A stretch of DNA of 64,000 bases from an uncultured Chlorobiaceae bacterium (GTDB lineage: Bacteria; Bacteroidota; Chlorobiia; Chlorobiales; Chlorobiaceae), in assembly GCA_903843305.1 (NCBI GenBank), contig CAIMPI010000016.1:124001-188000 (forward strand). Reading direction: 5' to 3'. Below are positions 1-64,000 of the stretch, in pieces. A program made the translations under genes and the position numbers. Below the pieces are notes generated by a model, which did not search any database, was not told the DNA's origin, and saw only the letters and a list, made by a program, of their open reading frames with translations. The first letter of the stretch is position 1. Each line of letters starts with the position of its first letter.

Positions 1-2773
1 TAAAGGCTATGGACTCAGGGTTCTCTCCACTCTCTTTTCGATACTGTAAAAGCAACTCTTCAGCCGAGAGCTTTCCGGCCTGCTGTGCGAAAGTTGTGGG
101 AATAGTGTAAGGATCGAGGCTGTGAATGTTTCGGCCTGTTGGCACAATGTCAGGGTTCCGAACGAGGTCATTGCCCGGAGAGGGAGGGGTGTACTTTCCC
201 TCAAGAGCGTGCAAAACAGCCTTCAGTTCGATGTTTTCAGCAAGATTCATGAGGACGACATTCAGGAACTGCCACAGTCGATTGAGTTCTGCAGGTTTGG
301 TGCCAGCTTCGTGGTGCAGATAGTTATCGGCCTCCTCTTTTCTGACAATAAAACTTCCTTCCAGCAGTTTCGACATTGGCAGAGTGCTGTTTGTAGGGAA
401 GTGCCCAGTAAAGCGCTTGATGGCTTCACGACTTATTGTTGATAGTTGTTGCCATTTTTGTTGAGCTTCCCTGTCAGATCCAAGATTGTCCACCAACTGA
501 TTGTAATCGTAGCCGAGGTGAGTGCTTATAAGCTCGGGCAGGGATTTTCCATCAAGCTCTGGACGGCTGTGCTCTGCCAGAAGTGACAGATGATCACTGA
601 CGCTTTCCGGTGAAGGAGCTTCACCCATGATATGCAGGCCGAGAGGGATCATTCGTTCCTCGATGCTGTATAACTCACTATGCAGTCGGGTGACATACTC
701 TTCAGCAGGCTTGTCATCCTGGCTGCCTTCAATTTCGAGAGTAACTGCAAGTTCTCTGATCGCTTCAAATACTTCTTGCGAAGGTGAGTTTCTGAAGCTT
801 GCAACCAGATCCTTGAGTTTTCGCAGTCCTTTGTAAAGTCCGGCATGTTCCAATGGTGGCGATAAGTAGCTCACCAGTGTAGCGAATCCCCGGCGTTTGG
901 CAATGGCTCCTTCACTTGGGTTATTGACGCAATAGCAGTAAAAGTTTGGCAGGTTGCCGATAAGTCTTTTTGGCCAGCAGGAACTTGAAAGCCCTACTTG
1001 TTTGCCGGGCATGAACTCAAGGGCGCCATGGGTGCCGAAGTGCAGCACAGCATCGGCATCGAAGCACTGTTCAATCCAGGTGTAAAATGCTGCAAAAGCA
1101 TGGTTCGGAGCAGCATCTTTTGCCATGAGCAGGCGCATCGGGTCGCGTTCGTAACCGAAACTTGGCTGTTGTCCGATAAAGATGTTGCCAAGTGAACAGC
1201 CGAGAATATGAAAACGGGTACGGTCATTGAGAATTTCACCGGGAGCATCACCCCAGAAAGGTTCGATTTTCTCATAGGCGGTGAAAAGCTTGCGGTACTC
1301 CTCAACAGGTAAATGCGACTCAACATTCCCGTCGGTTCCATAGATCAGACGGTTTCCTTCCAGCAGGCGATCTCGCAGTGCCTCAGTTGTCTCTGGTACT
1401 TCAACATGGTATCCTGAGGCTTTCATTTCCAGCAAGAGACGGTGAAGGCTCTCAAAAACATTGAGGTATGCCGCAGTACCGGCATTGCCAAGATTAGGAG
1501 GAAAATTAAAGAGGATAATGGCAATTTTTTTGTCTGCCGGATTTTTTCCCTGCAATCTGAGGAGTCGCTGCACTCGAGCGGTAATGATGCGAATCTCCTC
1601 TTCAAGTGGTATGGTGCGGTCACTTTCGTTCTCGGTGCCAGCGTAAATCAGCGGTTCAATGGAGCCGTCTAACTCGGTGACAGCTACACTCAGTGCAGTT
1701 TGAAGAGGTGTAAGGCCAAGATTGCTTTCTCGCCATTGTTCTATGGGCTGAAATGAAAGTGGAATAAGGTTCAGGCATGGGACATCAAGCTTTTTCAGCA
1801 CGACGACCGCTTCTGCTGCCTTGTTTTCAGCTGGACCGCCAACGAGTGAAAAACCAGTGGAATTTATTAACAGTGATGGTTTCAGTGCGCCGGGAGTGTC
1901 AGGATCAAAAAAACGTTCAAGAGCGGGTCTGAAATCGAGGCCGCCACTGTAGGCTATACAGCTTTTTATCCCTTTTGATTCGAATGAGCGAACCAGATAG
2001 TTCAGGTGATCCATGTTTTTGCCGAGCACAGTCGAGCGCATTGCAAGAATAATCACCTCTCCGTTGTCAAGCTTCGATTTGTTTTTCCGCTGCCAATCAA
2101 GAAACTGTGGGGCAGCAAAAAATGGTTCAGGCGCGTCAGGATGGTATAATGCGGCATCAGGATAAAAAAGAGGGTCTTCCTGAGGCAGTTTGCCTTTCCA
2201 GCCGGGAACGTAACGCTCCAGTAGAAGGGAAAGAAAACGCTCCATGTTTTCTTGTGAACCGTTGAGCCAGAACTGGTGCGCTGCAATGAAGGTATGGATA
2301 TCGCGTGCCTTGCCGGGAATGTACTTCATCACCTTACTGACACTTCGAACCAGCGCAAGTTGTCTCTGGCTTTCGCCGTGGCTCTGTTTGGGCATCAGTT
2401 TTGCAGCCCACTGCTTGAAGACGTTTGTCTCCTTTACTTCTTCTTTTTTAGGTTTGCGGAGTGAAAACTTTCCAACCCTTGTCTGGGAGATCAATGCAGG
2501 GTTGCTGGTGATTATACAGACTGGGCAGCTCAAACCCTCAAGCAGTCTCTCCAGCGGACGAACAATCTCTTCACTGAAAAGCATCGAACCGAATACAAAA
2601 TCCGCTTTCGGAAGAGTCTTTTCGAGTGTTTCCCAGAGTTGTTTACTGTTATGAAGACCGAGACTGAAGACCGAAACCTCCAGTCCGACGTTGAACTTCC
2701 TGTTCAACTCACCAGCAGCAGCTTTCAGTGTGCTGTTGTTGGTGGCCTCCATGGTAAGGAACACAAAATGCAT
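1..2773 (-). CDS. BchH-family magnesium chelatase large subunit paralog (BchT/BchS type), truncated by window edge
   Basis: Manual reverse-strand translation from ATG at 2773 gives [27 protein letters not shown]..., and the frame reads ...[44 protein letters not shown]... near position 1, matching the BchH/CobN family. The ORF is absent from the track because its stop lies outside the window. Confidence 0.8.
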
Positions 2774-2802
2774 AAATTGAAACTCTCAATAACGTATGAT
2801 CT

Positions 2803-5800
2803 CTAAACCTCAATTCCCTCAAGGCGGTCTTCAAGGTCGGAGTAAATCTCCTGCAGCTTTTCAATCATGTCGGGGTCTGCGCTCCACATGCCGCGTCCAC
2901 TTGCTTCGAGCATACGGCCTACAATGTTTTTAAAGGCTTTCGGATTCACCTTCATGAGCCGTTCACGCATTTTCGGATCCATGGCGTATGTTTCAGCAGC
3001 CTCCTTGTAAACCCAGTCGTCAACGCCTTTGGTGACGGCATCCCAGCCGAGCATGTAGGTAAAGCGGTTGCTGATTTCGGCTGCGCCACTGTGCCCTTGG
3101 TCAAGCATGGTCTCGAACCATTTCGGGTTGAGCAGTTTGCTGCGAAACTCCACCTTCAGTGCCTTGTCGGCGTCGTCGATTTTCACATCAGCCGTAAAAG
3201 TTTCAACGTAGTTCAGTTTGACATTGTCACCTTTTGGATTGCGGCGACGAGCAGAAAGTTGCAGTGCTCCCGACGAAGAGAAGTAGCGGTCAATGTCGGT
3301 AATGCCGAACTCAGCCGAGTCAACCTGCTGTACCACACGATCCACAGTGCTGAGCAGCCCTTTCAGGATATCAGTCTGCTGGTCGCCGTAGCGGTTGCCA
3401 CCGTAAGCAAAACCGGTGCGTTTGATAAACATGTTGTCGAGATCATCTTCCGACTCCCATGCGGAATCTTCTACCAGCTCTTCAACCTGCGAACCGTAGG
3501 CGCCTGGAGCCTGAGTGAAGAGACGTGACGTGGCGCTTTCGAAATCCTTTCCCTCTTTCAGTGCGGCGTCAACATGTTTTTTGATATGGTTCATCTCGTG
3601 CGGCTCGATTGCTCTCGCGGCATCCTTGACCAGTTTGTCGAGATGATCGACCAGGACGCCGAAGGTGTCGCGGAATATTGAACTGATCTGGATCAGAACG
3701 TCAATCCTCGGACGGCCCAGCTTTTCAAGCGGTACTAAACGGTAATGGCTGATTTTTCCTTGGGCATCATAGGCAGGTTCAGCGCCCATAAGGTGAATGA
3801 TGACGGCAACAGCTTCTCCCTTGCTCTTGATGGTATCAAGTCCCCAGAGTACTTGGGCAATTGTTTCTGGATACTCGCCGTTGTTTTCTTCAACGTGGCG
3901 GTTGAGGATAGTCTCAGCAATTTGCTTGCCACGCTTGAAGGCAAGTTCAGAAGGAATGCGCCATGGGTCGATGGCATGAATGTTGCGCCCGGTCGGCAAA
4001 ATGCCCGCGCCGTCACGCACAAGGTCGCCGCCTGATCCTGAAGGAATGTATTCTCCACAGAGGGCTCTTAAAAAGCCTTTCATCTCATTGCGGTTGTCTT
4101 CAAGGGCTTTCTTAAGGGCCAAGCCGTCCTGTAATGCGCCATTGATGGACTCGACCATATCCGGCGACACTTTTGCGCCGTTGGTCAACTTGTTAAAAAG
4201 ATTTGTCGGGTTGCTCCTGCCGAAAATGGTCTGTTCGATAAACTCTTTTGTATGTCCATCAACCGTTTCACGGACGGTCATGGCCTGCTGTTCACCTTTG
4301 CGGGCACGGGTTGCCAGGGAAGCATAATCACCGTATGCTCTATCTTCACCAATAGCCTGCATGATGACTGACGGCAGCGATTTTTCATTTCCCCGTACTT
4401 TCAGGTATTCGGTAATGGTGGTTACCTGAGTTTCAAGCTTTGGTGTTTCGCCAAAGATGTGCAGCGAGTTGGAAATCAGACGTCCCTCAAGCTCCATCAT
4501 GTAAGTATAGAGGCGGCTGATATAGTCTTGGAAATTCTCCCCCTCAACACGAGGACAGTCGTCCGTCAGGTTGAGCTGCTGTGCCTTGGTGATAATAACC
4601 TCTTCAGTTTCAGCGTCTGCAGTACTTTGAAGCCCGCGTTCGCGGTAATCGTTCAGCATCTCTTTGAAGGCAGGCAGCTCCTTGTAAAGACCAGCACGAG
4701 CCAGCGGTGGGATGTTGTGTGAGATCATGGTGGCGTACCCGCGGCGTTTGGCAATGTTGGCCTCGCTCGGGTTATTGATCGGATAGATATAAAAATGGGG
4801 GACTTCACCAAGCAGGGCGTCTGACCAGCAGTCGCCGGTGACGCCGAGCTGCAGGCCAGGCATCCACTCTGCCGTACCGTGCATGCCTATGTGTACCAGT
4901 GCATTGGCTCCGAAGATGCGGCTGATCCAGCGGTAAAAGGCGATATATTGATGGTGTGGCGTGTTCTCCTTGTCAAACAGCAAGCGCATCGGATCGCCCT
5001 GAATGCCGAGGCGAGGCTGAACGCCGATAAAGATGTTGCCAAGGGTGATGCCGCCGATAAAAAGCTTGTCTGGTTTGATAGGAGCAATTTCACCGGGGAA
5101 GCCACTCCAACGCCCTTCAATGCGTTCACGTTCCCTGCCGCTGGTGATGCTGTTGAACTGTTCGCGGTCTATGGCAAAGCATTCTTGCTCATGTGCCTGG
5201 ATTTCATAATCGGTTGCCTTATCAAGCATGGCAAGCAGAGCTTCCGCTGATTCAGGCAATTCTCCGACGTTATATCCTTCAGCACGAAGTGTCAAAATGA
5301 TATTGTAGATGCTTTTTGGAACGTCAAGTAGTGCAGCGCTGGCTTTTTTGCCCATGCCCGGCGGATAGTCGTAGACAACCAGTGCAACTTTTTTATCCTT
5401 GTTGGGAATCTGACGAAGCTCTGAAAACTTTTTTGCAAGTCCGGCAAGCCGGTCCAGACGATCCGGAACCGTCTGTAAGCGTCCATCCTTGATGGCGCCG
5501 AGTACTACCGGGCAGACAGCACCGTCCATTTCAGGCAGCGAATAGGTCATAGCTGACTGCAGTGGTACAACGCCCTGTGACTTCCATGAGGTAAAGTCCT
5601 GAATAAAGAGGGGTTGTGAGACAACATAAGGCGCATTGATCTTGCCGAGAATCTCCTCACGAGCGGCTGATGAAGCGCCAGGTGTAGTTGCGCCAGCGGG
5701 GCCGCCCACAAATCCAAAGCCCATCATGTTAATGAGCATGTCGATATTGTTGTGCGTAAACCACTCTCTGGCAGCTACGTGACCTTCAACACCCATCACA

Positions 5801-6606
5801 AAGACAGGTAGAGGATTGAGTCCTTTAGCCTCAATGGCACGGATCGTATTGTCTATATATTCCTTCTCCTGCAACAGGTGCTTGCGGAAGAAAAGCAGGC
5901 CGATATTGCGTTTTTTGGTTGCGTTTCTGTCGCGTTTGTGAAGCCATTTTTCGTAATGGTGAAGATCTTTCTGGTATTCTGGTGCATCCGGATGGTAGAA
6001 GCCCATGGTCGGGACCTCCTGTACCTTTTCAACCTTAACACCAACCTCAAAGTATTCTGCCATGATGTAGTTGAACATCGAAGCCAGATTGTCGGTGGTT
6101 GGGTTCATCCAGTAGGTGTATACCTGCATCCAGTTCTTGAAATCCTTGGCCTTTTTCGGGATCAGGGGCAGCATGGTGCGCATGATCTTAAGCAGCTTCA
6201 TGTAACCATAAAGAGCATCCTCATCGCGTCCCTTTACCAGCATCTTCGCAACTTTTTTGACGATATCAGGCATTCCACTTCCATCGCCCGATACCACATA
6301 ATTGCCTATTTTTGTCATCTGCATCACTTCAGGCATCGACTCGTAGGCAAAAATTACCTTTACCTTCGATTGATCGACCTGTTCCTGCAGCCAGTCGGCC
6401 TGGCCCTTGAACTGGATCAGAGTGGTAAAAATACAGTCGGCATTGTGAATAGCTTCAGCGGCTTCAGGGTTCTGATGTTCGAGGTCTTGATCGGTCCATT
6501 GGGTTAATTCGGCATGATCGGCTATTTTGGAGGTCACCTCGCGCCATACCCGCTGGTTGCATTGTTCCATCCCGACAATAGCGGCAATTCTGATTTTATC
6601 GTGCAT
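2803..6606 (-). CDS. bchH: Magnesium chelatase subunit H (BchH)
   Basis: 1267 aa ORF with BchH-family motifs (SMPEVMQMTKIGNY, HIGMHGTAEWMPG, LPTGRNIHAIDPWRIPSELAFKRG, RTGFAYGGNRYGD). Which of the BchH/S/T paralogs it is remains uncertain. Confidence 0.85.
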   Translation of the reverse strand: MHDKIRIAAIVGMEQCNQRVWREVTSKIADHAELTQWTDQDLEHQNPEAAEAIHNADCIFTTLIQFKGQADWLQEQVDQSKVKVIFAYESMPEVMQMTKIGNYVVSGDGSGMPDIVKKVAKMLVKGRDEDALYGYMKLLKIMRTMLPLIPKKAKDFKNWMQVYTYWMNPTTDNLASMFNYIMAEYFEVGVKVEKVQEVPTMGFYHPDAPEYQKDLHHYEKWLHKRDRNATKKRNIGLLFFRKHLLQEKEYIDNTIRAIEAKGLNPLPVFVMGVEGHVAAREWFTHNNIDMLINMMGFGFVGGPAGATTPGASSAAREEILGKINAPYVVSQPLFIQDFTSWKSQGVVPLQSAMTYSLPEMDGAVCPVVLGAIKDGRLQTVPDRLDRLAGLAKKFSELRQIPNKDKKVALVVYDYPPGMGKKASAALLDVPKSIYNIILTLRAEGYNVGELPESAEALLAMLDKATDYEIQAHEQECFAIDREQFNSITSGRERERIEGRWSGFPGEIAPIKPDKLFIGGITLGNIFIGVQPRLGIQGDPMRLLFDKENTPHHQYIAFYRWISRIFGANALVHIGMHGTAEWMPGLQLGVTGDCWSDALLGEVPHFYIYPINNPSEANIAKRRGYATMISHNIPPLARAGLYKELPAFKEMLNDYRERGLQSTADAETEEVIITKAQQLNLTDDCPRVEGENFQDYISRLYTYMMELEGRLISNSLHIFGETPKLETQVTTITEYLKVRGNEKSLPSVIMQAIGEDRAYGDYASLATRARKGEQQAMTVRETVDGHTKEFIEQTIFGRSNPTNLFNKLTNGAKVSPDMVESINGALQDGLALKKALEDNRNEMKGFLRALCGEYIPSGSGGDLVRDGAGILPTGRNIHAIDPWRIPSELAFKRGKQIAETILNRHVEENNGEYPETIAQVLWGLDTIKSKGEAVAVIIHLMGAEPAYDAQGKISHYRLVPLEKLGRPRIDVLIQISSIFRDTFGVLVDHLDKLVKDAARAIEPHEMNHIKKHVDAALKEGKDFESATSRLFTQAPGAYGSQVEELVEDSAWESEDDLDNMFIKRTGFAYGGNRYGDQQTDILKGLLSTVDRVVQQVDSAEFGITDIDRYFSSSGALQLSARRRNPKGDNVKLNYVETFTADVKIDDADKALKVEFRSKLLNPKWFETMLDQGHSGAAEISNRFTYMLGWDAVTKGVDDWVYKEAAETYAMDPKMRERLMKVNPKAFKNIVGRMLEASGRGMWSADPDMIEKLQEIYSDLEDRLEGIEV

Positions 6607-6696
6607 AGAATTACAAAAAATGTGCGTTTGTTTGTGGTTTTAACAGGATTGCAAAATGTAATAAAATCCTGCGATGTAAACTAACGATTAAAAAAA

Positions 6697-6730
6697 GAGC
6701 CAGCCCCTAATGGTTCAGGAGCTGGCTGGG
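6697..6730 (-). terminator. Rho-independent terminator downstream of the TonB receptor
   Basis: agccagcccct-aatggttc-aggagctggct stem-loop flanked by an A-run on + (T-run on -), between the receptor stop and the bchH start. Confidence 0.7.
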
Positions 6731-6761
6731 GTTATCATGACTTGTTGCTGATAAATTTCTT

Positions 6762-9443
6762 TTAGAAGGTGAAATCCACACCAGCAACAAAACTGCGGCC
6801 AGGAGCACGGAACCACTCTGCCTCTTCATACTGCACGTTGCCAATGTTGCGGCAGAGGAGGCTCAGCGAAGTTGTTTCACCTGCTTGGTACTTTAGGCCG
6901 GTGTTGAGCACGATAAAGTCGCCGGGGTAGTTTGTTCCGGCGGGGTTCGGGTAAGAACTTACTGCCTTGTACTTGCTGACATAGCGTCCGTTCAGGTTGA
7001 TTGCAAGTTTGTTGACCGGTTTCCATGTCGCGCTTGCTGAAGCTGTATGTTCCGGCCTGTAAGCCAGCCATGTAGGGTCAGGATTCTGTGCTCCGGCAAG
7101 TGCTGAAGCAGTGTCATTGGTTTTGTTCTGGGCGTTCATGTAGCTGTAGCCGAGATTGAAGTTCCAGTCGTTATTAGGTCTGATGTTTAGGTTTGTCTCG
7201 ATGCCCCAGATGCGGGCTTTGGCGATGTTTTGATAGAGGAATACTATCGGCCAGCCAGTAGGGTTGATGTTTCTTGACTCGATCAGGTTGTCATAATTGT
7301 TCACATAGGCCGCCACATCAACAGAAACCTTATCACCAAACTGTTTGAAAATTCCTGCTTCGTAGGCTGTCATGGTCTCTTTGTCGAGTTCAGGGTTTGG
7401 GTTACCAAAGAAAAGACCAGCATCTCTTACAAATCGCTCGGCAAGTGTCGGCGCTCGGAAACTCTTACCCCATGATGCACGGAAGGACAGGTCGTCGACA
7501 GGCTTATAGTTAAGTGCAATACGAGGACTGATTGCGTTAACTGATGGGTTTTTTATGGTAGCTGTCGTCGTCGCGGTTCCTGAGACCAGTGCGTCATCAT
7601 ACACCACCTGAGTGGCATCAATACCGCTCCAGTCATAACGGGCAGAAAGCAGAGCGGTTAACTTATTCGTCAACTTCCACTCGTCCTGCAAGAACATGGC
7701 AACATTCTTTTCTTCAATGGTTCCGTAAGGGTCAGCACCGCCGGGAACTGCTGTTGGTGTGACCGTAGACGAGTACTGCGTCGATTTGACATTGGTTACG
7801 TTCGCATCGGCACCTAAAAGGATTCGGTGACTGTCGTTGAGCCTCCAGTCAAACTTTACGCCTCCGCCAAATCTGTCGGATTTGGTGTCATTGAATTCGC
7901 CTGGCAGTCGGTCATAAGGGAATCCGGTCAGAGAAGCATTAAAATCATTGATCTTCTGTGTGACAAACATCGACTGGAAAGTGGCATAGTTGCCAAAGAA
8001 TGGTGGTCCTGCTTTATCGGCAGGGCTCATTGATGCCCATATACCAGCAGGAACTCCTCTGGCGATCAGCATATTAGCTGTTGCAAGCCCAGTTGCCTGA
8101 ATATTGCTGTTACCCAGCACCATAGAGCTTGTAAGGAATTGCTGTCTGGTATCTGTTGGGTTATAGTCTATCCTGCTTGAATTGTGGGTATAATAAAGTC
8201 TTGTATCCAAGCTCAGTTTGTCGTTCAGCAGGTTGACATAATTGAGACCGATCAGGGCGTTCTTGCGCTTGATCGTATCGTCCGTATAGACCGAATTTGC
8301 TGCATCGTATGCCAGCTCCGGGTGAGCATTATAGATTGCACCAGTTTGTGTGAGATTGACGATTTCATATGGCCAAGTGCTTGCATAGCCGCCGCTGGTC
8401 TCATTGTAGAATGTGCTGAGTTGGAGGTATTGCTTTGCGTCGATTTCGTAGCGTGCTTTAAGCTTTACATCGTTCATTTCCATCTGTGTGTTCTGGCGGT
8501 AGCCGTCATCTTTGCTATGCGAATAGAGTAAACTGTAGTTCAATTTACCACTCTTGTTGCCTATGCCGACATAGGTGTTCCAAAGCCAGGGCGTATAATC
8601 TTTCCTGTATGTGCTTTGGTCGCTGGATGGTGTTGCATCATAGAATCCTACGCTAGCGCCAGCTTTCACTTCCATTTTTTCGGGAAGGTGTCCGAAGACA
8701 TTTACTACGCCACCCATTGCACCTGAGCCATAAAGGGTTGCTGCCGCCCCTTTCAGAATCTCTACCTTGTCAGCGGCATTCATGTTGATGTTGGTCCAAA
8801 CGATTTCGCCGCTTTCCGGTGTGTTGATTGGGAATCCGTCATAAAGGCCCTGCACGCGAGTGCCAATGCCGCCTCCTTGGAAAGTGTTGGAACCACGGAT
8901 CTGTACTGTTGATGTGCTGTTTCCCGCAGAGCGGTTGACTGTTACTCCGGGAACTTCCTGGATGACCTGATCAAGGGTTGGACTAGGCTCCTGTTTGATT
9001 TTTTCCTGCGATACCACGTTCACGGTTACCGGAACTTCAAGGCGATCCTGCTTGTAAAGCGATGCGCCAACCACGACCTCCGAGGCCATGATGGTGGTTT
9101 GGCCAAGTTGCAGGTTTACAACTGCGGTCTGACCGGAGCTGACAGTCACAACCTGATTTGCCGGAGCGTAGCCTACAATGGATACCGAGATTTTCTGCGA
9201 TTTTGCTGGGACGTTCTGAAGGGTAAAGTTCCCATTCATGTCGGTAGCTGTGCCAATAGTGGTACCAGCAATGCTGACTGAAGCGCCGTAAACACCTTCA
9301 CCGTCAGCCTTGTCAATGACTTTGCCTTTTACCGTTCCGGTATCAGCTCCATAAGAGGGGAGTGGCACCAGCAATGTCATCAGGCAGAATGCCGATAGAA
9401 CAAAACGGACAAAGCGATACGCTTGTACATGTTTTGTTTTCAT
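6762..9443 (-). CDS. TonB-dependent outer-membrane receptor with N-terminal carboxypeptidase-regulatory-like domain
   Basis: Signal peptide, GTVKGKVIDKADGEGVYGASVSIAGTTIGTATD beta-sandwich domain, plug domain (VEILKGAAATLYGSGAMGGVVN), C-terminal beta-barrel ending in F. Confidence 0.9.
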   Translation of the reverse strand: MKTKHVQAYRFVRFVLSAFCLMTLLVPLPSYGADTGTVKGKVIDKADGEGVYGASVSIAGTTIGTATDMNGNFTLQNVPAKSQKISVSIVGYAPANQVVTVSSGQTAVVNLQLGQTTIMASEVVVGASLYKQDRLEVPVTVNVVSQEKIKQEPSPTLDQVIQEVPGVTVNRSAGNSTSTVQIRGSNTFQGGGIGTRVQGLYDGFPINTPESGEIVWTNINMNAADKVEILKGAAATLYGSGAMGGVVNVFGHLPEKMEVKAGASVGFYDATPSSDQSTYRKDYTPWLWNTYVGIGNKSGKLNYSLLYSHSKDDGYRQNTQMEMNDVKLKARYEIDAKQYLQLSTFYNETSGGYASTWPYEIVNLTQTGAIYNAHPELAYDAANSVYTDDTIKRKNALIGLNYVNLLNDKLSLDTRLYYTHNSSRIDYNPTDTRQQFLTSSMVLGNSNIQATGLATANMLIARGVPAGIWASMSPADKAGPPFFGNYATFQSMFVTQKINDFNASLTGFPYDRLPGEFNDTKSDRFGGGVKFDWRLNDSHRILLGADANVTNVKSTQYSSTVTPTAVPGGADPYGTIEEKNVAMFLQDEWKLTNKLTALLSARYDWSGIDATQVVYDDALVSGTATTTATIKNPSVNAISPRIALNYKPVDDLSFRASWGKSFRAPTLAERFVRDAGLFFGNPNPELDKETMTAYEAGIFKQFGDKVSVDVAAYVNNYDNLIESRNINPTGWPIVFLYQNIAKARIWGIETNLNIRPNNDWNFNLGYSYMNAQNKTNDTASALAGAQNPDPTWLAYRPEHTASASATWKPVNKLAINLNGRYVSKYKAVSSYPNPAGTNYPGDFIVLNTGLKYQAGETTSLSLLCRNIGNVQYEEAEWFRAPGRSFVAGVDFTF

Positions 9444-9673
9444 GATTGTATGTGGTTTAGTTGCAATGATACGAACAAATAAAAACAGGATCTATTACCT
9501 CTCGTTACCTTGCTTGTTTTCATAACCAAAACCATCTATTAGCAACCAGAACAGGAATTGAATAGAGCATATAACCCAATGCCTTAATCTATGAAAAAAA
9601 TAATAGAAATGTTCAACGATTGGAGTAAAACGGGGGACTGTGTTGTGTCTGTGCCTTAATTGGTGAAACAACA

Positions 9674-9697
9674 AATCCCCGGTAGTTTCCGGGGATT
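9674..9697 (-). terminator. Stem-loop downstream of the AONS/SPT-family gene
   Basis: Perfect 9-bp inverted repeat aatccccgg-tagttt-ccggggatt just past the stop at 9729. Confidence 0.5.
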
Positions 9698-9728
9698 GCG
9701 CTAAAAGGGACTGCCTGGTGTGATCGTT

Positions 9729-10931
9729 TCAGATCACACCAAGTTCCTTGCCGATGGAGCAGAATTCAGTGATAACCTTGTCGAGATGTACGCGCTCGTG
9801 GGTTGCCATAAAGCTTGTTCGAAGCGCTTCATGGCCGGGCATGACGCCAGGTCGGATGAAGGCGTTCACGTAAACGCCAGCATCAAAAAGTTTTTTCCAG
9901 AAAAGAAGAGTTTTTTCCTGGTCGCTGATCAGCACAGTGACGATAGCCGTCCGCGATGGCATAAGGGTAAATCCGGCTTTGAGCAGCGCCTGGCGAACGT
10001 AATCAGTATTTGAGATAAGCCGTTGCATAAGCTCTGGCTCGTTGCGGATAATTTCAAGGGTGGACAGAACGGCGGCTACACTTGCTGGTGTTGGTGAAGC
10101 GCTGAAAATCAGCGATGCCGCGTTGTGCTTGATATAGTTGATGACGGCACGGTCTCCAACAACATAACCTCCGAGTGAACCAAAGGTTTTTGAGAATGTA
10201 CCCATGATGAGGTCAACTTCGTTGACAAGGCCGAACTCCGACGGGGTACCGCGGCCATTTTTGCCTATAACGCCGACGGCATGAGCATCGTCAATGAGAA
10301 TGCGAGCGCCATATTTCTTGGCCAATTGAACAAGATTTGGGAGATCTACAATTTCTCCGGAAACTGAGAATACTCCATCAGATACGATCAGGCGGCTTGC
10401 AGCTTCGGGAATTGTCTGAAGCACACGCTCCAAATCCTCCATATTGTTGTGGTTGTAGCGCACCACGTTTGCTCCAGCCCCCTGAGCCATGATGGATGCA
10501 GCAACCAGACTTGCATGGTTGTCACGATCTGAGACAATGTATTCCCCACGCTGCACCAGGGTTGGAATTATACCCTGTCCTGTCTGATAGCCAGTACTGA
10601 AAAGCAGGCAGCGTTCCTTTTCAAAAAAGTCAGCAAGCTTCTCTTCCAGTTCGACGTGCAGATTTACCGTTCCAGTCATGTAACGGGAGCCACTGCAGCT
10701 TGTGCCGTATTTGTTGATTGCTTTGATCGAAGCTGCTTTTACCCTTGAGTCAGCGGTAAGGCCAAGATAGTTGTTTGAGCCTGCCATAACCAGCTTTCGC
10801 CCACCAAAGGAGACTACCGGACCTTCATTTTCGTCTATGGGATGAAAAAAAGGGTATACTCCCTGAGCCTTAACCTCATCCGCAATAGTATACTCAATGC
10901 ATTTTTTGAATAAATCTTTAGTTTGCTCCAC
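9729..10931 (-). CDS. Alpha-oxoamine synthase family PLP enzyme (AONS / KBL / serine palmitoyltransferase-like)
   Basis: [37 protein letters not shown] (PLP lysine present). Confidence 0.85.
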
Positions 10932-11171
10932 GGGAATACAATTTTACTTCAGCTATCATAAAAAGCTGTAATTTCTATATTTTTACGGTCGTCTCTTTTT
11001 GTTATTATTTCTTTCGAAGACCTGTTTCAAGTAAGCGTATTTTGCTTAGAAAGCGAAATGTATTAAAATTTTTATTTTTTTCTTTAAAAACGGTTCCTTT
11101 TTTTGCCGCAGAATAAGCTGACAGCGGGCAATAACATCGGGAGCGCCTGATTAAATGGAAAGGTAAGGGAT

Positions 11172-12164
11172 ATGAGTGAAACAATATTGGTGACGGGTTC
11201 AACCGGTTTTATTGGCGCCCGATTGCTGAGACATCTTGAGGAAGAAGGGGTGAGTGTCAAGGTCTTTCTTCGTCCCGAAAGCCAGGCTGGCGCTTTGCCT
11301 GAAAGGGTGGAGGTTGTTCGCGGCAGTTTCAGCGATCTGGAGGCTCTTGGTCGCGTTGTGCGTGATGTTGACCGGATAGTGCATCTCGCCGGAGTAACAA
11401 AAGCACTTGATGAGTCGGGGTATGATGCGGGTAATGTTATGCCAGTGAGGAACTTGCTTGACGCAATCAGTACGCATAACCCGCAGCTCAAGCGTTTTCT
11501 TTACGTTTCGTCGTTGACGGTTGCTGGTCCAGCATCTGAGGGTATACGTGGAGTCAGCGAGTCTGATTCCCCTTGTCCAGTGAGTGCCTACGGACGTAGC
11601 AAGTTAAGGGCGGAAACCTTATGTATGGAACGTTCAGCGCAGATTCCGATTACTATTGTGCGCCCTCCGGCAGTGTATGGACCGGGCGACAGGGATGTGC
11701 TTCAGGTTTTTCAGATGCTTGCCAAAGGGTTTCTGGTGTCGGCTGGTAGTCCGGGGAGGCAGCGCTTCAGTATGATTTATGTTGACGATCTTGTAAAGGG
11801 TATTATGGCGGCCGCTCGTTCTGAGAAAGCGGTTGCTCAAGTTTATTATATAACATCAACCTGTTCATTCTCGTGGAATGAGGTGATAGCCGCAGCTCGA
11901 CCTCTGCTCGGCTTTAAGAAGTTGTACAGGATTTCTCTGCCTGAACCCTTTGTTTTTTTCCTTGGTTCAGTAATTGGTGCTATCTCGTCGCTTCAGGGAA
12001 AGCCGGCTCTTATAAACAGTGATAAGGTTAATGAGCTCTTGCAGGACTATTGGGTCTGCTCTCCAGAGCAGGCTGAACGCGATCTTGGTTTTACGGCAGA
12101 AACCACTCTTGCTGAAGGTGTTGAAAAAACGATCTACTGGTATCAGCGCAAAGGGTTGTTGTGA
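11172..12164 (+). CDS. NAD-dependent epimerase/dehydratase (extended SDR)
   Basis: ILVTGSTGFIGARLLRHL Rossmann motif; VSAYGRSKLRAE (YxxxK). Confidence 0.85.
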   Translation: MSETILVTGSTGFIGARLLRHLEEEGVSVKVFLRPESQAGALPERVEVVRGSFSDLEALGRVVRDVDRIVHLAGVTKALDESGYDAGNVMPVRNLLDAISTHNPQLKRFLYVSSLTVAGPASEGIRGVSESDSPCPVSAYGRSKLRAETLCMERSAQIPITIVRPPAVYGPGDRDVLQVFQMLAKGFLVSAGSPGRQRFSMIYVDDLVKGIMAAARSEKAVAQVYYITSTCSFSWNEVIAAARPLLGFKKLYRISLPEPFVFFLGSVIGAISSLQGKPALINSDKVNELLQDYWVCSPEQAERDLGFTAETTLAEGVEKTIYWYQRKGLL

Positions 12165-12176
12165 ATCAAGTTACTG

Positions 12177-13217
12177 TTATCCGAGCAGTTTCTGCATGAG
12201 CTGCAAGAGCAGATATTTTTCGTCAGGGTAGGGATGCAGGCCTTTCAGTGCAGCATCTGTATCTTTCAGTGCAGCAATAGCTTTCTCGGTATCCTGCAGA
12301 GAAAAAGATCCGGTGTAGGTAATGTAGTTTTTTACGAAATATTCCTGCTTGCCGTACATACCGAGAATTTTTGCAATTTCTGCCTGGGGCAACTGCTTTA
12401 CTGCAGGTAGAGAGAGTTTCCAGAGACGGATATAAAAGGTTGTAAGAAAGCGGACAATGTTGCCGAGCCCCTCTTTTTGCCCCTCTTGATCCATGATCAT
12501 GAGCGAGATACCGCTGCAAAGTCTCAGGCTGCGTGCTGCAAGGGCTTTTTCAAGCTCAAAGACGTTATAAGTGCGTGAGATGCCGACACAGTCATAGACA
12601 TCGGTTGCTGTAATGCGCTTTTCGCCGCTTCGGGCGGAGATGTAGAGGATTATTTTCTCAATTTCATAGCATATTTCTCGCGCAGATGGTTGTATATATG
12701 CGGTAAAAGCCTTGAGTGCATCTGCCTCAAATTCCCATCCGGATAGTTTTGCTCTGTTTACGGCGAAAAGGTCGGGAGCCTTGATTGCCGGGAACTCATG
12801 GCGATATTTTTTCAATGTGCTGAATGGTGCTTTTTCAATATCTTTTTTATCGATCGGGTCAGCATCAAGTATCAGAACAGTAAATTCTGCGGGATTGGCG
12901 ATATAGCGACTGAATTTTTCTTCAAGTTGGTTCTGTAGGGCTTTTGTAGTTGGCTTTTTGATTTTTTCAAATTGCCGGACAACGATAAGCTGCTTTGGAG
13001 TGAACATCGGGTATTCAGAGGTTCTTGATACAAGTTCTCCAATTGTAAGATCAGCTCCGTGAAGAATGTGTGTATTGCTTGCGGCATCACTTTCTGAAGG
13101 GAATATTGCTGTTCTGATCATACCAGCAAGTTCTTCCTTGAGGAAGCTTTCTGGTCCATAAAAGAAATAAACCGGAGAAATGTTGCCAGCAAGAATATTT
13201 TTTTTTAATGCATCCAT
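12177..13217 (-). CDS. holA: DNA polymerase III delta subunit
   Basis: MDALKKNILAGNISPVYFFYGPESFLKEEL...; HolA-type N-terminus and length. Confidence 0.8.
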   Translation of the reverse strand: MDALKKNILAGNISPVYFFYGPESFLKEELAGMIRTAIFPSESDAASNTHILHGADLTIGELVSRTSEYPMFTPKQLIVVRQFEKIKKPTTKALQNQLEEKFSRYIANPAEFTVLILDADPIDKKDIEKAPFSTLKKYRHEFPAIKAPDLFAVNRAKLSGWEFEADALKAFTAYIQPSAREICYEIEKIILYISARSGEKRITATDVYDCVGISRTYNVFELEKALAARSLRLCSGISLMIMDQEGQKEGLGNIVRFLTTFYIRLWKLSLPAVKQLPQAEIAKILGMYGKQEYFVKNYITYTGSFSLQDTEKAIAALKDTDAALKGLHPYPDEKYLLLQLMQKLLG

Positions 13218-13277
13218 GTGGGATGTCAGGTATCATTGGGGCGCATCGGAGTGCGCCCTGAAGGTTAAAAAGAGAGT

Positions 13278-13745
13278 TCAGAAAGGAAGGTCATCCTTTT
13301 CGTTTTCAAGCATCTGTACTGTCGGAGAAGTTGCGGGTGAAGCGTTTTGCGGGCGTTCGTAAGTCTGTACTGTACCTTCATTGCTGCTTGGTCCACTTCC
13401 CTGTTCGCGCTGCCCCCCGAGCATTTGCATTTCCGAACAAACAATCTCGGTTGCATATTTTTTTTCGCCGCTTTTGGGGTCGTCCCAACTTCTGGTCTGC
13501 AAACGGCCTTCAACATACACCTGTCGTCCCTTTTTCAGGTACTGGTTGCATATTTCAGCAAGTTTGCCCCATGTGATAATCCTGTGCCATTCGGTTCTCT
13601 CCTGCAAGTTGCCGTTGCTGTCCTTAAAGTTTTCATTGGTAGCTAAAGTAAAATTGGCTACTGACTGACCGGATGTCGTTGTCCTTAATTCAGGATCGTT
13701 GCCGAGATGGCCGATCAGCATTACTTTGTTGAGTCCTTTTGCCAT
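13278..13745 (-). CDS. ssb: Single-stranded DNA-binding protein
   Basis: [36 protein letters not shown] fold; acidic C-terminus DDLPF. Confidence 0.95.
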
Positions 13746-13848
13746 GGTAGGTAGGGATTTGTTGAAAAAAGCATTAAGGAAAATATATTTTCAAGATTCC
13801 TTGTAAGGAAATACTTCTCTCCATTTACTTATGCGATAAATATACTTC

Positions 13849-14718
13849 TTATTCTATTAAAAGTTTTGCATCAATGACTGGGCCTTCCCGGCAGAGCAGC
13901 ATGGTTCTAACGCCTCCACTGGGATTCTTGACCTCAACACTGCAGCCATAACAAATACCGATGCCACAGCCCATAACTGATTCAAGAGAAAGGTCACATG
14001 GTAACTGGTATTCATTGCAGAACTGTGCAAGTGCCTTCAGCATTGGATTGGGTCCGCATGCAAAAATCTTGAGAGGCCCCTCATTGTTGAGAGCGGGAAG
14101 CTCAGTACGGAGCAGAGCCACCACAGTGCCTTTGAACCCTGAGGAACCATCATCTGTCGCAAACCGGCAGTTGGAAAGGTTTTGGGAGAGCAGGTCATCT
14201 TTTGTTCTGCCCCCGATCAGGTTGATTGTCTTTTTGCCTTCTTCGGCAAGTGTTTTTTCGAGAAAAAGCATGGGTGCTGTGCCAATTCCGCCGGAAACAA
14301 GCACAGCGGTTTGGAACTCCTCGCTTGTTCGATCAAAACTGTTTCCAAGCGGGCCAAGTACCATTACCGCTGTTCCTTCAGTGGTATCGGAAAAAAGAGT
14401 GGTACCAGGGCCGATTGATTTCACCATGATATCAATAAGGGTTCCCCTGACATTATGTATTGAAAACGGTCTTCTGAGCAGAGGCAGTGTTGAGTCCTTA
14501 ACCTTGATGTTGACAAAATTACCGGGTTTTGCTGTTGCAGCAATTGCCTGGCATTCGAGGGTTATAATGCTGACATTACTGGTGATGCGGTGTGTCTGGA
14601 CGACAGTTGCCTTGATATCGGCATAGTGGGCAGAGCACTCATGTGCAAGCAGTTTCGGTTCATTTCTGTAATTACCTTGTTCTGATCTCATGCGTTTTTG
14701 ATTGTCTGGGGCATTCAT
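13849..14718 (-). CDS. pyrK: Dihydroorotate dehydrogenase electron-transfer subunit / ferredoxin reductase family
   Basis: FAD/NAD-binding reductase fold plus CGIGICYGCSV...LLCREGPV cysteine cluster. Confidence 0.8.
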   Translation of the reverse strand: MNAPDNQKRMRSEQGNYRNEPKLLAHECSAHYADIKATVVQTHRITSNVSIITLECQAIAATAKPGNFVNIKVKDSTLPLLRRPFSIHNVRGTLIDIMVKSIGPGTTLFSDTTEGTAVMVLGPLGNSFDRTSEEFQTAVLVSGGIGTAPMLFLEKTLAEEGKKTINLIGGRTKDDLLSQNLSNCRFATDDGSSGFKGTVVALLRTELPALNNEGPLKIFACGPNPMLKALAQFCNEYQLPCDLSLESVMGCGIGICYGCSVEVKNPSGGVRTMLLCREGPVIDAKLLIE

Positions 14719-14862
14719 TGCTTCTTTACAGAGGTAAATTTTAATATGGCCAAAATAATTAAAAAAGAGTGTATGTTTGGTCTTTTGTAGTGTCAGCTTA
14801 GAGTTATATCTTTCTTTTCTTTCTGATTTTTTATCAGCATTCTAAAAACCAATGTTCGGTTC

Positions 14863-16089
14863 ATGCGTATTTTAACTTTTACAGGTAAAGGCGGGGTAGG
14901 CAAAACCAGTGTTTCAGCAGCAACGGCTGTCCGCTTGTCGGAGCTGGGCTATCGTACACTTGTTCTTTCAACCGATCCAGCACATAGTTTATCGGATTCC
15001 TTTAACCTGCCTCTTGGCCCCGAACCTACAAAAGTCAAGGAGAATCTTCATGCCATCGAGGTCAATCCTTATGTTGACCTTAAGCAGAACTGGCACTCTG
15101 TCCAGAAGTACTACACAAAAGTTTTTATGGCACAGGGTATTTCCGGAGTAATGGCAGATGAGATGACTATTTTGCCTGGTATGGAAGAGCTTTTTTCCCT
15201 TTTAAGAATAAAGCGCTATAAGGCGTCTGGGCTTTATGATGTACTTGTACTTGATACAGCACCTACAGGTGAGACACTTCGTCTGCTCTCCCTTCCCGAC
15301 ACTCTTGCATGGGGAATGAAGGCGGTTAAAAATGTCAATAAATACCTCATCAAGCCATTAAGCAAGCCGCTTTCAAAAATGTCTGATAAAATTGCTTTTT
15401 TTATTCCTCCTGCAGATGCTATTGAGTCGGTTGACCAGGTTTTCGATGAGCTTGAGGATATCCGTGAAATCCTGACGGATAACAAAAAATCGACAGTGCG
15501 TCTGGTCATGAATGCAGAAAAAATGTCAATCAAGGAGACCATGCGAGCCTTGACCTATCTGAACCTCTATGGTTTCAAGGTGGATATGGTGCTTGTAAAT
15601 AGATTGCTTGATACGCAAGAGAATAGTGGGTATCTGGAAAACTGGAAAGCTATTCAGCAGAAATACCTCGGAGAGATCGAGGAAGGATTTTCCCCTCTTC
15701 CGGTAAAAAAACTCAGGATGTATGAGCAGGAAATTGTTGGTCTCAAATCACTGGAGCTGTTCGCTAAAGATATGTACGGCGATACTGATCCGTCCGATAT
15801 GATGTATGATGAGCCCCCTATCAAGTTTGTCAGGAACAAGGATGTCTACGAAGTACAGTTGAAGCTTATGTTTGCCAATCCTGTCGATATCGATGTATGG
15901 GTAACAGGTGATGAATTATTTGTGCAGATTGGCAATCAGCGTAAAATCATCACGCTTCCGATCAGCTTGACAGGTCTTGAGCCTGGTGATGCCGTTTTCA
16001 AGGATAAGTGGCTTCATATTCCTTTTGATCTTAACCGAAACAATCACAGTAGGTCACAAAAAGAACAAAAGGCCTATGAAAGAGGTTGA
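14863..16089 (+). CDS. ArsA/Get3-family P-loop ATPase with C-terminal HSP20-like domain
   Basis: [42 protein letters not shown]-terminal VQLKLMFANPVDIDVWVTGDELFVQIGNQRK. Confidence 0.85.
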   Translation: MRILTFTGKGGVGKTSVSAATAVRLSELGYRTLVLSTDPAHSLSDSFNLPLGPEPTKVKENLHAIEVNPYVDLKQNWHSVQKYYTKVFMAQGISGVMADEMTILPGMEELFSLLRIKRYKASGLYDVLVLDTAPTGETLRLLSLPDTLAWGMKAVKNVNKYLIKPLSKPLSKMSDKIAFFIPPADAIESVDQVFDELEDIREILTDNKKSTVRLVMNAEKMSIKETMRALTYLNLYGFKVDMVLVNRLLDTQENSGYLENWKAIQQKYLGEIEEGFSPLPVKKLRMYEQEIVGLKSLELFAKDMYGDTDPSDMMYDEPPIKFVRNKDVYEVQLKLMFANPVDIDVWVTGDELFVQIGNQRKIITLPISLTGLEPGDAVFKDKWLHIPFDLNRNNHSRSQKEQKAYERG

Positions 16090-16210
16090 TGACTGTGAGT
16101 GGCTACTATTTGTTTAGATTGATATTTATGTTTAAATTCATTCAATAATAATTTTGTAGTTATAATTAGAACAGGGGCTTTGTTTTAGCCTCACTTCAAA
16201 GGAGAAAAAT

Positions 16211-16630
16211 ATGTCGGAATCGTACCAGAAACTGCGTAAGGACTTTAAAGAGCTCGAATTTACAGATCGGCTTACCTTTCTTGCTGAAAGCGTGCTTTTG
16301 ACAGGGCAGAGTGCTGTTGTTGGTGGTTTGAATCTTGCAGGTAATCTCTTTGATACGGTAACTGGCACAGTGGGCTCTGTTATCGACGCATCAGGCATTG
16401 GTAACTTGCTTGGCAATACTGGCGGTGTTGTTGGAGAGACTATTGACAGGGTTGCCATTACAGTTAAGGACGCATCGAGAACTGCCAGTGAGTTATATGT
16501 CAGTGCTGTTGAGTCCGTTGAAAATGCAACTGGAAATGCTGCCACGGCTGTTGGTGATGCAGGGGTGTCTGCTTCCGAAGTCGTGAAAAATTTTGCCGGT
16601 TCTTTTCAGAAGGGTCAGGTAAGAAAATAG
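16211..16630 (+). CDS. csmC: Chlorosome envelope protein CsmC
   Basis: 139 aa Gly/Ala/Val-rich protein directly upstream of csmA, the position csmC takes in Chlorobium; strong RBS (aaaggag). Confidence 0.7.
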
Positions 16631-16775
16631 GGAGTGCCACTTTTGCCTGGTGATCTTTTTGAGGAAGTCTGAAAAATCTTTTTTTGTGTTTTTTTGATTA
16701 TTATCTATAAATTGAGTCAAGAATTGTAATTTTAGTTCTAATTATTTTCCAACAATTAAATTCCAAGGAGGAATT

Positions 16776-17018
16776 ATGAGTGGTGGTGGTGTTTTTACCG
16801 ATATCCTGGCCGCAGCCGGACGTATTTTTGAGGTAATGGTTGAGGGGCACTGGGAGACAGTAGGTATGCTTTTTGATTCTTTGGGCAAAGGTACCATGAG
16901 AATCAATCGTAATGCCTATGGCAGCATGGGTGGCGGAACAAGTCTTCGTGGATCATCACCTGAAGTTTCAGGTTATGCTGTTCCAACCAAAGCTGTTGAA
17001 TCAAAATTTGCCAAGTAA
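16776..17018 (+). CDS. csmA: Chlorosome baseplate protein CsmA (precursor with C-terminal extension)
   Basis: [53 protein letters not shown]...; near-perfect match to known CsmA; aaggagg RBS. Confidence 0.97.
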
Positions 17019-17042
17019 GCATAATTGATATGCTTGTTGTGA

Positions 17043-17078
17043 AGGCAGTGTAAAGTTCAAAACTTTCACTGCCTTTTT
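17043..17078 (+). terminator. Rho-independent terminator after csmA
   Basis: aggcagtgtaaagtt-caa-aactttcactgcct followed by ttttt. Confidence 0.8.
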
Positions 17079-17189
17079 AATTTCCAAAATCCGGTAAATT
17101 TTGGCTGATTGAGTGATTTCTGTTTATTAAAAATTTTCATAAATTTAAATTCAATCGGCTGGCAAGCGTTAAGTGAATAGGTATGGTTA

Positions 17190-18716
17190 ATGGCTAATGT
17201 GTCTGTATACGTTTCGGGTCAAACCGAACAAAATGATGTAACTGAGTTTTTTCAGAAAGGCCTTATGAGCGCCGGTGAAAATCCGATTGCTTTTTTTGAA
17301 GGGGTTTTTTATGAATCACATCAGGAACGAGTCGGCAATATTGCCTTTCAGGATTATCTGATCTATACTGACAAGGCGGTTTACCTTTGGGCAAGAGGTT
17401 CTAATAAGGACTATCTCGACAGGTTTAATCTTGGTGCAGTCTCAGTTAACAGCCGGAATAAAGATCATGATTTTGCGACGCTGAATTTCAAGGTACGCCG
17501 CGAGGACAGGGAGCCTGTCTATGTGATTTTTGATATGGTTGAACTGAGGGAAGCCGACCTGATTAACAGACTCCATACCCTTATTGAGTCGATCATAGAA
17601 GATCGTCTTGGTCTTAACTACCGGAAAAATCTGCCTGATGATGTTTCTGCCCTTGTTCTTCAGGGTTCAAGAGCTGTTTGTGTTCCTCAAGCAATTTCTT
17701 TTCGATTTGACGATCCCCCTGCTGTCCAGCAAGAGAGCCATATAGGGTATGGCCAGGATCTCCTGGAGCAATATAAGGCAAGTCTTGGTTATCCTCCTGA
17801 TGAACGTCCGCTTCAGCAGTCAGCCGAGTCTAAGCAGGATGGTTTTTCTCCCGCAGATGCCCTCAAGGGAATTGAAAATATGCTCCCTACAGATCCTGCA
17901 TCATTGAAAAGAATAGCTGGTTCAATAAAGGAATTGATTGGAGATGCACCTTTCAAGATTCGTGATCAGGTCAAGAGTGACCTGCAGCATGTTCCTGGCA
18001 TGCTCGCTGCCCTCAATGAACTCCTTAACAGTATCGCGGATAACCCTCAAGCCGAGCGCTTTGTCATAAATCTTGTGAAAACTGCTGTCAGAAATGACGG
18101 GATGATCGGATCGGTTGGAAAGCTTTTGCGACTTTCATCCAGTTTTGGTGACACCACGAAGAGGCGACCGCAAAGGCCTTCTTCCAAAGCGGATAACGCC
18201 GAATCCAGTAATGGTGCGCCTCATGCTCGACGACGCAACGACAGTTGTGGTGATGATACCACTCCCAAAAGAAAGAGTATTCATATAAAAAGCGATGACG
18301 ATGCGACGCTGAATGATGATTGTTTCAGTAGTCTTGAATCGTGCAGTGAAAAAGATACGCACCCAATGCCGTCCAGTAAAAATACTCGGATCGCGGATGA
18401 ATTTGAAGGTGGTGAGGCTCCGGCAAGAAAAAATATTACAATTAAATCTGTTGACGAAAACATACCATCAATTGTGAAAAACATGATGAGTATGGATGAC
18501 GTTTCTTCAACGCCAGTAGCACCCGGCGGACACGATGCGGTCGAAAGTGTCCCAAGAAAAAAAATCCTGATAAGATCGGATGTGGAAACAGGCACTGTTA
18601 ATTCAGATGAAAGGGATGTTTCAGCGGTGCCCCCTGTTGATCCTGCGTCGGCAAATAATACCTTTGATGTCAGTCGGCTCACTGGCAATGAACATGATAT
18701 TGAAAGAGCCTCTTAG
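17190..18716 (+). CDS. Conserved protein with N-terminal bacterial PH/GRAM-like region and low-complexity C-terminal tail
   Basis: N-terminal ...FQDYLIYTDKAVYLWARGSNKDYLDRFNLGAVSV... resembles PH-like domains; Ser/Asp-rich tail with repeated RKxIxI(K/R)S motifs. Confidence 0.6.
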   Translation: MANVSVYVSGQTEQNDVTEFFQKGLMSAGENPIAFFEGVFYESHQERVGNIAFQDYLIYTDKAVYLWARGSNKDYLDRFNLGAVSVNSRNKDHDFATLNFKVRREDREPVYVIFDMVELREADLINRLHTLIESIIEDRLGLNYRKNLPDDVSALVLQGSRAVCVPQAISFRFDDPPAVQQESHIGYGQDLLEQYKASLGYPPDERPLQQSAESKQDGFSPADALKGIENMLPTDPASLKRIAGSIKELIGDAPFKIRDQVKSDLQHVPGMLAALNELLNSIADNPQAERFVINLVKTAVRNDGMIGSVGKLLRLSSSFGDTTKRRPQRPSSKADNAESSNGAPHARRRNDSCGDDTTPKRKSIHIKSDDDATLNDDCFSSLESCSEKDTHPMPSSKNTRIADEFEGGEAPARKNITIKSVDENIPSIVKNMMSMDDVSSTPVAPGGHDAVESVPRKKILIRSDVETGTVNSDERDVSAVPPVDPASANNTFDVSRLTGNEHDIERAS

Positions 18717-18773
18717 CGATAAATAGCATTCAGTCAAGATCATCAAGTCCACTCAATAGTTTTTATTATCAAC

Positions 18774-19928
18774 ATGAGAATTATTCTTTACCTGGGTAAA
18801 GGAGGGGTAGGTAAAACTACCGTTTCAGCTTCATCTGCAACAGCCATTGCCCGAAGAGGGAAACGGGTTTTGATTATGAGCACTGATGTGGCTCACAGTC
18901 TTGCCGATGCCTTGAATGCCGAACTCTCTTCCACGCCGGTGGAAGTTGAAAAGAATCTCTTTGCTATGGAAGTGAATGTTCTTGCTGAAATCAGGGAAAA
19001 CTGGACAGAACTCTATTCCTATTTTTCGTCGATTTTAATGCACGACGGTGCTAATGAAGTTGTTGCTGAAGAGCTTGCTATTATGCCTGGTATGGAGGAA
19101 ATGATCAGTCTTCGCTATATCTGGAAAGCAGCAAAGTCAGGTAATTATGATGTTGTGGTTGTTGATGCGGCTCCAACCGGAGAGACCATGCGTTTGCTTG
19201 GTATGCCTGAGTCTTATGGATGGTATGCGGATAAAATTGGTGGGTGGCATTCCAAAGCAATTGGTTTTGCTGCTCCTCTCCTCAACAAGTTCATGCCGAA
19301 GAAAAATATCTTCAAGCTGATGCCAGAGGTGAATGATCACATGAAAGAACTCCATGCAATGTTGCAGGATAAAGCAATAACGACATTCAGGGTTGTTCTT
19401 AATCCTGAAAATATGGTTATCAAGGAAGCATTGCGTGTACAGACTTACCTTAACCTTTTTGGTTATAAGCTTGATGCGGCCGTAGTCAATAAAATTCTTC
19501 CTGCAAGCTCTTCCGACAACTACCTGCAGAGTCTTATAGATATTCAGAGCAAGTATCTCAAAGTGATTGAAAATTGTTTTTATCCGGTTCCGATTTTCAG
19601 GGTAAAACAGTCTACAGCAGAAATTATCAATACCGACAGACTGTACGAGTTGAGCAAGGAGATGTTTGGCGACAAAAATCCTGCTGATATTCTTTACAGT
19701 AGTGACAAAACCCAGTTGCTGGAGAAAGTTGACGGGAAATATGTTCTTAGCCTTTACCTGCCAAATGTTGAGGTGCAGAAGCTCAATGTGAATATCAAAG
19801 GTGATGAACTGCTGGTGGATATCAACAACTTCCGCAAAAGCATTATTCTTCCCAATGTTCTTGTGGGCCGAAAAACTGAAGGCGCAGATTTTATAGCAGG
19901 TAATCTTAATATTACGTTTGCCAACTGA
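18774..19928 (+). CDS. ArsA/Get3-family P-loop ATPase with C-terminal HSP20-like domain (second paralog)
   Basis: [46 protein letters not shown]-terminal [33 protein letters not shown]. Confidence 0.85.
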
Positions 19929-19964
19929 AAGAACTGCACAGTATTTTTCATGATAATCCAGTCC

Positions 19965-20507
19965 TTACAGGACGGACTGCTTAGTCGGTGGTCCGTCTTT
20001 TTTTATTCCAACGTTTTCTTTTATCCTGACAAGTACCGACCGGTCATCACAGCATTCGAGGAGTTGTCGCATAGTTTGCTGCATCACGGGGTGCACAGGA
20101 TTGGCAATGTCAAGCAGAGGAATAAGGACAAATTTTCGGAGATGTAGTTCTGGATGTGGTATTGTGAGAGTTGTGGTGTGGAGGCAATTGTTGTTATAGA
20201 GCAGAATATCCAGGTCAATAACCCTTGGAATCCAATGAGAATAGGTTTTCGGGCGTCCCAACTCTTGTTCAATGGTTTTGCAATACCGACGAAGCTCTTC
20301 AGGTTGAAGTGATGTTTCAATCAGGATAACACCATTATAAAACCGATTTTGTTCCGTATCGCCGACCGGTTCTGTCATATAGATTGATGATACTGCACAT
20401 ATTGTCGCTTTTTCGAGAAGAGCAAGCTGATCGACAGCATTCTGCAGGTTGCTGAGTCGATCGCCAATATTTGAGCCTATCCCGATAAATACCTTATGTG
20501 TCGGCAT
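19965..20507 (-). CDS. folK: 2-amino-4-hydroxy-6-hydroxymethyldihydropteridine pyrophosphokinase
   Basis: MPTHKVFIGIGSNIGDRLSNLQNAV...; RxIDLDILLY motif. The track start at 20588 probably includes upstream residues. Confidence 0.9.
   Translation of the reverse strand: MPTHKVFIGIGSNIGDRLSNLQNAVDQLALLEKATICAVSSIYMTEPVGDTEQNRFYNGVILIETSLQPEELRRYCKTIEQELGRPKTYSHWIPRVIDLDILLYNNNCLHTTTLTIPHPELHLRKFVLIPLLDIANPVHPVMQQTMRQLLECCDDRSVLVRIKENVGIKKDGPPTKQSVL
19969..20003 (+). terminator. Rho-independent terminator after second arsA-like gene
   Basis: aggacggac-tgcttagtcggt-ggtccgtc followed by ttttttt. Confidence 0.65.
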
Positions 20508-20511
20508 AATG

Positions 20512-20889
20512 TCAGGTACGGGTTGTGGAATAATCGGCTTCTGCATAATCGCAGATGCCGTCAACGGGAGGATTGCGTTTTCGAACATTTATGGCGACCT
20601 TGTCGAGAAGCGGGAAGTCACGGAGAAGATCGTTGGCGATCTCATAAGCGACCGCTTCTATAAGAAAGCATTTTTTAAAGGTAAGCGCTTCCTTTATTTT
20701 CTTGTACACTGTGCCGTAATTGATAGTTTTTGTGATATCATCGTTCAGTGCTGCATCGGTGAAGTCGAAAGAGAGTTCGGCATCAACCTCATATTTTGCG
20801 CCCACAGTATGCTCTTCTTTGAGTACTCCGTGGTGGGCATAAAAAACCATGTTGACAAGGCGGACGCATGAATGAGTGTGTCTTGTCAT
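20512..20889 (-). CDS. folB: Dihydroneopterin aldolase
   Basis: [35 protein letters not shown]; adjacent to folK. Confidence 0.9.
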
Positions 20890-21224
20890 TATGGTTTGAC
20901 TCTCTTTTCGTATTTGTTGCCGATAACTTTACACTCTGGCAAACAATACCACAGGAGCATGTCGGAGTTGCCATCATTCAACACTTTAAAACTTCCGGAA
21001 TCAAAAACAACTTCGACGGTATAATCATCCCACCGCAAAAGATCTCCCTCAAAAATCTCACGACCATCCTTGTCGAGCAGGCCGGTAAACTGCAACCATT
21101 CAGAGCGCTGTCTGAAATTAACAAAATCTACATCCCGGGTATTTACTGTTGAGAAGCGCCAAACGTCTTGCAGTGAGGCAACATCTTGAAATAATGCCTT
21201 AAATCTGATGTTATTGATATCCAT
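20889..21224 (-). CDS. YopX-like domain protein
   Basis: [34 protein letters not shown] matches the YopX-family pattern (FTGL.DKNGKEIYEGDI); overlaps the folB start as TAATG. Confidence 0.65.
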
Positions 21225-21535
21225 GTCCGTAACAAAAAAGCCCCGAAACCGGGCAGCGCTTCGAGATTATTTAAAATGACAGCCAGCCCTCCATAATACT
21301 AATAATATAACAATTCTTTACCTCGTTATACAATGAGGCATAAAATCAGACTTTACCAGGCTTGTCGAGACCACTTGCCAGGTCTCGGATTGGTGAGTAT
21401 TTACAGGTTATGGCACAGCCAAAATAAGTATAACGTTTAACTTGCAAGGAATCGTGATCTTAAGGATCCCCAAAAAGTATAAAATTTACTAACTTGCTTT
21501 ATCGTAAGGTTTATGAAACTTTCAAGAGAACCGCA

Positions 21536-22417
21536 ATGATGAAGAACGGTGTGCGTCACGATTTTTACGAAGGGTGCCGTGCAAGGGCCATTATGCTTGC
21601 CCTTGAGGAGGATCGTTATACCGGGGATATTACGACTCAGGCAACCATCGATCCCCGTCAGGAGGGTAGTGCGGTTTTGAGTGCCAAAGAGAATGGCGTT
21701 TTGGGTGGGGTTGATGTTGCCATGCAGGTTTTCGATGCCTGTGATCCGGGACTTTCAGTGCAACTGTATCGCAGGGATGGTGACCATGTGCGTTGTGGCG
21801 ACGTGATTCTTGAGGTGACGGGAAAACTGGTTCCTCTTCTTATCGGTGAACGCACGGCTCTTAATTTTATGCAGCGAATGTCGGGGATTGCGACCAGAAC
21901 GAGGAGCTATGTAGACAAGGTAAGCCATACGGGAGTAAAAATTCTTGATACACGGAAAACTGCCCCTGGTTTGCGCTATTTTGACAAAGAGGCGGTTAAA
22001 ATTGGTGGAGGGCAGAACCACCGCTTCGGATTGTTTGATATGGTACTGATCAAGGATAACCATATTGATGCCTCGGGAGGTATTGCCCGGGCTATTCGTC
22101 GTGCACAGCTATATCGCGAAAAACAACAGCTTGAGGTTAAGATCGAAACCGAGGTTCGTTCAATGGATGAATTGAGCAAGGCGCTGGTATGTCTGCCCGA
22201 TATTATTTTGCTTGATAATTTTACCCCAGATTTGCTGAAAGAGGCTGTTGTTTATGTCAAGACCACCTGCAAGGCTATTCTTCTTGAAGCATCAGGTAAC
22301 ATCGGTATGCACAATGTGGTCGAAGTGGCTGAAACAGGTGTGGATTTTATTTCTCTTGGTGAGCTGACGCATAGCGTAAAGGCTCTTGATCTTTCAATGA
22401 CAATCAAGCTTGTCTGA
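21536..22417 (+). CDS. nadC: Nicotinate-nucleotide pyrophosphorylase (carboxylating)
   Basis: EDRYTGDITTQATI, KILDTRKTAPGLR, KIGGGQNHRFGLFDMVLIKDNH. Confidence 0.93.
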   Translation: MMKNGVRHDFYEGCRARAIMLALEEDRYTGDITTQATIDPRQEGSAVLSAKENGVLGGVDVAMQVFDACDPGLSVQLYRRDGDHVRCGDVILEVTGKLVPLLIGERTALNFMQRMSGIATRTRSYVDKVSHTGVKILDTRKTAPGLRYFDKEAVKIGGGQNHRFGLFDMVLIKDNHIDASGGIARAIRRAQLYREKQQLEVKIETEVRSMDELSKALVCLPDIILLDNFTPDLLKEAVVYVKTTCKAILLEASGNIGMHNVVEVAETGVDFISLGELTHSVKALDLSMTIKLV

Positions 22418-22429
22418 ACAGGCAGAAAT

Positions 22430-22792
22430 ATGGAGATTGGGGTAGATATTGTCGATCTTGACCGGATTGGCAACTTATACGGCCGCTATGGTATGAAGTT
22501 TCTTCAACGCTTTCTTTCTGGTGAAGAGATTATTCTCTGCTTGCAGAAACCTCAAGTGATTGCGAGTATTGCTGGTCGTTTTGCTGCCAAGGAGGCCGTT
22601 GTCAAAGCTCTTGGCACAGGGTTTGCTAAGGGTGTGCACTGGAAAAGCTTTGAAATACTCAATGATGAGCAGGGCCGTCCTTACGTGCAGTCATGTGGTA
22701 CACAATGTATTCCTTTGGGGTGTTCAATCAAGATTTCGATTGCTCACGACCGCCATGCTGCAGTAGCTATGGCACTGATTGATGGGTTATGA
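22430..22792 (+). CDS. acpS: Holo-[acyl-carrier-protein] synthase
   Basis: IGVDIVDLDRIG, RFAAKEAVVKALGTG, ISIAHDRHAAVAMAL. Confidence 0.92.
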   Translation: MEIGVDIVDLDRIGNLYGRYGMKFLQRFLSGEEIILCLQKPQVIASIAGRFAAKEAVVKALGTGFAKGVHWKSFEILNDEQGRPYVQSCGTQCIPLGCSIKISIAHDRHAAVAMALIDGL

Positions 22793-22842
22793 GAGTATAA
22801 AAAAAGCAGGAGCTTGTGCAAACTCCTGCTTTTTTTACTCTG
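22792..22842. terminator. Bidirectional Rho-independent terminator between acpS and tig
   Basis: agagta(t)aaaaaaagcaggag-cttgtgcaaa-ctcctgctttttttactct; A-run and T-run serve both converging genes. Confidence 0.9.
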
Positions 22843-22856
22843 TGATGTTCTGGAAA

Positions 22857-24140
22857 TCAGCCTTTCTGAACGGGAAGCGGTCTCTCTTCCTCGGTGATTG
22901 TCACTTTCGATTTAATAATATCGTAGATCTTTTCTTTGAGAATAGTATCAGTGATGTAATCCTTGAATTCGGTGGACTGATAGGTTTTCAGAAGGTTTTC
23001 TACAGTAAGTGACTCATTTTTTCCTGCCTCTTTTTCAGCGTAGGCCTTGATGTCTTCGTCAGATACTTCAAGGTTGGATACCTCAGCTATTTTCTGGCTG
23101 ATAAGAAGCCATTGGGCATGTTTTTCGGCATTTGGCCTCATGGCAGTACGGAACTCTTTTTCGTCCAGCTCCTTCGGGAAACTGCCGCCTATCTGGCGTT
23201 TGGCATTTTCAATAAGCATGTTCGAGAATGATTCAATCATGGACTTCGGGGCAGATACCGGATTTTCCTCAATCAGTTTTGCAGAGATGGACTCCAGAAG
23301 CTCCTCATCTGATTTCATCGTAAAGTGTTGTTCGAGCTGGATGCGGACGTCCGAAGTGAAGTCTGCTACCGATTCAAACTGCTGTCGGGTAATCTCTTTG
23401 ACCAGTTCATCAGTAAGTTCCGGCAGTTCAAGTCGTTTAATTTCGCTGATGGTGACACGGAAACGGGACGGTTTGGCATCAGCTTCGTTTGGTTCATTTT
23501 CAACATCGACAACTTCGCCGGCTTTTTTCCCTATAAGTGCTTTTCGAAAAGGGTTTTCCTCGGGAAGGTACTCAAGGGAGAAGTGATGGTTTTCAGTTTT
23601 CTGTTCTTCTTCAGGTTCTCCGGCATCATTGAGCCTCGAAACATCGCCAATTACCGTGTCAGTTGCTGAGGCTGCGTCATCGACGCTGATCAAGTTTCCA
23701 TGGCTTTTGAGAACAAGCTTTATTTCACGCTCAACGTCCTCATCAGTAATGGTATAGTGGGCTTTGGCAAAAGAATATTGACTGAAATCCTTGAGCTCGA
23801 TTTCAGGATGAATTTCATAGGAAAGCTGTATTGTCAGTTGATCTGCAGCAAAGGAGAAATCGATAATCTGTGCACGGCTGGCCGGTTTAATGTTTTCAGC
23901 ATCAGCAATCTCGCCAAAGTATTTTGATGCCATTTTTTCTGCTACAGTTGTCTCGACCGATGGTCCTGCCAGTTTTTTAATAAGGCTTGCAGGGGCGTGT
24001 CCTTTTCTGAAACCCTTGATCTGTATGCTTCTCTTGGCTTCTTCCAGTTCCTTGGTATATTCGGCACCAAACTCTTCTGCGGAAAGAATAATTTCCAATA
24101 CCTGTTCGGTTTCGCTGACGTTCTTGATATTCTTTTGCAA
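22857..24140 (-). CDS. tig: Trigger factor
   Basis: [19 protein letters not shown] ribosome-binding signature and overall length. Confidence 0.88.
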
Positions 24141-24238
24141 GGCTCTTTTGGTTAATTAGTCATTGAAAAAATTAAAAGTAAAGAAGGTACGAATTATTCC
24201 TGTTTATTAAAATAGACCGTCGCAAGAGACTCTCTTGT

Positions 24239-25519
24239 TTATCGTCCCGGTTTGTAGACCAGCGTCGAATATGGGGTATCGTGCAACATTCGTATCGCGG
24301 CTTTGGCGATGTCTTCAGTTGTGACCGCTTCGATAGCGGCTGTTTTTTCTGCAGGTTCAATGTACCGTCCAAAGTAGGAGAGGTCGGATGCAGTTTGTGA
24401 CATGCGGCGAGTCATTTTTTCCATACCCATGATATGTGAGCCGAGCAATTTCGTTTTTGCGGCATGAACCTCTTCCGGATCGGGATGTTGCAGAGCATCA
24501 CTCTGGAGCAGCTCTTTGACCAGTTCAAGGGTAACCTTGACTTTGTTGCTGTCGGTGCCGGCATAGATGTTAATGGCGGTCAGATCGTCGAAAAAGGTGA
24601 CAGATGAATAGACGTTATACGCCAGCCCTCGTTTTTCACGAAGTTCCAGGTTAAGGAGAGAGCTCATGCCGTTTCCAAGCATGGAGTTGAGTACCATCAA
24701 ACTGTAAAAAAGTGGATCATGCCTGGCGATTGCTGTGCCCAGCACAATTTGGGCCTGATAGACCTGTTTTTTCAGCGTTAGTGTAAAGGGAGTGTAATGT
24801 TCTGCAAGGAATGGCTGACGAACATACTCATTACCAGCCGTTTCGACAAGTGGGCCAAGAAACCGTGCACTCAGCCGCATAATTTCGTCGTGAGATACAT
24901 TGCCGGTTGCAGTGAGCAGCATCTTACGAGGAACATAGTGCTGCCGCATAAAGTTTTTCAAGTTCTCGTCGGTGATTTGCTCAACACTTTTTTCGGTGCC
25001 GAGGATCGGTTTCCCAAGAGGGTGACAAGGAAATGAGAGTAAATCAAACTCCTCGAAAATCAGTTCTTCGGGTGTGTCATTAACACTGCTGATCTCTTCA
25101 ATAACAACCTCTTTTTCCTTGTCTATCTCTTCTGGAGGAAAAATCGGATCGCAGACAAGATCCGCGAGCAGCTCAAATGATGGCTCGAGATGTTCGGCGA
25201 GGCAACGCAGATAGATACAGGTATTCTCCTTTGTTGTGTATGCGTCAAGGTAGCCCCCGTTTTTTTCAATATTCCTTGCAATGTCGATATAGGTACGTCG
25301 CGTTGTTCCTTTAAAAACAGCATGCTCAATGAAGTGGGCAAGTCCAGGACTATGTTCCGGGTCATCGCGCGAACCAGCGTCGATCTGTATTCCGAGGGTA
25401 ATGCTTTGCACATAAGGTACTGCATCAGTTACAATTCTCAGTCCGTTGTCAAGAACCCCCTGATGAACTGAGCCTTTTGAAAAGGAGGGGACAGAAGGCA
25501 GTGGATTATCTTTTGCCAT
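24239..25519 (-). CDS. M16-family zinc metallopeptidase
   Basis: HFIEHAVFKGT (HxxEH), insulinase-family fold. Likely start MAKDNPLPSVPSF at 25519 rather than the track start 25741. Confidence 0.9.
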   Translation of the reverse strand: MAKDNPLPSVPSFSKGSVHQGVLDNGLRIVTDAVPYVQSITLGIQIDAGSRDDPEHSPGLAHFIEHAVFKGTTRRTYIDIARNIEKNGGYLDAYTTKENTCIYLRCLAEHLEPSFELLADLVCDPIFPPEEIDKEKEVVIEEISSVNDTPEELIFEEFDLLSFPCHPLGKPILGTEKSVEQITDENLKNFMRQHYVPRKMLLTATGNVSHDEIMRLSARFLGPLVETAGNEYVRQPFLAEHYTPFTLTLKKQVYQAQIVLGTAIARHDPLFYSLMVLNSMLGNGMSSLLNLELREKRGLAYNVYSSVTFFDDLTAINIYAGTDSNKVKVTLELVKELLQSDALQHPDPEEVHAAKTKLLGSHIMGMEKMTRRMSQTASDLSYFGRYIEPAEKTAAIEAVTTEDIAKAAIRMLHDTPYSTLVYKPGR

Positions 25520-25773
25520 TTTGGAGAATAATTTTCTAATGCTTCTCAGTGGAATTGAATGCAATGTAGTTTTAATTCTTATTTTTAAGAACAGTGCAGT
25601 TTGTTGGTTGTTTATATTACTGATAAACAAGGAAAATTTTTTATTGACAATAGGTGAAAAAATAACGTATTTTGTTTGTTGCAATAAAAAAGAGAGAGTA
25701 GTTCTCTGATTTATTATGAAATCAAGTATCGGAAACAACAAGGCAGAAATATTCAGCGGTTATTCAGTGTTTA

Positions 25774-26763
25774 ATGCTCAAGTCATCAATTGTCATAACC
25801 GGGGCTACCGGATATATAGGTTCCCAAGTCGTTCTCGCATTGCTTTCACGGTTTTCCGGAGAGATCAACTGCAGGGTGATTGTGCGCAAAAGTTCGGACT
25901 GTTCCTTTCTCAATCGGTTACCGGTTGAAATTATAAAAGCTGACATTCTTGATCCCCTTGTTCTTAATGAAGCGTTCAGTGGCGTGGATACGGTGTTTCA
26001 TTGTGCGGGACTGATTTCCTACACAATGAATTTTCGCAATGCACTTTACGAAACCAATGTACTCGGAACAAGAAACGTTGTCAATGCCTCTCTGTTCAAC
26101 AAGGTAAGAAGGCTTGTCATGACCAGTTCCATCGCGGCTGTTGGTGCTCCTGAGGACGGTTGTCCTGCCAGCGAATCAACATCATTCCAGGAGTGGCAAC
26201 GCAGAAATGGTTATATGGAGTCCAAGCATCTGGCTGAACTTGAAGGGCTGCGAGGAGTGGCAGAAGGGCTTGAAGTCGTATTGCTCAATCCTGGCGTGGT
26301 GATTGGGGTCGATCGGGAAAACCCTGCATCAGTCAGCTCATCAAACAAGGTACTGAAACTGATTTATCAAGGCAAACTACCGTTTTGTCCTTCAGGAAGC
26401 ACTGGTTTTGTCGATGTCCGTGATGTGGCTGATGCTCATATAGCAGCATGGAAAAAAGGTTGTTCAGGAGAACGATATGTTGTTGTTGGCCATAACCTTT
26501 CTTTCCGTGAGTTGTTCGCCCGTATGGGGGACAGTGAGGGTAGCAGTTCCCGACAAGCGTTTATGGTGTCGAATGGTTTGGGGTTGCTTGCTGGTCTCGG
26601 TGGGGAATTCTGGTCGATGGTCTCAAATCGTTCATCCTTTATCAGCCTTGAAAGCATAAGCATTTCCTCAAGGAAGCTTTCATTCAGCAATATGAGATCA
26701 ATACAGGAATTGAATCTCCGATACCGGGAGCTGCCTGAAACGCTTGAGACCATTATTGCCTGA
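25774..26763 (+). CDS. NAD-dependent epimerase/dehydratase (extended SDR)
   Basis: SIVITGATGYIGSQVVLAL; NGYMESKHLAE (YxxxK). Confidence 0.85.
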   Translation: MLKSSIVITGATGYIGSQVVLALLSRFSGEINCRVIVRKSSDCSFLNRLPVEIIKADILDPLVLNEAFSGVDTVFHCAGLISYTMNFRNALYETNVLGTRNVVNASLFNKVRRLVMTSSIAAVGAPEDGCPASESTSFQEWQRRNGYMESKHLAELEGLRGVAEGLEVVLLNPGVVIGVDRENPASVSSSNKVLKLIYQGKLPFCPSGSTGFVDVRDVADAHIAAWKKGCSGERYVVVGHNLSFRELFARMGDSEGSSSRQAFMVSNGLGLLAGLGGEFWSMVSNRSSFISLESISISSRKLSFSNMRSIQELNLRYRELPETLETIIA

Positions 26764-26793
26764 ATTATCCCTTTTTTCTCCAATTTATATTTT

Positions 26794-27858
26794 ATGCTTG
26801 ATACTATGGATACTCAGAAAACCGAACAGAAGGCAGTCGCTGTTGATCCCGCAAAACTCAAACAACTTAACCTGGCGGTAGAAGCTCTTGAAAAACAATT
26901 TGGGAAAGGAGCTATAATGCGGATGGGTGACGATTCTGCAGGGATGAAAGTACAGTCGATTTCCACAGGATCGATGGCGCTTGATTTTGCACTTGGAGTA
27001 GGAGGGCTTCCCCGTGGAAGGGTCACTGAAATTTACGGTCCGGAATCTTCGGGCAAGACAACTCTTGCCCTGCATGTTATTGCTGAAGCGCAGAAAGAGG
27101 GCGGTATTGCGGCTATCGTTGATGCCGAACATGCTTTTGATCCGACTTATGCCCGCAAGCTCGGTGTTGACATCAACGCTCTCCTCATAAGCCAGCCGGA
27201 ATCTGGCGAACAGGCGCTCTCCATTGTCGAAACGCTTGTCAGGAGTGGTGCCATTGATGTTGTTGTGGTCGATTCCGTTGCCGCGCTGGTGCCGCAGGCC
27301 GAGCTTGAAGGAGAGATGGGTGACAGTGTCATGGGATTGCAGGCCCGGCTTATGAGCCAGGCACTGCGCAAGCTTACCGGTGCTATTTCAAAATCGAGCG
27401 CAGTCTGTATTTTCATCAACCAGCTTCGCGATAAAATCGGAGTCATGTATGGCAGTCCGGAAACAACGACCGGCGGCAAAGCCCTGAAATTTTATGCCTC
27501 AGTACGTCTTGATATTCGTAAAATTGCCCAGATCAAGGATGGTGATGAGAGTACCGGAAACCGTACCAGAGTCAAGGTTGTTAAAAACAAAGTGGCGCCT
27601 CCCTTCAAGACTGCCGAGTTCGATATTCTCTACGGAGAAGGCATTTCAGCAATAGGCGAGCTTATTGATCTGGGTGTTGAATTCGGGGTGATCAAAAAAG
27701 CTGGTTCATGGTTTAGTTATGGTCAGGAAAAGCTTGGGCAGGGGCGTGAAACGGTGAAAAAAGCCCTTCGTGAAGATCCTCTGCTGTATAAAAAGATTCA
27801 TGCGCAGGTCAAGGAGTTGATGACCGGACCAGCGGAGATTATTACCGGGTCGGAATGA
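26794..27858 (+). CDS. recA: Recombinase RecA
   Basis: [57 protein letters not shown]. Confidence 0.98.
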
Positions 27859-28898
27859 AAATCGGAACCATTGATATAGACCGTCCTGTTATCCTTGCAC
27901 CGATGGAAGATGTGACCGACAGGGCGTTCAGGCAACTCTGCAAGCGACATGGGGCAGACATTGTTTATACAGAGTTCATAAGCGCCGAAGCGCTGCGCAG
28001 GGGAGTTGAAAAGTCCATGCGCAAGCTGAAGACCGATGCTGTAGAAAGACCGTTTGCCATCCAGATTTTCGGCAGCAGCGTTGAGTCGATGGTTGAGGCT
28101 GCTGTTATTGCCGAAGAGTACCGTCCTGACTATCTTGATATTAATTTTGGATGTCCCACCAAAAAGGTTGCTGGCAAGGGAGCTGGTGCGGCATTGCTTA
28201 AGGAGCCGGAAAAGATGGCTGAGATTTGTGAAGCGGTTGTGAAGGCAGTTACCCTGCCTGTGACCGCTAAAACAAGGATTGGCTGGGATCTTGAATCAAT
28301 TAACATTCTGGATATTCTCCCCCGCATGGAGGATGCCGGTATTCAGGCATTGGCGCTTCATGGGCGAACGCGGAGTCAAATGTATAAGGGAAAGGCTGAC
28401 TGGAACTGGATTCGGGCAGCGAAGGAGAAGGCGCGGATACCGATTATCGCCAATGGCGATATCTGGTCCGCCGAAGATGCTGTGGCGATGTTTGCAGAGA
28501 CCGGAGCCGACGGAGTGATGATTGGCAGGGGTTCGATAGGTAACCCCTTTATCTTTGAACAAGCAAAGCAGCTCATCCAAACCGGACAATCGCATCCTCC
28601 GCCCGATTTCCGGCAAAGGATACATGCCGCGATCGATCACCTGACGCTCTCGGTGCAGTTCAAGGGGGAAAAGTATGGAAATCTTGAAATGCGCCGTCAC
28701 TATTCTACCTATCTGAAGGCGCTGCCGATGGTATCGCGGGTGCGCAACAAGCTCGTGCGTGAGGATGGGTGGGAGCAGGTTATCCAGATTCTTCTTGACT
28801 ATGAGGCGGAGTGTGAGGGATATGCGCGGGAGGGAAAGATTCACGACGGCGTGGAATATCTTAACGATCATTCAGATAAACTGGTATTGAATTATTAA
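27855..28898 (+). CDS. dusB: tRNA-dihydrouridine synthase (DusB family)
   Basis: [43 protein letters not shown]; 4-bp overlap with recA. Confidence 0.92.
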
Positions 28899-28908
28899 AA
28901 AATAAGTT

Positions 28909-29928
28909 ATGAGTAATGCAGATTCGCGCTGCAGAGTAGCAGTGCTTGGTGCAACAGGCTTGGTTGGTCGTACGATGATCAAGGTTCTGGAAGAGAGAAA
29001 ATTTCCGATAACTGACTTTGTGCCGATTGCTTCCGCAAGAAGCGCCGGTCAGTCGGTGACCTTCAATGGTAAGGAGTATATTATCAGGGAACCTTCAGCC
29101 GAAGTGTTTCGAGATGTCGATATTGCACTTTTTTCTGCTGGCGCAACAGCAAGTAAAGAGTGGGCGCCGATTGCCGCTGCAGAAGGCGCTATTGTGATCG
29201 ATAACTCATCGGCATTCCGCATGGATCCTGATGTTCCTCTTGTTGTGCCCGAAGTCAATCCCGGAGACATTTTTAAAGCAGATGGTACACCTGAGCCGAT
29301 TATTGCCAACCCCAACTGTTCGACCATTCAGATGGTGGTGGTACTCAAGCCCTTGTATGACCACTTTGGCATCAAAAGAGTGGTTGTTTCAACCTATCAG
29401 TCAGTCACTGGCAAGGGAAAGGCAGGACGTGATGCCCTCGAAAGTGAGCTTGCCGGTGATGAGCAGGAGCAGTTTACCCATTTTCATCAGATCGCCTTCA
29501 ATGCCGTACCGCAGATTGATGTGTTTACAGAGAACGGCTACACCAAGGAAGAGATGAAGATGGTGAACGAGACCAAAAAAATTATGGGCGATGACTCCAT
29601 CAGCGTTTCACCCACGACAGTCCGCATACCCGTGTATGGCGGCCATGGCGAGTCTCTCAACATTGAGCTGGCCAAGGATTTCGATATTGATGAAGTGCGT
29701 GCACTGCTTGGCCGTTCACCCGGCATCATCCTGCAGGACGATCCGTCGGCGCGACTCTATCCAATGCCGTTGACCTCCTACGAGCGCGACGAAGTCTTTG
29801 TCGGGCGCATTCGCCGCGATTACTGGCACCCCCAGACGCTGAATATGTGGATTGTTGCTGATAACCTTCGCAAAGGCGCGGCCACCAATGCGGTTCAGAT
29901 TGCTGAGGTTATTGTGGCGAAGAATTGA
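28909..29928 (+). CDS. asd: Aspartate-semialdehyde dehydrogenase
   Basis: VAVLGATGLVGRTMIKVLEERKFP, IIANPNCSTIQMVV. Confidence 0.95.
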   Translation: MSNADSRCRVAVLGATGLVGRTMIKVLEERKFPITDFVPIASARSAGQSVTFNGKEYIIREPSAEVFRDVDIALFSAGATASKEWAPIAAAEGAIVIDNSSAFRMDPDVPLVVPEVNPGDIFKADGTPEPIIANPNCSTIQMVVVLKPLYDHFGIKRVVVSTYQSVTGKGKAGRDALESELAGDEQEQFTHFHQIAFNAVPQIDVFTENGYTKEEMKMVNETKKIMGDDSISVSPTTVRIPVYGGHGESLNIELAKDFDIDEVRALLGRSPGIILQDDPSARLYPMPLTSYERDEVFVGRIRRDYWHPQTLNMWIVADNLRKGAATNAVQIAEVIVAKN

Positions 29929-30070
29929 TGGGTTGGCTGAAGAAAAGCTACAAGAATATTTTGGTTATTCAGCGGTGAGGTAGTCGAGCTACGTTGGCGA
30001 CTATTTCACTGCAATTCAATTGCATTGGTTGTAAGCTTTAACTTCAATGTCTTTTTGATGAGATAGCATT

Positions 30071-30328
30071 ATGCCTGAGATTAGCCGTTTTCTTGGGATA
30101 GTTATACGGATGTATATTCGGGAACACACTCCGCCACATTTTCATGCTGAATATGGCGAATATGAAATTACTGTGGATATTGAAACCGGGGTGGTAAACG
30201 GCAGGTTTCCAAGAAGAGCCTTGAGTGCTGTGCTTGATTGGTATACTCTTCATCAGCAGGAACTTATGGCTAATTGGGAAGCTGCAATGAACAGAAAGCC
30301 ACTATCGAAAATTAAGCCACTGGAGTAA
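30071..30328 (+). CDS. DUF4160 family protein
   Basis: MPEISRFLGIVIRMYIREHTPPHFHAEYGEYE: typical DUF4160 signature. Confidence 0.85.
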   Translation: MPEISRFLGIVIRMYIREHTPPHFHAEYGEYEITVDIETGVVNGRFPRRALSAVLDWYTLHQQELMANWEAAMNRKPLSKIKPLE

Positions 30329-30331
30329 ATC

Positions 30332-30586
30332 ATGTTTATGCACGTTACACAAGCCAGATATTGCGGAGACTACAAGGTATGGGTTGCGTTCAATGACGGC
30401 GCGGCAGGGGAGATTGATTTATCTTCCGAGTTGTACGGGGAATTGTTTGAACCACTCAAAGATAAGGATGTTTTCAGTTCCTTCACTCTCGAAGGTCACA
30501 CCTTGAGCTGGAGCAATGGAGCTGATTTTGCGCCTGAGTTTCTGAGGGAGCAAATCTCCTGCACTTCCGTGCCTGTGAACTTTTGA
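30332..30586 (+). CDS. DUF2442 family protein
   Basis: YKVWVAFNDGAAGEIDLSSELYGELFEPLKD...; 3 nt downstream of the DUF4160 stop. Confidence 0.8.
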   Translation: MFMHVTQARYCGDYKVWVAFNDGAAGEIDLSSELYGELFEPLKDKDVFSSFTLEGHTLSWSNGADFAPEFLREQISCTSVPVNF

Positions 30587-30684
30587 CGATAAACTGCGTC
30601 CTGCTGGTGGCTTTTGTTGCTGAGGAATACTGGTTTTGAAACTGCTTGATTTCAGGTAATGTTCACTCTCTCAATAGTGAAGCA

Positions 30685-33600
30685 ATGGCAGACTCTTTTC
30701 TCTATGATGTTTTCCTGAGCCACAACCACGCGGATAAGCCTAAGGTGCGGCGTCTCGCTGAGCGCCTAAAGGTTGCTGGTGTTCGGGTATGGCTGGATGA
30801 GTGGGTTGTCAAAGCTGGCGACATTATCTCTTTGAAAGTGGATGAGGGGCTGGAGCAGTCGCGGGTGCTGTTGCTCTGCATCTCGCCCGCAGCACTGGCT
30901 TCGGGTTGGGTGGCGCTGGAGCGGAGCACCGCCGTCCACCGCGACCCTGCAAACGTTGGTCGCCGCTTTATCCCAATTTTACTTGCAGAATGTGATCTTC
31001 CTGATACGCTTGCGAAATACAAGTATTTGGACTTCTGCGATGAATCTGATGTTGCTTTTGCGGAAGTGCTGACCTCATGCAAGCCAGGAACAGATTCTTT
31101 TCCCCCATCTTCTCAGCATGAGGTTCAGAAGAGAGCAGTAGCGAAAAAGTCAAAATCGGCAACGGCACAGCGGGCGCCTGAACAACTTGCAGTGCTTGAG
31201 AGGAAGCTTATGGGACATAAAGGATGGGTGCGCAGTGTGGCCGTCAGCTCGGATGGCTCTTGGATGGTATCTGGATCGCACGATAAGACGCTCAAGATTT
31301 GGGATCTGGAGAGTGGTGAATGCCAAGTGACGCTTCAAGGGCATACAGGCAAGGTGCTTTCAGTCGCGATCACACCTGATAGAAAGCGGATTCTTTCAAG
31401 TTCAAATGATACGTCGATCCGTATTTGGGATACTCGTTTTGGCAATGAATTGGCGAAGGTGTTTGGTCATAAGCAAGCACAATCAGTGATCGCGTTGCCG
31501 GATAATGATCGAGGACTTTCTGCCGAGAGTTTGACTCTAAAGCTGTTGGATCTTACTGTGGGAGTCTGTCTCAAGACCATTCAATGCAATGAGTATATCT
31601 GGACTAGCGCCCTCAATCAGGCGGGGAACCAAGCGTTGTCAGGGCATGGAGATGGACGAATTCGGCTTTGGAATCTCGAGTCAGGCAAATGTCTGATGAT
31701 TCTTAAAGGCCATTCGGGAGGTGTAAGATCTGTTCAGATTTCGCCGGATGGACGTTCTGCTGTATCTGCTGCGCAAGACAAGACCATCAAAGTTTGGAAT
31801 CTCGAAACGGGGGCCTGTATTGGAACGTTGGAGGGACATCAAGATCGAGTGTTTTCTGTTGCCATCTCCTCCGATGGTACCTTGATTGCTTCTGCGGGGT
31901 TCACTGACCACACGGTTCGACTGTGGGATTGGAAATCGGGGAGATGCTTGCAGGTGATCACAGCCGATGATAATTGGAAGCCGATGTCTGTCGCTTTTAG
32001 TCCTGATGGTTCGCGGCTTGTGGTGGGAATATCTGGGAATACAATTTATGTTTATCGTCTTCGCAGTACTCTACGCAAACTTCCAGTCGTGGCTACGCGT
32101 CGCTACGTGAATGCCAAGGTGGTGCTGCTCGGGGAGGGAACTGCGGGCAAAACTTCTCTGGCGCATCGGTTAATTGAAGATCGATATGTCATCAAGGATC
32201 GCACGCATGGCATGAATGTCTGGCGGCTGGAGCTACCGCTTTCGCCAGACGCCACGCTGGAACGCGAAGCTTTGCTCTGGGATCTTGCTGGACAGGAGGA
32301 TTATCGCCTGATTCATCAACTTTTTCTGGAGCAGACCGCGCTGGCGCTGCTGCTTATTAACCCCCAGAAGGAAGACCCATTTTTTGAAGCAGGAGACTGG
32401 CTCAAGGCTCTGCAGACTGCCGCGAGCATGACGTCATCTGCGAGAGAAGCTGCACGCTTGTTGGTCTTTTCCCAGATAGATGTCGGTGGGATGAAGCTAA
32501 GTAATACGAAGATTAAGCGCTTTTGTGAGCAGCACAGTTTTGCTGACTGGCTCCCAACAAGCTCTAAGTCAGGTGAAAATTGCTCGGATAAAGAGAATGG
32601 TGGAGAGCCCTCGAAACTGAAACAGTTCATTGCTCAGAGCATTCCTTGGGACAAGCTGGAGTGGACGAGTACACCGCGTTTGCTGGCAGAACTGAAGAAT
32701 GCCGTGATGGCTATGCGCGATGAGTCGGACATCCGGTTGCTGCGGTTTGCCGAACTGGCGCAGCGATTGAAACAAGCATTGCCGTGGGAAAAGTTTATAG
32801 AGTCCGATGTGCGCACGGCAGTGACGTTGCTTGCCAACCATGGCTTGGTGCATCCGCTGAAGTTTGGTGATTTAGTGCTACTGCGTCCCGACCTTATCAA
32901 TGGTTACGCTGGGGCAGTAATCCGTGCGGCGCGAGCGCATACGGATGAGATCGGTTGTGTGTTGGAGGCAGATATTTATAAAGAGGATTTCGACTTCATG
33001 GGTGTCGAGCGGCTGAAGCATCATCCCGATGAGGAGCTGCTCCTGCGGGCGCTGGTGCAGACCTTTCTCGATCATTCGCTCTGCATCGCTGAGGATACGC
33101 CGCACGGTCGCCACCTTGTTTTTCCGTCGCAATATCGTCGAGAAAAGGACATCCCGCATGAACCGGATATCTTTGTCTCCTACACCTTCAGCGGCGAATG
33201 GCAGACGATATGGACTACGCTGGTGGTGCGTCTCTGGTACAGTCAGGAATTTGTGCATCGCGAATTGTGGCGAAATGCAGCGGAGTTTGAATCGTCAAGG
33301 AAGCAAACGTTAGGCTTGAAGGTAACGAAAGAGGGAAATGGCGAAGCCTCCATTAGCCTTTACTTTGACCATCAGGTTTCCGATGACTTGAAGGTAATTT
33401 TCATCGAATATGTTCACCGGCATTTGGCCAAGTACGCTTGCGACGTGACGCGAGACCGACGGTATGTCTGCCCGGAGTGCGGCAAGCCTGTCAAAGATAT
33501 TGAAGCAGTTCGCGAACGCATCGCCGACGGAAAGAGCTTCATTATCTGTAATAAGTGCGATGAAAAAGTGCCGTTTATTGACTTTATCGAGCAACGGCTC

Positions 33601-34110
33601 AAGAGCGATCCTGTTGCCCGCGAGATTTTGGCAATGGACGACAATACTAACCGACAACTCGATACCCAAGCGCTAGAGCAAATCCTCATTGGTCATATCA
33701 TGGCTATTGTTGGTGAGGCAAACCAGATATTTCGTCCGGTAACAATGTTCGACTATGGCATTGATGGTGAAGTGGAGTTCAAGGACAACGATGGCAAGGC
33801 CAGCGGCAACAAAATCTACGTACAGCTCAAAAGCGGACACTCCTACCTGCGCACCCGCAAAAGCGATGGTCGCGAGGTCTTCGACGTGACGAACGACCGC
33901 CACCTCGATTACTGGATCAACCAGCCAGTGGTTGTCTATCTCGTTATCCGTCAAAAGGAAGAGATGAGCGGCGAGGAAGTCATCCGCTGGATGAATGTGA
34001 CAAGCTACCTCAAAAATCGGAAGGAAAAGCAAAGCCGCCAGATAATCTTCAGTGGGGAGAAACTCGACATGAAAGCTGTGTATCGGGTGCGGGATAAGTT
34101 TTTTCCATGA
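30685..34110 (+). CDS. Multidomain TIR - WD40 (about 7 blades) - Roc-type GTPase/COR-like - zinc ribbon - DUF4365 (PD-(D/E)XK-like) protein
   Basis: TIR: YDVFLSHNHADKPKVRRLAERLKVAGVRVWLDEW...SGWVALERS; WD40 GH...IWDL repeats; GTPase G1 GEGTAGKTS, G3 DLAGQED; CPEC/CNKC ribbon; DUF4365 FDYGIDGEVEF...IYVQLKSG. Start taken at M14 of the track ORF (MADSFLYDV). Confidence 0.85.
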   Translation: MADSFLYDVFLSHNHADKPKVRRLAERLKVAGVRVWLDEWVVKAGDIISLKVDEGLEQSRVLLLCISPAALASGWVALERSTAVHRDPANVGRRFIPILLAECDLPDTLAKYKYLDFCDESDVAFAEVLTSCKPGTDSFPPSSQHEVQKRAVAKKSKSATAQRAPEQLAVLERKLMGHKGWVRSVAVSSDGSWMVSGSHDKTLKIWDLESGECQVTLQGHTGKVLSVAITPDRKRILSSSNDTSIRIWDTRFGNELAKVFGHKQAQSVIALPDNDRGLSAESLTLKLLDLTVGVCLKTIQCNEYIWTSALNQAGNQALSGHGDGRIRLWNLESGKCLMILKGHSGGVRSVQISPDGRSAVSAAQDKTIKVWNLETGACIGTLEGHQDRVFSVAISSDGTLIASAGFTDHTVRLWDWKSGRCLQVITADDNWKPMSVAFSPDGSRLVVGISGNTIYVYRLRSTLRKLPVVATRRYVNAKVVLLGEGTAGKTSLAHRLIEDRYVIKDRTHGMNVWRLELPLSPDATLEREALLWDLAGQEDYRLIHQLFLEQTALALLLINPQKEDPFFEAGDWLKALQTAASMTSSAREAARLLVFSQIDVGGMKLSNTKIKRFCEQHSFADWLPTSSKSGENCSDKENGGEPSKLKQFIAQSIPWDKLEWTSTPRLLAELKNAVMAMRDESDIRLLRFAELAQRLKQALPWEKFIESDVRTAVTLLANHGLVHPLKFGDLVLLRPDLINGYAGAVIRAARAHTDEIGCVLEADIYKEDFDFMGVERLKHHPDEELLLRALVQTFLDHSLCIAEDTPHGRHLVFPSQYRREKDIPHEPDIFVSYTFSGEWQTIWTTLVVRLWYSQEFVHRELWRNAAEFESSRKQTLGLKVTKEGNGEASISLYFDHQVSDDLKVIFIEYVHRHLAKYACDVTRDRRYVCPECGKPVKDIEAVRERIADGKSFIICNKCDEKVPFIDFIEQRLKSDPVAREILAMDDNTNRQLDTQALEQILIGHIMAIVGEANQIFRPVTMFDYGIDGEVEFKDNDGKASGNKIYVQLKSGHSYLRTRKSDGREVFDVTNDRHLDYWINQPVVVYLVIRQKEEMSGEEVIRWMNVTSYLKNRKEKQSRQIIFSGEKLDMKAVYRVRDKFFP

Positions 34111-34145
34111 TTCACTTTTCAGGCATCAGCACTTAGGATGTCAGT

Positions 34146-34307
34146 ATGTCAAATTCTTATCCTGAGAAGTTGCGTATGGTTCAGGTAAATCATCGCTTCG
34201 GAAAATACAGTGATTTATGGCAGGGATATGTTATTGTTGACTCTCATAATGAGTCAGCTCAATTGATTATTCCGTTAAACAATTCGGAAATCTTGGTGCC
34301 AGCATGA
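34146..34307 (+). CDS. Small hypothetical ORF (53 aa)
   Basis: MSNSYPEKLRMVQVNHRFGKYSDLWQGYVIVDSHNESAQLIIPLNNSEILVPA*; not in the track (too short); ATGA overlap with the next ORF. Confidence 0.35.
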   Translation: MSNSYPEKLRMVQVNHRFGKYSDLWQGYVIVDSHNESAQLIIPLNNSEILVPA

Positions 34308-34429
34308 CTTCGTTCGCCTGTCAATCAGTAGTAACTCAAATACGAGCAAAGCCGAAAGTGAAGGGTATCATCGCTGGTGAGGTACTTAATCCAAGCCAGC
34401 TCAAGAAGTATCTGAACACAGATTGGTAA
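34304..34429 (+). CDS. Small hypothetical ORF (41 aa)
   Basis: MTSFACQSVVTQIRAKPKVKGIIAGEVLNPSQLKKYLNTDW*; overlaps the preceding ORF by ATGA and ends just before the DUF1016 gene. Confidence 0.35.
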   Translation: MTSFACQSVVTQIRAKPKVKGIIAGEVLNPSQLKKYLNTDW

Positions 34430-34440
34430 ATGTGAACAGT

Positions 34441-35601
34441 ATGAACTATAAACAGTTACTTGCCCTTTTCAAAGAGACCCATCTGGAGTTGCAGAAGAGA
34501 GCCGCCCGGTCGGTCGATACCTCCCTTGTGATCCGGAACTGGTTTTTCGGGTGGTATATTGTGGAGTTTGAGCAAGGTGGTGCTGAACGAGCTGAACTCT
34601 ATGGCAAGAGCCTGATCATCCGACTCTCAAGAGAACTCAAAACCCTTGGGTTGAAAGGTGTCTCCTCGACCAGTCTCAAGCAGTGCCGGACGTTTTATCT
34701 GGCTTACAAAAAGATTGGTCAGACACTGTCTGACCAATCTTCTGGTGAGTGCAGTGGACTACAGGAGATTCAACAGACACTGTCTGTTACATCTTTTGAT
34801 GCCATTGCCAATGCTCCCGAGATGCTTCAGGAACTCTCCGCAACATTGGCAGGCAGATTCTCTCTGGGATGGTCGCACTACGTTACTCTGCTGACCATCT
34901 CAAACGTCGATGAAAGAAGGTTTTACGAAATTGAAGCAAGAGAAAACGGTTGGGGTGTAAGGGAACTGGATAGACAGATATCAGCCTCGCTTTATGAACG
35001 GTTGGCACTCAGCAGGGACAAGGAGGGTATCAGGCAGCTTGCTCAAAAGGGGCTGGTTATTGAAAAGGTGAGTGATGTGATCAAGAACCCTTTTGTGCTT
35101 GAGTTTCTTGATCTGGAAGAGAAGAGCGCTTATTCGGAACATGCACTCGAAACGGCCATTATTGAACGTCTTGAACACTTCCTGCTTGAACTGGGCAAGG
35201 GGTTTCTCTTTGAGGCCCGTCAGAAACGGTTCACCTTCGACAACGACCACTTCTATGTTGATCTGGTCTTCTATAATCGTCTTTTGCGCTGCTATGTGCT
35301 CATTGATCTCAAACGCGACAAGCTGACGCATCAGGATCTGGGTCAGATGCAGATGTATGTGAACTACTTTGATCGGTATGTCAAAACCGAAGATGAACTG
35401 CCGACAATCGGCATTCTGTTGTGCCATCGCAAGCATGATGCACTGGTTGAACTGACTCTTCCCAAGGATTCAAATATTTTTGCATCGAAGTATCTGCTCT
35501 ATCTGCCCTCGAAAGAGGAGCTGAAGATGCAACTGGAAGAAGCTGCTGGAATTACGCATCGGGAAAATATAGATCAGGCGGATATGGACAATGTTCGATA
35601 A
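34441..35601 (+). CDS. DUF1016 / YhcG-family PDDEXK nuclease domain protein
   Basis: N-terminal WFFGWYIVEFEQ...LSWSHYVTLL-type region; C-terminal DNDHFYVDLVFYNRLLRCYVLIDLKRDKLTHQDLGQMQMYVNYFDR. Track start 34423; ATG at 34441. Confidence 0.9.
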   Translation: MNYKQLLALFKETHLELQKRAARSVDTSLVIRNWFFGWYIVEFEQGGAERAELYGKSLIIRLSRELKTLGLKGVSSTSLKQCRTFYLAYKKIGQTLSDQSSGECSGLQEIQQTLSVTSFDAIANAPEMLQELSATLAGRFSLGWSHYVTLLTISNVDERRFYEIEARENGWGVRELDRQISASLYERLALSRDKEGIRQLAQKGLVIEKVSDVIKNPFVLEFLDLEEKSAYSEHALETAIIERLEHFLLELGKGFLFEARQKRFTFDNDHFYVDLVFYNRLLRCYVLIDLKRDKLTHQDLGQMQMYVNYFDRYVKTEDELPTIGILLCHRKHDALVELTLPKDSNIFASKYLLYLPSKEELKMQLEEAAGITHRENIDQADMDNVR

Positions 35602-35746
35602 ATGGGTCAATCAGGATAGCAGCACTGTTCTTGCCTGGCGTAACCGGGTTGTTGTTGGGGCTGAAGTCTCTATTCTGGATCTTTTGCGAAAGGTTGTAAA
35701 ACCCACGTTCAAAGCTGCTACTCAAGAGCCATCAATGCTGCGCTGA
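35591..35746 (+). CDS. Small hypothetical ORF (51 aa), possibly a fragment
   Basis: MFDKWVNQDSSTVLAWRNRVVVGAEVSILDLLRKVVKPTFKAATQEPSMLR*; overlaps the DUF1016 gene 3' end and the 3' end of the opposite-strand gene. Confidence 0.25.
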   Translation: MFDKWVNQDSSTVLAWRNRVVVGAEVSILDLLRKVVKPTFKAATQEPSMLR

Positions 35747-36569
35747 TGGCTTTTATAACCGTGGGTGAAGAGATTTTGAATTGCTGCGGGTTCCCGATGA
35801 AAATTGATGGAGGTAAGCTGAGCGGGTTCAGGGTAAGCGATGTCTCTTTTTCAATCAGGGTGATCATGGCCTTGCTGGCCCTTGCGCCAGCAATCTGCAC
35901 GTCTGTTTCACGACAGATCGGGTTGTTTATAAGTTCTCTGATGGCGAAGTATTCGGTTTCCGCCAGGTTTTTTACCGGACGGCAGGAAAATTTTTCCATT
36001 CTGCCATTGTTCGATATGGTCAGCAGCACATAGTTGTTTTCAAGTTCAAGAATGATTTGCGGTTTCACCGTGAACCTCGACAGGTACAGAAGAGGGAGTT
36101 GAGACGTCCCATTGAATACTATCCGGTGTTCGGTTGAAAAGTGCTCTGAAGCTGTTCGGCATGGTTCTGCAGAATAGAAAAGCAGAAGGCGGTTGTCAGG
36201 AGCTTCGTCGCTCATACCATAATGTATACAGTCGCAACGGTACTCTTCAGGATGGTTTAAAAAGTATCCTGCCTCAATCCCGCAGTATTCTGAACATTCT
36301 TCAGGGCTTGCTCCGATGGGAAAGCAAGTTGGAAGAGGCAGATAAATTTCCGGTGCTACGCAGAGCGCAAGCTCTTCCTGGCGCCACTCCTTGAGGTGGT
36401 GGTCGAGCTTTTGCAGAAAACGCATTCTTTTGCCTGAAGCAAGACCGCCAAGTCCATAAGGCATCGTTTTGCATGCACTAAGGATATATCCGCTGCCGCT
36501 GGATGTTTTAAGTCGGACAACAGAGCACTCTTCTGTGTCGATGGTGCAGGCTATGACGCTCTTGCTCAT
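35718..36569 (-). CDS. Conserved hypothetical protein
   Basis: 283 aa ORF beginning MSKSVIACTIDTEECSVVRLKTSSGSGYIL, upstream of a ComEA-like gene; no confident family. Confidence 0.55.
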   Translation of the reverse strand: MSKSVIACTIDTEECSVVRLKTSSGSGYILSACKTMPYGLGGLASGKRMRFLQKLDHHLKEWRQEELALCVAPEIYLPLPTCFPIGASPEECSEYCGIEAGYFLNHPEEYRCDCIHYGMSDEAPDNRLLLFYSAEPCRTASEHFSTEHRIVFNGTSQLPLLYLSRFTVKPQIILELENNYVLLTISNNGRMEKFSCRPVKNLAETEYFAIRELINNPICRETDVQIAGARASKAMITLIEKETSLTLNPLSLPPSIFIGNPQQFKISSPTVIKAISAALMALE

Positions 36570-36580
36570 TATTCGGGATA

Positions 36581-37096
36581 TTATTCGAGAGTGAAATATT
36601 TATTGAGGAATTCAAGCTTTTTATTGCCTATTCCCTTGACTTGAAGAAAGTCCTGAAATTGAAGCACTTTTCCTCCTTTTGCCGTCCTGAAGGTAATCAG
36701 GCGTTGGGCCATCACCGGCCCGATTCCCGGAATCTTCTGTAACTGCAGGACAGTAGCTTTGTTGAAAGGAATGGTTCCGGTAAACACCTTTTTCTCCGAT
36801 GGGTGACGTGTTCCTCTCTTTTCAGAGGCTCTGCCCTGTTTTTCTGTTTCAGCTTCCTGCATCACCTCTTCTTTGACAGTAGCCTGAGCCATAGAGGCAA
36901 GGGCAATCAGGCTGTCGACCTCTTCTTCATGGTATTGGGCCGTTTCAATTTTTTTAACAAGAACGTCTGCTTTTTCTACCGAGCGGATATTCTTAAGGAC
37001 GCCACCAAGCAGCAAAAATCCCAGAAGAGCCGAGACCAGAGTGATTTCCGACCTGGTCAAGCTGAGCTTGACGGCCAGTCTTTCGAAGAGCTTCAT
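36581..37096 (-). CDS. ComEA-like helix-hairpin-helix protein
   Basis: N-terminal TM segment, C-terminal IPFNKATVLQLQKIPGIGPVMAQRLITFRTAKGGKVLQFQDFLQVKGIGNKKLEFL. Confidence 0.85.
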   Translation of the reverse strand: MKLFERLAVKLSLTRSEITLVSALLGFLLLGGVLKNIRSVEKADVLVKKIETAQYHEEEVDSLIALASMAQATVKEEVMQEAETEKQGRASEKRGTRHPSEKKVFTGTIPFNKATVLQLQKIPGIGPVMAQRLITFRTAKGGKVLQFQDFLQVKGIGNKKLEFLNKYFTLE

Positions 37097-38244
37097 AAAA
37101 AAATACGTTTAACTCTTGAAGAGATCGAACAGAGCGTTTCGTAGCTGATGGTGCCTGCAATATCGGCAATATCCTCAGCGGAAAGTCCTTCCCATCCAAA
37201 GAGAATAGCTTTGTCTCCTTTTTTGACATCGTGCTCTGTGCCGAGGTCAACCATGATCTGATCCATGGTGACGGTGCCGACCTGTGGATAAGATTTCCCG
37301 TTGATCATCACCGATGCTCTGCTCGAAAGGGCTCTTGCGTAGCCATCAGCATACCCGGCGGCTATGGTGGCAATAAAACGTGCTTCCGGTGCAGTCCAGG
37401 TTCGGTTATAGCTGACGGTGGCTCCTGCAGTTACTGGCTTGATAAAAATGACCTTAGATTCGAACTGCATGACCGGCTTTATATCCAGGCGGTGTGGAGT
37501 GTCTTTTGCAGGATGATACCCATACAGCAGGATGCCGGGTCTGACCATATCAAGCCAGGACTCCTTGGTTGAAAGAATAGCTCCACTGTTGGCGGCGTGC
37601 TTGCACACTGTTCTTCCGGAAGCATGTTCATATTCGGCAGTCAGTGTCTTGAATGCAGTTAGCTGTTGAAAGGTGTAGCCTGCGGATGTTGCACTGTCGG
37701 CAAAGTGAGTGTAGATGCCTGTCAGCTCAAGCAAAGGTGAGCGATCGATCTCCCTGAACAGCTCCATAGCCATTGCAGGGAACGTCCCAAGTCGTCCCAT
37801 ACCTGTATCTACTTTTACCTGTATGGCAAGTGTTTTGTTATGCGCAGCAGCAATTTCCCTTGCGGCATGAAGTGTTACCCCGTCGCACAAGGTCATGTCA
37901 ATTCCGTGCTTCACGAAAAATTCAATATGGGAAGGAAGAGGAGAGGAAAAGGCCAGGATTGTCGCCGGTTTTTTCAGCGAGCCGCCAGTTTTCAGCTCTA
38001 TAGCTTCATGAATGTTTGCCACACCGAAATCCCTGATGCCTGAAGTTTCAAGCGCGGCGGCAACTTTATGGACATTATGCCCATAAGCATTTGCCTTGAC
38101 GATGCCCATGATACGGGCTTTGCCGCCTATCCTTTTACGGATTTGCCGGGCATTCAAGGTCAGGTGCTCCATTGAGATAACAGCCTCGGTCATATTTTCT
38201 ACAGGAAATTCATCGGTCGAAAAGCCTGCATTTTTTTTATCCAT
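37093..38244 (-). CDS. alr: Alanine racemase
   Basis: IMGIVKANAYGHN (PLP lysine), VDTGMGRLG, VRPGILLYGYHP. Confidence 0.95.
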   Translation of the reverse strand: MDKKNAGFSTDEFPVENMTEAVISMEHLTLNARQIRKRIGGKARIMGIVKANAYGHNVHKVAAALETSGIRDFGVANIHEAIELKTGGSLKKPATILAFSSPLPSHIEFFVKHGIDMTLCDGVTLHAAREIAAAHNKTLAIQVKVDTGMGRLGTFPAMAMELFREIDRSPLLELTGIYTHFADSATSAGYTFQQLTAFKTLTAEYEHASGRTVCKHAANSGAILSTKESWLDMVRPGILLYGYHPAKDTPHRLDIKPVMQFESKVIFIKPVTAGATVSYNRTWTAPEARFIATIAAGYADGYARALSSRASVMINGKSYPQVGTVTMDQIMVDLGTEHDVKKGDKAILFGWEGLSAEDIADIAGTISYETLCSISSRVKRIFL

Positions 38245-38470
38245 AACACTTGTGTCGTTTTGCGGTTAACCGGGTTGTTGTAACAAAGAGGTCTCAGCGG
38301 TGTGTTTTCCCATGGTCGGAACTTCCCTCAAAAAAACATATTTTGTCACTGATTTTCAAACATGAAAAGCGCTTATTGCTTCGGTATCGTGAATTAATCA
38401 ATTAATGTATATTTTCCATAGAATGTGACGAGAGCATCCTGTCACTCTAATTCATTTTTCAGTTACTATC

Positions 38471-39844
38471 ATGCCGAACCACGATATATTCGGGCTTGCA
38501 GCAGAAACGCCCTTGGTTTTTGTCAAACAGATGACTCGCCACATCAGGCCGAAGGTCATGGCCAAACTGGAGTATATAAATCCGGCATGGTCGCACTACT
38601 ATCGTGTTGCAATGGCTATCGTGAAGGATGCCGAAGAGCGGCACCTGATTCATCCGGGAATGACCCTTGTAGACTGGAGCTTTGGTAACAGCGGGATTGC
38701 CCTTGCCATGGCCTCCGTCAGTCGCGGTTACAAACTCATTCTTGCTGCTCCTGATAAAATATCACGAGAAAAACAGGATATGCTCAGAGCTATCGGCGCT
38801 GAACTGGTTATTACTCCTTCTGACGCATTGCCCGATGAACCACGCAGTTGCATGAACGTGGCAGAAAGTCTGGTAAAGAGCATTCCCAACGCATTTTTTG
38901 TTGGTATGTATGAAAACCCTCTTAGCCTGAAGGTGCACAGTGAGGCTACCGGCAGTGAGATTTTTCAACAGACGGATGGGCAGGTTACCCATGTTTTTGT
39001 ACCGATGGGTTCCGGAGCCATGGTTTTCGGGATCGGTCGTTTTCTGAAAGCGAAGAATCCCGCGATCCGAATTATTGGTGTTGAGCCGCAGGGTTCAATT
39101 TATGCAGGTCTTTTCAAGGATGGAAAACCGGGCACTCCGGCATTTTCCGAGCTTGAGGAGATCGGCTCTCAGCAGGCCTCTGTTTTTTGGGACCCGTCGG
39201 TTATCGATGAAGTGATACAGGTAAGCGATTATGAAGCATTCAATTGCGGTCGAGAACTTTTGCGGATGGAAGCGGTGTTTGCTGGCGGGGCATCGGGTGC
39301 GGTTATGGCCGCAGCGCTTCAGGCTGCGGCGGGATACAGTGAAAAGGACTGTGTTGTAGTGGTGATGAATGATTTTGGTGGTTACTATCTGAGCAAGATG
39401 TATCGTGATGAGTGGATGCGGAAACGGGGCTTTTACCGCAAGGCAAAATCAACAATCGAGCAAATTACCGCAGAGGATATTCTGCAGTTGAAAGCGCGCA
39501 GGGATCTGATATTTGCATGCCCGGAACATACGCTGGCCGAGGTGTTTGAGATGATGAAGCAGAACGATGTTTCTCAGCTTCCGATTGTATCGTATAATGC
39601 TCCGATCGGCAGTATAAGCGAGAACAAGATTCTTTCCATACTTATTGAAAACGATGATGCGATGAATGCAAAGGTAGTGGGATTCATGGAAAAGCCTTTT
39701 CCGGTCTGTCCTCTGGATGCAACAATTTCCGAATTATCAGCAAAACTTCAGCAAAGCGCATCCGGTGTACTGATAAATATGTCGGATGGAAAGCTTCAAC
39801 TGCTTACAAAATATGATCTTATTGATGCGCTAACTCATAAATAG
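38471..39844 (+). CDS. Fold-type II PLP-enzyme homolog (cystathionine beta-synthase/cysteine synthase-like) with C-terminal CBS-domain pair; catalytic lysine apparently missing
   Basis: AKLEYINPAWSHYYRVAMAIVKDAEERHLIHPG...DWSFGNSGIALAMA aligns with canonical KLEFxNPGGSVKDR...TSGNTGI; C-terminal CBS-like repeats. Confidence 0.85.
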   Translation: MPNHDIFGLAAETPLVFVKQMTRHIRPKVMAKLEYINPAWSHYYRVAMAIVKDAEERHLIHPGMTLVDWSFGNSGIALAMASVSRGYKLILAAPDKISREKQDMLRAIGAELVITPSDALPDEPRSCMNVAESLVKSIPNAFFVGMYENPLSLKVHSEATGSEIFQQTDGQVTHVFVPMGSGAMVFGIGRFLKAKNPAIRIIGVEPQGSIYAGLFKDGKPGTPAFSELEEIGSQQASVFWDPSVIDEVIQVSDYEAFNCGRELLRMEAVFAGGASGAVMAAALQAAAGYSEKDCVVVVMNDFGGYYLSKMYRDEWMRKRGFYRKAKSTIEQITAEDILQLKARRDLIFACPEHTLAEVFEMMKQNDVSQLPIVSYNAPIGSISENKILSILIENDDAMNAKVVGFMEKPFPVCPLDATISELSAKLQQSASGVLINMSDGKLQLLTKYDLIDALTHK

Positions 39845-40010
39845 ATTCTACAACATTATCTGGTTGTTTTTTTTGATGGATTTCCTTAACTAAGCACTTA
39901 AGAACATTCCTTTTTTTTCATGCGCCATGCATTATATTGCGCCATGAAGCTGGAAAAAAACAGCGAAGATCCTGACGACTTTGAGCAGAGTTAACAACCA
40001 GCATTATAAT

Positions 40011-40571
40011 ATGAAGGTAGAATCCAAAAAAAGGCAGTTCATTTTGGAGGGTAAGATCAAGGCTTCATTCTGTGAAGGATGCGGCCAGATTACTGAAAAG
40101 GTGTTTGTAGGCGAATGGATGCCGAGCGATAAGCCGAAGTTTGACGATTTTCTGACGTCAGCTCCGGTTAAAAAGTATAAAGAGGGCAAGAATGGTTCGG
40201 CCAATGTTCAACCAGCGGCTGAAAATCAGTACTGGGTTCGTTGTTCCCAGTGTCATCAGGTACACCTTCTTAAGGAATGGCAGATACAGATTGACAGGGA
40301 AGTGAGTCCGGATGAGCTGAACCCCGAAGAGTGTCAGGTCTATTCTCCTCATGGTATTTATGCTAAAGGTGATGCACTGTATCACCAGGCTCTTGGCGAA
40401 GTCGGAGTGGTCAGAGAAAAGCAGGCGACCGGGAGTGGAGCTTTTGTCATTATTGTAGAATTCTGTAAAAGTGGCAGAAAACAACTTCTCGAAAACGTCC
40501 AGTTGAACTCTGTAAATGGAAAAAACTCAGAAAGCGTTACTGATATTATTAAACTTAAACTAAGACGTTAA
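40011..40571 (+). CDS. Hypothetical zinc-ribbon protein
   Basis: Two CxxC pairs (CEGCGQ...CSQCHQ). ATG at 40011; track start 39981. Confidence 0.6.
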   Translation: MKVESKKRQFILEGKIKASFCEGCGQITEKVFVGEWMPSDKPKFDDFLTSAPVKKYKEGKNGSANVQPAAENQYWVRCSQCHQVHLLKEWQIQIDREVSPDELNPEECQVYSPHGIYAKGDALYHQALGEVGVVREKQATGSGAFVIIVEFCKSGRKQLLENVQLNSVNGKNSESVTDIIKLKLRR

Positions 40572-40611
40572 GTCTGAAGATTGTTGATCTTTTAAAAGGG
40601 GGTGAATTACA

Positions 40612-40809
40612 TTGGTCAGTGTGCAGATAAATGATAATGAGTCAATCGACAAAATGCTGAAGCGCTTCAAGAAAAAATATGAGCGAGCAGGTATTTTAAA
40701 GGAGTTTCGTGCAAACGCATACTTTGTTAAACCTTCAGTGGATGGCCGTTTAAAGCGCTCGAGAAGCAAACGGAGGGCCCAGAGGGCAAACGAAGAACGC
40801 AATTCATGA
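40612..40809 (+). CDS. rpsU: Ribosomal protein bS21 (TTG start)
   Basis: [60 protein letters not shown] start preceded by ggggg. Confidence 0.93.
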
Positions 40810-40835
40810 TCGAATTGATCCAAAAAGTTATACAA

Positions 40836-40869
40836 GGCAGCTCCTTCAGGGGAGTTGCTTTTTTTTTGT
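40836..40869 (+). terminator. Rho-independent terminator after rpsU
   Basis: ggcagctcc-ttca-ggggagttgc followed by a run of T. Confidence 0.85.
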
Positions 40870-40889
40870 CAACACCAATCAACTGACTC

Positions 40890-42191
40890 ATGAGAGTTTT
40901 CAAGGGTGAAGTTACAGCCTTACCGCCAGACAAGTCCATCTCCCATCGTGCGGCCCTTATTGGCGCCTTGTCGGAAGGCACAACGGAGATAACAAACTTT
41001 TCCGGAGGATTTGACAATCAGTCAACCCTCGGCGTGCTGAAAGATGCCGGTATAGCGCTTCGGCAGGAAGAAGTTGATGGCGCCTATGGTCGTCGCATCC
41101 GTCGGGTAGTTATAGAGTCGCAAGGATTATGGAGCTTTCACTCCCCATCAGCTCCGTTTATGTGCAATAATTCCGGCAGCACCATGCGCATGTTTGCGGG
41201 CATTCTTGCTGCCCAGCCTTTTGCCAGCGAGTTGATCGGCGACAGTTCACTGATGAAGCGCCCCATGAAAAGAGTTGCCGATCCGTTGCTTCTGATGGGC
41301 GCCAACATTGAACTTTCATCATCAGGAACCGCGCCAATCCTTATCAAAGGGACAAAGGAACTCAAGCCAATTGAATACCGTCTGCCAGTTCCTTCAGCGC
41401 AGGTGAAGTCACTGGTGGCGTTTGCCGCCCTTCATGCTGACGGTGAAACCAGAATAATCGAACCAGTACTCTCGCGTGACCATACCGAAGTGATGCTTGG
41501 GCTTGAGAGCATCGAATGCAACGGCGAAAGGGTCATTGTGGTGCCCGGCAGAAAAGCTGTTGCAGCAAAACCCTTCTTTATTCCAGCCGACCCCTCTGCC
41601 GCATGTTTTATTGTTGCGCTTGGTCTGCTTGCCCATGGTTCAGAAATCATCATAAGAGATGTCTGCCTCAACCCCACCAGAGCGGCATTTCTCGGTATCC
41701 TTTCAGATGCCGGTGCAGGGTTATCGATAGAAAACCAGCGGGTGATTGGCGGCGAAACCATCGGTGATATTCTTGTTCAGAACAAAGTTGGGCTTGAGCC
41801 TCTTGCTATCAGCGATCCGCAGCTCGTTGCCTTTATCATTGACGAAATACCGATGCTGGCCGTGCTTTCAGCTTTTGCATCAGGCCGATTTGAACTACAT
41901 AATGCCGCAGAACTGAGAACAAAAGAGAGTGACAGGATTGACGCACTCGTCGTTAACCTTCAGCGGCTTGGTTTTGAATGCGAGCAATATCCGGATGGTT
42001 TTGTGGTCAAGGGGCGTAACATGACCCCTTCAAGCACGGTCGTGGTGGACAGCTTTGACGATCACAGGATTGCCATGAGCTTTGCTATTGCCAGCAAAGC
42101 AACAGGATGTGCCCTTGACATTACTGATATCGATGTGGTTGGTGTCTCGTTCCCTAACTTTTTTGAACTGCTTGAAAGTCTGGAAGTGTGA
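40890..42191 (+). CDS. aroA: 3-phosphoshikimate 1-carboxyvinyltransferase
   Basis: [42 protein letters not shown]. Confidence 0.95.
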
Positions 42192-42966
42192 TGAGATGGT
42201 CAAGCAGTGCGCGATTGAATGCTTCTGGCTGCTCCATGTTCGAGATATGCCCGGCTTCCGCCAGCAACCGGAGTTGTGAACCCGGTATGAGAGCATGAAT
42301 GCTTTCAGCCGTCTCTTTCGTGGTGAGCCTGTCGGCCTCTCCGTTAACTATCAGTACCGGGCAATCGATGGCGGCGAGGAGTGAGGTTGCATCAGAACGT
42401 GTCATGATTGCCCGCATTGCTGCGTTGATGACTGCTGGAGACTGCTTTAAGATCATGGCTTGAGCCTGTGCTGCCAAGTCTGGCCTCATGGTATAGGTCT
42501 CGTCGGTAAAGTAATTCGGTATCATGCGTCCCGCCGCCTCTCCGGCACCCTTTCTTTCCACAGCGCTGATGAAATCTTCTCTTGCCGATCGGGCTGCTGG
42601 AGCATCAGCTTCAGCTCGAGTGTCACACAGCACCAGCGATGCCGTTTTGCCGGGATAGAGTCGGTAAAATTCAAAAGCCTGATATCCACCCATCGAAAGG
42701 CCTGCAACTGTTGCTTTCTCAACCTTCAATGAATCCAGAAGCGACGCAAGCTCATGGGCATAATCGGTAAACGTCCATGCTTCCTTTTCGGCAGAACCAT
42801 CAATACCGAAAGAGTTAGGGGCTATGACGGTATATCCAGCCTTACCGAGCACATCAATCTGCGGCTGCCACATGGCGGCAGAGAGCGGAAAGGCGTGCAA
42901 AAACAGGATGGCATGTTTTTTTAGACCACTTTTTTCTGTGTTTGCCTGCAGGTATGTCAGCATCAA
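42154..42966 (-). CDS. Alpha/beta hydrolase
   Basis: [28 protein letters not shown] (GxSxGG), C-terminal [14 protein letters not shown]. Confidence 0.88.
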
Positions 42967-43293
42967 TCAGTTTTCCTTGGTTTTCGGATACCCTTTGATA
43001 TCCCGGATAATACTATTTGCCTCGGTCAAAATTTTTTTTGCCTCGTCACGAGCTGTGTTGATGATCTCCTGCGAGCGGGTTTTCGCTTCGTTGCTGTAGG
43101 CTCCGTCATGTTCAGTGCTCTCGTAAAAGTCATTGGCCTTGTCGAGCATACTTTTTACTTTGCCGGAAATAATCTGCTGGGTCTCTCTTCCCTTGTAAGG
43201 AGCAAAAAGCAATCCCATAATAGTGCCGACTGCGGCTCCCAGTGCGGCTCCGAAAAAAAGCCCTTTATAAAACTTGTCCTGTTGTTGTTCCAT
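42967..43293 (-). CDS. YtxH-like domain protein
   Basis: FYKGLFFGAALGAAVGTIMGLLFAPYKGRETQQ. Confidence 0.8.
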   Translation of the reverse strand: MEQQQDKFYKGLFFGAALGAAVGTIMGLLFAPYKGRETQQIISGKVKSMLDKANDFYESTEHDGAYSNEAKTRSQEIINTARDEAKKILTEANSIIRDIKGYPKTKEN

Positions 43294-43442
43294 AGTGCAA
43301 TGATGTTTTTTGTTTTTTTACAATATAAAGATAAAGTGCGGAATGCTCTTTTCCTTTCCTGATTTTTTTGACAAAAGCGCAATCGGAATTCAGGGTTTAT
43401 TTTGCTCCGGAAAAGCGAAATAAGGGGTAGGAAGCGTCATAT

Positions 43443-43466
43443 CTTGAATTCAAGCTCCGTAGGAGC
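43443..43466. repeat. Overlapping palindrome and hairpin (candidate dispersed intergenic element)
   Basis: CTTGAATTCAAG perfect palindrome (43443-43454) adjoining GCTCC-GTA-GGAGC hairpin (43454-43466). Confidence 0.45.
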
Positions 43467-43657
43467 GGCATGTTGGTAGCAATGAATCCCAGTGGCAGAA
43501 GCTTGCAGGTCGGGTTAGCCATGCCCGGCAGGCCGATACCCGTAACCTTTTGCTGTCGTTGGAGTTGGATGTTATTGTACAAAACAGGCAATGATTTTTG
43601 TCTGAATGGCGTTACATTGCTCAAGATAGTCTCACTTTATTACTTTTCTCGAATACT

Positions 43658-43949
43658 ATGAATACCATTCAGGTTAGAAACGTTGCTCCACTAACTGATT
43701 TCGGAAATAATTATCCAGCGGTATATGGATGAGTTGAGCGTCAACAAACAGCCGCTGCTTTTAACGCAGCAAGGAAAAAGTTCGGCGGTGCTGCTTGATG
43801 CGGAAGTCTATCAACAGATGCTCGATAACATAGCGTTTATGCAATCGGTTACTGAAGGGCTTGAAGATTATGGTAACAACCGGACCGTACCAGCAAAACA
43901 GGTTTTTGCTTCGCTTGAAAAGATTATTGCTGACGCTGAAAAGAGATGA
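43658..43949 (+). pseudogene. Phd/YefM-type antitoxin with N-terminal frameshift
   Basis: Frame 1 MNTIQVRNVAPLTDFGNN then shift to IQRYMDELSVNKQPLLLTQQGKSSAVLLDAEVYQQML; removing one T in AATTATCC restores a single ORF. The ATG at 43725 gives the track ORF. Confidence 0.7.
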
Positions 43950-44116
43950 TTATCGAATTATTAGAACGTGCCGTCAGAGCACTCTTTGATTTTGTGGATA
44001 AACAGCTCCCAAGCTCCTCTTTTGATGTCAAAGGGGTGAAAACAAGAGTGACAACGCAAGACATTATGGAGGCTGTAGAGGTTTCACGATCAGGAGAAGG
44101 TATTCTGAAGCGATGA
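43946..44116 (+). CDS. Small ORF translationally coupled (ATGA) to the antitoxin remnant
   Basis: MIIELLERAVRALFDFVDKQLPSSSFDVKGVKTRVTTQDIMEAVEVSRSGEGILKR*; no RelE-like signature. Confidence 0.35.
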   Translation: MIIELLERAVRALFDFVDKQLPSSSFDVKGVKTRVTTQDIMEAVEVSRSGEGILKR

Positions 44117-44304
44117 ATCATTTTTTGGGCAGATGGTTGGTAAAGGCGGAAATAATGCACCTTGCGTGCCAAGCCTGAAACCGCGCAGGAATGCCTTGCA
44201 GGGTTGTCCGTCCCAGTCCCTCTTCCTGAGATTCTGATCCTCTGTTTTCTGGTACTCTGAAAAGGAATTTTTTTTTTGCAACAATCATACTCGGAGCCTC
44301 TCAA

Positions 44305-44829
44305 ATGAAAAAACTCATGTTCCTCTGTTTTCTCCTGCTTGCAGGATGTACCGGTATCCCTCAGGGAATCACGGTTGTTGATGATTTTTCTCTTGATCGT
44401 TATCTCGGAACCTGGCATGAAATAGTTCGTCTTGACAACAGGTTTGAAAAGGAGCTTGATCCGGTGTCGGCCACCTACTCGCTTGCCACGGATGGCAGTG
44501 TCAAGGTGGTGAATAAAGGGTACGACCTCAACAAAAAGGAGTGGAAAACAATTCAGGGGCGTGGTGTTTTTCTTGATGATAAAAAGAGCACTCAGGGGGC
44601 GCTGAAGGTCTCCTTCTTCGGCCCTTTTTATGCGAGCTACAATGTTATTGATCTCGACAAGGCCGGGTATCGCTGGGCGATGGTGTGCGGTCGCGACAAA
44701 TCATATTTCTGGATTTTGTCGAAAGATTCTGTCATGGAGCAGGGGCAACTCAAGGCGCTTGTAGCCAAAGCGGGAACACTCGGTTTCGATACAGCCAAAC
44801 TGCGCTATCTGGGCAAGCAACAACCGTAA
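44305..44829 (+). CDS. blc: Outer-membrane lipoprotein lipocalin (Blc-like)
   Basis: Lipobox LLAGC; RYLGTWHEIVRLDNRFEKELDPVSATYSL lipocalin motif. Confidence 0.92.
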   Translation: MKKLMFLCFLLLAGCTGIPQGITVVDDFSLDRYLGTWHEIVRLDNRFEKELDPVSATYSLATDGSVKVVNKGYDLNKKEWKTIQGRGVFLDDKKSTQGALKVSFFGPFYASYNVIDLDKAGYRWAMVCGRDKSYFWILSKDSVMEQGQLKALVAKAGTLGFDTAKLRYLGKQQP

Positions 44830-44949
44830 GGCTTGTTTTATTGCTGGATGTGTTGATGCTTTTTGTTTATTTTTTGCGGAAAAAGGTCAGTCCAGCAAAC
44901 AGCTTGGTATTGATTGCGAGACGCTTCTCTCAAAGAGGTCAAGAGAAAA

Positions 44950-45735
44950 ATGGTAAAAACAGTTGTCATAACCGGCAGTACCCGTGGCATAGGCTTTGGA
45001 CTCGCATGTTGCTTTCTTGACAGAGGCCACAACGTTGTGCTTAACGGAAGCTCTCCTGACAGTACCCGTAAAGCCATGGAGCAGCTTCATAGTTATCGTG
45101 AACATCTCACCGCAGTTTCTGTTGATATCAGCAGCAGGGAAGGAATTATCCATCTCTATGATGAGGCGGTCAGCCATTTTGGGCGTGTTGATATCTGGAT
45201 CAATAATGCGGGCATTGGTCATGAGATGCGCAACGCATGGGAGGTTGACTCTTACGAACTCAGTCAGGTACTGAGGGTCAATATTGACGGGGTGGTGTCG
45301 GGCACGATTATTCCCTTCCTGCGAATGAAAGAGCAGGGAGGAGGGAAGATTTTCAACATGGAGGGGCTTGGCAGTGATGGCTTTATGCTCAACGGTATGA
45401 CCATTTACGGCACGACCAAAAGTGCAGTTACCTATTTTACCCGCTCTTTTGCCCATGAAGCTCGCGGCACTTCCGTACAGATAGGAACGCTCAGTCCGGG
45501 AATGGTTGCGACCGACATGCTTCGCCGTACGGTCAGTGACGGTTCACCGGAAAGCCTGAAAAAAAAGAGGTTTTTCAATATCATGGCTGATGATGTTGCG
45601 ACTGTTGCCGCTTTTCTTACCGAAAAGATTCTTGCCGCGACGGCTCAATCCCCAAAAATACGATGGCTTACCAAACCAAGAATGGCAGGCAAGATCCTTA
45701 TGGCGCCGTTCAGGAGACGGAACTTCTTTCCATGA
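44950..45735 (+). CDS. Short-chain dehydrogenase similar to NOL/NYC1 chlorophyll b reductases
   Basis: VVITGSTRGIGFGLA, INNAGIG, IFNMEGLGSDGFMLNGMTIYGTTKSAVTYFTRS resembles the NxxGxGSDG...YGATK pattern of NOL/NYC1. Confidence 0.75.
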   Translation: MVKTVVITGSTRGIGFGLACCFLDRGHNVVLNGSSPDSTRKAMEQLHSYREHLTAVSVDISSREGIIHLYDEAVSHFGRVDIWINNAGIGHEMRNAWEVDSYELSQVLRVNIDGVVSGTIIPFLRMKEQGGGKIFNMEGLGSDGFMLNGMTIYGTTKSAVTYFTRSFAHEARGTSVQIGTLSPGMVATDMLRRTVSDGSPESLKKKRFFNIMADDVATVAAFLTEKILAATAQSPKIRWLTKPRMAGKILMAPFRRRNFFP

Positions 45736-45747
45736 AGTTCTCTTCTT

Positions 45748-46992
45748 TCAAAGGGGAAGCGAGTACTCCTCAAGGATAACCCTGACATGTCGCGGAACCA
45801 GCTTTTCAATGAGTTCCGGGTGACGGAATTTGACGTAGTAGTAATGCCTTATCAGATGAAAATCAACCGAATAGTGGGCAAACCCAATCCCTTTCGGCCC
45901 TATTATGCCAAGCAGACCGGCAAGGATATGGCCAAGCCAGAGGGGAATCCTGCTTTTTGAAGAATATATTTTTTTCTCTGCTTTCATGCTTTCGATGATG
46001 CGTTTCGTTGTGTTCTGGACAAACGAGCGGCACTCCCATTTGCCGGTTTCAGGAAAACGATCAAGTTCAGCCTCGATCAGCTTCAGCAGTTTACGCCCTG
46101 TTTCAGTCCGTACCAGAATCCACTGTCTCTTTTGTTCCGGCAGCAGTTCTGCCCCGATATAGCCCACGGTAATGTCGGCAAGACTGTTGAGATAGTCAAA
46201 ACAGCTCATACATGCAGAGGGAAAAATAGCAGGGTTAGAGAGCTCTTCCGGAAGGCTGAAGAAAGGAACTTTTTCAATGCGGCCGTTTTCGTGCTTGATG
46301 TGAATCCTGAAATCCTGCATGAACTCCATAAAGCAGGCGGTATCGGGCGATTGCGACATTCGTTCCAGAATCCACGGCCATTTTGAACGAGCGACATTGT
46401 CGACGCAGGGAATCCCGATGGTCAGGATCTCCATCTCCCTGAGGTATTCGAAGCGCTCCAGGAAATCCCGGAGTGTGTGCAAATGACATGCTGCTCCGAT
46501 GACAAGGACTTTTTTCATTCCTTGACGATATGCGCTTTCCAGAGAGTATAAAACAGGGGAAAGCAGAGGTTTATTGCCTCTTGTCGCAGAAATCTCATCC
46601 AGATTTTTAGCCAGGACAGGTTGAGAGAAAAAATGGTGGCCAGGAGTGTGCTGCAGCGAAACAACACCGTCCACAAGCTTCTCTTCAAAAGCTCTCATGG
46701 CCATTCGGGTAATGATGCCGCTCCACTGCGAACCGGGTACGGGGTTTTTCAGTTGAGCTGTAAAGCGGTCAATTGTTATGCCAAAACGCATTTCCACCGG
46801 ATCATCAAGACGTCGTTCCCGTCCGAACAGCTTCTTCTCCCTCTCGCCAAGCCATCCATTTTTAAATACACAGCTTTTGATGCTTTGTTCAACCGGCCAT
46901 GCCTGAATGGAACAAAGACCGCATGAACTGCAAAGTCCGTTTTCCCGCTCTTTTTGTTCCTTTTCAGGGTTGGCTGCTTCAATGCTGGTCAT
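45748..46992 (-). CDS. bciB: FrhB/HCAR-family protein: BciB-type divinyl (proto)chlorophyllide 8-vinyl reductase or 7-hydroxymethyl chlorophyll reductase-like
   Basis: CSSCGLC...; [69 protein letters not shown] parallel HCAR/BciB proteins. Confidence 0.75.
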
Positions 46993-47082
46993 GTTGTTCT
47001 TGATGAAGATTTCATTGCCCGCGTCTGCGGCTGAAATTGCAAGGTGGTTGATGTTCAGGTAACGAGCAGAATAGGTAATGTC

Positions 47083-48504
47083 TTATCGAAACAGGTCAAG
47101 ATCATTGGCCATCAGGCACATAATCGCTTCGCGTGACTCTACAATGCGCTCAACCAGATCAGGACGGCAGAGCAGCCTGAACTTTTTGGTATAGCGCTCA
47201 AACGCGAGAATAAAGTCTGACTGAAAGACCGACTCATTAAGATCATCAAACCGGACATACTCTGAAGTACACTGCATGGCGTAGTGGATGTGCTCCGAGC
47301 GTGTCGGGTAAACCCGAAGCTCTTTCAGGTCGGCGTAATCGAAAATATCCTTCTTTGATGGCGGATCAATCAGTACCTCATGGCCATGTAGCCCGAGATG
47401 GTAGCGCTTGTTGAGAAAATCGCAGATCTCCAGCTCCATCGCGCGGCGCATACTGTTGTCGCTGTTATAGACAAACCACCGTTCATCCTCTTTTGCTGAA
47501 TCGTTCAGATAGGGCTGCACGGTTATTGCTCTTTTGTAAACTCGTCGCATGAGGATGTCATCAAGCAGTGCAGAGATCGGATGATCCTTCTCCGGCAGCA
47601 GTTGCTTCAGTTCATGCAGCACCCGGTCATCGGCATTGCCATAAAAAAGATCACGCAAGGCCGCCGATGAGAGCATCCCTTCACTGGCAATATCCTGCAA
47701 CAGCCTGCGGAGCATGGCCGAGAGCGCACGGCTGGTATGGTGCCAGTAGACATTGCGCATCATCATGTACTTCGCAAACATCAGGCTCTCAAGCGGCGCA
47801 ATGCCCTTTTCAGTGATGGCGAACCGCTCGCGCTGGGGGTCGGGCACAAACGACTCAATCAGCCGCTCAATATCAATGCTTCCATACGGAATATTGCAGT
47901 GGTGCGCGTCACGCATGAGATAGTCCATCTTGTCAGGGTCGAGCGTGCCGCTGATCAGTTTGCTGAAGCGTGTTTTGCCCACAATCAGCTCAATAACTGA
48001 TTCTGGCGATACCTTCCACTCATCATGCAGAATTTCAGCAATCGTCGGAACTCCGGGATGTTGCTCATAGATAAAGTACTTGCAAAGCTCCTCATGATGC
48101 GAGAAAACCGGTTCGTTGCCGAACTGCGGAATTTGCTCCTCAATGATGTGGGCATGGGGAAAGTGGCCAATATCATGCAAGAGCGAAGCCGACAGCAGCA
48201 CCCGGCAATTGTGGTCATCAAACCGGAACTGCTCATCCTGAAGGCTCTGAGCCAGAGGGCTGGTCAACATGCGCTGCAAGATCAGCTTCATCAGATGATA
48301 GACCCCGATAGAGTGCTCAAATCGCGTATGTGTTGCTCCAGGGTACACCTGCTGCGAGAACGAGAGCTGCCGAATCCCCTTGAGACGAAGAAACGAAGGG
48401 TGCGACAGAATTTTTTTCAGGGGTCCGCTCAGCGGGATGTGCCCCCAGATCGGAATACGAATAAATCCGCCGTCAGATTGAAAAAGCAGGTGTTCGGCTA
48501 TCAT
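47083..48504 (-). CDS. HD-domain phosphohydrolase (dGTPase/SAMHD1-like)
   Basis: THTRFEHSIGVYHL, SASLLHDIGHFPHAH, DPDKMDYLMRDAHH. Confidence 0.9.
   Translation of the reverse strand: MIAEHLLFQSDGGFIRIPIWGHIPLSGPLKKILSHPSFLRLKGIRQLSFSQQVYPGATHTRFEHSIGVYHLMKLILQRMLTSPLAQSLQDEQFRFDDHNCRVLLSASLLHDIGHFPHAHIIEEQIPQFGNEPVFSHHEELCKYFIYEQHPGVPTIAEILHDEWKVSPESVIELIVGKTRFSKLISGTLDPDKMDYLMRDAHHCNIPYGSIDIERLIESFVPDPQRERFAITEKGIAPLESLMFAKYMMMRNVYWHHTSRALSAMLRRLLQDIASEGMLSSAALRDLFYGNADDRVLHELKQLLPEKDHPISALLDDILMRRVYKRAITVQPYLNDSAKEDERWFVYNSDNSMRRAMELEICDFLNKRYHLGLHGHEVLIDPPSKKDIFDYADLKELRVYPTRSEHIHYAMQCTSEYVRFDDLNESVFQSDFILAFERYTKKFRLLCRPDLVERIVESREAIMCLMANDLDLFR
48053..48159. repeat. Copy 1 of a 107-bp direct repeat (inside the HD-phosphohydrolase gene)
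   Basis: Matches 56140-56246 at 103/107 positions by manual alignment. Confidence 0.9.
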
Positions 48505-48803
48505 GGGGTCACTGCGGGTTAGAATGCTTTTGTATCAAAAGATATGCAAAAAATGGTAGTAGGTAAATTGTTTCTGAATAAGGTGAAGCCATCAATTAAT
48601 CCACCTAAGTGTGCGGTTATAGTGTGATATAGTGCACTATTTATAGTGATCATTAATATAGTTTTTTATCAAAAAGGTATTTAATTTACTTGCATTAGAT
48701 TTTTTGTAGAGCTATAAAAAGCAATACAATAAATTATAGCAATTTATTAAACAGAAATCAATGCAAATTTCTCTTATCATTCTTGCTTATTATATTATTC
48801 TAT

Positions 48804-50849
48804 TTAATTTTCAATTTGAAGTGTAAGTTCTCTCGTATTACCGACACGATTCTCAAATAACAAATCCCACGTGTCCATGCACTGACTCAGTAACTGCTGA
48901 TCGTCCTGACTTTGAGCTTGCTCGTAGAGCCGAAGCAGAAGCGGCGGTATCATTTTAGCATCAGCGGCAATTCCTTGAGATATATTCCGAGACATATCAC
49001 TTAGAGAACCAGAAAAAACAGCACATATTGAAAACAACAGTTCTGAATACGGTATCAATGCACCTGAATATTCTTTGAGAGCATGAAGAAATGGAGACGG
49101 ATCACTTTGAAATGCTTTTGATCGGATATACTTGCTAATAAAATCATGTGCATTGGGAATAGAAAATATTTTTTTATCGTAAAAAGCAGAATTTATTTTT
49201 CGCACTATGTCCATATCTTCCTCTTCGAAAAAATACGAAAGCAATTCCTGACAATTATCTGAATATTTACTTTCTAAAAGAAATTGTGCAGCTATTTCAG
49301 CAACTCCTCTCCGCTGAAAAACAGATCCTTTACAGCAACGTCTCATCTCATTCTCGAAGAATCCATAAAATAGCCAGCGAGCTGTTGCTTCTTGGGAACC
49401 CCGCATAGACACGTCATCCAAAGAAGAATTAACCATACGAACAATAAGAGAAGAAAGCCTATCACTATAGAGTTCCACTAGTTCATTATATAAGTAAACC
49501 GCCCTCTGTACAGCAGCAATCCTGATATCATCTTCACAAGCTTTAACAAACCAATCGACAGCCAACGTCTCATTGGAATGAGCTGTTGCCAAGCAAATTT
49601 CAATTACAGAAATTCGAACTGCTGGATGACGATCTACAAGGAGTAACTCTATTGTATCATGGAACAACCTAATGTAAGCTTCGTTTTTCCATATAAGAGA
49701 GGCAATGGTACGAGCAGCAACACCTCTAACACAGTTAAGCGAATTAGATTCAAGTGTATACACAGACGCCTCTTCACTTGTCTTATCACATTGAATATTA
49801 AGTTTCTGAGGCTCTGGATCAGAATGATTTACTGCATAGTCTTTCAACTTTTCAATAATCTCATTGGAATAAGGGACTCCCGGTCTTTTCTGAATTAACC
49901 AGCATAGGGAACATGCAAATTCACGATCATTTGAGGAGTGAAACTTATCGACAACAGCAAAAACGGTGTCATCGCTGGCCATTTTCCATATCTGATTATC
50001 TTCAGCAGGCACTTCTTTTGGAATACTGTTTTCGCTTATAGATCTGAAAATAGCAATCAAATATGGTACTGGTGTATTTTCAGAAAAACGCAATGCCAAA
50101 CGACCAAAACGCTCAGGGAAACGATTTGCCATCCAGCCTAAATCCATAGAAAATGTGTAAATCGATGATTCTCCTTTTTCTTTAAAGGCATGTCGCCAAT
50201 CATTACCTTTGCTATAGATTTTCTCATTACTGACTATTCGTAACCAAGAGTTTTCACTTAATCGTACTTTTGCATTTGAAGGAATGGGAGATTTCACCCA
50301 ACCTGTGTAGCTATGGCTTCCGCGAAAAGACCATTCAGGAATATTTTCAAATTTCCGGTTAAGCACTTGAATCAAATCATTTGCTCGAATGCTTCTTTTT
50401 TTTTCGTCAAGAGCAGGTAATAAAAAGTACTGAGCCTTTCCCCAAAAAGGATAAAACAAACCAGTTCGCCATTCTTTTAATGTTTTTGTAGCGAATTGCT
50501 TTTCAAGCGGTTCATGGTAATGAATTATAAAATATTCAAGTTGATTAAATACCGATTTAGTGCAATAGGGTGATTGTTTTTTTACCAACCTCACAGCAGA
50601 GGCCCAGGGCTCTTCATTATTTAGCCCTAATGTTAGTCTGGAATCTTTTTCGATAAGCCATAACAATGCCTGATCAGCATGTTCAAAATGAATAGATGCG
50701 TAAAGTTCACAAACAATGATATCAAAGAACAACAGAGAACTATTTTTCCAGGTATTTATCCATAGAATCACCTCTTCATTATTGTCGTTTACAAGTATTT
50801 TTCCTGAATCAATAACAGCGGATAAAACCCCTCGAAAAAATCCTTCCAT
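48804..50849 (-). CDS. C-terminal part of a split STAND-type protein (helical-repeat sensor region)
   Basis: 681 aa, alpha-helical repeat-like; overlaps the upstream ORF end in another frame at a T6 run, with no clear RBS. Confidence 0.6.
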   Translation of the reverse strand: MEGFFRGVLSAVIDSGKILVNDNNEEVILWINTWKNSSLLFFDIIVCELYASIHFEHADQALLWLIEKDSRLTLGLNNEEPWASAVRLVKKQSPYCTKSVFNQLEYFIIHYHEPLEKQFATKTLKEWRTGLFYPFWGKAQYFLLPALDEKKRSIRANDLIQVLNRKFENIPEWSFRGSHSYTGWVKSPIPSNAKVRLSENSWLRIVSNEKIYSKGNDWRHAFKEKGESSIYTFSMDLGWMANRFPERFGRLALRFSENTPVPYLIAIFRSISENSIPKEVPAEDNQIWKMASDDTVFAVVDKFHSSNDREFACSLCWLIQKRPGVPYSNEIIEKLKDYAVNHSDPEPQKLNIQCDKTSEEASVYTLESNSLNCVRGVAARTIASLIWKNEAYIRLFHDTIELLLVDRHPAVRISVIEICLATAHSNETLAVDWFVKACEDDIRIAAVQRAVYLYNELVELYSDRLSSLIVRMVNSSLDDVSMRGSQEATARWLFYGFFENEMRRCCKGSVFQRRGVAEIAAQFLLESKYSDNCQELLSYFFEEEDMDIVRKINSAFYDKKIFSIPNAHDFISKYIRSKAFQSDPSPFLHALKEYSGALIPYSELLFSICAVFSGSLSDMSRNISQGIAADAKMIPPLLLRLYEQAQSQDDQQLLSQCMDTWDLLFENRVGNTRELTLQIEN

Positions 50850-53433
50850 CTTTATTTACAAAGAAATCCTCAATAAGCCAATCATCAGTCTTATGATCAC
50901 CAGTAAACAATCTTTCTATGTGAGGAACAAAGTATTGCCATGTCTTTTCGGGGTGTTTAGCGGCAAAACTCAAAAATTGCTTTAACTCGTTATCATACCA
51001 ATGAATAATATTTTTGTTGAATTTCAGGGTACTATCTCCAGAAAAAATATCTTCAGGCAATAAGTTAGAAAGAATTGCATCGGCGATCTCAAAAAATCTC
51101 ACAGGATATTTTTCTGCTAATTTTCCCCAATCTATATATTCGTTATAAATACCTTTACTGGCAAGTTTAAGCCTTAGCTCAAACATTTTTGCAGAATCAT
51201 CTTGTATCGACCAGCATAAACAGTGAAGAATATCAAAATCATCAATAAGAGCACTTTCGAGGTATGGATCAATTGATAATGCTACTTCGTCTTGCATTTT
51301 ATCAGAAACAGATCGAAGAAGCAGCAATGCCTTTTCTCTGAAATAATCATCCCCCTTATCAAGCCAGTGATTGATATGCCCATCATCAATCAGCCACTGA
51401 AGATGTTTAACCCTGCCGAACAAAACGGTCTCAAGAACATGCTCCCTCCATTCACTATGATTCAGTAACTCTATCAAATACGATTTAAAAGATTCAGTAG
51501 CAGTTTCAATACCGGAGAGTACCGCAAGAGTAAGATGCTTCAAGTGGAACCTGACATCTGGTGATTCCAAGATCTCCTTTATGGCTTTCAAAAAATATTT
51601 TGGGGATTCATCACTGAGAAATGTGAGTATCAAGCGTAGCTGCTCTCGCCTGAATAATGTCTGTTTCGCCTTACTTCCCAGCCAGGAAAGAACCGTACCA
51701 CGCTCTTTGTAAATCTCTTCAATGAGTTTTTGTGCAATACGGTAATCCATATAACTCTGGTGACAGAAACTGATATGACTTTCGGTGATATGCACAACGC
51801 CAAGTGATTGAATGGCATCAAGCACCTTTGAACGATTCGGAAGAAGTGACTTTGGCGCACTATTGAAGCCGTTACGCTCCATATAACATGTCAGCGTATC
51901 GATCACTGAATCAGTCTCTTGCTCAGACAGACCTAATCTATTGATTTCTCTATACCGATCACCCCAAAAACTCCGAATAAGGCCAGTAATAGATTGGAAA
52001 ATTGGGACCCTGTCATTTTTTGCAATCTCAACCCACATGCCAAGCATCAAGGGTGAACCAAGAGTCTCCATCTGTTTTTCAGTGAGAGCATTACAATCAT
52101 GCTGAATCTTGGTAATAACATTTTTGATAGAATCATCAGAAAGTTTCCCAACCTCAATCTTTTGGGTGTTGTGATCTACTAACGAAAGCAGGTTTTTGAT
52201 ATCGGGGTCGTGATCCAAATCGAAAGTACGGGAAACAAGAACCACATGAATCGGATGCAGACGTTCTCGAGACAATTCTTTTGCCTCTCTGAGAAGCTCC
52301 TTACAAACGTCAAGAGAGTTAGCTGAATGGAGACTTGTCCATCGCAACGCATCAAGTTGATCAAGAATAATCACTGAACAATTATCACCTGCAATTGCAT
52401 CCAGACAGTAAACCGGAGATTCTGGCAGACCAAGAGCTTTGCCAAACAGTTTTGGATTATTTTTAGGTCTGTTTCTATCCAATCTAATCGGTAGATACGC
52501 GACTCTGGCAGCTAAAAGAAGGCGTGTCAGCTCATAAACAACCCCACTTTTTCCTTGCCCGGCTTTTCCATGAAGCACAAGAAATCTTGACTTATCCGCT
52601 TGTAGTGCGCTATAGAGTTCTTGAGTCTCTGACCGCTCAATCAACTCTCCAGCAATGAGAAATGGCTTGATCGACTCTTCAAATTTGGTTTGAAGCTTTT
52701 CGATTGCAGGAAAAATTCTGTTATCATTGGATAAACGTCTGAAAGACAATTCATGCTTTGCAAGGTACTGGCGAACAGCTTCCAACGTGATTGTCTCTCG
52801 AAGATTATCTTTCGCAAATTGAACAAGCAGTGAAACCGTGGTTTCAGAGTCCCCTGAAACGTATACAGCAGTTCGTTCCAATAATTTATCTTTTGCATTG
52901 GAATCAAAGGGTTCAAGTATAATCTTAATCCGTTTGAGATAATCATAAGCCTTGGCTCGATCTTTTTTAATTGCATAATCAAGTTGCAGCTTTTTACAAA
53001 ACTGTTGGAATATTGAAAGACGCTCCAGTCCTATCTCTTTAATTTGAGACTCATAGAAATTTTCAGGATTTCCGTTTGACTTTCTTGCACTTTCGCAAAT
53101 ATCTCCTAACACAGTGAAAGGCACTCCTGATACGAATGAAAAATGATGATCAAAATCTCTATCTAATTGATCACGCATGTGTTCAAGAACGCCGCTTAAA
53201 TCTGAAACGCTCCATTTTTCTTTGCTGGCGTTTCGTGCTTTGCATTGTTGCGCTTCTTTTTTCCCATTCTTGTGGGTGAGCCAGAGGTCAACACCTCGCT
53301 CATCGTCACCAGTCGCCTCGTAGGAAACTGAGCGCACTCTTTCCGCTATAAGATCAACGAGCTTTTGCGCCACCCATAACTCTTCATATTGATTGCCAAG
53401 TTTATCAGAATATCCACCAGGTTCGAAAGCCAT
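50809..53433 (-). CDS. STAND/NACHT-like ATPase with N-terminal PD-(D/E)XK nuclease-like domain (candidate antiviral)
   Basis: N-terminus GDDERGVDLWLTHKNGKKEAQQCKAR; Walker A LVLHGKAGQGKSGVVYEL; Walker B CSVIILDQLDAL. Confidence 0.75.
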   Translation of the reverse strand: MAFEPGGYSDKLGNQYEELWVAQKLVDLIAERVRSVSYEATGDDERGVDLWLTHKNGKKEAQQCKARNASKEKWSVSDLSGVLEHMRDQLDRDFDHHFSFVSGVPFTVLGDICESARKSNGNPENFYESQIKEIGLERLSIFQQFCKKLQLDYAIKKDRAKAYDYLKRIKIILEPFDSNAKDKLLERTAVYVSGDSETTVSLLVQFAKDNLRETITLEAVRQYLAKHELSFRRLSNDNRIFPAIEKLQTKFEESIKPFLIAGELIERSETQELYSALQADKSRFLVLHGKAGQGKSGVVYELTRLLLAARVAYLPIRLDRNRPKNNPKLFGKALGLPESPVYCLDAIAGDNCSVIILDQLDALRWTSLHSANSLDVCKELLREAKELSRERLHPIHVVLVSRTFDLDHDPDIKNLLSLVDHNTQKIEVGKLSDDSIKNVITKIQHDCNALTEKQMETLGSPLMLGMWVEIAKNDRVPIFQSITGLIRSFWGDRYREINRLGLSEQETDSVIDTLTCYMERNGFNSAPKSLLPNRSKVLDAIQSLGVVHITESHISFCHQSYMDYRIAQKLIEEIYKERGTVLSWLGSKAKQTLFRREQLRLILTFLSDESPKYFLKAIKEILESPDVRFHLKHLTLAVLSGIETATESFKSYLIELLNHSEWREHVLETVLFGRVKHLQWLIDDGHINHWLDKGDDYFREKALLLLRSVSDKMQDEVALSIDPYLESALIDDFDILHCLCWSIQDDSAKMFELRLKLASKGIYNEYIDWGKLAEKYPVRFFEIADAILSNLLPEDIFSGDSTLKFNKNIIHWYDNELKQFLSFAAKHPEKTWQYFVPHIERLFTGDHKTDDWLIEDFFVNKDGRIFSRGFIRCY

Positions 53434-53537
53434 CAGAAATGATTAATTTTTTACTGAAAGTCGGTAAAGCAGTATAAGGATAAGAAGGGAGTTATGGAGT
53501 GCGAATTGCTTCATCAAATAGGCTCTCTACAAGCTCC

Positions 53538-55115
53538 TCATCCCCCAAACAAAGCCAACTGCTGCCCTGACAATATCGGCTGAAAGTCTGGTATCAAGTC
53601 GGCGATCTCCGAAGCATCAACATTAGCAAGTTCACCGGGTTCAAGCTTGTGAAGCCCTCCTCCATAAACCCGACCTTCACCCATAAGCTGCTCGGGAGTA
53701 ATCCGGTTGAGCATTTCCCAAGCATGACGCAGTATTGTTGCATCCTGTTCTATAGCCTTCGCCAATTGCGGTTTAGGGTACATGGCAAGGTAGACATTAG
53801 CTACCGTTGCAGAGGAATTGTTCAGGATAAAGCGAAACGGACGCCCACTCTTTGTGTTGCTCCGCCCGAGATAGGTGCAGACAATCGGAGCGGGTGGACG
53901 GTTTTCTTGAGCATACCACGGTGAACGGTGGCAGCTAAGATAACGCTCATGGACTTTTCGTTGCTTGCCCTCTTGCAGATAAGCAAAAAGAGCAGGATAG
54001 CTTTCCCTGATTCTCTCTTCAGGAAGCTTCGTATCGAGAAGGTAAAGCTGTCGGTCAAGAAGTGGCAGGCCATTTGTGTCGGCGCTCACTTCGCAATCAG
54101 TCAAATATCGTGGACTTGGAAGTATAGGCCGGAATGCCACCAGCGGAAGATTTCTTGCAATGATCTCTTTCAGATTGAGGATAAAAAAATCATTATCTCC
54201 GGTGGCAATACCTCGTCGGATGTCAAAAAAGTCGGATATGAGAGCGTTTGATCTCTTTGGTCGAATCTCGGATTGGGGAAATCGGCTCCATTTTCCTTCA
54301 TCAGCAAGAACGTCTGTCGAAACTTCGCGAATTTTCTGAGGGTCAAGCAGTGTGCCACCAAACGAAAATATAACGTTATGATGTACCGGAGGTATCTCTT
54401 TTTTAAACAAGACTATGGCGGAAGAGACAAGAGCATCAGCAAACTGAACATCATCAGGGTCGAAACGATGAATTTTCAGCAGTGTCACTTTTTCAAGCAG
54501 GTAGCGCTTGACAGCTTTACCATAATTAACGTCCATGAATTCGCTCGGTATGAGCCAACCCGCAATTCCCCCATCCGCCATCCATGCGTGTGACAATCCA
54601 AGAAAGTAGCAATAGAGTCCAGCAAGGCCACTGATGTTCATGCCGCTTGCATGAGATGTATAATTCTGGAGGCGTGACTTATCATTATTATTGAGATGAT
54701 GATGCCGCACATAGGGGGGATTGCAGATAATCAGATTAAAATGCCTTTCAGGTTTTTCAGTGGTAAAATCTGAAAGTTTAATCGTAAAATCCGAATTTCT
54801 CCAGAGATGCGATGCTGGTTCTCCGTAATGGGGGTCAATTTCAAAACCATGCGCTTCGGTAATCTGTTCTTCAGGAAACACTTGCCGTAATGCCGAAAAA
54901 AACGATCCCGTGCCAACAGCAGGGTCGAGAAAACGAATATTCTCTCCTTCAGGTATCAGGGTGGCTGCATAAGTCAGGATATCAAGGGCAAGTGCTGTTG
55001 GCGTTGCAAATTGACCAAGTCGGTTTCTTTCTGCTTGAGTTTTTTTTGCATCAAGTTCGGTCTGAAGCTTAATGCGTCCTTGTTCGAATCCATTAACTAT
55101 TCTGATCATTGTCAT
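53538..55115 (-). CDS. N6-adenine DNA methyltransferase (Eco57I/XamI-type)
   Basis: RNRLGQFATPTALALDILTYA, FLDPAVGTGSFFSAL, LIICNPPYVRH (NPPY). Confidence 0.93.
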   Translation of the reverse strand: MTMIRIVNGFEQGRIKLQTELDAKKTQAERNRLGQFATPTALALDILTYAATLIPEGENIRFLDPAVGTGSFFSALRQVFPEEQITEAHGFEIDPHYGEPASHLWRNSDFTIKLSDFTTEKPERHFNLIICNPPYVRHHHLNNNDKSRLQNYTSHASGMNISGLAGLYCYFLGLSHAWMADGGIAGWLIPSEFMDVNYGKAVKRYLLEKVTLLKIHRFDPDDVQFADALVSSAIVLFKKEIPPVHHNVIFSFGGTLLDPQKIREVSTDVLADEGKWSRFPQSEIRPKRSNALISDFFDIRRGIATGDNDFFILNLKEIIARNLPLVAFRPILPSPRYLTDCEVSADTNGLPLLDRQLYLLDTKLPEERIRESYPALFAYLQEGKQRKVHERYLSCHRSPWYAQENRPPAPIVCTYLGRSNTKSGRPFRFILNNSSATVANVYLAMYPKPQLAKAIEQDATILRHAWEMLNRITPEQLMGEGRVYGGGLHKLEPGELANVDASEIADLIPDFQPILSGQQLALFGG

Positions 55116-56089
55116 ATCCCGAAAAGTGCCAAGTCGTCAATGCGATGTTCCCAAACCCAGTCGAGTCCTTCGGCGGCCTCATAGCCGAGATAGCCAGTAT
55201 CGAAATAACCACAGAGAAAAAGGTTGAATTGTACCTTTTTTCCATAGGTGTTTCGGAGCTGGCTCATCTTGACCGCTTCTTCCTTTCGACGTTTGTTCGT
55301 GTTCGTAAAGTCACCTGCTGATTTTGCCTCAAAGAAAATTGGTAGTGAGTGCTTTTTCGCTTTTTTTGGCATGATAATAGCGTCAACAGGAATATTAACA
55401 TTTTTCAGGCCGCTGTCAAGTTTGACAGGAACATTCATGCGGAAAGAAAATGTTCCATTTGGCATTGTATCAAAATGGAGGTTTTCACCACTTTGTATCT
55501 GCTTGTAGCCACGAGCTTCCAGCCAGGATTTTATCGTGGCAAGCTGACGTTTTTCTTGAGCATTGCGAATAATCGGATTTGCAACAGCACCACAGAGGCG
55601 ATCTGCCACGATAGTTGCTGCTCTATGTATTTCGGCATCCTTTACTGGTTCATGACGTCCTAACCAGATAAATATGTCAGGGTCCGCCATTTTTTCAAGA
55701 ATGGAGGTTATTTTTCCGAGTTCCAGATCCAGCACTTCTGAACTCATTCGGGAGGGTAGTCGTTTTTTCAGTTCCAGACTTTTAACGAGATTTGCAGGAA
55801 CGCCGGAAAGTCCAATGAGACGATCCGCCGCAAGAGGAGGACAAGCGGACATGCGAAGTGTTGGCAGAATATCAGGATGCTCACGAATTATCGACGGATC
55901 TATTCTTGTCATGTTAACAGTTGAGTGCAGAGCTGTTTCTACATCTTTCGTTGTCTGCATTCGTGTTGAACGAAAAGCATCAGGAGCGAATTTCATGAAC
56001 CAGTCATTATACATATCGACTGATTGTGCAATATCGGTTTTCCACCGCGTTGGTTTATCAAGGTTTACGGCCATGCTTTTATTCCTCAA
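55112..56089 (-). CDS. XamI-family type II restriction endonuclease
   Basis: Overall similarity to RE_XamI (RWKTDIAQSVDMYNDWFMKFAPDAFR...ANPIIRNAQEKRQL); IPVDAIIMPKKAKKHSLPIFFEAKSAGDFTNTNKRRKEE catalytic region; 4-bp overlap with the methyltransferase. Confidence 0.8.
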   Translation of the reverse strand: MRNKSMAVNLDKPTRWKTDIAQSVDMYNDWFMKFAPDAFRSTRMQTTKDVETALHSTVNMTRIDPSIIREHPDILPTLRMSACPPLAADRLIGLSGVPANLVKSLELKKRLPSRMSSEVLDLELGKITSILEKMADPDIFIWLGRHEPVKDAEIHRAATIVADRLCGAVANPIIRNAQEKRQLATIKSWLEARGYKQIQSGENLHFDTMPNGTFSFRMNVPVKLDSGLKNVNIPVDAIIMPKKAKKHSLPIFFEAKSAGDFTNTNKRRKEEAVKMSQLRNTYGKKVQFNLFLCGYFDTGYLGYEAAEGLDWVWEHRIDDLALFGI

Positions 56090-56139
56090 TGGGGAAAAAG
56101 AATTACCAAGAATTTAGTTAAAAAAACAGTAGTAGACGA

Positions 56140-56246
56140 CCGGGATGTTGCTCATAGATAAAGTACTTGCAAAGCTCCTCATGATGCGAGAAAACCGGCT
56201 CGTTGCCGCATTGCGGAATCTGCTCCTCAATGATGTGGGCATGGGG
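56140..56246. repeat. Copy 2 of the 107-bp direct repeat: relic of an HD-phosphohydrolase gene
   Basis: Reverse strand reads PHAHIIEEQIPQCGNEPVFSHHEELCKYFIYEQHPG versus PHAHIIEEQIPQFGNEPVFSHHEELCKYFIYEQHPG in the intact gene. Confidence 0.9.
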
Positions 56247-56382
56247 CCAGTGCGGGTTTAGATGGTTGCTTTGGCAAGATACGCAAGAAAGTGGGGGGTG
56301 GCAAATTGTGGCGGGGGAGTGTTCGGGATGTTCTCGGCAGTACTTTTTTGCAAAGTTGCTTTAATCCCCTTAAACGCAAAAC

Positions 56383-58014
56383 TCAGCTCACCTTGTACCC
56401 CGGCCCTCCGCCACCTTCAGGTACAGTCCAGGTAATCAGACCATAAGGATCAGCAACTTCGCAGGTTTTGCAGTGCAGACAATTCGATGGGTTGAGCTTG
56501 AGCGCTGGCACGGGATTGATAGTTATCTCGTACACCGATGCCGGGCAGAAGTGCTGGCAGGGGTTGCCGAACTCAGCAGTGCATTTTTTCAGGCAGATCT
56601 CTGCAATATCTTCAGCCTTGATGCGAAGGTGGCAGGGCTGGTTCTCTTCGTGCATGACGCCTGAGTGGAAGAGGCTTGTCTCTTTGGTAAAGCTCAGGTG
56701 GCCGTCTGCCCTGAAGTTCTCTTTTTCGGTAATAACAGTTTTCCTCTTTTTCTGGCCAATTTTTGTAGTCAGTGAGAGGCAGGGAAAGCTGAGCTGAAGC
56801 CCTGCCTGAACCAATCCGGCATACAACCCCTTGTCAAACGCTTTGCGATAGTTTCGGGCGGCATGCAGTTCATCCCAGGCCCATGAATTTCTGAACCGCT
56901 CCTCGCAGCTTTTCAGCCGTTCAGTTGAAAAATCGTTGTGCAGCAGCGCGTCAAAAAGAGTTTCGGCGGCAATGATGCCTGACTTCATGGAGAGGTGTAT
57001 CCCTTTGTGCCGCTGCATGTTCACCATTCCTGCCGATTCGCCGGTGAGGAGATAGCCCGGCCCGCAGAGCGGCGGCATGGCGTCAAGACCTCCGGAGGTT
57101 ATTGTTCTTGCGCCTGCCTCAACCATTGTTCCACCTTTGAGGATGTTGGCAAGCAGCGGGTGGAGTTTGAAGCGCTGGAGGTTGAGATGGGGGTCGCATA
57201 TCGGTGACTCTGGCCCCAGTGAGGAGATAAATCCTATGGAGATCAGTGTCGGGGAGAAAGCGTAGAGCCATCCACCGCCGTACACATCCGCCTCAAGCGG
57301 AAAGCCGAAGGTGTGGTGTACCTCTCCTGCAATGACTCGCCCTTCGGGTATTCGCCATGTCTCTTTTACCCCTGTTTCGTATCGTTGCGGAGGGCTTCCG
57401 GTCGGAAGATGTTTACCAAGCTTTCGTGAGAGCGAGCCGTCTGACCCTTCGCCGATTACTGTTACCTTGCTTTTCAGCAGCAATCCAGGTTCATAGCCGG
57501 GTTTCTGCTTGTCGTTTTTATCGAGTCCTTTGTCGTCGGTAATAATGCCGGAAAGTCTGCCGTTTTCAATAAATGGCGCTGATGCGGCAGTGTTGTCGAA
57601 GAGCTGTATACCCTCATCTTCTGCCTTTTCAGCCATCCATGCGCCCAGGCGGCTGAGCGAGACGAGCAGTGAATTTTTATTGCTGAATGTTTCGGGGATA
57701 AAGGGGATCAGGAATTTCCTTTTGCCTTTCAAAAACCAGATGCTTTCATTGCTAACGGTGGATTCAATCGGGCACCCCTGTTCCCTGAAATCGGGAAAAA
57801 ATTCCTCAAGGGCTTTCGGGTCAAGCAGCGCTCCTGAGAGCAGGTGGGCGCCCGGGTATCGTCCTTTATCAATGACGGCTATAGCAGGTTCAAGCTGGTT
57901 TGCCGATTGGGTGTTGTTGCGCTTGATCAGGCGCTGCAGGTGGATTGCTGAAGTGAGGTTGGCAGGCCCGGCTCCGACAAAAATTATGTCAAATTCCAGT
58001 GATTCTCGTTCCAT
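56383..58014 (-). CDS. Electron-transfer flavoprotein-ubiquinone oxidoreductase-like (ETF-QO/FixC)
   Basis: DIIFVGAGPANLTSAIHLQ, SGALLDPKAL, C-terminal HFCPASVYE...LNPSNCLHCKTCEVADPYGLITWTVPEGGGGPGY. Confidence 0.92.
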   Translation of the reverse strand: MERESLEFDIIFVGAGPANLTSAIHLQRLIKRNNTQSANQLEPAIAVIDKGRYPGAHLLSGALLDPKALEEFFPDFREQGCPIESTVSNESIWFLKGKRKFLIPFIPETFSNKNSLLVSLSRLGAWMAEKAEDEGIQLFDNTAASAPFIENGRLSGIITDDKGLDKNDKQKPGYEPGLLLKSKVTVIGEGSDGSLSRKLGKHLPTGSPPQRYETGVKETWRIPEGRVIAGEVHHTFGFPLEADVYGGGWLYAFSPTLISIGFISSLGPESPICDPHLNLQRFKLHPLLANILKGGTMVEAGARTITSGGLDAMPPLCGPGYLLTGESAGMVNMQRHKGIHLSMKSGIIAAETLFDALLHNDFSTERLKSCEERFRNSWAWDELHAARNYRKAFDKGLYAGLVQAGLQLSFPCLSLTTKIGQKKRKTVITEKENFRADGHLSFTKETSLFHSGVMHEENQPCHLRIKAEDIAEICLKKCTAEFGNPCQHFCPASVYEITINPVPALKLNPSNCLHCKTCEVADPYGLITWTVPEGGGGPGYKVS

Positions 58015-58029
58015 ACGTTAAGCAGTTGT

Positions 58030-59412
58030 TCAGAGAAGAATCCCTCCCAACAGTAGTGATGCCACGCTGAAGTAGATAACAATTCCTGTTACATCAACAA
58101 GCGTTGCTACAAAGGGAGCTGAAGAAACCGCCGGGTCGAGGCCAAGGCGCTTCAGCAGCAGGGGAAGCATCGAGCCGGTCAAGGTTCCGAATAGTACAAT
58201 TCCCACGAGAGAGAGCCCAATGGTTAAGGAGATGAAAAGCCACTGCATGTTCAGATGGCCGAGGGCCATGGCCCAGAGGAGTACCCTTACTATACCGATA
58301 GTGCCGAGAATACAGCCGAGGGCCAGTCCGGAAAGAAGTTCACGGCGCATTACTTTCCACCAGTCGCTGATAGTGATTTCTCCAAGTGAGAGCGATCGGA
58401 TGATCAGCGAGGCCGCCTGTGAACCGGAGTTTCCTCCGCTCGACATGATCAGGGGTATAAAAGTTGCCAGAACAATAGCTTTTGCCATCTCATCCTGGAA
58501 ATATGCCATGGCTGAGGCGGTCAGCATCTCTCCGATAAAGAGAATAACCAGCCATCCAGCCCGTTTTTTGATAAGCTGGGGTATCGGCAGATCAATGTAA
58601 GGTTCTTCGAGCGCTTCGATACCGCCGAATTTTTGTATGTCTTCGGTCTCCTCCTCTTCAGCCACGTCGAGCATGTCGTCAACGGTGACAACTCCGATAA
58701 GGTAGCCGTTGGAATCGACAACCGGCAGGGCGACCGTGTCGTAACGCTTGAATGCGTCGAGTGCATCTGCCTGGTCTTGTGCTGCGGTGAGGGTGATGAT
58801 CTTGTCTTCGTCGATAATCTCACTCACCTTTTTTTCAGGAGCGGAGAGCAGGAGCGCTCTTGCCAGCAGTTCACCCTTAAGTTTGCCTATGTCGTCTACG
58901 ACGTAGATGACGTTCAGGGTTTCGCTTTCATGACCGTAGGTGCGGATATAGTCGAGCACCTGATTGATATCCCAATCTTTTTTGACGCTGAGGTAGTCCG
59001 GCGACATGAGTCGGCCAACACTTCCTTCTGCGTAAGCCAGCAAGGTTTTTGCAATCTTGAACTCTTTAAAGGAGAGTAGTTTCAGCAGCTCTTGTGCAAC
59101 GGTGCCCGGCAGCTCTTCAAGCAGGGCGGTACGGTCATCGGCCGACATGCTGTTGAGAATATGGGTGACATCCTTCTTGGTGAGCGCGGTCAGCAGGTGC
59201 TGCTGAGAGTCAAAATCAAGATATTCAAAGGTTGCTGTCGCAATATCTTTCTGAAGCAGTCGGAAAAGGATGCCCTGCTCACTTTCAGGAAGATCGGATA
59301 TGAGCTCCGCAAGATCAACCGGCAGCCAGTCATTGAAAATTCTCTGGAGTGCGCTGAAGTTGCGTTGCTCGATCAGTTCCCTGATTTCTGGCAAGAGTGG
59401 GTTTCCGATCAT
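58030..59412 (-). CDS. mgtE: Magnesium transporter MgtE
   Basis: MgtE N-domain, CBS pair ([23 protein letters not shown]), C-terminal TM region [19 protein letters not shown]. Confidence 0.94.
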
Positions 59413-59519
59413 GATGGGAGACGTTTGTGTACGTTATGGCGGCTTCCATGACAGAAAGATTCAGCCTCAAAAAGAGTTATTTTTTCGAACTTTCCAATAC
59501 GTTCCTCTCTTTTTTTCAT

Positions 59520-60110
59520 TCATGTAACCTTGCTTTTCGAGACATGGGGATTATTGCGAATGAATTTTCGCCAGGGCAGTTCCCGGCTTCTTGAAATTCC
59601 TACTCTGATGCTGGTGCCTATCATCTCTTTTGGTAGAGGAGAAGCGTTCTCAATAAAGAACTCATCATCGAACAGTTCTTTTCCGTTGCAACTACCGTCA
59701 ATTGCAAGTGCTTGGGTCAGTTTTCCCGGGCCGCTCATAAGATTGGTGAAAATGTCGGTTCCTCTTTGCTTCTGCATAAATTGCACACCTTCAACAGGTT
59801 CCATTGCTCTTACGAGTACCGCTCCGGCGCTGTTTTCAGGTTCGCTGACAATGTTGAGCATGTAATGATTTCCGTAGGTGAAATAGACATACATGGTGCC
59901 GGGTGCCTGGAACATTATCTGGTTTCTTGCTGTTTTGCCGCGCCACGCATGGCAGGCTTCGTCCTGCAGACCGAGGTAGGCTTCCGTTTCAACAATTCGG
60001 CCTTTCAGTCGGATATTTCCCGGTAACATGCGCACAAAGATCTTTCCCAGCAGTTTTTCAGCAAGTTCAAGTGTCGGTGTTTCATAGAATTGTTTTTCCA
60101 GCCGTTCCAT
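59520..60110 (-). CDS. DNA-3-methyladenine glycosylase (MPG/AAG family)
   Basis: [56 protein letters not shown]. Confidence 0.93.
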
Positions 60111-60205
60111 GAAGCAAGATTAAAATTTGTAATGGTTGATGTAAGTAGTATAATGTATCAGGATATGACAAAACTTCAACTGCTGAAAAATTCCCTGGTT
60201 GGTAC

Positions 60206-61003
60206 ATGGGCAGAGTTATTGCGATTGCAAACCAGAAGGGTGGGGTTGGAAAAACAACCACTTCTGTCAATATAGCGGCCTCTATTGCTATTTCTGAGTT
60301 CAAGACATTGCTTATAGATATTGATCCCCAAGCCAATGCTACGTCTGGCTTCGGTCTTGAAATCGGTGATGAGATTGACAATACTTTTTACCAGGTGATG
60401 GTAAAAGGCGGCAACATACAGGATGCCATCAAATCCTCCAGTCTGGAGTATCTTGATGTTCTCCCTTCCAATGTTAATCTGGTCGGAATGGAGGTCGAGC
60501 TGGTGAACATGAGGGAGCGCGAATATGTTATGCAGAAAGCGCTGAAGGGTATTCGCGACCTTTACGATTACATCATTATTGATTGTCCGCCCTCGCTTGG
60601 GCTGATCACCCTTAATTCACTCACTGCGGCAGATTCCGTACTTATTCCGGTTCAGGCGGAATATTATGCGCTTGAGGGTTTGGGGAAACTACTCAATACA
60701 ATCAGTATCGTTCGCAAGCATCTTAATCCGAAACTGGAAATTGAGGGGGTGCTGGTGACCATGTACGATGCGCGGCTTCGTCTTGCATCGCAGGTTGCCG
60801 AAGAGGTCAAGAAGTTTTTTAAAGACAAGGTGTACAAGACCTATATTCGCAGGAATGTCAGACTTTCCGAAGCGCCGAGTCATGGAAAACCTGCTTTGCT
60901 CTATGATGCTCAGTGTATCGGGTCAAAAGACTATCTTGATCTGGCACAGGAGATTTTTGAGAGGGATGGCAATATTAAAAAATTTAAAGTTCGTCAGCCG
61001 TAG
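60206..61003 (+). CDS. parA: Chromosome partitioning ATPase ParA
   Basis: [46 protein letters not shown]. Confidence 0.95.
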
Positions 61004-61018
61004 CTGACTGGTAAGCTG

Positions 61019-61918
61019 ATGGGTGATATGCCTAAAAATGCGTTGGGACGGGGACTGAAAGCACTTATTCCGGATGAAGGATTTGTTTCTGTTTCGAAGG
61101 ATGAGGAGCAGGAACTTGCCCAAGAAGGAAGTATCGGCAGTCTGCCGATTGATAAAATACGGGCAAATCCGTTTCAGCCTCGCAAGGAATTTGATGAAAC
61201 TGCTCTTGAAGAGCTGAAAAACTCCATTATTGAAAATGGGGTTATTCAGCCGGTCACGGTGTGCCGGGATGGCGAAGGTTACCAGCTCATCAGTGGAGAG
61301 CGCCGTCTTCGGGCGGTATCGCTGGCAGGCTTCAAGTTTATTCCTGCTTATGTTATTGAGGCGCATGACGATTCGAGCAAGCTTGAACTTGCTCTTATTG
61401 AGAATATTCAGCGCGAAGATCTGAATGCCATTGAGGTTGCGCTTGCCCTGAAAAGTTTGTCGACCAAGTGCAATTTGTCGCAGGAGGAAATAGCGCAAAA
61501 GGTTGGCAAAAATCGTTCCACGGTCAGCAATTTTCTCCGTCTTCTCAAACTGCCGCTGCAGATTCAGGACAGCATAAGGAACAGGGAGATCTCATCAGGA
61601 CATGCCAGGGCACTTATTAACCTTCCCGGTGAACAACAGCAGTTGAAGGTCTGGAAGCAGATTCTCAGTCATCAGCTCTCGGTCCGTCAGACAGAGGCGC
61701 TGGTGAACCGCATGTTCAAGGATCAGACATCAAAACCTCTTCAGGCATCTTCATCGGAGCGTTCGTCGCACCTTACTGAGCTTGAATCGGTATTGAGAAA
61801 CAATCTTGCTACAAAGGTTCGTATCGTCGAAAAGAAAGAGGGCAAGGGGGAAATTCATATCCAGTATTTCTCGTATGACGATCTCGACAGGCTTCTTGAA
61901 ATAATGCGTCACGAATGA
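61019..61918 (+). CDS. parB: Chromosome partitioning protein ParB
   Basis: LGRGLKALI, IRANPFQPRKEFD, GERRLRAVSLAG, IENIQREDLNAIE. Confidence 0.95.
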   Translation: MGDMPKNALGRGLKALIPDEGFVSVSKDEEQELAQEGSIGSLPIDKIRANPFQPRKEFDETALEELKNSIIENGVIQPVTVCRDGEGYQLISGERRLRAVSLAGFKFIPAYVIEAHDDSSKLELALIENIQREDLNAIEVALALKSLSTKCNLSQEEIAQKVGKNRSTVSNFLRLLKLPLQIQDSIRNREISSGHARALINLPGEQQQLKVWKQILSHQLSVRQTEALVNRMFKDQTSKPLQASSSERSSHLTELESVLRNNLATKVRIVEKKEGKGEIHIQYFSYDDLDRLLEIMRHE

Positions 61919-61959
61919 GCTTCTGGAGTGTCTAACCATAAAAAAATAATTATTGTACG

Positions 61960-62706
61960 ATGAGGTTTACCCTTGTTGGGAATGGAAGAATGGGTCAGCA
62001 GGTTGCTCAAGTGATTCGGCAATCCGGTAAGCATGAGGTTGCTGCTGTTCTTGATATTGACGCCTCTATTTCCCCTGAAGTTTTTCAGGGGAGTGATGCT
62101 ATTATAGATTTTACTGTCAGGGAGGCGTTTCTCGCCAATGTTCCAGCCATGCTTGCATCGGGTGTTCCTGTTGTTGTGGGTACCACGGGGTGGGATGATG
62201 TGCAGGAAAAGGTGAAACAGCAGTTATCGGCTGCTGGTGCTTCTTTACTTTATTCAGCAAATTTTTCGCTTGGAGTCAACATTTTTTTGCGGACAGTGCG
62301 TGAAGCGGCGAGGCTTATCTCCCCATTTGCGCAGTTTGATATTGCCTTTGCTGAACAGCATCATACCGGCAAGGCTGATTTTCCTAGCGGTACGGCTCTA
62401 AGGGCGGTCGATATGATCCTTTCGGCCAACAGTCGCAAAAAAACGGTTGTCCGTCAGCTTTCGGATGACAAAAAACTTGCCCCAGACGAACTGCAGGTTG
62501 CCTCTCTGAGGCTTGGAAGTGTCTTTGGAAAGCACTCCGCATTTATTGACTCGGATGCTGATGAAATTGTGATTTCCCATACCGCAAAAAACCGCTCCGG
62601 TTTTGCCTCTGGTGCAGTTGAAGCGGCCGCATGGCTTGCTTTGCGCCACAAAACCGCACCGGGTTTCTATACGATGGAGGATTTCCTGAATGAAAAATTT
62701 TCCTGA
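61960..62706 (+). CDS. dapB: 4-hydroxy-tetrahydrodipicolinate reductase
   Basis: [36 protein letters not shown]. Confidence 0.93.
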
Positions 62707-62711
62707 GGTAT

Positions 62712-63257
62712 ATGGCTGCTGAAAAACCGGTTCAATCTCTTTTGCCTGTTAAGGGTAAACTGTACGCTGTTCTTCTTGGTGCTGTAATCATTGTTCTGAC
62801 AACAACGGTTCCCTACCTGACTTTGGTGAATGTCTTTCTCTTTGTCGGAATTTTTCTTGCTGGTGTGATTTCGCTTCATCAGACTATCATGCGCTTTCAG
62901 GTGAAGCTGACCTTCAGGGAGGCTTTTGCGCTTGGTTGTATGGCCGGTTTTGCCGGAGGTGTTGTCTCTGAAGTTATTACTTTTCTTCTGATGGAGATCT
63001 TGCATTACAGACCAGGGACGGAAAGTCTTGCCCTTCTGATCGATTGGGCTCTTGAGATGGCGAAAGGGCGGCCTGAGCTTCAGGACCAGGTGCAGGCCCT
63101 TGTGGCGGCAGAGAGGCTTGCCCTTGCTCCTGTTTCATTAAGCTTTACGGATATTCTGATGAATATGGCTTTTTCCGGTGTTTTTTATGCACCTATAGCC
63201 GGTCTCGGTGGGGCGTATGCGGTGCGCAGGCTCAAACGTCAGGCGGCAAAAGGTTGA
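62712..63257 (+). CDS. Membrane protein, DUF4199-like
   Basis: Several hydrophobic segments; DUF4199-like organisation; downstream of dapB. Confidence 0.5.
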   Translation: MAAEKPVQSLLPVKGKLYAVLLGAVIIVLTTTVPYLTLVNVFLFVGIFLAGVISLHQTIMRFQVKLTFREAFALGCMAGFAGGVVSEVITFLLMEILHYRPGTESLALLIDWALEMAKGRPELQDQVQALVAAERLALAPVSLSFTDILMNMAFSGVFYAPIAGLGGAYAVRRLKRQAAKG

Positions 63258-64000
63258 GTTTTTTGTAAAACCTCCTGTCGATTTTCTGTGATCCTGGCAG
63301 TGTTGCCCACTCATCTACCCGATAGTAATGTGTCGGGCTTTTCAGTTTTCCAACCATAGAGCGCATGGCCTCCGTGATGGTTGAGTCATCAGGCTTTTCT
63401 GCTTCAGCAGTTTTGATGAAGGCCACAGGACGTTGGCCATATTCCTTATCAGGATTAGGCACAACCAGAGCTTCAAGAATGCCATCAATCATCATGAGAG
63501 CGGTTTCTATCTCTTCTGGATGGATGTTTTCCCCTCCTGAAATGAACATGTTGTCTTTCCGACCTGCCACTGTGACGGAACCGTCATCATTAACACTTCC
63601 GATATCTGACGTATGGAACCAGCCGTTGTTATCGGTTTGAGGCTGGATTTTCCCCTCTCGGAGGTAGCCCTGAAACAGGCAAGCTCCCTTTACCAGTAAT
63701 TCTCCATCTTGTGAAACCTTGAGCTTGCGGTAGGGAAGCAGCCTGCCGCTGTTCTCCTGAATGCCCTGTATCGGCGCGGGGGTGGTCGCAATCTGTGAAC
63801 TCATCTCTGTTGATCCATAGCTCAGGTATAGCCGAATATGCTGACGGACAGCCTCCTCAATCAGCGATTTTGGCGCAGAACTGCCACCGAGCAGCACCGC
63901 TTTCATTGTTCGTAGAAAAGAAGTGCTCTCTTTGTCGGCAAGCAGACGGTAAAGCTGTGTCGGGACAACGGAGAGATGGGTCAGTGGAAAGTTTTGCAGA
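63232..64000 (-). CDS. menE: O-succinylbenzoate-CoA ligase (MenE), truncated by window edge
   Basis: AMP-ligase motifs YLSYGSTEMSS, GWFHTSDIG, GRKDNMFISGGENIHPEEIE. The frame stays open to 64000 (LQNFPLTHLSVVPTQLYRLLADKESTSFLRTMKAV). Confidence 0.85.
   Translation of the reverse strand, partial: LQNFPLTHLSVVPTQLYRLLADKESTSFLRTMKAVLLGGSSAPKSLIEEAVRQHIRLYLSYGSTEMSSQIATTPAPIQGIQENSGRLLPYRKLKVSQDGELLVKGACLFQGYLREGKIQPQTDNNGWFHTSDIGSVNDDGSVTVAGRKDNMFISGGENIHPEEIETALMMIDGILEALVVPNPDKEYGQRPVAFIKTAEAEKPDDSTITEAMRSMVGKLKSPTHYYRVDEWATLPGSQKIDRRFYKKLNLLPPDV

Follow-up and report, generated by a model that had tools for sequence, protein, structure and literature searches.

Many known pseudoenzymes are paralogs that stand next to an active copy. 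One module of C. elegans CBS-1 is described as a catalytically degenerate CBS-type core whose PLP residues are lost. That module is fused to an active core and has no CBS domains, and in these respects differs from the protein described here; CBS-1 as a whole is a tandem repeat (PMC4133348). TSB-like of eudicots, a paralog of tryptophan synthase beta (a PLP enzyme) that does not itself catalyse, acts as an allosteric activator (PMC12727527), and resembles our case in being a relative of fold-type-II PLP enzymes that turned non-catalytic and was retained. However, TSB-like is a plant paralog alongside an active enzyme, has no CBS pair and acts on TSA, whereas Chlorobiaceae have a single CBS ortholog, and it is this protein that lacks the residues. 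Stand-alone CBS-pair sensors such as plant CBSX1 (4gqw) carry a CBS pair without catalysis of their own, like the mode proposed below, but lack a PALP domain.

M. tuberculosis Rv1077 (7xnz, PMC9232105), the top sequence match in the PDB, and human CBS share with our protein the domain order, the fold and the Q/T/D signature of the CBS pair. In contrast to both, our protein lacks the Schiff-base Lys, the phosphate loop, the N1 Ser and the substrate Gln. No description of the green sulfur bacterial version was found in the open-licence papers that we searched.

Results

The gene, here called pseudo-CBS, occupies 38471..39844 (+) of the window, the whole 64,000-nucleotide stretch of DNA that was analysed. 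From the ATG at 38471 to the stop TAG at 39844 it encodes 457 aa without internal stops, arranged as a PALP domain (residues 10-299), a linker and a CBS-domain pair. Pfam matches the product to PF00291 (PALP, 7e-60) and to PF00571 (CBS). The latter delimits CBS motif 1 (39494..39646, +; residues 342-392), with the invariant V367, S368, Q369 and P371 inside, and CBS motif 2 (39674..39835, +; about residues 402-455) was placed by alignment to canonical CBS, with no Pfam call. TIGR01137 (cystathionine beta-synthase) spans the full length with 342 bits, which is below its equivalog cut-off of 510.25 bits. In the AF2 model the PALP fold is confident and the CBS-pair part is weak, with low confidence; the best Foldseek matches of this model among solved structures are full-length CBS enzymes.

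Codons 38591-38602, TCG CAC TAC TAT, encode S41, H42, Y43 and Y44 and are followed by R45. Tyr43 (TAC, 38597..38599, +) takes the position of the PLP Schiff-base Lys (K119 in human CBS) and stands opposite the SVKDR lysine in the alignment, so that the change from SVKDR to SHYYR, and with it the loss of the PLP lysine, is as the preliminary description had claimed. Alignment of orthologs showed this loss to be fixed in Chlorobiaceae: none of the 73 distinct sequences covering the site has Lys (71 Tyr, 1 Asp, 1 Ser), whereas each of the 53 relatives read from other families has Lys (10 orthologs from the Chlorobiales families f3 and f40, and 43 sequences from other parts of the phylum). With all 73 Chlorobiaceae orthologs lacking Lys, sequencing error or the oddity of one strain is ruled out. 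Asp occurs in L047:3313-4683 (SHDYR) and Ser in L060:8001-9371 (SHSYR), both from metagenome-derived genomes, hence Tyr at the Lys position is not strictly required. At residue 44, Chlorobaculum-like sequences carry C or G. Among the conserved Chlorobiaceae lysines of the 73-sequence alignment, none is newly conserved within the PALP core. Three lysines were gained, K326 in the linker and K425 and K457, which fall within the CBS pair or after it; since all three lie outside the PALP core, a replacement lysine was rejected.

Most of the remaining contacts to PLP and substrate are lost as well. Equivalences to human CBS were assigned by motif, and the roles of the PLP- and substrate-contact residues are taken to be those of CBS and OASS structures. 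SFGNSG (38678..38695, +; residues 70-75) replaces TSGNTG of active enzymes, with F/Y at the Ser147 position and S at the T150 position. This change had been noticed before under the label of PLP-phosphate loop; the change stands but the label does not, as the stretch is the Asn/substrate-carboxylate loop. The true PLP-phosphate loop is also altered, from GTGGT (human CBS 256-260) to GSGAM (39008..39022, +; residues 180-184). Moreover, Met146 (38906..38908, +) is found for the invariant substrate-loop Gln (Q222), Glu230 (39158..39160, +) for an invariant Gly (G305) and Ala274 (39290..39292, +) for the Ser bonding PLP N1 (S349).

Over the Chlorobiaceae, in human CBS numbering, K119 has changed to Y, S147 to F/Y (Ala in Lys-intact Chlorobiales), T150 to S, Q222 to M/L, G256 mostly to A/I/V, T257 to S, T260 to M (68/73), G305 to E/D and S349 to A (71/73). 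N149 is retained in 51 of the 73, with T/S/D elsewhere, Chlorobaculum-like sequences included. Altogether, the Lys and at least eight more conserved active-site residues are replaced in Chlorobiaceae, and they are intact or nearly so in the 53 relatives. Of the pocket columns conserved in active relatives, 9 of 15 are replaced; for conserved PALP columns outside the pocket the figure is 16 of 71 (Fisher p = 0.009). This test is descriptive only, because the pocket set was picked after seeing the alignment. The Schiff-base Lys, GTGGT, the N1 Ser and a sufficient TIGR01137 score would mark a functional cystathionine beta-synthase, an enzyme condensing Ser with homocysteine, and pseudo-CBS has none of the four.

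The gene was found in 79 of 86 Chlorobiaceae genomes and in 63 of the 65 good ones, the named loci including Chlorobium, Chlorobaculum and Pelodictyon luteolum; in another Chlorobiales family, f2, two genomes have no full-length ortholog. It is flanked by alr, g39981 and aroA, and this synteny is fixed in Chlorobiaceae. Directly downstream of both Lys-less and Lys-intact CBS genes lies g39981. The gene after it is aroA in Chlorobiaceae and in three of the five Lys-intact flanks read, namely that of the f40 genome and two of the four from f3. The shared order of CBS and g39981, with aroA where found, indicates that these genes are positional orthologs and not paralogs. Neighbour genes were rejected as the cause of the change, since Lys-intact orthologs likewise have g39981 beside them, and some of them aroA.

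The gene tree gives support of 100/100 to the Chlorobiales CBS clade and to Chlorobiaceae within it. The Chlorobiaceae stem, with 0.93 changes per column, is the longest inner branch, and the crown branches are short. In quick per-domain trees with shorter searches, the stem measures 1.13 in PALP, where this branch carries the midpoint root, and 0.56 in the CBS pair. By its PALP domain and CBS pair, by the tree and by synteny, pseudo-CBS belongs to the CBS protein lineage by descent.

The neighbour g39981 (40011..40571, +; ATG at 40011) encodes 186 aa with a putative four-Cys ribbon (C21/C24 and C78/C81) and a beta-rich C-terminal half. It adjoins CBS in three Chlorobiales families and is highly constrained; it has no Pfam or NCBIfam match, and its AF2 model is weak (pLDDT 63).

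Median dN/dS in Chlorobiaceae (NG86, 269 pairs with dS < 1) is 0.079 for the whole gene, 0.096 for PALP and 0.041 for the CBS pair. In each of the 2485 Chlorobiaceae pairs the CBS pair is the better conserved domain, with a mean identity of 87.0% against 72.7% for PALP, whereas PALP is the better conserved in each of the 153 pairs of Lys-intact sequences (6 within f3, 91 among others and 56 between), for example with 73.9 versus 61.4% and 65.1 versus 36.1%; the pairs are not independent of one another, and the sign is uniform throughout. The earlier impression that fold and CBS pair are well preserved holds, exceptionally so, for the CBS pair; PALP is still folded but has strongly diverged on the stem. 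Judged by its sequence, pseudo-CBS is a pseudoenzyme, that is, an enzyme homolog that has lost catalytic residues and is retained by purifying selection, and its description as a CBS pseudoenzyme throughout the family, in which the constraint on the two domains is inverted, is well supported. Within the limits of sequence evidence, both the Lys loss and a re-purposing of the protein are shown.

The human CBS SAM site includes Q445, T535 and D538 (PMC9232105). Matching residues in pseudo-CBS are Q369, T446 and D449, retained in 73, 70 and 73 of the 73 Chlorobiaceae sequences (Asn at the T446 position in the other 3); T446-x-x-D449 (39806..39817, +) is thereby predicted from alignment to be the signature of adenosine site S2. 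Where the human SAM site has the aromatic F443, pseudo-CBS has V367. In fly CBS, Val at this position was argued to preclude SAM (PMC4133348). However, the SAM-responsive M. tuberculosis enzyme likewise has Val there in our alignment, so the ligand could be SAM or another adenosine compound. In addition, Y322, K326, H456 and K457 are new invariant residues of linker and tail in Chlorobiaceae, and are candidates for a partner surface.

Discussion

The fixed loss of Lys, the loss of other contacts, the absence of a new PALP-core Lys and the strong purifying selection together make a non-PLP function the best reading, in agreement with the preliminary description. Moreover, as the PLP residues are lost and the regulatory end is now the best conserved, pseudo-CBS is probably a sensor or regulator and not an enzyme. 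We propose, with a probability of roughly 55%, that a vertically inherited CBS ceased to bind PLP and to act as an enzyme on the Chlorobiaceae stem and was re-purposed as an adenosyl-ligand sensor signalling to a partner; a sensor role is the best-supported hypothesis for this protein.

According to this model, PLP chemistry would have been dispensed with on the stem, plausibly because these obligate sulfide-using phototrophs may make Cys by direct sulfhydrylation. The PALP half would be kept as a folded, probably dimeric scaffold, and the CBS (Bateman) pair, only regulatory in active enzymes, may have gained, or kept, an independent role as the part now constrained. S2 of the pair would bind S-adenosylmethionine or an adenine nucleotide, and the conserved linker might relay the occupancy of this site to a partner protein. 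More tentatively, and at rather less than even odds, the only CBS enzyme of Chlorobiaceae may have become a dedicated adenosyl receptor, for SAM or energy charge, with the allosteric module as functional core and the catalytic core as output scaffold. If true, this would be a full role swap between domains in an orthologous single-copy protein.

A partner might also be sought in CysK. As a prozyme, inactive pseudo-CBS would form a heteromer with this active fold-type-II enzyme and tune it, with adenosyl control contributed by the CBS pair. CysK, with SVKDR intact and a TIGR01139 score of 464 bits, is the sole other strong homolog in the genome, and TSB-like (PMC12727527) and deoxyhypusine synthase (PMC3663545) offer precedents; however, the two proteins are only 34% identical and cysK is unlinked, on a different contig, and we regard such a heteromer as unlikely. 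Conservation of the replacement residues Y43, M146, A274 and Y305 themselves suggests a pocket shaped by selection, as would be expected if pseudo-CBS were still an enzyme with PLP-free chemistry or bound another small molecule there. Yet Y43 is replaced in two genomes and residue 44 varies as described above, no conserved new acid, base or metal set is recognisable, and constraint is strongest in the CBS pair rather than round the pocket, all of which makes a working pocket improbable.

That PLP is still held, via another lysine or non-covalently, seems more doubtful again: the loop Asn persists in 51/73 and the conserved K32 is close in sequence, but active enzymes also have K32 without exception, so that it is not a replacement lysine, none of the lysines gained occupies a conserved PALP position, and the phosphate loop and N1 Ser were lost together. 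Active-site loss alone would be expected of a decaying gene or artefact, an explanation hardly to be entertained for an ORF without internal stops, in fixed synteny, with omega of 0.08 and present in 63/65 good genomes; dN/dS and synteny rule out a pseudogene.

In the proposed sensor, then, a single-copy ortholog lost its chemistry family-wide while its regulatory module was tightened, which would make the Chlorobiaceae a clean example, supplied by nature, of a regulator that has outlived its enzyme. For Chlorobiaceae, automatic annotation as cystathionine beta-synthase is probably mistaken, and this gene should not be taken as evidence of the reverse transsulfuration step there. Chlorobaculum tepidum is described in PMC3842273 as genetically tractable, with conjugative plasmids, which makes the pseudo-CBS question testable.

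Upstream in the window, a conserved 283-aa protein (35718-36569, -), without Pfam or NCBIfam match, adjoins a ComEA-like HHH gene throughout Chlorobiaceae. Further upstream, a 1154-aa ORF (30646-34110) reads like a ROCO-like protein with a TIR-type N-terminus, WD40 repeats and a Ras-like GTPase; the gene after it encodes a YhcG/PDDEXK nuclease (34423-35601). Similar genes occur close to the locus in just a few relatives (L045, L095), suggesting a possible mobile defence island.
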